Shown here one piece after another: positions 1 to 37,164 of a stretch of 37,164 bases of DNA (position 1 is its first letter; each line of letters starts with the position of its first letter). The translations under genes were made by a program, and so were the position numbers. The stretch is taken from NCBI GenBank assembly GCA_029242935.1, contig JAQWSX010000020.1, forward strand, positions 1 through 37,164, written 5' to 3'. The stretch comes from Akkermansiaceae bacterium (GTDB lineage: Bacteria > Verrucomicrobiota > Verrucomicrobiia > Verrucomicrobiales > Akkermansiaceae). Below the pieces are notes generated by a model that was given only the letters and a program-made list of their open reading frames with translations, was not told the DNA's origin and did not search any database.

Positions 1-915
<915 letters not shown>

Positions 916-937
916 TTAAAGTTTAAGAGTGGGTTTA

Positions 938-1231
938 TTAGTCTTCTAAGACACCAAGGATGTCTGACTGCGATAGGATGAGTTGATCTTCTCCGTTTAC
1001 TTTGACGTCGGTGCCACCGTATTTAGAGATGAGAACTTTGTCGCCGACACTGACATCGAATACGATATCTTTGCCATTTTCATCAGTACCTCCGGTACCG
1101 AGAGCGGTTACTTCAGCCTCTTGCGGCTTCTCCTGAGCAGAGTCAGGAAGAACGATGCCTCCAGCGGAGACTGCTTCTGCTTCGAGCCGCTTCACGAGGA
1201 CGCGGTTTCCGAGTGGTTTAATACTAGCCAT
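938..1231 (-). CDS. groES: Co-chaperonin GroES, 10 kDa
   Basis: GroES is the heptameric lid of the GroEL chamber. The 97-residue protein starts MASIKPLGNRVLVKRLEAE. It has the flexible mobile-loop region (SAGGIVLPDSAQEKPQEAEV) and the usual ending DILGVLE. An in-frame ATG 51 bp upstream exists, but residues before MASIKP match nothing in GroES, so 1231 is taken as the start. The gene lies 78 bp after dnaK and 37 bp before groEL. Having dnaK directly ahead of groESL is less common than dnaK with grpE/dnaJ; neither grpE, dnaJ nor hrcA is in the window. Confidence 0.97.
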   Translation of the reverse strand: MASIKPLGNRVLVKRLEAEAVSAGGIVLPDSAQEKPQEAEVTALGTGGTDENGKDIVFDVSVGDKVLISKYGGTDVKVNGEDQLILSQSDILGVLED

Positions 1232-1269
1232 GTTTTTCTTTATGTTGGTTGTTTGGTTGTTTCGCACAC

Positions 1270-1286
1270 CCCCTTGAAACAAGGGG
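1270..1286 (-). promoter_or_regulatory. Hairpin between dnaK and groES
   Basis: A perfect 7-bp stem with a 3-nt loop (CCCCTTG-TTT-CAAGGGG on the minus strand) lies in the 78-bp dnaK-groES gap. No T-run follows it on the minus strand, so it is a poor intrinsic terminator. It could instead be an mRNA processing or stability element separating dnaK from groESL levels. Its function is inferred. Confidence 0.4.
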
Positions 1287-1309
1287 ACGCGTAAGATTCT
1301 TTCAGAGGT

Positions 1310-3247
1310 CTATTTGTCGGCGTCCACGACTTCCGCGTCCACCACCTTGCCCTTTGCTTGGCGGGGCTCGCCATCGTCGTCGTCAGCGGGATCAATATCA
1401 GGGGCTCCGCCCATGTCAGGCATTGGTCCTCCGGCTCCACCAGCGGCCTGAGCCGCCTGTGCAAGTTCACCGAGGGATTTTTCGAGATCTTCGGTAGTGG
1501 ACTTGATGAGATCGAGATCTTCAGCCTTGAGAGCGCCTTTTACGGCGTCCAGCTTACCGGTGAGCATCTCCTTGAGTTCAGCAGGAGCTTCCTCGGGAAG
1601 TTCGCTAATCTGCTTTTCGACCTGATAGACCATGGATTCGGCCTTATTCTTCGTGTCGACAGCTTCGGCTCGCTTCTTGTCCTCCTCAGCATGAGCTTCG
1701 GCTTCGCGCTTGGCCTTCTCGATCTCCTCTTCAGAAAGACCACTAGATCCTTCGATGGAAATTTTCTGCTCCTTGCCAGATTTCTTGTCGGTTGCGGAGA
1801 CATGGAGAATTCCATTGGCATCGATATCGAAGGTCACTTCAATTTGGGGCATTCCACGAGGGGCGCCATCAATTCCAGAGAGCTGGAAGTTTCCGAGAAG
1901 CTTATTATCAGCGAAGAGCGGACGTTCCCCCTGACAAATGCGGATATCGACGGCGGGCTGATTATCAACTGCAGTTGAGAAAACTTGTGACTTTTTAACG
2001 GGGACCGTTGTATTACGCTCGATCATCGCGGTCGCACGGCTGCCTTCGGTCTCAATCGAAAGAGTAAGAGGGGTGACATCGAGGAGAAGAACGTCTTTCA
2101 CATCGCCCTGGAGCACTCCACCCTGAATGGCAGCGCCAATAGCAACCACCTCATCGGGGTTGACACCTTGGTGGGGGTCCTTACTGGCTAGTTCCTTAGC
2201 AGTTTCGACCACTTTCGGCATGCGGGTCATTCCACCCACCAGAACGAGCTCATCGAGTTCACCGGCGCTTACTCCAGCCTCCTTAAGACAGTCCGTGACT
2301 GGTTTCCTAGTGCGAGCGAAAAGATGCTCAGTGAGTTGCTCGAGCTTGTTACGACTGAGACCAACCTGAATATGCTTGGGGCCAGTGGCGTCAGCCGTTA
2401 TAAATGGAAGGTTGAGGTCGTAATTCTGCGATGAAGAAAGGGCGATTTTGGCCTTCTCAGCTTCTTCTTTGATTCGCTGAAGGGCGTCAGGCTGACCTGA
2501 AAGGTCAATGCCTTCTTTCTCCTTAAAATCAGCCACAATAAAGTCGATCAGAGCGTTGTCCCAATCATCACCACCCAGCTGGGTGTCACCGTCGGTCGCA
2601 AGGACCTCAAAAACGCCATCGGAAATTTCCAAGACCGAGATATCAAAGGTCCCGCCTCCCAGATCGTAAATAGCGACTTTCTGATCAGCCTTAGAATCAA
2701 GCCCATAGGCGAGCGATGCTGCGGTAGGCTCGTTAATAATGCGGCGAACTTTGAGACCGGCAATTTCACCGGCAGCTTTCGTGGCATTACGCTGAGAGTC
2801 ATTGAAGTAGGCGGGAACGGTGATGACCGCTTCCGTGATCGTCTCGCCAAGCTTGGATTCAGCGTCAGACTTCAGTTTACCGAGAACAATCGCGGCAATT
2901 TCTTGGGGTGAAAATACCTTCTTCCCGCCTTCAACTTCAACCTCGATGTGGGCATCACCATTTTCAGCTTTTACGATATCATAGGGCACCCGCCTGTCCT
3001 CATTGGTGAGTTCCTCATACTTACGTCCGATGAGACGCTTGGCCGAAAAGACCGTATTTTTGGCGTTAGTGACGGCCTGGCGTTTGGCGGCCTGACCAAC
3101 AAGGCGCTCTCCGTTTTTCGCAAAAGCGACCACTGATGGAGTGGTGCGTGCACCTTCTGAATTTTCGAGAACAGTGGCCTCTCCTCCCTCCATGACAGAC
3201 ATGCAGGAGTTGGTTGTCCCGAGGTCGATTCCTAAAATTTTTCCCAT
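1310..3247 (-). CDS. dnaK: Molecular chaperone DnaK (Hsp70)
   Basis: Cytoplasmic ATP-dependent Hsp70 chaperone, 645 residues, a normal length. The nucleotide-binding domain opens with [20 protein letters not shown], has the phosphate-loop segment [15 protein letters not shown] and [10 protein letters not shown], and is joined by the conserved linker [17 protein letters not shown] to the substrate-binding domain ([11 protein letters not shown], then the [10 protein letters not shown] region). A helical lid and a flexible acidic tail ending [11 protein letters not shown] follow. Minus-strand AGGAAG (3258-3263) is a good ribosome binding site 10 bases before the ATG. The gene heads a dnaK-groES-groEL unit. 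No CIRCE inverted repeat is seen upstream; a sigma-54-type promoter is. Confidence 0.98.
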
Positions 3248-3291
3248 GATCTTGTTTCTTCCTAATTAAATTGGTTTTAAAATTGCGGCCG

Positions 3292-3301
3292 TTTGGCCAA
3301 A
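3292..3301. promoter_or_regulatory. 10-bp palindrome in the dnaK leader
   Basis: TTTGGCCAAA is a perfect palindrome between the predicted dnaK transcription start (about 3310) and the dnaK ATG. A related interrupted repeat, TTGGCC-N6-GGCCAA, lies at 3440-3457 in the same intergenic region. This placement would suit a repressor site or a leader structure, but the sites are short and no protein partner is known. Confidence 0.25.
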
Positions 3302-3321
3302 GTGATTTGCAGATCTTATAG

Positions 3322-3336
3322 GCAAGAGATGTGCCA
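3322..3336 (-). promoter_or_regulatory. Sigma-54 (-24/-12) promoter for dnaK-groESL
   Basis: On the minus strand the sequence reads TGGCAC-ATCTC-TTGC, an exact match to the sigma-54 core TGGCAC-N5-TTGC with the required ten bases between GG and GC. It is intergenic, points at dnaK and would give a leader of about 63 nt. A sigma-70-like pair, TTGAGT (3340-3345) and TATAAG (3315-3320) with a long 19-bp spacer, overlaps it and is a weaker alternative. Confidence 0.6.
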
Positions 3337-3439
3337 ATCACTCAAATCCTTTAACTACGTGGAAAACATCCACAGAGACCATCTCAGGTGCGCCATAATG
3401 TCGCGCTTCACCCAATCATAGAACGACAGGCTGTCACAC

Positions 3440-3457
3440 TTGGCCTCACCCGGCCAA
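3440..3457. repeat. Inverted repeat TTGGCC-N6-GGCCAA
   Basis: Six-base arms around TCACCC lie in the spacer between the divergent dnaK and DUF1844 genes, about 70 bp upstream of the DUF1844 start. It could be an operator or a chance hairpin. It shares TTGGCC with the palindrome at 3292-3301. Confidence 0.25.
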
Positions 3458-3524
3458 CCCTTGGACAGTTTTAAAAAACAGGCAGTTCTTGAGAATTCAG
3501 ATCGACTCAGGTAGCCTCCGCTTC

Positions 3525-3821
3525 ATGAGTGATTCACCTTCCGAGGCAGAAACCCCGGACGAACGGTTTGCTGCTTTTGTCTATTTCCAGGCCCAAAACG
3601 GGGGGCTTTTCCTAGGGCGAATCCCAAATCCCGCAACGGGCGAAACCAGTGTCAACATCCGGGCCGCCAAGAGCGTCGTAGATTCATTGGAAATGCTCAC
3701 CGAGAAAACCAAAGGTAATCTGAACAAGGCGGAAGATAACATGCTAAAAATTGCCACCGAAAACCTCCGAAAACTCTTAGACGAAGTCTCGACAGAACCC
3801 CTCAACGCCAAAGATTCATGA
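3525..3821 (+). CDS. DUF1844 family protein
   Basis: A 98-residue cytoplasmic protein starting MSDSPSEAETPDERFAAFVY. The diagnostic part of DUF1844 is clear: GRIPNPATGETSVNIRAAKSVVDSLEMLTEKTKGNL, then a helical tail resembling the family's LR-rich end. The biochemical role of the family is unknown. An in-frame ATG at 3489 would add 12 residues; 3525 is preferred because the extra residues do not resemble the family. The stop overlaps the kdsA start as ATGA, so the two are probably translationally coupled. It is the first gene of the kdsA-lptCAB operon, which hints at a link to envelope or LPS synthesis, though the family occurs in many contexts. Confidence 0.85.
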   Translation: MSDSPSEAETPDERFAAFVYFQAQNGGLFLGRIPNPATGETSVNIRAAKSVVDSLEMLTEKTKGNLNKAEDNMLKIATENLRKLLDEVSTEPLNAKDS

Positions 3822-4639
3822 ATACCTTTGAGCTTGGAAACTTCAACGTTGGCTCCGGTGATCCCTTATTCATTCTTGGCCCTTGTGGACTTGAAGAAGA
3901 AGACTTCGCTTGGCGCATGGCGCGAGCTTTGAAAGAAATCGCGGCCCGACTCGAGATCAAGTTCGTCTTCAAAGCCTCTTACGACAAAGCCAATCGGACT
4001 TCGGTGGATTCCTACCGGGGCCCCGGGGTCGAAAAAGGGTGCCGCATCCTTGGTGAAATTGGCAAAGAGCTCGGCGTGCCCGTCACTACCGACGTTCACA
4101 CTCCCGAAGAAATTGAAATCGCAGCCACGAACATCGACCTATTACAAATTCCAGCTTTCCTCTGCCGTCAGACCGACCTCCTTGCGGCTGCTGCCCGGAG
4201 TGGTCGTCCCGTCAACGTCAAAAAAGGCCAATTCCTTGCTCCGTGGGACATCGATCCCATCTTAGGAAAGCTCCGGCACTTCGACTGCAATCAATTCGCA
4301 ATTACAGAAAGAGGCACCACCTTCGGATACAACAACCTCGTTGCTGACATGCGATCGCTGCCATGGATGCGAGAGAAAGGAGTGCCGGTCATTTTTGATG
4401 CCACCCACTCTGTCCAGCGTCCCGGAGGACTAGGAGGGACAACCGGTGGCGATGGCGAGCTTGCACCCGTTCTGGCCCGCAGTGCTATCGCAGCCGGAGT
4501 CGATGGCGTTTTCATGGAAGTTCACGAAAACCCTGCTAAAGCTCTCTCCGACGGCTCAAACCAAATTCCACTTGATCAAATCGAAAACGTTCTCACGCGC
4601 CTTCTCGCGATCCATCGCGCCGCTCATCCTGAATCATGA
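3818..4639 (+). CDS. kdsA: KDO-8-phosphate synthase KdsA (metal-dependent type)
   Basis: 3-Deoxy-D-manno-octulosonate-8-phosphate synthase condenses phosphoenolpyruvate and arabinose-5-phosphate, the first committed step to KDO for the LPS core. The protein has 273 residues, near the E. coli length. It contains FKASYDKANRTS, SYRGPGVEKG, TDVHTPEE, the LLQIPAFLCRQTDLL segment, NVKKGQFLAPWD and the FDATHSVQRPGG loop. Near the N-terminus it reads GPC (Cys23) where the metal-independent E. coli enzyme has Asn, which places it in the metal-dependent class. Both ends overlap neighbouring genes as ATGA, showing tight coupling in the operon. Confidence 0.96.
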   Translation: MNTFELGNFNVGSGDPLFILGPCGLEEEDFAWRMARALKEIAARLEIKFVFKASYDKANRTSVDSYRGPGVEKGCRILGEIGKELGVPVTTDVHTPEEIEIAATNIDLLQIPAFLCRQTDLLAAAARSGRPVNVKKGQFLAPWDIDPILGKLRHFDCNQFAITERGTTFGYNNLVADMRSLPWMREKGVPVIFDATHSVQRPGGLGGTTGGDGELAPVLARSAIAAGVDGVFMEVHENPAKALSDGSNQIPLDQIENVLTRLLAIHRAAHPES

Positions 4640-5160
4640 AGCTACTCCTTCTTATGTTGATTTTCCTCCTGCCCTCGTGCCAGGAGGAACAGAAGCGCGT
4701 AAGGCCCACCATCCAAAAAGAAGCGAACACCAGAGACTCTAACGAGGAGGAAAAGCAATCGCTTCTCAATGTGCCTGCAGGAGCCGTCATTGAAGATCTC
4801 GTTCTCCCCTATTATAACGATGCCCAGAAAAAAGTTTCGCTCCTGACAATAAAAGAAGTCACGGTCGCTGACGACGTTCGTATTGATAAGACCATCCTTA
4901 AAGGTGAAAATCTGAAGGTGTGGCTTTTCGATGAGGAGGGAGCCATTCGCAGCACGACAGTTATCTCATCCGCTGACTACCTCGTAAACAAGGATCAACT
5001 CGTTGCCAAAAGCGAAGTCCTTATGATTGGATCCGATGGAAAATTTGCAGCCAAATCAAAAGGCGGAATCTTCTCACTCACGACCGGCCAAGCGATCCTA
5101 CTTGGGCCGGCCACCGCGCAATTTAAAATTCCGCAAAAAAAAGATATTGAAGCACCATGA
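4636..5160 (+). CDS. lptC: LptC-like lipoprotein for LPS export
   Basis: A 174-residue putative lipoprotein. It has a hydrophobic signal MKLLLLMLIFLLPSC with a lipobox L-P-S-C, so the mature protein would start at Cys15. The mature part is a charged linker followed by beta-rich sequence of the LptC/LptA jelly-roll kind (AVIEDLVLPYYNDAQKKVSL ... SADYLVNKDQLVAKSEVLM). LptC normally has an uncleaved N-terminal helix rather than a lipid anchor, so the lipoprotein form is a variant. The call rests on the fold-like pattern and on its place directly before lptA-like and lptB. Both ends overlap neighbours by four bases. Confidence 0.75.
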   Translation: MKLLLLMLIFLLPSCQEEQKRVRPTIQKEANTRDSNEEEKQSLLNVPAGAVIEDLVLPYYNDAQKKVSLLTIKEVTVADDVRIDKTILKGENLKVWLFDEEGAIRSTTVISSADYLVNKDQLVAKSEVLMIGSDGKFAAKSKGGIFSLTTGQAILLGPATAQFKIPQKKDIEAP

Positions 5161-6020
5161 AATTACAGCCTCTCATCCTACTCGCTGTCATCCCTATTCT
5201 GTTTGCAGCCCCCCCTCCCCGCGTCACTGATAAGGATCTTGCGCGTTTTGAACGTCTCGTAACCCCAAAGGAAAGACCTGATCTTGGAGCGATTGAAAGT
5301 TACGAGAAAGCCGAAGCTCGTAACCAAGCAACCGCTAAACGTATGGTGGACTTTTTAAATTCGGCCGGCCAACCCACCCTAATTTCCCAACCCGATGCTC
5401 CGGCACCTTCCCAAGATGACATCGAAGACCCTCTCGAGGGACTTTTTGAACCAGCACCAGACACACTCCTTATTTCCTGCAGTAAAGGCATCTACCTAGA
5501 CGGGGAATCCTATGAAATTGATTACCTAGGAAAAGTGAAAATCCAAGGCAAGGGACTGACCCTGACCTGCGACAAACAGCTCAAAGCCCTGTTCTACCCT
5601 CCTGAGAAGGAAGAGGCTGAAAAAAAAGTGCCGACCGAGGAAGCAAAGAAAGACCCGCTTGCCAAATTCGGAGGATTTGGAGAGCTCAAACAATTTACTG
5701 CGGGCGGAAATGTCCGGGTTAACGGTAAGACTGAGGACGGACAAAAAGTCTATATGGGGGGAGACAACGCTCTTTATGAAATGAGTAAAGGAGGTGAATT
5801 AGAAAACTCCACGATCACTTTTCGTGGGAAAAAAATCGGCTTCATGATGGGAGACGTCACTGACAAAAGCAACAAAGCCACCTCATACGCCATGACTTCC
5901 GTTTCCGACGATGCCTGGATCAAAGCGGTAGTTCGAGGACAAATGCTTTTCGTTGAATGGAGTCCTACTGGCTGGCTCACAAAGGTCGGATTCCCCCCAC
6001 AAGCCCCGGAAAAGAAATAA
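5157..6020 (+). CDS. lptA: LptA/OstA-like periplasmic LPS transport protein
   Basis: A 287-residue secreted protein. A signal peptide (MKLQPLILLAVIPILFAAPP) precedes a helical, charged stretch (about residues 25-95). An OstA-like beta domain follows from about residue 100: SCSKGIYLDGESYEIDYLGK, KGLTLTCDKQLKALFYPP, then TAGGNVRVNGKTEDGQKVYM. LptA forms the periplasmic bridge that carries LPS from the inner to the outer membrane. At 287 residues it is about 100 longer than E. coli LptA, owing to the N-terminal stretch and a lysine/glutamate-rich insert near 147-165. It overlaps lptC by four bases and ends 7 bp before lptB. Confidence 0.8.
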   Translation: MKLQPLILLAVIPILFAAPPPRVTDKDLARFERLVTPKERPDLGAIESYEKAEARNQATAKRMVDFLNSAGQPTLISQPDAPAPSQDDIEDPLEGLFEPAPDTLLISCSKGIYLDGESYEIDYLGKVKIQGKGLTLTCDKQLKALFYPPEKEEAEKKVPTEEAKKDPLAKFGGFGELKQFTAGGNVRVNGKTEDGQKVYMGGDNALYEMSKGGELENSTITFRGKKIGFMMGDVTDKSNKATSYAMTSVSDDAWIKAVVRGQMLFVEWSPTGWLTKVGFPPQAPEKK

Positions 6021-6027
6021 GGAACAC

Positions 6028-6768
6028 ATGAGCACCCAATCTCCACTCCTTGAAGTCCAAGGACTCCAAAAATCATACGGTGGTCGAAAGGTAGTCGATG
6101 ATGTAGGGCTCCGCGTAAATCCAGGCCAAATCGTGGGGTTACTCGGCCCTAATGGAGCAGGGAAAACCACCACCTTTTATATGGTCGCAGGCTTGGTTCG
6201 CCCCGACCGTGGCCGGGTCTCCTTTCTCTCAAAGGAAATCACCCGCCAACCCATGCACAAGCGGGCACGACACGGGATGGGTTACCTTCCTCAGGAAGAA
6301 TCAATTTTCCGAAAACTCAGCGTGAAAGACAACCTCCTTGCCGTCCTTGAGACCCGCAAAGGAATGTCAAAAACACAACGTCACGAACGAGCCGATTTTT
6401 TACTTGAACGTTTCGGGATCACGCATGTGCATAAATCAATGGCGCTAGCTCTTTCGGGCGGCGAAAAAAGACGCCTCTCCCTCGCCCGCTGTCTTTGCAC
6501 CGAACCAAAACTGTTATTACTCGACGAACCTTTCGTCGGAATCGACCCCATTGCAGTTCAGGAAATTCATAAAATTATTCGTGAACTCAGAGATACCGAC
6601 GGCCTTTCTATTCTAATCACCGACCACCAAGTACGTGAAACCCTCGACATTGTTGATCACGCGTCTCTTCTAGTGGAAGGAAAAGTAATGATCGAAGGAT
6701 CCTCGGAAGAACTGGTTAACAACGAAACCGCGCGCAAACTCTACTTTGGATCGGATTTTCGATTTTAG
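6028..6768 (+). CDS. lptB: LPS export ABC transporter ATPase LptB
   Basis: Cytoplasmic ATPase of the LptB2FG transporter, which extracts LPS from the inner membrane. The protein has 246 residues. Walker A is GPNGAGKTT (40-48), the ABC signature LSGGEKRR (142-149), Walker B LLLLDE (162-167) and the H-loop histidine is His200 in TDHQVRE. YLPQEESIFRKLSV matches the Q-loop region typical of LptB. The start at 6028 follows AAGGAACAC, a good ribosome binding site, and lies 7 bp after lptA. Upstream in-frame extension would overlap lptA and has no family match. LptF and LptG are not in the window. Confidence 0.96.
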   Translation: MSTQSPLLEVQGLQKSYGGRKVVDDVGLRVNPGQIVGLLGPNGAGKTTTFYMVAGLVRPDRGRVSFLSKEITRQPMHKRARHGMGYLPQEESIFRKLSVKDNLLAVLETRKGMSKTQRHERADFLLERFGITHVHKSMALALSGGEKRRLSLARCLCTEPKLLLLDEPFVGIDPIAVQEIHKIIRELRDTDGLSILITDHQVRETLDIVDHASLLVEGKVMIEGSSEELVNNETARKLYFGSDFRF

Positions 6769-6825
6769 ATAAGACCCAGAAACTCCTGCCTAGTGGCCGA
6801 GCTAGGGAACCTATGACCACCAGAT

Positions 6826-7476
6826 TTAAAGTGAGAATCCGGTAAGATTAGGAACAGTTCGATCCGCTCCGCAGGCAACTAGTTCCTCTACGTTAAAATC
6901 ACCGGTTGCAACCGCGACACATTTCGCCCCAAAAGCATGGGCGCAGGCGACATCCTTAGGAGTGTCGCCAATCACCAGAACTTCATCCGGAGAGAATTTC
7001 ATGCCTGTCGATTTCTCAGCCCGACCCAGAGCAATTGGACCCAGCTTATTGCGGTTCCAGTGATCATCTCCATAAGCTCCAAATTGAAAATGTTCAGCGA
7101 TGCCGTAGTGAGAAACTTTGAGCATGGCTCCTCTTTCGATATTCCCAGTCAGAAGCCCCAAAAAATGACCTTCTTCCTTTAAGGAAGCCAACAGCTCGTT
7201 CACACCCCCAAGAAGGCGTCCTCCATACTTAGGACTCCCCAAGTTTTCTTTCATTCGGGACAGGTAGAATTGGTAAAACTTCTCTCCAACCACCGGATCA
7301 TATTTACGTCCGAAGTGTTCAAAAAATCCACGCAGAATTGCACCGTCAGTAGCTCCGGCGAGATCGAGAGACGGACCTTCCTTACCAAAAACTTCAATCG
7401 CAGCATCGTGCAAAGCAGTCAAACCAGCACCTCCGGTATCCACTAGGGTGCCATCGATATCAAATAAAATAAGCAT
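6826..7476 (-). CDS. HAD-family phosphatase, phosphoglycolate-phosphatase-like
   Basis: A 216-residue haloacid dehalogenase hydrolase. Motif I is LFDIDGTLVDT with nucleophile Asp6 and acid/base Asp8. Motif II is GLLTGN, a basic residue for motif III is in the NKLGPIALGRAE region, and motif IV is VIGDTPKDV. A helical cap between motifs I and II (residues about 15-80) makes it subfamily IA. Phosphoglycolate phosphatase is the closest general type, but the substrate cannot be read from the sequence. It starts 20 bp after infC in the same direction and probably shares its transcript. It converges on lptB, with no clear terminator in the 57-bp gap. Confidence 0.88.
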   Translation of the reverse strand: MLILFDIDGTLVDTGGAGLTALHDAAIEVFGKEGPSLDLAGATDGAILRGFFEHFGRKYDPVVGEKFYQFYLSRMKENLGSPKYGGRLLGGVNELLASLKEEGHFLGLLTGNIERGAMLKVSHYGIAEHFQFGAYGDDHWNRNKLGPIALGRAEKSTGMKFSPDEVLVIGDTPKDVACAHAFGAKCVAVATGDFNVEELVACGADRTVPNLTGFSL

Positions 7477-7496
7477 CGAAGGATTTACGGAAGATT

Positions 7497-8144
7497 TTAC
7501 TCATCTTCGTCCTCGTGACGCTCTTCGCTCTCGTGATCTTCTTCATTCTCAATGTCATCCGAGTCATCAAACTCGTGATCCTTGGCCTCATCTTCGTGAA
7601 TTAGCTCCCCGTGAGAAAGCATGAAACGACGCTCACGTTTCTCAGCTGCAATCGGGGAGAGCACCATTCCGATGGCGCGGCCCGCCAACTTGGGCTCCAT
7701 ATCAACGTGAGACATCCCAGCAAGGTCGTCTTTGACTCGCTCCATGACCTCAAACCCAATATCACGGTGGGCATTCTCACGACCACGGAACTGAAGCTGA
7801 ACACGAACCTTATTGCCTTCATCGAGAAACTTCTCAGCACGAGCACACTTGATGTTATAATCATGCTCCTCGGTACGGACACGAAATTTCACTTCCTTCA
7901 TCTTTACCGGACCTTTGCTCTTTGAAGTTTTTTTCAGCTTGGACTGTTCGTATTTATATTTCCCGTAATCCACGATTCGGCAAACCGGAGGATCAGCTTT
8001 GGGAGCGATCTCGACAAGGTCAAGCCCCACTGATTTGGCTTTATCGATCGCTTCACGGGTCGTCATAACCCCTAGTTGTTGACTATCTTCACCGTAAACA
8101 ACACGGATCTTAGGAGCACGAATTCGATCGTTCACCCGGGTCAT
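7497..8144 (-). CDS. infC: Translation initiation factor IF-3
   Basis: IF-3 binds the 30S subunit and checks the start codon and initiator tRNA. From the ATG at 8144 the protein has 215 residues. The N-domain begins TRVNDRIRAPKIRVVYGEDS and includes VGLDLVEIAPKADPPVCRI-VDYGKYKYE. A lysine-rich linker leads to the C-domain, KEVKFRVRTEEHDYNIK to GMVLSPIAAEK. About 35 strongly acidic residues follow the normal end. The frame stays open for a further 14 codons upstream, beginning ATA GCT AAG at 8186 and encoding a lysine/arginine-rich start. infC is known for rare start codons, so the true start may be AUA at 8186. It follows thrS, but rpmI and rplT do not follow it. Confidence 0.95.
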   Translation of the reverse strand: MTRVNDRIRAPKIRVVYGEDSQQLGVMTTREAIDKAKSVGLDLVEIAPKADPPVCRIVDYGKYKYEQSKLKKTSKSKGPVKMKEVKFRVRTEEHDYNIKCARAEKFLDEGNKVRVQLQFRGRENAHRDIGFEVMERVKDDLAGMSHVDMEPKLAGRAIGMVLSPIAAEKRERRFMLSHGELIHEDEAKDHEFDDSDDIENEEDHESEERHEDEDE

Positions 8145-8333
8145 ATCCCGGCGTGCTCTTTTGAACTTTTTTTTCTTCTTAGCTATGGTCTTGGCAGGTT
8201 GTGGTTATCAGGGAGAGAACTCAAGTAGGCACGAAGCCACCTTGAATCCGAAAGGATTAAAATCGGCTGCGTAAGGGCGCATGCTAGCAACATCTCTCAT
8301 ACGTGGGACACGCAAATGGATGACAGCCAGGCA

Positions 8334-10214
8334 TTAGAGCGACCGGCTGGAGATGTCTTGGGAAATCTTACTGACGAAATCATTCGTTGAAATACTGCCG
8401 AGATCACCTTGATCCCGATGACGCACACTGACGGAGTTTTCCTCCACTTCACGAGCGCCAAGGACGGCAAGATAAGGAATTCGATCCATGCGCGCAAGGC
8501 GAATCTTGGCACCAATTTTATCACCTGCGTGGTCGACCGAAACGCGGGCTCCTGCCTCGGAGAGTTCCATCGCTAGCTCATCGGCTTCTTTGGAATACTT
8601 TTCGGAAATCGGAAGGATTCTCACCTGCTCGGGAGCGAGCCAAGTCGGAAACTTGCCCTCGAAGTGCTCGATCAGGAGTCCTACAAATCGTTCAAGCGAT
8701 CCAAAGGGCGCGCGGTGGATCATAACCGGACGATGTGCCTTGTTATCTGAGCCAATGTAGCTGAGGTCAAAGCGTTCGGGCAAATTGTAGTCGACCTGCA
8801 CCGTTCCGAGTTGCCAGTCGCGGCCGATGACGTCCTTGACCACGAAGTCGATCTTAGGACCATAAAAGGCGGCTTCGCCAGGTTCCTCGGTGTAATCAAC
8901 GCCAAGAGTTTGCACGGCTTCGCGCAGGGCGGATTCCGCTTTATCCCAATTCTCGGGGTCGCCCACGTATTTATCGCTATCAGGGTCGCGAAGAGAGAGT
9001 CTGACCCCGTAATCGCTCATACCGAGAGTGTTGAGGACCTTTTTGACGAGGCCAAGGCACCCTTGAATTTCTTCTCCAACTTGCTCTGGCGTGCAAAAAA
9101 GGTGAGCGTCATCTTGAGTAAAACTACGAACGCGAGTCAATCCGCCAAGCTCGCCAGATTGCTCCCATCGATAAACGGTTCCAAACTCCGCAAGTCGCAC
9201 CGGGAGATCACGGTAGGAACGATGCTCGCTGTCGAAAATCTTAATGTGATGGGGGCAATTCATCGGCTTGAGGAGAAAACCCTCGATTTCACCGGTCGAG
9301 ATGAAATTAACCAAATCACTACACTTCGCACCCTCTTCCCCGAGCTTTTTCATGGCATCTCGCTCCACGATGGGCGGGAACTGGCTGTCCTCGTAATACG
9401 GGAAGTGTCCCGACGTCCGATAAAGATCAAGTTTACCGATGTGCGGCGTAAACACTTGAAAATATCCCTGCTTGTCGAGTTCCTCGGAGATAAAGTCCTG
9501 CAGCTCACGACGAATGATTCCGCCTTTCGGCTTCCAAAGCGGAAGCCCCTGCCCCACCGACTCATCAAAGGCAAAGAGATTCATCTCTTTGCCTAAACGA
9601 CGGTGATCACGCTTTTTCGCCTCTTCAAGTCGTTCGAGATGCTCGTCGAGGAGCGTACGGTTCTTGAAACAAGTCCCATAAATCCTCTGGAGAGATTGTT
9701 TGTCTTTATCTCCTTTATAAAACGCACTGGCTACTGACATCACCTTAAAGGCCTTACAGTTACCGGTCCGGCCCACGTGGGGACCGGCGCAGAGGTCCCA
9801 AAAATCGCCATTCTTGAAGATCGATATCTCTTCGTCTTCCGGAATGTCATTGAGAAGGTCGACCTTAAACACCGACTCGACCTCGCGCTCCATAACCGCA
9901 GCCAAACGACCAGCCTTGGCTAAAGACATTGCTTCGTCGCGGCTCACCACCATGCGCTCGAAGGGAGCATTTTCCTTCACTACCTTCTTCATCTCGGCTT
10001 CGATCTGCGGAAAATCATCAGGCGAAATCCGGTGTTTCAAATCGACGTCATAATAAAAACCGCCCTCAACCGGAGGGCCGGCGGCAAATTGGGCATCCGG
10101 CCAAATCCGCGAAACCGCGGTCGCCAGCACGTGAGCACAGGAGTGGCGCAAGCGCTCCAGATCTGACATCTGGTGGCGCTCTTCGAGGGTTTTACGGTCT
10201 TTTTCGTCTGCCAT
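8334..10214 (-). CDS. thrS: Threonyl-tRNA synthetase lacking the TGS domain
   Basis: Charges tRNA-Thr with threonine. The protein has 626 residues. The editing domain opens within 25 residues of the start, with HSCAH (His24, His28) and LCAGPH (Cys142, His146). The catalytic core has the zinc ligands Cys320 (KPMNC), His371 (TQDDAH) and His500 (VMIH), with motif 2 RWEQSGELGGLTRVR. The anticodon-binding domain is at the end (TWLAPEQVRILPISEKY). The N-terminal TGS domain of E. coli ThrRS (about 60 residues) is absent, and a TGA stops the frame shortly before the ATG. About 25 extra residues lie between SGHF (268) and KPMNC (320). It precedes infC, as in many bacteria. Confidence 0.96.
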   Translation of the reverse strand: MADEKDRKTLEERHQMSDLERLRHSCAHVLATAVSRIWPDAQFAAGPPVEGGFYYDVDLKHRISPDDFPQIEAEMKKVVKENAPFERMVVSRDEAMSLAKAGRLAAVMEREVESVFKVDLLNDIPEDEEISIFKNGDFWDLCAGPHVGRTGNCKAFKVMSVASAFYKGDKDKQSLQRIYGTCFKNRTLLDEHLERLEEAKKRDHRRLGKEMNLFAFDESVGQGLPLWKPKGGIIRRELQDFISEELDKQGYFQVFTPHIGKLDLYRTSGHFPYYEDSQFPPIVERDAMKKLGEEGAKCSDLVNFISTGEIEGFLLKPMNCPHHIKIFDSEHRSYRDLPVRLAEFGTVYRWEQSGELGGLTRVRSFTQDDAHLFCTPEQVGEEIQGCLGLVKKVLNTLGMSDYGVRLSLRDPDSDKYVGDPENWDKAESALREAVQTLGVDYTEEPGEAAFYGPKIDFVVKDVIGRDWQLGTVQVDYNLPERFDLSYIGSDNKAHRPVMIHRAPFGSLERFVGLLIEHFEGKFPTWLAPEQVRILPISEKYSKEADELAMELSEAGARVSVDHAGDKIGAKIRLARMDRIPYLAVLGAREVEENSVSVRHRDQGDLGSISTNDFVSKISQDISSRSL

Positions 10215-10295
10215 GGGAGCCGGAGATAAAGCAGGTCAATGAAGGAAATGCAAGCGTTGCTCACAGCGGAAATGCGAGTATCTATGAGACTTCCG

Positions 10296-11024
10296 ATGAG
10301 AACTCCGACCCTAGAGGACCGCCTTGCCGTCCGCGAAAAGCCCGCAAGCTCCCCCGTGATGTTTCAGACTTGGAGCAATCTTCTTTTCCTCCACTGGGAA
10401 ATCGACCCACAGAAAATCGCGAAACGAATTCCCGATCGTCTCTCAGTCGATTTGCACGAAGGTAAGACCTACCTCGGTCTCGTCCCTTTCTTCATGAGAA
10501 AGGTCCGCCCACGCTTTCTGCCACAAATGCCCGGGCTTTCCAATTTTCTCGAATTGAACGTCCGCGCATACGTGCACGACGAACAAGGGCAACCCGGAGT
10601 CTGGTTTTTCTCGCTCGATTGCGATCAACCCATTGCCGTCGAAGTGGCCCGGAAATTTTTCCATCTTCCCTATCAACATGCACAGATGTCGACTGAGGGA
10701 TCGATCTATCGCTGTCAGCGCAAAGATCGCAAAGAGAAAGCCGTGTTTGATTACGAAGGCTCCGGCGACCTCCGAACGGCAAAGCCAGGGTCACTGGAAT
10801 TCTTCCTCCTCGAGCGCTACCTCCTTTTTTCAGAATCGAGGGGCGGAAAAATCCATTGCGGTCAGGTTCACCACTCACCCTATCAATTCACCAAAGCCAA
10901 AGTCAGACAATCTAGCAGAGCCCCTTTAGAATGGGAAAACTTCTCGGTAGGAGACGGTCCCACTTCACAGCTCTACAGTCCGGGTGTTCCAGTTAGCATC
11001 CACCCTCTCCGACCAGTAGGTTAA
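10296..11024 (+). CDS. DUF2071 (YqjF-like) protein
   Basis: A protein of about 242 residues of the DUF2071 family, whose function is unknown. Family features visible are the opening WSNLLFLHWEIDPQKIAKRIPD, LHEGKTYLGLVPFFM, the FLELNVRAYV-HDEQGQPGVWFFSLDCD core and FFLLERYLLFS. Several in-frame ATGs lie upstream (10239, 10272, 10284). 10296 is chosen because the others leave almost no room for a promoter beside the divergent thrS, whose ATG is at 10214, and because their added residues look like noise. It is a single gene converging on the sigma-factor gene. Confidence 0.8.
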   Translation: MRTPTLEDRLAVREKPASSPVMFQTWSNLLFLHWEIDPQKIAKRIPDRLSVDLHEGKTYLGLVPFFMRKVRPRFLPQMPGLSNFLELNVRAYVHDEQGQPGVWFFSLDCDQPIAVEVARKFFHLPYQHAQMSTEGSIYRCQRKDRKEKAVFDYEGSGDLRTAKPGSLEFFLLERYLLFSESRGGKIHCGQVHHSPYQFTKAKVRQSSRAPLEWENFSVGDGPTSQLYSPGVPVSIHPLRPVG

Positions 11025-11052
11025 TCCCTAAGAGAGCTTACTTTTGCGGATC

Positions 11053-11084
11053 GAAAAAGAGCGACAGGGTCACCCCTGCCGCTC
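11053..11084 (-). terminator. Intrinsic terminator of the sigma-factor gene
   Basis: On the minus strand an 11-bp stem (GAGCGGCAGGG paired with CCCTGTCGCTC, loop GTGA) is fully paired if one G-U wobble is allowed, and is followed by TTTTTC. On the plus strand the same position is an A-C mismatch with no T-run. It therefore belongs to the minus-strand gene ending at 11129. Confidence 0.88.
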
Positions 11085-11128
11085 TTCACACCTACGATCC
11101 CAATCGCAATGGATTGTGTTATCTAACC

Positions 11129-12019
11129 TCAAGAAACCTTCCTCGGGAGAAAAACCTCTATCGGCTTCTCTCTTATACGCAAATTTTTCCGCATTTTATC
11201 AAGCGCAATATTTTGTAATTGGCGGATTCTTTCTCTGGTGACCTTAAATTCGCGCCCAACTTCCTCCAAAGTCATCGCAGTTTTACCACAGAGACCATAT
11301 CTAGCCTCAATTATTTTTGATTCACGCTCGTCGAGAACTTCGAGCAGAGAATCGATCTGATTGAGCATATTTTTGTCAGAAAGCACCTCAAAAGGATCTT
11401 CGGCATGCTCATCACCGATGATTTCCGCAAAACTTGAGCGGTCCTCGTCCCCAACGGGCGAATCCAGAGAAGCTGGCCGCTGTGCAGCCCGTTTCAGGAG
11501 CGAAAGCTTTTTTGGAGCCATTCCAGTCTCTCCGCATAATTCTTCGTCGGTCGGCTCGCGACCATAAGATTCTGCGAGCAGAGCCATGACACGACGTAAT
11601 TTCGCAATTTTATCCACCATGTGGACAGGAAGACGGATCGTCTTACTCTGGTTGGCAAGAGCCCGCTTGATCGACTGCTTGATCCACCAAGACCCATAAG
11701 TGGAGAGCTTTCCACCTTTTGCCGGATCAAAGCGCTCAACTGCCTTCATAAGACCGATGTTGCCCTCCGAAATCAAATCCATGAGAGGAAGCCCATAGTT
11801 TGAATAATCCTGAGCGATTTTCACGACGAGACGCAAATTCGCTTTGATCATGCGGGTTCTAGCGTCTTGATCACCCTTTTTGATTAGGGCTGCCAGTTTT
11901 ACTTCTTCCTTAGGAGTTAGCAAAGGCGTCTCGCTGATCTCGCGCATATAGAGCCTTAAGCTACTGTCCGCATCATAGCGCGAAGCATCAATTATTGGTG
12001 TTTTTGGGGGGTTTTTCAT
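11129..12019 (-). CDS. RNA polymerase sigma factor, RpoD/RpoS-like (group 2)
   Basis: A 296-residue sigma-70 family factor. Region 1.2 is SSLRLYMREISETPLLTPKE. Region 2 has NLRLVVKIAQDYSNYGLPLM-DLISEGNIGLMKAVERFDP and KLSTYGSWWIKQSIKRALA, with the -10-reading stretch SKTIRLPVHM. Region 3 has ESYGREPTDEEL. Region 4 has LDERESKIIEARYGL and the helix-turn-helix MTLEEVGREFKVTRERIRQL. The short N-terminus without region 1.1 and the size fit an RpoS-like group 2 factor rather than the main RpoD. It has its own terminator and a 5' spacer of about 280 bp, so it is probably transcribed alone. Which stress it serves cannot be told. Confidence 0.93.
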   Translation of the reverse strand: MKNPPKTPIIDASRYDADSSLRLYMREISETPLLTPKEEVKLAALIKKGDQDARTRMIKANLRLVVKIAQDYSNYGLPLMDLISEGNIGLMKAVERFDPAKGGKLSTYGSWWIKQSIKRALANQSKTIRLPVHMVDKIAKLRRVMALLAESYGREPTDEELCGETGMAPKKLSLLKRAAQRPASLDSPVGDEDRSSFAEIIGDEHAEDPFEVLSDKNMLNQIDSLLEVLDERESKIIEARYGLCGKTAMTLEEVGREFKVTRERIRQLQNIALDKMRKNLRIREKPIEVFLPRKVS

Positions 12020-12301
12020 AGATTTGTCTTTCGTAAAGCGACTGTCACTTCGCTTTTTTCGTGTCCATCGTGATCACAATGTAAACTCAAGCATCTACAA
12101 TGTGTGACGCACCTCCCTATACTTTCGTTACTTCATTTGAAAAAAACTTCACAAATTTTCCAAATCAATTGGTTTTTCGGCCTTGCCAGAAATCCCGCGC
12201 CCAGATTTTTCTATGATGGAAACCACCCTCTTTTTAATTTTTTTGACCATGAGTATCTCGTTCTGAGCACCTGACCTCCTGAGCAAAAATGATTTTGACG
12301 T
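12020..12301. other. Intergenic region upstream of the sigma-factor gene
   Basis: This AT-rich stretch of about 280 bp must hold the promoter of the sigma-factor gene. I see no convincing -35/-10 pair and no open frame with coding character. It contains the 8-bp palindrome GTGATCAC (12070-12077). It also has a 6-bp stem (AAGCGA, 12036-12041, with TCGCTT, 12050-12055) that is followed by T residues only on the plus strand, where no gene lies upstream. Confidence 0.5.
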
Positions 12302-12332
12302 AAAAAAGCGGGACCGGTCAGGCCCCGCTTTT
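12302..12332 (-). terminator. Intrinsic terminator of the first amt gene
   Basis: The minus strand reads AAAAGCGGGGCC-TGACC-GGTCCCGCTTTTTT, a fully paired stem (one G-U) with a T-run. The plus strand has a mismatch at the same point and a shorter T-run, so it mainly serves the minus-strand amt gene that ends at 12368, 36 bp upstream of the hairpin. Confidence 0.88.
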
Positions 12333-12367
12333 CTTTTGGAATCGTAGCTTACTTCCCAAACTTTGAA

Positions 12368-13705
12368 TCAAGCATCAAAGTTGTAGGCCGTTTCGCCGTG
12401 TTCGGCAGAATCGAGACCTTCCGCTTCAACCTCTTCCGAAACCCGCAGACCCACCGTCTTCTTAATAATTAGAACAATGATGATTGTTGCGACTGCGGAC
12501 CAAACGACGGTTATTCCCACCGACTTCAGCTGAATAATGAGCTGTTCCATGCTAGAATAAGTTTCACCGGTTTCACTATTCTTAACACTGAGCCCCAGAC
12601 CTCCGAGGACGCCCTCGGCTCCGAGAAATGCCACCATAATCGTCCCCAAAATGCCACCCACACCGTGCACTGCGAAGACATCGAGTGAGTCGTCGATCTT
12701 CAACTTGTGACGGACAATTCCGCACATAAAGTAACAAATGACTCCGGCCGAAAATCCGATCAAAAGAGCTCCCATCGGCCCAACGTTTCCTGAAGCTGGG
12801 GTAATCGTAGCCAACCCGGCAACCATTCCAGTCGCGATTCCAACGACACCGGTTTTACCTGTTTGGATCCGCTCCACGAGGCACCAAACCAGCGCGGCTG
12901 TGGCAGCCGAGATATGAGTCACTAGCATTGTCATCCCTGCCGCTCCGCTGGCTTCGCCCTGAGAACCGGCATTGAAACCAAACCAACCCACCCAGAGAAG
13001 AGAGGCTCCTATCATCACAAGTCCCGGACTATGGGGTGGCTGAAGCTGCTTCGGAAATCCTCGGCGGGGACCGATCATTTTCGCTAGGACTAGCGCAGAT
13101 ACCCCAGCAGTTGCGTGAACCACAATTCCTCCAGCAAGGTCAATGGCTCCCCAACCAAGCATGATTCCTCCATCGGCCCACACCCAATAAACTGCGGGAG
13201 CATAAACTAAAGTTAGCCACAACGCAGTGAACACCATCACCGCAACAAACTTCATCCTCTCTACGAAAGCACCGACGATCAAACCAGGGGTGATGATGGC
13301 AAAAGTCATCTGAAACATTACGAACACCGTATTCGGAACTCCATTGGAGTTATTACCCTCCACCCCATTCAAGAACACGTTGCTAAGACCTCCCAACCAG
13401 CCTGAATCTCCGGAGTCAAAGGCAAAGCTGAAGAGAAAGACCACCCACATGATCGACGCCAGTGCCGCGATCGCGTAGCAGTGCATCAACACCGAGAGGA
13501 CATTTTTAGCCCTCACCAAACCGCCGTAGAACAGCGCGAGGCCGGGAAGGGTCATCATTAGCACCAGAACTGTGGCGGTGATCATCCAGGCGGTATTTCC
13601 GGTGTCGATTGGAGTCTCGCCCTGAGCCCAAAGTGAGCCCGAGCTTAGGAACAGCATCGCTAAGAATGCTCCGAAGGGTTTCATGGAATGGCGGTATTTC
13701 GTCAT
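12368..13705 (-). CDS. amt: Ammonium transporter (Amt), copy 1
   Basis: Trimeric inner-membrane channel for ammonium uptake, 445 residues including a probable signal peptide (to about WAQ, residue 28). Eleven membrane segments are expected and the hydrophobic pattern fits. Family motifs are GLALFYGGLVRAKNVLSVLM and WGAIDLAGGIVVHATAGVSA (first pore histidine, His197), and the second pore histidine, His347, is in DVFAVHGVGGILGT. The C-terminal tail VGLRVSEEVEAEGLDSAEHG is the conserved cytoplasmic gate that binds PII (GlnK) proteins. No glnK is adjacent. A second ATG at 13684 would also give a good signal peptide. It is divergent from the second amt, with a sigma-54-like box upstream. Confidence 0.95.
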   Translation of the reverse strand: MTKYRHSMKPFGAFLAMLFLSSGSLWAQGETPIDTGNTAWMITATVLVLMMTLPGLALFYGGLVRAKNVLSVLMHCYAIAALASIMWVVFLFSFAFDSGDSGWLGGLSNVFLNGVEGNNSNGVPNTVFVMFQMTFAIITPGLIVGAFVERMKFVAVMVFTALWLTLVYAPAVYWVWADGGIMLGWGAIDLAGGIVVHATAGVSALVLAKMIGPRRGFPKQLQPPHSPGLVMIGASLLWVGWFGFNAGSQGEASGAAGMTMLVTHISAATAALVWCLVERIQTGKTGVVGIATGMVAGLATITPASGNVGPMGALLIGFSAGVICYFMCGIVRHKLKIDDSLDVFAVHGVGGILGTIMVAFLGAEGVLGGLGLSVKNSETGETYSSMEQLIIQLKSVGITVVWSAVATIIIVLIIKKTVGLRVSEEVEAEGLDSAEHGETAYNFDA

Positions 13706-13752
13706 AATTTATCGAATTGTGTCCCCACCCATCAGGTCGGGATCAATCGTAG

Positions 13753-13769
13753 AGCATCTTTCATGCCAG
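13753..13769 (-). promoter_or_regulatory. Sigma-54-like promoter for amt copy 1
   Basis: The minus strand reads CTGGCATGAAAGATGCT. The GG and GC pairs are exactly ten bases apart, and only two positions differ from the consensus YTGGCACGN4TTGCW. The expected transcription start is near 13741, giving a leader of about 36 nt. It is weaker alone than the plus-strand box, but the paired, outward arrangement supports it. Confidence 0.5.
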
Positions 13770-13776
13770 ACATGAA
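13760..13776. promoter_or_regulatory. Inverted repeat in the amt-amt spacer
   Basis: TTCATG-N5-CATGAA is a perfect 6-bp inverted repeat between the two divergent sigma-54 boxes, overlapping the minus-strand one. It may bind a regulator. It does not resemble the usual NtrC site (GCAC-N5-TGGTGC type). Confidence 0.3.
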
Positions 13777-13793
13777 TCATACTCATCATAGCG

Positions 13794-13809
13794 TGGCACA
13801 CCCGTTGCT
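13794..13809 (+). promoter_or_regulatory. Sigma-54 (-24/-12) promoter for amt copy 2
   Basis: TGGCAC-ACCCG-TTGCT matches the sigma-54 core exactly, with GG and GC ten bases apart. The expected start is near 13820, leaving a leader of about 25 nt before the ATG at 13846. Sigma-54 control of amt genes, usually through NtrC under nitrogen limitation, is well established in other bacteria. Confidence 0.75.
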
Positions 13810-13845
13810 CACCCCTTAGCTGTTCAACAAGAACCAATAAAAAAC

Positions 13846-15273
13846 ATGCGAAAGCTAACACAAAAAATGACAAGAGCGTGGCTGCTCACCCTAACGGTCA
13901 GTCTCTTCGCCGGATTCGGCGTATCAAACGCGCAAGAAGAAGCCACTACCGATCCTCCAATTGCTCAAACACCTGCCGTGCCGGAAGAGGTGGACGAAAC
14001 CAAAGCTGGATACGAGGAACTTATTGCTGGACAGGGAGACACGGCCTACGCCTTCGACTTCTTCACTACATCGATGCTCTGGACGGTTATTGCCGCAGCT
14101 ATGGTTTTCATCATGCATCTAGGATTCGCAACCTTAGAGGCAGGCCTGACCCAAAAGAAGAATACTGTGAATATTCTCTTCAAAAATGTCTGGATCATCA
14201 GCGTAGGCTTGCTCACTTATGCACTCACAGGGTTCAACACCCATTACCCCGGCGAGTTTAATGGCTTCTTCTCCATTGGTGGACCAATCGGAGATCTCAA
14301 TGCCGACGGTGGGGGCACTTTCGGCTATGGTGGAGTATCCCTCGCCATGACCGGATACGGCGACTTCATCTTCCAAGCAATGTTTGCCGCAACCGCGGCA
14401 ACTATCGTTTCCGGTGCGGTTGCAGAGCGAATCAAGCTTGGTTTTTTCATGATCTACTCAACCCTCCTAGTTGCGCTCGGATACACAATTGCTGGTTCTT
14501 GGCACTGGGGAGGTGGATTCCTCGCCCAACTGGAAACACCCTTCAAAGATTTTGCCGGTTCTACGGTTGTGCACGGCTTCGGTGGAGCTGCCGCGCTAGC
14601 TGCCGTCATAGTTCTCGGGCCTCGAGCTGGGAAGTATACCTCGAGCGGCGTGAAGCCCATCCTCGGCCACAGCATGCCACTCGCTGCGATTGGCGTTTTC
14701 CTTCTCTTCTTTGGATGGTTTGGCTTTAATGGTGGTTCGGTGCTCTCAGCTGCCCCCGGTCCTCTTGGACTTGTTTTCACCACGACAGCACTTGCGGCAG
14801 CGGCCGGTTGTGTCGCTTCAATCATTGTCTCTATTATTGTTCTTAAAAAACCAGATCTATCAATGGCGCTCAACGGTCTTCTTGCAGGGCTTGTCTCAAT
14901 CACTGCGGGTGCTGACGTAGTTGGCCCCTGGGGTGCCGTGATCATGGGTGCTGTCGGCGGTGCAATCGTGGTCTTCTCCATTCTTTTCTTCGACAAGATC
15001 AGAATGGACGACCCCGTTGGCGCGATCTCTGTTCACGGGGTCTGCGGAATTTGGGGAACCATTGCCCTAGTCTTCTTCACAACAGAGGAAGCTGGAACCT
15101 TCAGCCTGATGTCCCAGCTTATCGGAGTTGGCGCAGTCTATATCTTCGCCTTCGTGGTCTCGTTGGTCCTCTGCATTGTCGGTAAAATAACCTTCGGAAT
15201 CCGCGTTAGCGATGAGGAGGAAGCTGAAGGGCTCGACATTGCTGAGCACGGTGCTCCAGCTTACGCCGATTGA
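13846..15273 (+). CDS. amt: Ammonium transporter (Amt), copy 2
   Basis: A second ammonium channel, 475 residues, clearly diverged from copy 1. A signal peptide (about residues 1-30, ending SNAQ) is followed by an extra periplasmic stretch rich in P, E and T, then the channel. Motifs include FATLEAGLTQKKNTVNILFKN and the first pore histidine, His243, in FAGSTVVHGFGGAAALA. FFGWFGFNGGS follows, and the second pore histidine, His397, is in GAISVHGVCGIWGT. The C-terminal PII-binding tail is FGIRVSDEEEAEGLDIAEHG. The longer periplasmic loop (NTHYPGEFNGFFSIGGPIGD) also sets it apart. It has a sigma-54 promoter upstream and an intrinsic terminator downstream, so it is a single-gene unit. Confidence 0.95.
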   Translation: MRKLTQKMTRAWLLTLTVSLFAGFGVSNAQEEATTDPPIAQTPAVPEEVDETKAGYEELIAGQGDTAYAFDFFTTSMLWTVIAAAMVFIMHLGFATLEAGLTQKKNTVNILFKNVWIISVGLLTYALTGFNTHYPGEFNGFFSIGGPIGDLNADGGGTFGYGGVSLAMTGYGDFIFQAMFAATAATIVSGAVAERIKLGFFMIYSTLLVALGYTIAGSWHWGGGFLAQLETPFKDFAGSTVVHGFGGAAALAAVIVLGPRAGKYTSSGVKPILGHSMPLAAIGVFLLFFGWFGFNGGSVLSAAPGPLGLVFTTTALAAAAGCVASIIVSIIVLKKPDLSMALNGLLAGLVSITAGADVVGPWGAVIMGAVGGAIVVFSILFFDKIRMDDPVGAISVHGVCGIWGTIALVFFTTEEAGTFSLMSQLIGVGAVYIFAFVVSLVLCIVGKITFGIRVSDEEEAEGLDIAEHGAPAYAD

Positions 15274-15301
15274 TCCTTACTCAGCTGACAAAATCTTCAA
15301 G

Positions 15302-15329
15302 GACCGCAGGCTTGCCTGCGGTCTTTTTT
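15302..15329 (+). terminator. Intrinsic terminator of amt copy 2
   Basis: A perfect 9-bp stem GACCGCAGG / CCTGCGGTC with loop CTTG is followed by TTTTTTAA, 28 bp after the stop codon. It lies between convergent genes and may also slow deoA transcription, but the T-run is on the plus strand only. Confidence 0.93.
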
Positions 15330-15334
15330 AATCC

Positions 15335-16648
15335 TCATGACCCGACCACCTCGTAAACCACGGGCTGTCCGCTGGATACTGTATCACTCAAAGTCACGGC
15401 GGCCTGAACTTTTGCACCCGCCAATTCAGCCTCCTTCGCCGAGCGTGCATGGACCAAAGCCAGACAATCACCCTCACTCACCCGCTGCCCCAATTGGGGA
15501 AGCTCCGACAAACCGACGGCGTAGTCGATTCTATCCTCCGCCCGACGTCTTCCGCCGCCAAGTTCGACCACCACTAGCCCAAGCTCACGGGTCTCAATTT
15601 GAGACACCCAACCGCTCCCCGTCGATTTCACTTCAACAATCACCTCCGCCTTTGGAAGGTATTTCTCGGGTTCCTCCACAAAATCGCCAGGCCCACCCAG
15701 GCCCTCGACCATTTGACCAAAGACCTGTGCTGCCTTTCCGGAATTTAAAGCTCGCCCCAAATCACGGCGCGCTTGATCCCGATCCTTCGCCAAGCCTCCC
15801 AGCACCAACAACTCGGCCGAAAGGCTCATCACCACAGTTTCAAGCCGCGAGCGATCACCCTCCCCCCTCAAAAATCTTACCGCATCCAAAACCTCGAGTG
15901 CATTGCCCGCCGTTCCAGCCAAAGATTCATTCATATCGGTCACAAGAGCAGTCGTTTTGACTCCCGCCCCATTGGAAACCCCTACGATACTTTCGGCGAG
16001 CGCCAACGAATCGGGATAGTCTTTCATAAACGCCCCGCTCCCTGTTTTAACATCCATTACTAAGGCCTCCAGCCCTGCCGCCAGCTTTTTGGAAAGAATG
16101 GAAGCGGTGATTAAGTCAAGCGATTCCACCGTCGCGGTGATATCGCGGGTGGCATAAAATCGCTTATCTGCAGGAGCCAGCGAAGCAGTTTGACCAATAA
16201 TGGCAACCCCGCAATCCTTCACAACCCTACGAAACAGCGCATTGGATGGCATCGTTTGGTATCCCGGAATGCTGTCGAGTTTATCGAGCGTGCCACCGGT
16301 ATGCCCCAGTCCACGTCCCGAAATCATGGGAACATAGCCGCCACACGCTGCCACCAGCGGCCCTAGCATCAACGAAACATTATCGCCCACTCCACCAGTC
16401 GAGTGCTTGTCGATCGCCGGCCCATCCAGATCATCCCACGAGAGGGTCTGCCCCGAGTCCCGCATTCCCTCGGTCAAGGCCACCCGCTCATCAAGCGACA
16501 TCCCTTGAAAAAAGACGGCCATCGCAAAAGCGGCAATCTGTCCCTCTGAGATCGATTGATCTCCGATCCCTCGGGCAAAATACGTGATTTCATCACGGCT
16601 CAGAGCCTGACCATCCCGCTTTTTTCTAATAATCTCCTGAGTTAACAT
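15335..16648 (-). CDS. deoA: Thymidine phosphorylase DeoA
   Basis: Splits thymidine (and deoxyuridine) with phosphate into the base and 2-deoxyribose-1-phosphate for nucleoside salvage. The protein has 437 residues, matching E. coli DeoA (440). Motifs include the phosphate-binding [12 protein letters not shown], the family signature [40 protein letters not shown] and GSGAFM. The glycine-rich C-terminal domain includes [15 protein letters not shown]. It starts 5 bp after a small XapX-type gene and is probably co-transcribed with it. No other nucleoside-salvage genes are adjacent. Confidence 0.95.
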
Positions 16649-16653
16649 CCTGT

Positions 16654-16833
16654 TTAGCGATTAATAGCTTGCTCGATCAAGATCCATAATTTGCTCCCCC
16701 CCCAAATGCCCACAATCCCCATCACTCCCGCAAAAAAAGGCGGAGCTGGAAGAGGCAATTTGCAAGCAGTGAAAATCAAGCCGACTATTAACCCTGTCCC
16801 GAGAGATGCGAATGCGACTGCCATAAGTGACAT
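16654..16833 (-). CDS. Small XapX-type membrane protein
   Basis: A 59-residue protein starting [20 protein letters not shown]. It has two hydrophobic segments around a central proline-rich turn, [20 protein letters not shown], which is the signature of the XapX/DUF1427 domain (G-x-L-x-G-x-x-F ... P-A-P-P ... G-x-x-G). It ends IEQAINR. The function of this domain is unknown; its name points to a nucleoside (xanthosine) catabolism locus. It lies directly upstream of deoA with only a 5-bp gap, which fits that theme. GAGAGA just before the ATG may act as the ribosome binding site. An alternative ATG is at 16824. Confidence 0.78.
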
Positions 16834-16941
16834 TCTCTCAACAAACGAAAAGTCTCAACATCAAATCACCAAACAACTTCCTGCAAAATTCTTTCCTCTT
16901 TAACTCACGAAAAGAAAAACTATCTTAGCTCTATTAACAAC

Positions 16942-19890
16942 ATGATCAAGACCCTCCTGCTCCTTCCAGCTCTCGCCCTCCCGCTCAGCGCCCAACTGAG
17001 AATCACCGAGGTCATGTCGAATAGTAACCACTCTGATACCGCTGCCAATGGCGATTGGTTCGAGATCACCAACACGGGGTCAATCGCCGTAAACATAGCA
17101 GGATACAGCTTTGACGACGATGATCGACGTGCTGGTGCATCCGGGAGCTTCCCCGCTTATGTATTGCAACCTGGAATCTCGATGATGGTGCTGAACGATG
17201 CTTCGGACGCCACCTTCCGCTCTTTGTGGAATCTTGATCCCTCTATCCGTGTCATTGCCAACGCCGAAATCAGCAACTTCCCGGGCCTCGGATCTGGGGG
17301 GGACGAGGTCAACCTCTTCAATAACAGTGGAGGATTGGTCGACCGGTTTACCTTTGGAGCGGCCACCGAGGGATTCAGCTTCGCGAAATATAATGACGGT
17401 CAACCCGTTCCCGGGGACCTTAGCAGTAATAGTGTTCTCGGAGCTTACGAAAGTGACGATCCGGGCGAAGATATTGCTTCTCCGGGAATTTCCTCCAATG
17501 TTCCGGCACCCCTTCCTCCCTTTTTTGTAATTCCCTTCCAGACAAGTGTCGTCGCAGGTTCTTCGCTCTCGGTGTCGGAATACCGGATTCGCTCGGTTGA
17601 CCCAAACCCCGGAGACACCATCACACTCTCTCTTTCCAATGCTCCTGCCTGGCTAAACCTGATCACGGTGAGCAATGGGGTTGGTAGGTTTACTGGCACG
17701 CCAAGCACCAACGATATCGGCCCGCATACCTTCCAAGTTATTGCCACCGACAACACGAACCGCGCGGAATCCCAAACATACCAAATCGATGTTCTGCCGG
17801 CTCTGACTCCCATCATCCTGAACGAATACAATGCCGTAGGTAGCGAGGAATATCTCGGCGGTGGAGATGAACTCGAGGCCGACGCTCCATTCGATTCCTT
17901 CTTCTCCCGGATCGAAGGGAATGGAGGGGCTTGGGTGGAATTCGTAGTCACCCAAAACTCGGACATCCGAAAATGGACTCTTGAAATCACGAACAAGGAT
18001 AGCACCCAGATCCTCAAACTCGCAGATCACGTCGCGCTCGAAAGTATTCCTGCCGGTACCATTCTCACTTTCTCTGAAGGCAATCGCTACCTTGGAACGA
18101 GCTTCAATCAAACCTCTAGGCTCAATATCGATGGCTACGCTTGGACCAATATCTGGATGCACGACTCTGTTCTCATTGATCAGACCAACAGCACCCACCC
18201 TACCAATTCACCCATCGGCAGTGATGATACTCGTTTTATTTGGAAAAACGCCGCCAATGAAATCATTTACGGTCCATCAGGAGAAACCATCGCTCTCTCC
18301 GATTCTAATGACAATGGAATTGGCGACGAACCGATCGCGGTCGGCGACAGCGAGGTTTTCCGCTTGGAAGCCAACCCCTCCGCTTCAACCAATCCGCTCA
18401 ATATCAACTACGACGACGGAAGCTCCTCCAGTTATGGTCGGCCCAATCTCTGGAGCAACGATTCCATAGTTCAGCTTTTCAACGGCTTCCTTTCCGTAAG
18501 CAGCCCTCCTCAGATCAGTGCGATTTCCACTACCAAAGCAGTCCGAGGAAGTTATAGCGCCGAAGCCAGCTTTTTCGACTCAACCCACAGTGTGACGGGC
18601 CTCGCGATGCCCGACTTCATAGAGATGGCAATAGACGGAGCCACCCTGACTCTTTCAAGTAGCCGCCCGCTGACCACCGCCGACATAGGCACCTACGAGG
18701 TAGCCATCCAAATCGATAGCGGTGCCGCAACGAACAATCTCGGCTACCTCGTCTTTGAGCTCGAAGTTCTGCACCCCTCGCCCACCGTCGTTCTCAACGA
18801 ATATAATGCGGTCGAGCCTGATCGTTATCTAAATGGTGGCACCGCGGCAGCCGATAATGACGGGGCACCCGCCTCCTCCGACTCCCACTTTGGCCGGATC
18901 GTCGGGAATGGTGGGAACTGGTTTGAACTCGCAGTGGTGGGTGACGACAGCCCCGGATCAATCAATCTGACCGACTGGACCATCGAGGTTGGAAAAATTG
19001 CCCCCTCGGGGAAGTTCGTAGCTTCCACCACGATTATTCTGAGCGATGCCGCCACCTGGTCTTCTATTTTGCACGGCACCTTGCTTACTTTTATCGAACG
19101 AAACAGCATGGCCGGCGGACTCGACACCAAAGTCAACCGTGTTAACAACATCGATACCGATGGTTACGTGTGGACCAATATCCACCTTGGAACACCAGGT
19201 TTTATCACCGGAACCAACCTCGATGATATTCGCATCAATTCCAGCAACACAGCCTTCATCCTCAAGGACTCCACCGGCACCGTTATCTTCGGTCCGGCCG
19301 GCGAAGGTGTTGCTCCACTTGATGGAGTCGGAAGCTCCGAGATCTTCGAACTCGAAAACGATGCCTCCTCAGAAGTTTCGCCTGTCGATGATGCCTCGGA
19401 TACCTTTCTGGGATACGATGATGGTTCATCCGGCTCAACCTTTGGTTCACCAAACCTCTTCGCGCCACTTGGATCGCAGGTCGATCAAGTTCAGGACTTT
19501 ACCCCTTACATTCAAACCCTGACTGCATTTGAGGTCTACCTTGCCAATTTGGGACTCGCTGGAGCCACGTCCGGGGATGATAGTGATGGCGATAGTTTCT
19601 CCAACTTGGACGAATACCTCTTCGGTGGAAATCCTGTTGATTCGGGGATTACTCCGGTCACCTTGCACGACCCGACGACCAGCACCATATCGGTCAACGT
19701 GAGAATCAATGATCCCATCTACAGCTTTGTGGCCCAGCGCAGCACGGACCTTCAAAATTGGGTCAGCACCGAACTCGAAATAGTTGATGGTGATTCCGAC
19801 CTTGGCCCCGATTTCACGCTTCGCAGCATCATCTATGAAGGTGATGCACCTAAAAATTTCATTCGTATTGCCAGCGAGACCGCCAACTAA
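16942..19890 (+). CDS. Secreted multi-domain protein with lamin-tail-like modules
   Basis: A 982-residue exported protein (signal MIKTLLLLPALALPLSAQ). A lamin-tail domain fills about residues 19-160 (ITEVMSNSNHSDTAANGDWF ... GDEVNLFNNSGG). An Ig/cadherin-like putative sugar-binding domain follows at about 196-286 (GRFTGTPSTNDIGPHTFQVI). Two related modules then start VLNEYNAV at about 291 and 615, contain GNGGxWxE and end YDDGSS..GxPNL at about 491 and 827. The second is preceded by another Ig-like segment. Near the end, DDSDGDSFSNLDEYLFGG (about 879) resembles a calcium-binding thrombospondin type-3/EF-hand loop, before a tail seen in many verrucomicrobial secreted proteins. No PEP-CTERM anchor is visible. 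The role is unknown, perhaps surface adhesion or polymer binding. The gene stands alone. Confidence 0.85.
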   Translation: MIKTLLLLPALALPLSAQLRITEVMSNSNHSDTAANGDWFEITNTGSIAVNIAGYSFDDDDRRAGASGSFPAYVLQPGISMMVLNDASDATFRSLWNLDPSIRVIANAEISNFPGLGSGGDEVNLFNNSGGLVDRFTFGAATEGFSFAKYNDGQPVPGDLSSNSVLGAYESDDPGEDIASPGISSNVPAPLPPFFVIPFQTSVVAGSSLSVSEYRIRSVDPNPGDTITLSLSNAPAWLNLITVSNGVGRFTGTPSTNDIGPHTFQVIATDNTNRAESQTYQIDVLPALTPIILNEYNAVGSEEYLGGGDELEADAPFDSFFSRIEGNGGAWVEFVVTQNSDIRKWTLEITNKDSTQILKLADHVALESIPAGTILTFSEGNRYLGTSFNQTSRLNIDGYAWTNIWMHDSVLIDQTNSTHPTNSPIGSDDTRFIWKNAANEIIYGPSGETIALSDSNDNGIGDEPIAVGDSEVFRLEANPSASTNPLNINYDDGSSSSYGRPNLWSNDSIVQLFNGFLSVSSPPQISAISTTKAVRGSYSAEASFFDSTHSVTGLAMPDFIEMAIDGATLTLSSSRPLTTADIGTYEVAIQIDSGAATNNLGYLVFELEVLHPSPTVVLNEYNAVEPDRYLNGGTAAADNDGAPASSDSHFGRIVGNGGNWFELAVVGDDSPGSINLTDWTIEVGKIAPSGKFVASTTIILSDAATWSSILHGTLLTFIERNSMAGGLDTKVNRVNNIDTDGYVWTNIHLGTPGFITGTNLDDIRINSSNTAFILKDSTGTVIFGPAGEGVAPLDGVGSSEIFELENDASSEVSPVDDASDTFLGYDDGSSGSTFGSPNLFAPLGSQVDQVQDFTPYIQTLTAFEVYLANLGLAGATSGDDSDGDSFSNLDEYLFGGNPVDSGITPVTLHDPTTSTISVNVRINDPIYSFVAQRSTDLQNWVSTELEIVDGDSDLGPDFTLRSIIYEGDAPKNFIRIASETAN

Positions 19891-19958
19891 AACGAGAGGA
19901 GAAGAGCCTCCGAACGATTCTTAGTTTTTGCCAATGTCCATCACGCCTTCACCAAAAC

Positions 19959-20951
19959 TCAAAGCCCTCTTTTCTCCTTTTCCGCGATGATCCATCCACG
20001 ATCATTTTTGGAGAGATACTTCTGGGATGTTTTGATGACATTGCCATCAGGCTCGGTGAGCCACAAATTACCGTTATAGTAACGAGTCAGCTTAGCGAAG
20101 ACCACTTCGTCATTCGTTCCCATCCACTTCCGATACCCCCTTTTCGCCATCTTTCGCTCCCACACTCCACGATTATGATCGATGGTGAGAGCTGCGTTCT
20201 TCAACTTCCCCCATAACTCGGATTTCTCTCCTCGACTAAAGCCGCGCTCGCGAGTGTAAACCGCGCCATCAGGTTGCAGAACGACCAAGGTTGGATACCC
20301 CAACACATTAAACTGCTTTTTAAGACGCTCGGCATACTTCCGTCGAGCGGTGACCGATCCGGTCAACTGGCCAAACTCGTCCACTTCCCTTTTCCCACCG
20401 GTGGCATCAATTTTTAGACGCACCAACTTTTCCTTAGCCCATTTTTCAAAGTCAACTTTTGCAAAAACCTCGCGCTGCAGACGGGCGCACATGGGACTGC
20501 CGGGACTGCCGGTTTTGGTGAACCAAATCAACAAGGGTTTTCCCTCTCGCATTGATTCACGCCGAGCTTCCTGATAGCTTGTAAGCCAAAGAGTTTTCTT
20601 CTTGGGTCGATTCTTAAATTTGTCGCCAAGCTTAAACTCAGTCTCCAGATCCATCGGAGCCCATTCAAAGTCGTCGTCCGACGGGAGTTTCATATCTCTC
20701 ACCACCACGTTGTCTCCCACTTTCTCAGGCAGGTATCCTGCCACTTCCGGAGTCATTCCCACGGCTACGTCCTCACTCTCCTTCTTGATCTTTGCATTAG
20801 CATTCCCACCGATTCCCGCCACCCCATTTTCACCTTCGCTAAACTTCGATGATTTTTGGGCCTTCGGCCTGATTGTCCGCACCTCAAGGAAGTCTCCACA
20901 GGAAACCAACACCAAAGTGGTCACAAAAAAGAAACCAGCCGACTTGTTCAT
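19959..20951 (-). CDS. Thioredoxin-fold lipoprotein with C-terminal SHD1-like domain
   Basis: A 330-residue putative lipoprotein. The signal MNKSAGFFFVTTLVLVSC has lipobox L-V-S-C with Cys18. Residues 20-120 are low-complexity and charged. A thioredoxin-like domain spans about 122-260: EGKPLLIWFTKTGSPGSPMC, VRLKIDATGG, and cis-proline GYPTLVVLQPDG. The usual C-x-x-C is S-P-M-C, so only the second cysteine (Cys155) remains and disulfide reductase chemistry is unlikely. Residues about 270-322 (RGYRKWMGTNDEVVFAKLTR ... YLSKNDRGWI) resemble the SHD1 domain common in PVC bacteria. The start at 20951 is chosen for its signal peptide. It follows coxB after 113 bp in the same direction and may be part of that transcript. 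Confidence 0.78.
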   Translation of the reverse strand: MNKSAGFFFVTTLVLVSCGDFLEVRTIRPKAQKSSKFSEGENGVAGIGGNANAKIKKESEDVAVGMTPEVAGYLPEKVGDNVVVRDMKLPSDDDFEWAPMDLETEFKLGDKFKNRPKKKTLWLTSYQEARRESMREGKPLLIWFTKTGSPGSPMCARLQREVFAKVDFEKWAKEKLVRLKIDATGGKREVDEFGQLTGSVTARRKYAERLKKQFNVLGYPTLVVLQPDGAVYTRERGFSRGEKSELWGKLKNAALTIDHNRGVWERKMAKRGYRKWMGTNDEVVFAKLTRYYNGNLWLTEPDGNVIKTSQKYLSKNDRGWIIAEKEKRGL

Positions 20952-21064
20952 GGAGGGGAATGTAGCACCCGGGTCAAGTGCTGTAAAAAGAGCATCCTCT
21001 CGCATCCACCCATAAAACAGCCAGGCCTTTCACTCCGGCCATCTTGGATACGATTGGGATAAGT

Positions 21065-21877
21065 CTATTTCTTTGCAAGCCCCGCTTTGTCGGCCTCAAG
21101 AGCCTCCTGCGACTTTTCAAGGGATGCCTTGCTTTGCTCAGCAGCCCAACTTGAAAATGACTTCTGGCTTACAACCTCCATAACTCCACGCATATTAGCA
21201 TGATTCTCACCGCAAAGCTGACCACAGACTACGTAGGTTTCGAGCTCCTTGGTTGGCATGAACCACATCGGAATATCACGTCCAGGAATCGCATCCTGTT
21301 GAATTCGCATTGGAATGATCGAATAATTGTGAATCACATCCGTCGAAGTGACTTGAAGGATGGCATTCCGCTTAACAGGAAGTTTTAGAATCCCAGAGAC
21401 AAAATCATCATAGCCATTTGGATCATCCGGGTCGATACAAGGATCTCCTGGCCTACTGACGAGGGTCCGGTCAATACGGCCAAATTTACCGTCCTCACCA
21501 GGGTAGTGGTAACCAAAACCAAACTGGTAGGCCACGACACGAACACGAGCAGGATCGGTCTGCTGGACTTCTTCAAAATTGTCAGTCCTTTCCCACCAGA
21601 GAGGGAAAGCGAATCCGAGTAAAAGGACAGCTTCAATAATCACCACACCAATCTCCAGATGACTGGAAACATGATTGGTGACCCCATGATAACTGGCCTT
21701 AGAATTCTTCGAGGCCCGGAACTTCCAGAGGCAGAATAAGAAGAAAAGAGTCCACCCTATGAAAAGAGCGAACATGAACCAGTGAACAATATCGATGAGG
21801 TGATCGACATTACCACCGTGATCGGAGTAATTCTCGGGAATCCCGAGCCATTTTGACCAGTTGAGTAAGGTAAACAT
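21065..21877 (-). CDS. coxB: Cytochrome c oxidase subunit II (CuA)
   Basis: Carries the binuclear CuA site that accepts electrons from cytochrome c. The protein has 270 residues. Two membrane helices (about 27-52 and 74-95) anchor a periplasmic cupredoxin domain. CuA ligands are His183 (VIHNYS), Cys218 and Cys222 (CGQLCG), His226 and Met229 (ENHANM). The aromatic electron-entry segment reads VAYQFGFGYHYPGEDGKFG, so the usual tryptophan cluster (QWYW) is missing, a feature I associate with oxidases fed by alternative complex III. The start at 21877 (MFTLLNWSKW) is preferred to 21961. A charged helical tail ends the protein. It is the last oxidase gene of the operon. Confidence 0.95.
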   Translation of the reverse strand: MFTLLNWSKWLGIPENYSDHGGNVDHLIDIVHWFMFALFIGWTLFFLFCLWKFRASKNSKASYHGVTNHVSSHLEIGVVIIEAVLLLGFAFPLWWERTDNFEEVQQTDPARVRVVAYQFGFGYHYPGEDGKFGRIDRTLVSRPGDPCIDPDDPNGYDDFVSGILKLPVKRNAILQVTSTDVIHNYSIIPMRIQQDAIPGRDIPMWFMPTKELETYVVCGQLCGENHANMRGVMEVVSQKSFSSWAAEQSKASLEKSQEALEADKAGLAKK

Positions 21878-21887
21878 GGGTAAAAAA

Positions 21888-22109
21888 TTAGGAATTATTA
21901 GGGGGCGCGACATAATCGTCGCAATACTGAGAATCCAAACCGGCGCGCTCCCGCTTTGCAATCTTCACCATGAACCAGAGGACCATGGTGATGAGGGGGA
22001 CGATTACGAGAAGCATCAGAGCAATCGCCCAACCTGCAGCGTCTTCACCGCCGTGCTTGAAAGCATTCGCGCAGGTTGCACACGCTAGAACTAAGGATGA
22101 TGAAATCAT
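21888..22109 (-). CDS. Small membrane protein of the oxidase operon (73 aa)
   Basis: A 73-residue protein with no family I can name. The N-terminus MISSSLVLACATCANAFKHG looks like a short export signal with two cysteines (C-A-T-C). A short loop and one strong membrane helix (WAIALMLLVIVPLITMVLWFM) follow, then a basic KIAKRERAG segment and a tail with a further cysteine. It sits 10 bp before coxB and 14 bp after the next small gene, so it is co-transcribed with the oxidase. The C-x-x-C could bind copper during CuA assembly, but that is a guess; a small structural subunit is equally possible. Confidence 0.7.
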   Translation of the reverse strand: MISSSLVLACATCANAFKHGGEDAAGWAIALMLLVIVPLITMVLWFMVKIAKRERAGLDSQYCDDYVAPPNNS

Positions 22110-22123
22110 GGTTTTTCTAAGAT

Positions 22124-22327
22124 TTAGACAATGATGTCCTTTGATTTTCGTCTGAAGTAAAAACCGTAGACAATCAGGACGGCGGAAGCGGTAAGAGTGA
22201 TCCCCCCAAAGATTTTGACACCAGATCCGGACGACTGTTCTTCAAAAAAAAGTGCCCAAACTCCGAAACCGGCGCAAAACAACGCCGCAATCGCAATGAA
22301 GATGAGATGGAATCCTTTAATCGACAT
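22124..22327 (-). CDS. Small two-helix membrane protein of the oxidase operon (67 aa)
   Basis: A 67-residue protein, family not recognised. Two hydrophobic helices (FHLIFIAIAALFCAGFGVWA and IFGGITLTASAVLIVYGFYF) are joined by a short polar loop (FFEEQSSGSGV), and the end is basic (RRKSKDIIV). It lies between the subunit IV gene (12 bp gap) and the 73-aa gene. Small hydrophobic proteins of this kind are often accessory oxidase subunits; the role here is inferred from position only. Confidence 0.7.
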   Translation of the reverse strand: MSIKGFHLIFIAIAALFCAGFGVWALFFEEQSSGSGVKIFGGITLTASAVLIVYGFYFRRKSKDIIV

Positions 22328-22339
22328 GACTTAATATGG

Positions 22340-22738
22340 TTACTCTTTAGCTCCGCGGCCGTGGACATCCGTCGCAGGCTTGGAAAGGTCGTAGAAGCCA
22401 TCACTGTAGGATTCATTCCCAAACTCAATGGGATCGCTCTTACTCCAACCAATCAACCACATACAGAAAAATGCCATCACTAATCCGAGAGAATAGAAGA
22501 AATAAATCAGCGGGCGCTCGTGGTTCAGGTGCATGAAAATGAGCATCACGAGCGTGGCTTTAAAAGCAGCGATACAAAGGCCAATAGTGGCATCCACTCC
22601 ATCAAACCCGTGGTCGCCAAAGTCTAACCACTCGACCGTCGCCACCATCACTGTAACCACAGTGAAGAAAAACAACAACGTGCCGATAAACATATAGAGC
22701 TTCTTTGCCTTTTTTATTTCTTCGATAGAACCAGCCAT
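22340..22738 (-). CDS. coxD: Cytochrome c oxidase subunit IV (prokaryotic type)
   Basis: A 132-residue inner-membrane protein with three hydrophobic segments: KLYMFIGTLLFFFTVVTVMV, the GLCIAAFKATLVMLIFMHL helix and IYFFYSLGLVMAFFCMWLIG. The KATLVMLIFMHL stretch is the mark of the bacterial subunit IV family (COX4_pro). This subunit helps stabilise the oxidase and is not catalytic. A hydrophilic tail of about 30 residues (DGFYDLSKPATDVHGRG) follows. It lies 40 bp after coxC. Confidence 0.88.
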   Translation of the reverse strand: MAGSIEEIKKAKKLYMFIGTLLFFFTVVTVMVATVEWLDFGDHGFDGVDATIGLCIAAFKATLVMLIFMHLNHERPLIYFFYSLGLVMAFFCMWLIGWSKSDPIEFGNESYSDGFYDLSKPATDVHGRGAKE

Positions 22739-22778
22739 GAGTTTTTACGTTTAGAGATCAGAAAAGAATTTTCGAGGA

Positions 22779-24563
22779 TTACATCAAGTAGAGAATCGGG
22801 AAGAGGAAGATCCAGACAAGGTCGACAAAGTGCCAGAAAAGACCGCCCACTTCGACCCGATTCGCCAACCATTCAGGGTTAGATTCATACATCTTGCGTC
22901 CAAAAAACAGGTAGTAGCCTAGGACAAGAGCACCACCAATCACGTGCAGACCATGCAGACCAGTGATCGTGAAGTAGATCGCGTAGTAAGTATTCCACTT
23001 AGGTGTGAAGGTGGACTCAAACCCAACATTGGCTCGCGGAATCTCAAGATGGGGAAACTTACCCTTGTGGATCTTGTGGTTGGCCCCCGCAAACCCATCA
23101 AGGTCGAAAAGCCCAGCCCGTTTCAGGGTCCGAGCTTTGCTCTCTTGGTAAACTTTTTCGACATCGTAATCCAAATCCCGGTAGGCAAGAATCTGATCCC
23201 AATTAACACGATATTTGTCATTGAGAGCCGGAACACGGTCCTTCTTTTCGAGCCGCTCTGTCTCAGCCTTTAGCCACGCCATGTGGCAGTCCCAAATCTT
23301 CTTGAACTCGTTTCGGTCGTCATCGTCGGCGTGGTCGTCATCGTCGGCGTGGTCGTCATCACCATCGTGATGCGCCCTGTGAGTGAGCAACCAGGTTCCT
23401 TCGATAACAGGAAATGGATCAAGCCCCTCTGCTTCAGCCCGCTGAGCAGTCGTCCGAAAATCTAGGGCATCAACACCCATGATCATTGGACTTTTGAGCA
23501 CTTCACCCGACACTAGGGTGTCATCGCGGAGTTTGGCACTTGAGTCACCAACATTCACCTTGTTTACAAGATCAGCGGGCTCGAAAACCAAGGTGAAAGG
23601 AGGGTCGACCTTAAAAGTGACTTCAGAAGGCGCCCGAAGGCTCAGGATCTTAATCTTCTCGGCATCCTCAGCACGACGATCTTTCCAGACCTCTTTTTCG
23701 ACAATGTAGGTGGAGGCTTCTTCCTCACCCTTTTCATTTCGGATCCAATCCCACGAAGCAGCAAGAAACTCTGTCCGGATCTTCCGATCGTGTGAGCGGG
23801 CTTCAAGATAGGCATCCTCGAGTTGGTCGAGTAATTCGATGGTAAGTTCTTCTCCTTCCTTGCGAACGAAAGCCGACTCACTAGCAGTAAGCTGATCTCG
23901 ATTCATCTCCCCTTTGGAAAGCTCCTCTTTATCGATCACTCGGTAAGACTCAGCTAAAGTGATTTTATTGCTGCCAGCTTGCCTGAGAATCTCCTTCACA
24001 TAAGCCTCATGAGTCGGACGTGTCAGGACGAAAGTCAATTCCGACGCTTTTACCAAAACGCGGTTTGCCTTGAAGACTCCATCTTCTTTTTTACGGCCTT
24101 CATCAACCTCAACCATGAGCCCCTTGTCATTCAGCTCAGCATAGTGCAAGTGCCCCTCGACGATAGCGTTATCTTGGACCGGTCCTCCCCCCTGAAGACG
24201 AACCGCCTGGTGACCGAACTTGGCGTTGTACTCGATCCCTTTGAGCACCATGAATAGACCGGCACAAGCAAGTGTAATCGCCATGTAAACCTGAAACTTC
24301 CGCCATTCTCGCATCTTCAAGGCAGCCCATGCGAAGACAACAGTGACGGAAGATCCAATCAGCACGAAGGTGTTGATTAAACCAGGAAGAATAGGAAGGG
24401 CCCGCTCCGGCCATGGATAGTCGGCGTAAAGCCGTAAGAACAAATAGCCCGAGAACAGGCCACCGAACAGGGTGACTTCGGAAGCTAAAAATAGCCAGAT
24501 ACCGACCTTCGAGTTGAAGAGGCCGGTGTCTTTACGGGCGTTGACAATAAATGGAATTTCCAT
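22779..24563 (-). CDS. coxC: Cytochrome c oxidase subunit III with a very large periplasmic insertion
   Basis: Subunit III of the haem-copper oxidase, 594 residues where about 200 is normal for the five-helix type. Helices 1-3 are at about 18-44, 58-83 and 88-112 (KVGIWLFLASEVTLFGGLFS, PGLINTFVLIGSSVTVVFAW, ITLACAGLFMVLKGIEY). Helices 4-5 are at about 525-554 and 575-594 (YFTITGLHGLHVIGG, FWHFVDLVWIFLFPILYLM). Between KGIEY and the TGLHGLH helix, where relatives have a loop of perhaps 20-40 residues, lie about 400 hydrophilic residues (roughly 117-515). Standard topology places this loop in the periplasm. The insert has a histidine/aspartate-rich repeat (about 396-417). The frame is open throughout and the operon spacing is normal, so it is not a misassembly of two genes. 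Confidence 0.93.
   Translation of the reverse strand: MEIPFIVNARKDTGLFNSKVGIWLFLASEVTLFGGLFSGYLFLRLYADYPWPERALPILPGLINTFVLIGSSVTVVFAWAALKMREWRKFQVYMAITLACAGLFMVLKGIEYNAKFGHQAVRLQGGGPVQDNAIVEGHLHYAELNDKGLMVEVDEGRKKEDGVFKANRVLVKASELTFVLTRPTHEAYVKEILRQAGSNKITLAESYRVIDKEELSKGEMNRDQLTASESAFVRKEGEELTIELLDQLEDAYLEARSHDRKIRTEFLAASWDWIRNEKGEEEASTYIVEKEVWKDRRAEDAEKIKILSLRAPSEVTFKVDPPFTLVFEPADLVNKVNVGDSSAKLRDDTLVSGEVLKSPMIMGVDALDFRTTAQRAEAEGLDPFPVIEGTWLLTHRAHHDGDDDHADDDDHADDDDRNEFKKIWDCHMAWLKAETERLEKKDRVPALNDKYRVNWDQILAYRDLDYDVEKVYQESKARTLKRAGLFDLDGFAGANHKIHKGKFPHLEIPRANVGFESTFTPKWNTYYAIYFTITGLHGLHVIGGALVLGYYLFFGRKMYESNPEWLANRVEVGGLFWHFVDLVWIFLFPILYLM
23315..23360 (-). repeat. 18-bp tandem repeat inside coxC
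   Basis: Two and a half copies of an 18-bp unit (plus strand GGTCGTCATCGTCGGCGT at 23315-23332 and 23333-23350, then 10 bp). In the coxC frame it encodes repeats of H-A-D-D-D-D. In-frame 18-bp units can change number without breaking the gene. The product is an acidic, histidine-containing strip. Confidence 0.9.
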
Positions 24564-24599
24564 GGATCAAGAAGAAGTTATTCGGTGGAAGTTTGATCG

Positions 24600-26483
24600 T
24601 TACGAGACCTCGGTCGTTTTCTTTTCAGGTTCCCCCTCGGGCTCTTCAGCAGGGGCATCGCGCTTAGGTTCCTCCCATTGTGGGAAGAAATCAGAATCGT
24701 GGTCGGGGCGGCTGTATTCGTATGGCCCACGATAGATCGCAGGATCAAAAGTAAAGTTACCATGTCCTGGAGGAGTGGGTGTGGCCCACTCAAGAGTGGT
24801 GGCATCCCATGGGTTGTCACTGGTTACCTTTTTGCCCCAAAAGTAACTGATGAACATATTCACAAGAAAAGGCAGCTGAAAAACCGCGAGAGCAATTGCA
24901 GAGCCCGTCATAATCTCGTTAAGCGAAATTTTCTCAGCTACGGTGAGGCCGAAGACGTTAACCCCCTCGGCTCCCTTCTCAATATATCCTTCCCCACCAT
25001 TATACCACCGACGGTGGAACCCAGCCATACCTTGCGTCAGCATTGGGAAGAAGAGAAGATTCATACACACTAGAGAAGGCCAGAAGTGGAGGTGCCCGAG
25101 GAAATTATCCATGAAGCGCCCAGTCATCTTAGGATACCAGTGATAAACACCCGCAAAGAGACCAAAGAGGATTCCAGGAGCCACCACGTAGTGGAAGTGT
25201 CCAATCACGTAATAAGTGTCGTGCAGGTGAAGGTCAGCAAGATTAAAGGCCAATGGTAGACCGGTAAGGCCACCGATACCGAACATTGGGAGGAATGCCG
25301 CAGCCCAAATCATAGGCATCGTAAAGCGAATTGAACCACCCCACAGCGAAATGATCATCGAAGTAAGCAAGATAACAGAAGGCACCGAAATCAAAACCGT
25401 CGTCGTTTGGAAGAAAGTAGAGATCACAGGACCCATTCCGGTAAGATACATGTGGTGCGCCCAAACGATGAAGGACAGGAAACCAAGAACGATTAAGGCC
25501 CAAACCATCGGCTTATATCCCCAGAGAGGCTTGCGAGTGTTGCAAGGAATGATTTCGGCTACGCACGCAATCGCGGGGAGGAGGAGAACGTAAACTTCGG
25601 GGTGGCCTAGGAACCAGAAGAGGTGCTGGAAAAGAAGAGGGCTACCTGATCCCGAGAGATCCATCGCTCCTCCACTCGAAGCAGAGTAAAGACCAGAGGG
25701 CATGAAGAAGCTCGAACCTACGACCCGATCCATCAACTGCATAATCCCTGCGGCCTCGAGAGGCGGGAAAGCAAGCAAGAGAAGGAAACCAGTCACAAGC
25801 ATCGCCCAGACAAAAAATGGGAGACGCATCCAAGTTAGACCCTTTGCGCGAAGTTGAATGATCGTGGTGACAAAATTCACCGAACCGAGGAGCGATGATG
25901 TAATCAACAAGACCAAACCGATTAACCATTGCGTCTGACCTGCGAGAAACTGGTTGACGATCTGTTTGTCGGCATAGCCGGCTAAAGGCGAGTAGTTTGT
26001 CCATCCAGATTTGGCGGCGCCAGATTCCATGAAAAAGCTCATGCACATCACAAGTCCACCAGCAAGATATGCCCAAAAACTGGCCATATTGAGCTTTGGA
26101 AAAGCCATATCCGGCGCACCGATTTGTAGAGGTGTAACGTAGTTTCCAAAGGCCGCAAACCCCAAGGGAACGACCCCAAGGAATACCATAATTGTCCCGT
26201 GCATAGCACCGAACATATTATAAGTCTCTCCGGTAACCTTCCCGTCATCCAACCAGCGAGCTTTCCATCCATCGGTGAACATCCAACTCATGTAACCAGG
26301 AAGTGGCTCATGAGGATAAGCGATGCTCCAACGCATCACGATCATTAAAAAGAACCCAAAAAGTAGGAAGGCACCAGCCGACAGGCCATATTGAATACCA
26401 ATTGTCTTGTGGTCTGTTGAGAAGAAATATTTCTTCCACCAAGGAAGAACGTGGTGGTGATGGTCGTGGGCGTCCGCACTCAT
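24600..26483 (-). CDS. coxA: Cytochrome c oxidase subunit I (aa3-type, K-channel Lys absent)
   Basis: Catalytic subunit that reduces oxygen at a haem a3-CuB centre, 627 residues with about 12 helices. Haem a ligands are His95 and His431, haem a3 ligand His429, CuB ligands His294, His343 and His344, and the cross-linked tyrosine is Tyr298 (GHPEVY). Glu296 and Asp125 (GAPDMAFP) indicate a type A1 D-channel. In the K-channel helix the segment that reads VPTGIKVFSW in Rhodobacter reads VPSVILLTSM here, so the lysine is Leu372. The start at 26483 (MSADAHDHHHH) gives a natural N-terminus. A hydrophilic acidic C-terminal tail of about 75 residues follows the last helix. Confidence 0.96.
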   Translation of the reverse strand: MSADAHDHHHHVLPWWKKYFFSTDHKTIGIQYGLSAGAFLLFGFFLMIVMRWSIAYPHEPLPGYMSWMFTDGWKARWLDDGKVTGETYNMFGAMHGTIMVFLGVVPLGFAAFGNYVTPLQIGAPDMAFPKLNMASFWAYLAGGLVMCMSFFMESGAAKSGWTNYSPLAGYADKQIVNQFLAGQTQWLIGLVLLITSSLLGSVNFVTTIIQLRAKGLTWMRLPFFVWAMLVTGFLLLLAFPPLEAAGIMQLMDRVVGSSFFMPSGLYSASSGGAMDLSGSGSPLLFQHLFWFLGHPEVYVLLLPAIACVAEIIPCNTRKPLWGYKPMVWALIVLGFLSFIVWAHHMYLTGMGPVISTFFQTTTVLISVPSVILLTSMIISLWGGSIRFTMPMIWAAAFLPMFGIGGLTGLPLAFNLADLHLHDTYYVIGHFHYVVAPGILFGLFAGVYHWYPKMTGRFMDNFLGHLHFWPSLVCMNLLFFPMLTQGMAGFHRRWYNGGEGYIEKGAEGVNVFGLTVAEKISLNEIMTGSAIALAVFQLPFLVNMFISYFWGKKVTSDNPWDATTLEWATPTPPGHGNFTFDPAIYRGPYEYSRPDHDSDFFPQWEEPKRDAPAEEPEGEPEKKTTEVS

Positions 26484-26509
26484 GGTAAAATCGATGGTCG
26501 GTGTTAAAA

Positions 26510-27280
26510 TTATTTCTCGGTTGCAATTGGCTCCCAAGTTTCGGGGTCCAACATAGTGTCCGGTGGCAAGATGTCACCGGGAAGCATCTTGTCATGTGAT
26601 TTTTTAAGCTCTTCGGCGCTTGTTTGACTGCCGCCACGCTTCTTGGAAATCTCAAGGGCGTTGGCTGCCATCGATGGAGAGACGATACTTGCATCGTTGC
26701 CCCAAGAAGTGCGGATGTATGTCATCAGGGCAGCAAGCTCCTTGGCGTTCAAATTAGCACCAAATGCACTCATATTCCCGTTGTATTGAGTCCCTGCAAC
26801 CTCGATCTTGCCCGCCACTCCGTTGTGAATGATCATTGAAAGGGCCTCGGTGTTTCCAAGAACCCACTCGGAGCCGGCTAGAGGTGGGAACTGGCCAGTC
26901 TGTCCAAGGCCGCTATTTTGGTGACAAGCCACACAAGCGCCATAGACCTTTTTACCTTCCTTCTGAAACAATGAGAGAGCTGCAATTGGCAGTTTGGGCG
27001 CATCCTGCGGCACCGGAGATGGCGTCCTCATATAGCCCTCCTTGACCAACTCGCTATATCCAAAAAACGAACCACCTTGGCCCATCACTGCTCCGGCAGC
27101 CAGAACCACAATCGCAGAGATTAAGACAAGCCATAGAGAAACAGCTTCCATGCCGTTTTCACGAACTGTTTTTTCCCGACCGGCAGCCAGATCGCCTCTG
27201 AGAGCGCCGTGAGCATCCTTAACGTTGATCGATTCGTCCAAATCTGGACGAAGGTCACTTGATGATGATGGATCAGACAT
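26510..27280 (-). CDS. Membrane-anchored monohaem cytochrome c (CcoP-like)
   Basis: A 256-residue cytochrome. A cytoplasmic N-terminus of about 45 residues precedes one membrane helix (about 46-67, VSLWLVLISAIVVLAAGAVM) and a periplasmic class I cytochrome domain with CVACH (Cys116, Cys119, His120) and a probable axial methionine in GNMSAFG. A charged tail follows. The layout recalls CcoP of cbb3 oxidases, but CcoP has two haems and this has one. It lies 2 bp after the CcoO-like gene and 26 bp before coxA, so it may pass electrons to the CuA site. The call as CcoP-like rests mainly on its neighbours. Confidence 0.85.
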   Translation of the reverse strand: MSDPSSSSDLRPDLDESINVKDAHGALRGDLAAGREKTVRENGMEAVSLWLVLISAIVVLAAGAVMGQGGSFFGYSELVKEGYMRTPSPVPQDAPKLPIAALSLFQKEGKKVYGACVACHQNSGLGQTGQFPPLAGSEWVLGNTEALSMIIHNGVAGKIEVAGTQYNGNMSAFGANLNAKELAALMTYIRTSWGNDASIVSPSMAANALEISKKRGGSQTSAEELKKSHDKMLPGDILPPDTMLDPETWEPIATEK

Positions 27281-27282
27281 GA

Positions 27283-28041
27283 CTATTCTTCGGATTGAGG
27301 GGCCTTTGGATTAAAGTTAAGAGCATCGGGAAGCGGGTTCCCAAGAGTGTCCTTTTTGAGGGAAACCAAATAGCTTGCAAGAGCCCGGGCCCGGTCAGTG
27401 GGCCTAATGCCTATCCCCTCACCGATATCAACTGGCAAGTTACCGTGTCCTGCACCATTCACTTGGACCTCGTCAAACAGGCCAGACTTTGGCGGGCAAG
27501 CTGATTTCCATGCCGTGATAATTTGCGCACCAGTCTCTGGAACCTCATAGCGAGGGACGGCTTTCGGATTATAGAGGTGCATCAAAGACCATTGTTCCGG
27601 AGTCCGACTACTCTTATTAAGCTTAAGATAGTGTTCGAGGCGGCGTCCAAAGTTCGAAAGATCAGGTCCAACTCTAGTTTGACCGATGTGAGCAACATCT
27701 TCCTGCTGGAAGTCTTGGGCGATGGTCTCACGGCGAGTGTCCTCATCCACACTACTGCTCTTCCGAAGCCCGGCCCACTCACCACGGTGGACATCATTCC
27801 CAGCGTAGGTTGGGCGTATGACTTGGGTGTGACAGAGAGCACACCCTTCCTGACCAAAAATTCTGGAGCCCTCTTTAATACGACCATCGCGCTTTGGCAC
27901 GAAAGCCCCGGTAAACTCGGAATTCTTACCATACTCGACAGGGTCAAGACTCCGCATTGTTGAATACGGAACCACCACCAAGAGCAGCCAAGGAATACCA
28001 AAGGTTGCTAGGAGACCGATAATGAACGCTTTAAAAGTCAT
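27283..28041 (-). CDS. CcoO-like cytochrome c subunit, axial Met apparently lost
   Basis: A 252-residue protein with one N-terminal membrane helix (about 5-25) and a periplasmic domain. CcoO traits are SRIFGQEGCALCHTQVIRP (haem motif Cys67, Cys70, His71), TRVGPDLSNFGRR and WSLMHLYNPKAVP. In CcoO the last segment continues into the axial methionine (...PGSxMPxF); here it runs VPRYEVPETGAQI with no methionine. The only other methionines are Met1, one in TMRSL and one in LMHLYN, so the sixth haem ligand is unclear. It lies 21 bp after the CcoN-like gene and 2 bp before the monohaem cytochrome, preserving the N-O-P order of cbb3 operons. Confidence 0.85.
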   Translation of the reverse strand: MTFKAFIIGLLATFGIPWLLLVVVPYSTMRSLDPVEYGKNSEFTGAFVPKRDGRIKEGSRIFGQEGCALCHTQVIRPTYAGNDVHRGEWAGLRKSSSVDEDTRRETIAQDFQQEDVAHIGQTRVGPDLSNFGRRLEHYLKLNKSSRTPEQWSLMHLYNPKAVPRYEVPETGAQIITAWKSACPPKSGLFDEVQVNGAGHGNLPVDIGEGIGIRPTDRARALASYLVSLKKDTLGNPLPDALNFNPKAPQSEE

Positions 28042-28062
28042 GGTTGATTGGAAGCTTGGTAT

Positions 28063-29550
28063 TTAGGCAGAAGCGGAACTGTAATTATCAACCTCACCCT
28101 CTGGTCCATGCGGGCTAGTCGGGTGATGTGCATCGAGAAGTGTTGGATGTGAAGATCGGCGACCAAGACGAGCCCACATCAGGAGCAAGTGCAGGCAGAA
28201 AAAGAGGTTAGCGAAAAGAAGAAAGGCCCAGGCTAGCGTGACTCCCCAACCGATCTGGCTGGCCCGCTCGGCCATGGTTCCGAAGGGCTGACTGAGGTCC
28301 TCGATTCCCTGACCCTGAGACAGCCCACCCGCAACAGCACAAATAACAACGGAAGAAATACCGTAAAGAGAACAGAAAAAGTGCCACTTGATGAAGCGGC
28401 GAGAAAGCCACTCACGACGGGTGATACGTGGAACGATGAAGTAGATCGCTCCAAAAGCGCAAAGTGAGAACACCCCGTAAAGTCCAAGAACATCGAATCC
28501 ATAGCCGGTGTAGCTGAACTGGGTCAGCTTCAAGGCTGGAACAGTGTGAAGAAAGACAGATAGGGCGCCGAAAACGACAAACAGGACGATTCCAGCAGCA
28601 GTGAACCGAAGAGACGGACTTTCCGCTACAAGCTCGCTATTCCCAATCACAGTTTTAATAATATTGTAACCTACTGCGATCGCCGGAATGAGAATCAAAA
28701 TCATCGAAGCCGCTCCTGCGTATGGAAGGAACTGAGGAATCGGAGCACCGACAAGTTTTTGCATCCCAGCCCATGGTCCGAAGACTGCAAGAGACCAGAA
28801 TCCGAAGAGAGCAATATTGTAACTGTAAACTGGACGCCCCGTCACTTTGGGAGCCAGATAGTATGCACTGCCAAGAGCGACTGGGAGGAAGAAGAGGGTG
28901 AACAAGGTCCCTTTGAACCAAGCTGCTACGCCGGCAATCATCAGCGGATGGCCGTCCATAAGAAAAACAAAAACCCAGGCGGTCACTGCAATCCAAGGAA
29001 ACCATAGAAGACCAGCGAGGAGATACCACTGACTCACATAAACATGACCGGCGTCACGGACCTGAAACTGAATCAGGGACCAAATTGTGATGATGGTATA
29101 GCAAACCAACAAAAGTGGCCAAACTTCGCTTGGAAATTCCATATATGTTACACCCGAACCCTCACCCATCATGATCCGAATAACTCCATATAGGACTACC
29201 GCATTCCAGACATGGGCTGCCCAGAGAATGACCCCAGAGGCAGTGCACTCTTTACGGGAAAGTCTCGCCATCAACCAGATGATGATTCCAAAAGCAGCCT
29301 GCGACCCCCATCCATAAATCATCGCACTCATGTGAGCGGCGTCCACCTTCCCCGCGTCCAGCCATGAAAAGCAGGTCAGGAATTCGGGGTTATGCTTCTT
29401 GGCGGAAGCCACCAGCCCAAGAACGATGGAGAGCACGAGCCAGAGGGCGCCACTCGCGAAGAGAAACATCACAGGATGACGAAGCGATCGATCAATCGAC
29501 GAGCGTAAAACGACGTCCTCGGAATCTGGGGTAGAATTGGTCTCAGCCAT
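28063..29550 (-). CDS. CcoN-like cbb3 oxidase subunit I homologue without active-site histidines
   Basis: A 495-residue protein with about 12 membrane helices, clearly related to CcoN through YYLAPKVTGRPVYSYNIALF, FWSLAVFGPWAG, and GAIYFIVPRITRREW. The ligand positions are altered. The CuB histidine of WYGHNAVGF is Gly214 (AAWFKGTLF). The HH pair after WAGP is Gln264-Lys265. The haem pair in GHVH is Phe352 and Val354 (GYGFDVLG). Only the helix-2 histidine remains (His73, AAHMSAMIYGWG). It therefore cannot hold haem b3 or CuB in the known way and is unlikely to reduce oxygen. It probably acts as a membrane scaffold for the CcoO-like and CcoP-like cytochromes. The C-terminal tail is histidine-rich. 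Confidence 0.9.
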   Translation of the reverse strand: MAETNSTPDSEDVVLRSSIDRSLRHPVMFLFASGALWLVLSIVLGLVASAKKHNPEFLTCFSWLDAGKVDAAHMSAMIYGWGSQAAFGIIIWLMARLSRKECTASGVILWAAHVWNAVVLYGVIRIMMGEGSGVTYMEFPSEVWPLLLVCYTIITIWSLIQFQVRDAGHVYVSQWYLLAGLLWFPWIAVTAWVFVFLMDGHPLMIAGVAAWFKGTLFTLFFLPVALGSAYYLAPKVTGRPVYSYNIALFGFWSLAVFGPWAGMQKLVGAPIPQFLPYAGAASMILILIPAIAVGYNIIKTVIGNSELVAESPSLRFTAAGIVLFVVFGALSVFLHTVPALKLTQFSYTGYGFDVLGLYGVFSLCAFGAIYFIVPRITRREWLSRRFIKWHFFCSLYGISSVVICAVAGGLSQGQGIEDLSQPFGTMAERASQIGWGVTLAWAFLLFANLFFCLHLLLMWARLGRRSSHPTLLDAHHPTSPHGPEGEVDNYSSASA

Positions 29551-29582
29551 GAAAGTGTGCGGGTTGGAGCCTTGAAAAATTG

Positions 29583-29906
29583 TTATTCAGCGGGTTTTTC
29601 GGCAGAAGCAGGTGCGGCACTCGGAATCGGCATACTCCCTTTGCTTTCCGTATTCTTATCAAAGGACTTTGCCTGTGCCTGAAGGGCATCAGCGAGAGCT
29701 GCTTCGTTGAGAGCGTCATTCTGGGCACGGTCAATCTCCTCTTTAATCTCGAGCCGGCCTTCACCCACCATCTCATAAGCCTTGTCGGTCTTGTCCGGAG
29801 CAAAAGGCTGAGTGATGATAAGGGCGATTCCGAAGGAAGTCGCCAACAAGATGGCGATCCAGAAGGCGCTGAAGCGTTTGAGAGGATTGTCGCGGGTATG
29901 ATCCAT
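29583..29906 (-). CDS. Single-helix anchored protein between actF and the CcoN-like gene (107 aa)
   Basis: A 107-residue protein starting MDHTRDNPLKRFSAFWIAIL. One membrane helix (about 12-32) is followed by a mainly helical, charged stretch (GRLEIKEEIDRAQNDALNEA) that could form a coiled coil, and then an Ala/Pro-rich tail (PIPSAAPASAEKPAE). The family is not recognised. The start at 29906 lies 5 bp after the actF stop, which argues against the longer frame reaching back into actF. Position suggests an accessory subunit or linker between the Act complex and the cbb3-like module, by inference only. Confidence 0.7.
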   Translation of the reverse strand: MDHTRDNPLKRFSAFWIAILLATSFGIALIITQPFAPDKTDKAYEMVGEGRLEIKEEIDRAQNDALNEAALADALQAQAKSFDKNTESKGSMPIPSAAPASAEKPAE

Positions 29907-29911
29907 GACCT

Positions 29912-31237
29912 TTAGTTGTGAAGATTTGCAGACTCGAGAATACGAGGGTCGCGGTGAGGGTAGAGAGCTGCGGACGTCAGATTCCGAAGATAAATGAACA
30001 GAAAAGCACAAACAGCGATAACAAGAGCAAGAATATCACCCAGCCATGAACCTGAGATCCAAAGTTGAGGATGATCATCAATAACAAGACCGACCGATGG
30101 TCCACGCTCAGGAATGATCATATGATAAACATCCAAGACATGCATAAAGAGGATGTAGAAACAGAAGATCGTCATAAACTTTGAGCTCTTCTTTACGTCC
30201 GAACGGAGAAGCGCCAAGAAAGGAAGCCCGAAGTGCATGAACACGAGAGTCAAACTCAGTAAGTTCCAGTTCTCAGTATTTCGCAGAAGGAAATAACGAG
30301 TCTCCTCCGTGATGTTGGCGTACCAAATCAGGAAGAACTGAGAAAAGGAAACGTAAGCCCAGAACACTGTGAAGGCGAAGCAGAGTTTGCCCATGATGTG
30401 ATAGTGCTCCTGCGTGACTACGTTCTTAAGGTAGCCCATCTTCTGCAGAAAAATCCCTGTCAGGATAAGGACAGCCATTGAGTTCAAAGCCGATCCCGCA
30501 AAGACATAAACTCCAAACATAGTCGAGAACCATGAATAATCGAGAGCCATCACAAAATCGAGCGCAAGAAAAGTCAAGGTCACCCCGAAGATGATCATAC
30601 TCCAGGAGGAGTGCTTGCGGGCTGCGAAGAGATTCTTGGTGCCAGGCTTATCATCGGTGTCCTGGGCGATGGAAAATTTCCGAACAAGCCACATGAAGAA
30701 CCCAAGCCCGATAAAGTAGAAGGCAAAGCGGAGAAGCCAAAAACCGGGATTCAGATAGAAGGTCTTGGCCGCCAAAAGATGATCATGAGCATTTGAGCTG
30801 TGCATCAGGGCTTCGCTCGATCCCATATCAGGGTGGGCATCGGTTGCTTTCTTAAAGGCCGTCATCCATTCCCAAAGATACTGTTGCACATCTGGAAAAA
30901 GAAAAGGGATGTAGAAGACAATGAGGAAGGGAAAAACAAATCCAAGATTCTCCATGAGTCGGCGGACAGATGTCCCCCACCCCGAATTCGAGAGGTTATG
31001 AAGGAAGGTCCAAAAACAACCACCAAGCACGATTGTCGTAATGAAGAATACTGCGAAGAGCCACGAAAATGCATAGCTTCCATGGATTTCACCACTTCCG
31101 GTGCGTAGATAAATCAGACTTGCGAGCAGACCAATTCCACCGATGCCGCCGCAAATCATCTGGAGGGTCGCAATTTTGCCCTTCTCCAGGTGCTCCCCGT
31201 TGATCGGAATGTCTTTTGATGTCACTTGATGTGCCAT
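29912..31237 (-). CDS. actF: Alternative complex III membrane subunit ActF
   Basis: A 441-residue integral membrane protein with about ten helices, annotated in many genomes as quinol:cytochrome c oxidoreductase quinone-binding subunit 2. Recognisable stretches are GGCFWTFLHNLSNSGWGTSV, FYFIGLGFFMWLVRKFS, DYSWFSTMFGVYVFAGS, and CFAFTVFWAYVSFSQFFLIW. ActF is distantly related to ActC but keeps no certain quinone site; it is thought to help form the membrane arm. It lies 24 bp after actE and 5 bp before the 107-aa gene. Confidence 0.93.
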   Translation of the reverse strand: MAHQVTSKDIPINGEHLEKGKIATLQMICGGIGGIGLLASLIYLRTGSGEIHGSYAFSWLFAVFFITTIVLGGCFWTFLHNLSNSGWGTSVRRLMENLGFVFPFLIVFYIPFLFPDVQQYLWEWMTAFKKATDAHPDMGSSEALMHSSNAHDHLLAAKTFYLNPGFWLLRFAFYFIGLGFFMWLVRKFSIAQDTDDKPGTKNLFAARKHSSWSMIIFGVTLTFLALDFVMALDYSWFSTMFGVYVFAGSALNSMAVLILTGIFLQKMGYLKNVVTQEHYHIMGKLCFAFTVFWAYVSFSQFFLIWYANITEETRYFLLRNTENWNLLSLTLVFMHFGLPFLALLRSDVKKSSKFMTIFCFYILFMHVLDVYHMIIPERGPSVGLVIDDHPQLWISGSWLGDILALVIAVCAFLFIYLRNLTSAALYPHRDPRILESANLHN

Positions 31238-31261
31238 GGCGTATTGAGTCAGATGAAAGTG

Positions 31262-31882
31262 TTATTTAGCGGAAGCCTGAAGCGCGCGAAGATAGGAAAC
31301 GATGGCCCATCGGTCGCGAACGGGCAGGTTGTGTTTGTAGCCTCCCATAAGGCCCTTGCCGTTTGAAATGACCTCGTAAATATAGCCGTCGGGTGAGGTC
31401 TCCTGAGGAAAGTTATGGAGACTGGGAACTCCGACACCAACTTTCCCAAGATGGTGGGAAACAACGCCCTTTCCGTTACCCGATTTACCGTGACAGATGG
31501 CGCAGTGGACATTGAACATGTCCTCTCCACGTCCCAAAAGCCCGGTCATATCGGCCTCACTCTCGATTCCAAGATCGTTAGGAAGACCGTTCCCGAAGGT
31601 CGCCTCCTTTTTCCCATCGAAGTAATATCCGGCGCGACCAGCTCCAAACTCGACGGGCATCACTCCTGCTTCGGCATTGCGAGGGATGGTTCCCGTGACC
31701 GGTTTACGCGATCCCATGCCATTGGCAAAAAAGGAATCAGCAGTCTGGGCCTTGACCTTATCCTGATCGTCCATATCAGGAAAAACCTGAATGGGCGCCT
31801 GTGAGAATTTGTCGCCACGGAATCGAAACACCCCGACCACGAGGATCGACAGGGCAATGAGAGAGAGAAAAAAGTATTTCAT
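31262..31882 (-). CDS. actE: Alternative complex III monohaem cytochrome ActE
   Basis: A 206-residue membrane-anchored cytochrome c. The N-terminal helix (MKYFFLSLIALSILVVGVF) holds it on the periplasmic side. The ActE hallmark FPDMDDQDKVKAQTADSFF is at residues 34-52. The haem motif is CAICH (Cys127, Cys130, His131) and the axial methionine is probably Met179 (KGLMGGY). It carries electrons from the pentahaem ActA (outside the window) towards the oxidase. No lipobox cysteine is present, so anchoring is by the helix. The gene lies 3 bp after actD. Confidence 0.93.
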   Translation of the reverse strand: MKYFFLSLIALSILVVGVFRFRGDKFSQAPIQVFPDMDDQDKVKAQTADSFFANGMGSRKPVTGTIPRNAEAGVMPVEFGAGRAGYYFDGKKEATFGNGLPNDLGIESEADMTGLLGRGEDMFNVHCAICHGKSGNGKGVVSHHLGKVGVGVPSLHNFPQETSPDGYIYEVISNGKGLMGGYKHNLPVRDRWAIVSYLRALQASAK

Positions 31883-31885
31883 GGT

Positions 31886-32443
31886 TTACTCGGAATCGTC
31901 TTCCACGAGCTCGATATTATCCCCACCAATTTCAGCGAGGAGGGACTTAGTGCTCTCAGCGGAAAACTTAGCGTCACGGGCTTCGATCGCGATAAAGAAC
32001 TTATCATCGGTCACACGTTTAAATTGCTTACTCGCGAAGATCGGATGGTTCCAGCGTGGCAGCCCGATCAGCGCGAGAAGCCCGAAGAGAACCGTGAAAC
32101 CTGAGAAAAGAATGGTGAGTTCGAACATCACCGGGAAGAAGGCCGCCGTGGTGAAGATATTAGCGGGCTTACCCTGCACTACTGTTGGGTAGAGACCAAC
32201 CTGAGTGGTGTAAGCCAAGGCGATCGCGGTGAGGAAACCGGTCAGGCCTCCGAAAAACACAAAGTAAGGAAGGACAGAGCGCTTCACACCCATTGCGTCG
32301 TCCAACCCGTGGACCGGATACGGCGTGTAACAATCCCACTTTTTGAATCCAGCATCCCGGACCTTTTCGGCAGCCTTATAAAGCTGCGAGGCATTTTTGA
32401 ACTCGGCGAGGTAGCCGTAAACTCTGCGGACTTTCGTGCTCAT
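31886..32443 (-). CDS. actD: Alternative complex III subunit ActD (DUF3341)
   Basis: A 185-residue subunit of the DUF3341 family. A cytoplasmic ferredoxin-like part (VYGYLAEFKNASQLYKAAEK ... KKWDCYTPYPVHGLDDAMG) is followed by two membrane helices (LPYFVFFGGLTGFLTAIALA and FPVMFELTILFSGFTVLFGL), then the hallmark LPRWNHPIFASKQFKRVTDD and an acidic end. It has no cofactor; it packs against ActC in the known structures of the complex. Its ATG directly abuts the actC stop, so coupling is likely. Confidence 0.94.
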   Translation of the reverse strand: MSTKVRRVYGYLAEFKNASQLYKAAEKVRDAGFKKWDCYTPYPVHGLDDAMGVKRSVLPYFVFFGGLTGFLTAIALAYTTQVGLYPTVVQGKPANIFTTAAFFPVMFELTILFSGFTVLFGLLALIGLPRWNHPIFASKQFKRVTDDKFFIAIEARDAKFSAESTKSLLAEIGGDNIELVEDDSE

Positions 32444-33973
32444 TTAGCTCTCGGCAGTTGAGGTTTCAATTTCAATCCCAGCCTCTTTGGCGGCTCCTTC
32501 GGGATTCTCGTGTAATTCGTATTGGTAAGCTGGGATGATCTCTATGCCATCGTCAGGGTGGGCCTTCTTATCCTCATCGTGAGCGTCGCTCTCCTTGAGG
32601 GTCCATTTCACTTCAGCAATGTTGATACAGGGAAGAAAACGGAGGAAGAGAAGGAAGAGAGCGAGGAACATTCCGATCGTTCCGACAAAGGTGATAATAT
32701 CAACGCCGCTCGGGCTATAAGTTTTCCAGTCACCTGGCAGCCACATCCGTGCCAGTGTGGTGACAATGATGACAAAACGCTCGAACCACATTCCGATATT
32801 CACGCACATCGCAACAGCCATCACGACCCAGAGATTTTCGCGGCACTTCTTAAACCAGAAGATCTGAGGAGAAAGAACGTTTAACCCCATCATACAATAA
32901 TAGGCCCACCAATAAGGCCCATCGATTCGGAAGAGGAAAGCGGCCCCCTCATACTTAGCGCCCGAGTAGAAGGCGATAAAGAGCTCCATCAAGTAGGCAT
33001 AACCCACGATTGTCCCGGTCAAGAGGATGATCTTGGCCATGTTATCGATATGCTTCATCGTGATCATGTCATGCAGACCGTAGAGGGCCCGCGCAGGAAC
33101 CATGATGGTTAGCACCATCGCAAATCCACCGAAGATCGCACCTGCCACAAAGTAGGGTGGGAAGATGGTGGTGTGCCATCCAGGAACCACCGAAGTCGCA
33201 AAGTCAAACGAAACAACCGAGTGCACCGAGAGAACGAGCGGGGTCGAAAGCGCCGCTAGAAGTAAGTAGGCCATCTCATAGTGGCTCCATTGGCGGTTAC
33301 CTCCACGCCATCCCAAAGAGAAAATCCCATACATGAACTTCCGGATCCCAGGCTTACAACGATCGCGAATCGTCGCGAGGTCCGGAACCATTCCAAGGAA
33401 CCAGAAAATCAGAGAAATCGTAAAGTAAGTCGAGACCGCGAAAACATCCCAGAGGAGCGGCGACTTGAAGTTCTGCCAAATCGCATTTGAGTTAGGAATT
33501 GGCGCAAGGAACCACGCCATCCAAACACGTCCAACGTGAAAGGCCGGGAAGATGCCCGCGCACATCACCGCAAAAATCGTCATGGCCTCGGCCGCCCGGT
33601 TGATCGAGGTCCGCCAGTTTTGACGAGTTAGGAAAAGAATCGCAGAAATCAGTGTTCCGGCGTGCCCGATACCAATCCAGAAAACGAAGTTCACGATAGG
33701 CCATCCCCACATGACGCGGTTAGTATTACCCCAGACTCCTACTCCGGTGGAAACTAGGTAAGTCAGGCCACCGACAACTCCGACGAGAGCAATAATGGCC
33801 GATGGAATAAAAAGGATCCACCAAAGAAACGGCTGCCGGTCTTCGACAACACTGCAGATCCGCTTGGTGATCCAGTGATAGGAACGTTTATTAAGAATCA
33901 ACTCCTCACGTTCGAGGACGGGAATTTTGATCCCGTTCGTGTTGTTCTCAGACTGTGTGGTCGCTTCGGACAT
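32444..33973 (-). CDS. actC: Alternative complex III quinol-oxidising subunit ActC (NrfD/PsrC family)
   Basis: A 509-residue NrfD/PsrC-type protein with about ten membrane helices that holds the quinol site facing the ActB iron-sulphur clusters. Family stretches include [60 protein letters not shown], and [20 protein letters not shown]. The His and Asp residues in the last two segments belong to the proposed quinone site and proton path. The C-terminal tail is long and acidic (about 60 residues). It lies 30 bp after actB and abuts actD. Confidence 0.95.
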
Positions 33974-34003
33974 GGGTTTCAGTCGCTAGAAAGGATTCTT
34001 AGA

Positions 34004-37000
34004 TTAGTGAATGTTGATTGTTGCCTGACCGAGGAATTTCGCGTCGGGCATTTTCTCGTTCGGATTCTTAACACGGGCGAGGTAGCTCGTGCGCGGACGG
34101 GTGTTGACGTATTGGAGCAAGTCGTAGTTACGGTCACTGCCTTGGACTTCCTTGTAGACGTCAGGCCCTTGGATAATCTTAACTGAGTCAAGAACGTTAC
34201 CCTTGGCGCGAACGACCTTGGAGGTGTTATCGAGAAGATTTCCAAAGGAAATCGCGTCGGTCGGACAGGCGTCCTGACAGGCCGTCTTGACGCTGTCGGG
34301 CTTAACACGAAGATCCCTGATACGATCAACCGCAACTTCGTGTGACTTCTTGCCAACCGCGTATTTTTTAACCTTCTGTTGCTGTTTCTGCTTAATCTTG
34401 GCTGACTCGAGACGCTGCACGCAGTAGGTGCACTTCTCCATGACGCCACGCATGCGAACGGTGACATTCGGGTTGCGCTGCTTCGATGGAGCCTCACCAA
34501 CCTGCTTCTCACCGAATGGGCCCTTGTAAAGGTTGCCCTTGATGAGTGGATTACGCTTATTGTAGTCGAAGAAATTGAAGCGACGAGCCTTGTAGGGGCA
34601 GTTATTGGCGCAGTAGCGGGTTCCAATGCAACGGTTGTAAGCCATTGAATTTAAACCTTCTTCGGTATGAACGGTGGCATTAACCGGGCAAACGGTCTCA
34701 CAAGGAGCCATCTCGCACTGAACGCAAGCAACAGGCTGGGGAATTGACTCGGGATTCTGGGTGACCCACTCCGGATTCTCCTTAGAATGATTGACGTGGC
34801 CATGCTCGACCGGATGTTCTTGTGAAGCGAAGTAGCGATCCATACGGATCCAGTGCATTTCACGTCCCATCGCAACCTGACTCTTCCCGACGATCGGAAT
34901 GTTGTTCTCGGCCTGACAAGCAACCAGACAAGCATTACAGCCGGTGCAAGTATTGAGATCGATAGCCATTCCCCACTGGTGAATTTTATCAGCAAGGTGA
35001 GTTTTCTTTGCAAGCTCGGTCTTTGACCAGGTCTCGCTGCCTTCCGGCTTGTAAAGTGAAATATTGTCAGGAGCATGGGAATCCATTCCCTGCTTCTTGA
35101 CGCTCTTCATCTGATTCGCAAAATCTCCTTTGCCTTCCAGTTTGTTGGTCGAAACCTCACGTGCAAGCGCACGACCATACATCGAGTTGTGCTCCTGAGT
35201 GAGCGCAACCGGATACTTTTCTTCCGTGGTCTTTACGACACCGCCAGAAGCAAAGTAAGGAGTTTCGGTGGTCCGAAGTTCATAGGCATTAAAACCAGTG
35301 TTGATCCCTACGTATCCAACAACCGGCTTAGATTTATCAGACTTAACCGCGCCCCCTCGACCATCATCAGCAGCCTGACCATAGCCAACTGGGAGAGTAA
35401 TCGCATTATCGGCATGACCGTAGGCAATGAGAACCGGCACGCGAATTTCGCGGCCGTTGACAGTAAGATCGATCATGGGCGAGTGATTCCCCTCGCCTTC
35501 CCCAGTTTCGTAGCGTTTTGAAACCTTCACCTCCGTACCGATGCGCATCAGTGAGGTTTTCGGCTCGAGAGCAATGACTCGCTCATAAACACCGAGCTCT
35601 TTCGCGGTCACGGGCGAAATCTGCGCGGCATTATCCCACGTCAACTTGGTGACGGGATCTGGAGACTCCTGAAGCCAGGCGTTATCAATGAAGCGGCCGT
35701 CAAGAATCGAAGCATCGGTGGCGAAAACAACTTCCAAGGCATTCGGAGAGGGTTCCGGAGCGAGCTTGATCTCGGGAAGAACCGCATTGAGTTCGCCAGC
35801 TTTGTATGAAGTGCCTTCAACGAAGCCGTTTGTGAGAGCATTCCGCCAAGAATCGTCATCTGCCTTTCCGGTCATCTCAGCCAAAGTCGCCTTGACCTCG
35901 CCCATCGCAGGAAAGAACTCGCCCTGTGGAAGATCTCCCCCACCAAGAAGATGTAAAAGGTCCAGCTCGGAAAGCCCGCCATAAAGTGGCAGGATCATGG
36001 GCTGAATGAGAGAAATCACACCGGTCTGGGATCGGGCATCCCCCCAACTCTCAAGGTAGTGAGCAGCAGGGACGTGCCAATCACAAGCCCATGCTGTCGC
36101 ATCAGTGCGGAGGCCCCAATGGACCGAAGCCTTCGCTTTGCCAAGAACCTCGGCAAAGCCGTCGGCGTCGAACACAGGATTGGAAGGAGTGAGGAAAATG
36201 ACATTCTCGATCGCGCCACTGTCAAGCGCACCTGTGAGATCGGCAAGTGATCCGTATTGCCCTAGCTCAGTCTGAACCGCACGAATTGCGGTTGAACCTA
36301 GCTTAGCATTTAAAGCAGCAGCAATTTGTTTCACGGCCTTGCTTTGGCGCGATCCGGCAAGAACCAGAGCACTAGCTCCAGCATTTTTTAGGTCCGCCGC
36401 ACATTCCTTGACCCAACTATCAAATTCAGCAATTGCGTTTTCCGCGCCGGGAAAAAGAGCCTCCTTATCCTTATCGCCAGGGTTGTAGCTTCCAACTCCA
36501 AGCGCGGAAGCAATTGCACCAGCCACGGCTTCAACACGGCTTGGAGCGACGCGGAGACGATGGTCTGCCATCCCTCCAGTCAGGCTGAACTGAGTCTCCA
36601 CCTGATAGAGGCGGTTCATCTTGTCAGCGTCTACATCGCGTTCTTGGTCGTAATTTTCGTTTCCACCCTGCCGCTTTTTGGAAAAAGCCTTGGAATTTCC
36701 AGTAAGATCGGTCCCAAGAAAGTCACAATCAAGAGAAAGAATACGAGTCGCCTTCTCGAAATCAACAACCTGTGAAACTCCGGCAGCAAGAGGCTCGCCC
36801 GAGGTCGCCTCGTAAGTAATAAGGGTCACTCCCTTGCTAGCCAAAACTTTGGCAAGTCGATTACGGGTGGGCGAATCATCATTGCCAAAAACCAAGGCGG
36901 TCTTGGCAAGTTCAAGAGATTGAAGTGAAGACTTAAGCTCACTCTTCGTAGCCTCTTTTCCGTCTTTCAGGATCTTACGGGAACGTGAGGGAGAGTAGAG

Positions 37001-37164
37001 ATCAAGAACCGAGTCCTGAGTCTGGGCGCAAGTCCCTGAAGCATCCGGGTGATCATGGTTGGGCTCACGTTTGGTCGGACGACCTTCGTAAGTCGTTACT
37101 ACCAAAGGAACTGCTCCAGTTGCCGATGGGCGCGTGATCGCATAGAAAAGCGGCGTGCCAGGGA
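34004..37164 (-). CDS. actB: Alternative complex III subunit ActB, molybdopterin-like and iron-sulphur fusion (N-terminus outside window)
   Basis: About 1,050 residues are visible; the frame runs off the window edge (PGTPLFYAITRPSATG is the first readable part), so the start is not here. The N-terminal two thirds resembles molybdopterin oxidoreductases (YEGRPTKREPNHDHPDASG, ARSQTGVISLIQP), but ActB is known to carry no molybdenum. The last third is a ferredoxin-like domain with four cysteine groups. These are CTGCNACLVAC, CVQCEMAPCETVCP, CIGTRYCANNCP, and CTYC with ACQDACP. The third group lacks one cysteine in the way expected for the [3Fe-4S] cluster. It takes electrons from quinol at ActC. 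actA would be expected just upstream. Confidence 0.96.
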   Translation of the reverse strand, partial: PGTPLFYAITRPSATGAVPLVVTTYEGRPTKREPNHDHPDASGTCAQTQDSVLDLYSPSRSRKILKDGKEATKSELKSSLQSLELAKTALVFGNDDSPTRNRLAKVLASKGVTLITYEATSGEPLAAGVSQVVDFEKATRILSLDCDFLGTDLTGNSKAFSKKRQGGNENYDQERDVDADKMNRLYQVETQFSLTGGMADHRLRVAPSRVEAVAGAIASALGVGSYNPGDKDKEALFPGAENAIAEFDSWVKECAADLKNAGASALVLAGSRQSKAVKQIAAALNAKLGSTAIRAVQTELGQYGSLADLTGALDSGAIENVIFLTPSNPVFDADGFAEVLGKAKASVHWGLRTDATAWACDWHVPAAHYLESWGDARSQTGVISLIQPMILPLYGGLSELDLLHLLGGGDLPQGEFFPAMGEVKATLAEMTGKADDDSWRNALTNGFVEGTSYKAGELNAVLPEIKLAPEPSPNALEVVFATDASILDGRFIDNAWLQESPDPVTKLTWDNAAQISPVTAKELGVYERVIALEPKTSLMRIGTEVKVSKRYETGEGEGNHSPMIDLTVNGREIRVPVLIAYGHADNAITLPVGYGQAADDGRGGAVKSDKSKPVVGYVGINTGFNAYELRTTETPYFASGGVVKTTEEKYPVALTQEHNSMYGRALAREVSTNKLEGKGDFANQMKSVKKQGMDSHAPDNISLYKPEGSETWSKTELAKKTHLADKIHQWGMAIDLNTCTGCNACLVACQAENNIPIVGKSQVAMGREMHWIRMDRYFASQEHPVEHGHVNHSKENPEWVTQNPESIPQPVACVQCEMAPCETVCPVNATVHTEEGLNSMAYNRCIGTRYCANNCPYKARRFNFFDYNKRNPLIKGNLYKGPFGEKQVGEAPSKQRNPNVTVRMRGVMEKCTYCVQRLESAKIKQKQQQKVKKYAVGKKSHEVAVDRIRDLRVKPDSVKTACQDACPTDAISFGNLLDNTSKVVRAKGNVLDSVKIIQGPDVYKEVQGSDRNYDLLQYVNTRPRTSYLARVKNPNEKMPDAKFLGQATINIH

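Follow-up and report, generated by a model that had tools for sequence, protein, structure and literature searches.

A CcoN homologue stripped of its metal ligands in an ACIII-aa3 operon, and its possible role as holder of a haem c bridge

The window, by which we mean the whole stretch of DNA analyzed (37,164 nucleotides from an Akkermansiaceae bacterium, contig JAQWSX010000020.1), encodes an ACIII-aa3 operon in which a homologue of CcoN has lost all CuB and high-spin haem ligands. We consider it fairly probable (about 0.6) that the CcoN of an ancestral ACIII-cbb3 system was gutted in place and that the dead protein holds CcoO and a c552-like cytochrome as a bridge from ACIII to CuA. The inferred part of this explanation comprises the membrane folding of the empty CcoN, its holder role and the electron path. 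The genes of the operon are as follows.

34004..37105, minus strand: ActB, labelled from position and conservation; reaches near the contig end
32444..33973, minus strand: ActC, NrfD family (Pfam, synteny)
31886..32443, minus strand: ActD, labelled from position; PF11821 occurs once in the window's genome, place not listed
31262..31882, minus strand: ActE, monohaem cytochrome c (Pfam, motif)
29912..31237, minus strand: ActF, labelled from position and conservation; no Pfam match
29583..29906, minus strand: small protein with one hydrophobic stretch, between ActF and the CcoN-like protein; start codon chosen by eye; no Pfam or NCBIfam match
28063..29550, minus strand: CcoN-like protein without metal ligands, 495 aa, coordinates including the stop codon (profile, alignment, model)
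27283..28041, minus strand: CcoO-like monohaem cytochrome c with CALCH at residue 67; its Pfam FixO score of 26.2 bits falls short of the 29.6 cut-off
26510..27280, minus strand: membrane-anchored monohaem cytochrome c at the CcoP position, CVACH at residue 116 (profile, motif)
24600..26537, minus strand: CoxA, A-type oxidase subunit I, His motifs kept (Pfam/NCBIfam, motif reading)
22779..24563, minus strand: CoxC, subunit III, with a long insertion (Pfam/NCBIfam)
22340..22738, minus strand: CoxD-like small membrane protein, labelled from position and conservation
21065..21961, minus strand: CoxB, subunit II, CuA motif kept, without a cytochrome c domain (Pfam/NCBIfam, motif reading)

ActB, C, D, E and F stand in the order of an ACIII operon, and ActA is not on the contig, which ends just beyond ActB. 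The genome (completeness 85.5%) encodes two COX1 proteins, the CcoN-like protein and CoxA. The neighbor of the CcoN-like protein belongs to the CcoO family by homology and by its single haem c motif: a profile of 31 rows matched CcoO of the PDB at about 1e-18, and CXXCH was present in 31/31 rows, the Pfam FixO score lying just under its cut-off. Because its structural model was poor (pLDDT 72) and found no Foldseek match at E<=0.001, its identity rests on sequence. The third protein is not a dihaem CcoP. It has one CXXCH and is nearest to c552-like domains, the closest solved relatives of its family being the haem domains tethered to copper nitrite reductase and Thermus cytochrome c552. CoxC measures 594 aa in the window, where the insertion in the middle of subunit III holds an acidic, His-rich stretch; it is also long in relatives of the order (1365-1728 bp), and methanotroph copies have 277-295 aa.

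The open reading frame at 28063-29550 contains no internal stop, and its product matched Pfam COX1 at 7.8e-37. All five solved chains that it matched well by sequence (phmmer) were cbb3 subunit I, and HHalign of 31 homologues from the order against seven fused CcoN of related genomes gave 99.9% and 2.5e-32. An AlphaFold model built from 48 rows (pLDDT 87.3, pTM 0.89) retrieved seven cbb3 CcoN chains as the top hits of a PDB structure search (TM 0.82-0.85 by query and 0.87-0.91 by target, 18-22% identity), with nitric oxide reductases next. By both fold and sequence homology, the protein is a true CcoN homologue. It shares with the CcoN of P. stutzeri cbb3 (3mk7) its fold (3mk7_A, TM 0.85 by query and 0.90 by target, 20% identity) and a CcoO as neighbor. 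However, it lacks all CuB ligands, the high-spin ligand, one low-spin ligand and the conserved tyrosine, and its partner cytochrome is monohaem and c552-like, whereas cbb3 has a dihaem CcoP. With 97.2 bits, it fell short of the NCBIfam ccoN equivalog cut-off of 583.15. As a control, four intact ACIII-linked CcoN also scored below this value (236-273 bits), while two fused cbb3 CcoN passed it (625-630 bits). The cut-off does not separate gutted from intact copies and, since ACIII-linked CcoN with all ligands reach only 236-273 bits, the shortfall of the window protein is not itself due to ligand loss. The all-ligand ACIII-linked proteins of L158, L117, L222 and L235 form a divergent C-type group (236-273 of 583 bits).

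The codons at the ligand positions, assigned from alignments, are the following.

29332..29334, minus strand: His73, the sole haem ligand kept, opposite the first low-spin haem b His
28909..28911, minus strand: Gly214, at the first CuB His
28756..28761, minus strand: Gln264-Lys265, at the CuB HH pair
28489..28497, minus strand: Phe352 at the high-spin haem His and Val354 at the second low-spin His

The ligand columns were concordant among phmmer, MAFFT and HHalign. In place of the three CuB histidines of CcoN, the protein has Gly214, Gln264 and Lys265; Phe352 and Val354 replace the high-spin His and one member of the low-spin pair, and Gly258 lies opposite the conserved active-site tyrosine. 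We rejected the idea that other histidines had taken over these roles, as no other His of the window protein fell into any ligand column of the 31-row alignments. His390, present in 30/31 rows, is the His of the HFW motif, which true CcoN also has. The earlier note on this DNA had described a CcoN homologue retaining only His73 and had read Gly214, Gln264-Lys265, Phe352 and Val354 at the remaining positions. The HHalign result, the modelled structure and the alignments bear out the homology, the solitary histidine opposite the first low-spin haem b His and every residue number.

We then considered whether the window copy could be a lone mutant or an assembly error. The protein found a match in 55/58 relatives, fused cbb3 copies included, and all ACIII-linked copies read in the order were gutted (48/48, including the window's own and two fragments); it is in distant homologues that the ligands are kept. 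Both ideas were thus rejected. None of the four catalytic His was kept in 42 of these copies, one was kept in 5 and two in 1, and a single copy (L047) retains the low-spin His pair. The copies of the order are full-length or nearly so, apart from the two fragments, L025 and L044, and none of the order matches listed has an internal stop. A few CcoN matches outside the order show one internal stop. The 20 loci L031-L050 share the arrangement ActB-C-D-E-F, CcoN, CcoO, cytochrome c, CoxA-C-D-B, except that L037 and L044 are truncated by contig ends, that L047 begins at one and lacks a visible aa3, and that ActB-D were undetected in L031 and L035. L046 has an additional cytochrome c gene of 885 bp between ActF and CcoN, whose product is 37% identical to the c552-like protein. 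Within the genus, dN/dS of the window copy against seven congeners was 0.031-0.061. This synteny and constraint confirm the view that the protein is conserved as part of an ACIII-aa3 operon.

His73 was kept in 41/48 rows of the order, which would suit a new cofactor or reaction, in which the emptied pocket might bind a quinone, for example, or a single haem held by His73 together with a second residue. A soil clade keeping both low-spin His (see below) points the same way. However, no alternative set of ligands is conserved, His73 is absent from five of the 31 alignment rows, and the residues at the old ligand sites differ among lineages. We therefore regard this possibility as improbable.

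The slot ActF-CcoN-CcoO-cytochrome was found across the class, where CcoN was matched at E<=1e-55 in 277/384 genomes, and in many other families of the class the protein occupying it keeps all six His and the tyrosine. Such intact copies account for 28/78 operons of our tree and for 31/69 genomes tallied. A scan of named genome contigs, covering the best 80 of 568 relatives, gave all six His in 58, two otherwise altered copies (L246, L261) and 20 half-gutted ones, in which the CuB and high-spin ligands are lost and both low-spin His are kept (19 HNQRYH, 1 HNTRYH). These 20 contigs are titled Chthoniobacterales, Spartobacteria or Verrucomicrobia MAGs. Soil MAG loci with the HNQRYH pattern include L098, L150, L224, L226 and L231-L234. 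CcoN with all ligands stands beside Act genes in Geminisphaera colitermitum TAV2, Verrucomicrobia bacterium IMCC26134 and Planctomycetes bacterium Pan216, among others; Zavarzinella formosa has an intact CcoN-CcoO-cytochrome set in a locus that showed no Act gene. Only one CuB His is missing from L161 and two are missing from L246, and both are possibly early steps of gutting. In G058 (99% complete) and G337 (94%), no COX1 other than the intact ACIII-linked CcoN was found, and it is for this reason that we take it to be probably the terminal haem-copper oxidase there. A second kind of CcoN (550-634 aa, all His, motifs GTHHF and AHSH) occurs in L104 and L106 (G074, G154) with a long CcoO beside it and away from act genes. 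Outside the window's class, L091-L094, L126-L128 and L130 encode CcoN of 457-517 aa with all His (GAHH, HAH), next to a short CcoO and a cytochrome-like protein of 590-614 aa.

Because this slot is filled by homologues with all ligands in many families elsewhere in the class, the best explanation of these comparisons is that an ancestral ACIII-linked C-type (cbb3) oxidase lost its active site in place, repeatedly, and was not recruited. This departs from the earlier note, which had proposed a recruited scaffold. A tree of ActC and ActB, made with a quick method, covered 49 gutted operons, 28 intact ones and 1 partial one, 78 in all. With loss taken as irreversible, the gutted operons form 15 groups on it, a number that did not change when branches under 90 were collapsed. 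Unordered parsimony, which cannot tell loss from regain by gene replacement, gave 14 changes, and 12 independent pairs stood on supported branches. For L125, L101, L163 and L183, the operon nearest by ActC also has the nearest intact CcoN, alone or in a tie, a pattern that loss in place would predict. For several other gutted copies, the nearest intact CcoN is 27-40% identical and little informative.

Ligand loss was accompanied by fast divergence. At 70-75% ActC identity, CcoN pairs average 39.5% identity when gutted vs 61.3% when intact, and two gutted-intact sister pairs whose ActC are 93-94% identical have CcoN of only 60% and 48% identity. Values of dN/dS were 0.031-0.10 in the window's genus, L031-L035, L156-L157 and L232-L236, and 0.34-0.84 in some gutted pairs of family f9. 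After gutting, the protein is thus tightly constrained in the window's group but only loosely in some others, in which erosion of the module may be under way. Arranged by aa3 adjacency, dN/dS showed no clean split, with dS near saturation in many pairs; the median CcoN/ActC ratio was 2.20 with aa3, 1.38 without and 1.49 in intact pairs. The f9 values and the burst of divergence after ligand loss are what one would expect if the redundant CcoN were a drifting passenger on its way out, staying in the operon since its loss is slow or polar. Moreover, all loci used for retention counts were picked by a CcoN match, so that any lineage from which the gutted gene had since been deleted would escape notice. 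Nevertheless, the low dN/dS in the window's genus, the near full length and lack of internal stops among the order matches listed, and the persistence of the gene across the whole order and after each of the 14-15 losses on the tree make such a passenger quite unlikely.

To return to loss in place followed by a holder role, the empty CcoN would still fold in the membrane, keeping CcoO and the c552-like cytochrome in place between ACIII and aa3. Electrons would pass from ActA/ActE to the haem c of CcoO, then to the haem c of the c552-like protein, CuA and haem a, with none entering CcoN. Once aa3 had become the acceptor, CcoN would have needed its docking surfaces only; the CuB and high-spin ligands could then be lost, the low-spin pair outliving them in some lineages (HNQRYH, soil MAGs). 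A scaffold or adaptor role of the CcoN-like protein fits the context of its genes, and the repeated loss of ligands suggests an empty shell that now holds an electron wire together.

In agreement with this, the haem c motifs of the neighbors were kept (counts after dropping five identical loci). CcoO, where found, retained CXXCH in 56/56 gutted and 19/19 half-gutted loci, and the cytochrome at the CcoP position did so in 55/56 and 13/13, the one miss (L261) being a piece of 118 aa. A different proposal would be that the gutted CcoN is structural or serves in assembly only, stabilizing ACIII or helping to build aa3, while electrons go directly from ActE to CuA and do not mainly cross CcoO and the cytochrome. 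The fast divergence of gutted copies fits such loose demands, and in Acetobacter a COX1-like protein without metal-binding residues, kept beside CtaB, was read as probably structural in the part of the source seen (PMC10715153). However, haem c would be superfluous in a purely structural unit, and CXXCH is kept almost without exception in both cytochromes. We consider the structural proposal unlikely, although less so than the other alternatives. The Acetobacter protein resembles the window's in being a haem-copper subunit I homologue that is kept without metal ligands; it differs in its partner CtaB, and the two were compared by description only (PMC10715153).

CoxB of CcoN loci lacked CXXCH in 51/51 cases (34 gutted, 13 intact, 3 half-gutted, 1 partial), whereas CoxB of CcoN-less ACIII-aa3 operons had it in 5/5. 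ActA, where found upstream of ActB, had five CXXCH in 78/83 cases and never six. In the parts of the sources seen, electrons enter through the cytochrome c domain of caa3 in R. marinus, and in F. johnsoniae this domain appears to be replaced by an additional cytochrome domain of ActA (PMC5928083). The window's operon is like ACIII-caa3 of Rhodothermus and ACIII-aa3 of Flavobacterium in having ACIII genes beside an A-type oxidase and a putative bridging haem c (as described in PMC5928083 and PMC8552683). However, in those two systems the bridging cytochrome domain belongs to CoxB or ActA, and here the bridge would be CcoO and the c552-like protein on a dead CcoN. Since the known ACIII-aa3 partners bridge through a cytochrome fused to CoxB or ActA, and this is absent here, CcoO and the c552-like protein are the likely bridge. 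Speaking against the bridge, CoxB beside intact CcoN likewise has no cytochrome domain (13/13). The lack of this domain thus predates gutting and by itself is no proof of a bridge.

ActD was found in 322/384 genomes of the class vs 277/384 for CcoN at the threshold given above. An obligate link of CcoN with every ACIII was rejected, as ACIII loci without CcoN exist. Among seven loci from this gap, L269-L271 and L275 have a very divergent gutted CcoN scoring below E<=1e-55, L272 and L273 have ACIII with a cytochrome-bearing CoxB and no CcoN, and L274 is incomplete; L276-L278 lack CcoN and represent a second copy of ACIII, their genomes having the CcoN type as well. The CcoN of L269-L271 (genus g212) and L275 measure 534-566 aa and still lie between ActF and CcoO; the genomes of g212 are small. 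G541, G461 and G364 carry both ACIII types, the CcoN-less one with the cytochrome c motif in CoxB.

We also analyzed the association of gutting with an A-type oxidase. Such an oxidase was encoded in 37/37 genomes with gutted vs 24/31 with intact CcoN (Fisher p 0.0027). After tree correction, neither this association (about 3.4 to 0 pairs, median p 0.25) nor that with an aa3 in the same locus was significant. Gutting caused by an aa3 of the same operon is thus unsupported, and intact copies (L099, L164, L165, L168, L182) precede aa3 as well. In 18/49 gutted tree operons, no aa3 was seen beside CcoN, yet an A-type oxidase is present somewhere in all 37 tallied genomes with a gutted copy, as might be expected if the CcoNO-cytochrome unit served soluble acceptors or other oxidases and not the adjacent aa3. 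In the window's order, however, aa3 follows in 18/20 loci; L044 is cut by the contig end, and in L047, cut by the contig start, no aa3 was found in about 8 kb downstream. We hold this last alternative to be the least probable of all.

For methanotrophs and Opitutaceae, an operon in which a C-type oxidase follows ACIII goes back to Refojo 2010, as cited in the part of PMC8498564 seen. It is of the same type as the operons analyzed here. However, it is described there as an oxidase, whereas the window's CcoN is ligandless, as are those of 10 genomes of family f8, the methanotrophs. In the parts of the articles covered, verrucomicrobial methanotrophs are credited with a cbb3 oxidase from ACIII-linked genes (PMC6688271, PMC8498564, PMC10205796, PMC11102522), which is tied to high oxygen affinity (PMC6688271). 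AMO/pmoA-type genes were present in 8/8 f8 genomes tested, and in 13 f8 genomes nothing scored above 45.7 bits against ccoN (controls: 236-273 for intact ACIII-linked, 625-630 for fused). The ACIII-linked CcoN, read in 10 genomes (7 of the 8 pmoA-tested and 3 more), was missing five of the six His in 10/10. Assuming that the published genes are those read here, the ACIII-linked "cbb3 oxidase" of the methanotrophs would also be gutted.

Among open-access papers, covered by title, opening of the abstract and selected passages, we found no description of a ligandless CcoN in an ACIII operon. There is, in our estimate, an even chance that these operons represent a new architecture, in which a dead cbb3 module serves as a haem c wire joining ACIII and aa3, that it evolved at least 14 times in parallel from working ACIII-cbb3 oxidases, and that the methanotroph ACIII-linked "cbb3 oxidase" does not reduce O2. 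The copies form a natural series in one operon slot with independent replicates, from all ligands through the loss of one or two CuB His and the half-gutted state to the empty shell. This makes testable a long-standing question, namely, what an oxidase subunit contributes to a respiratory supercomplex apart from catalysis. The series also bears on the annotation of the verrucomicrobial methanotroph cbb3 oxidase. The f8 loci whose CcoN is missing five of the six His are L095-L097, L280, L281, L283, L289, L292, L293, L299, L300 and L308.
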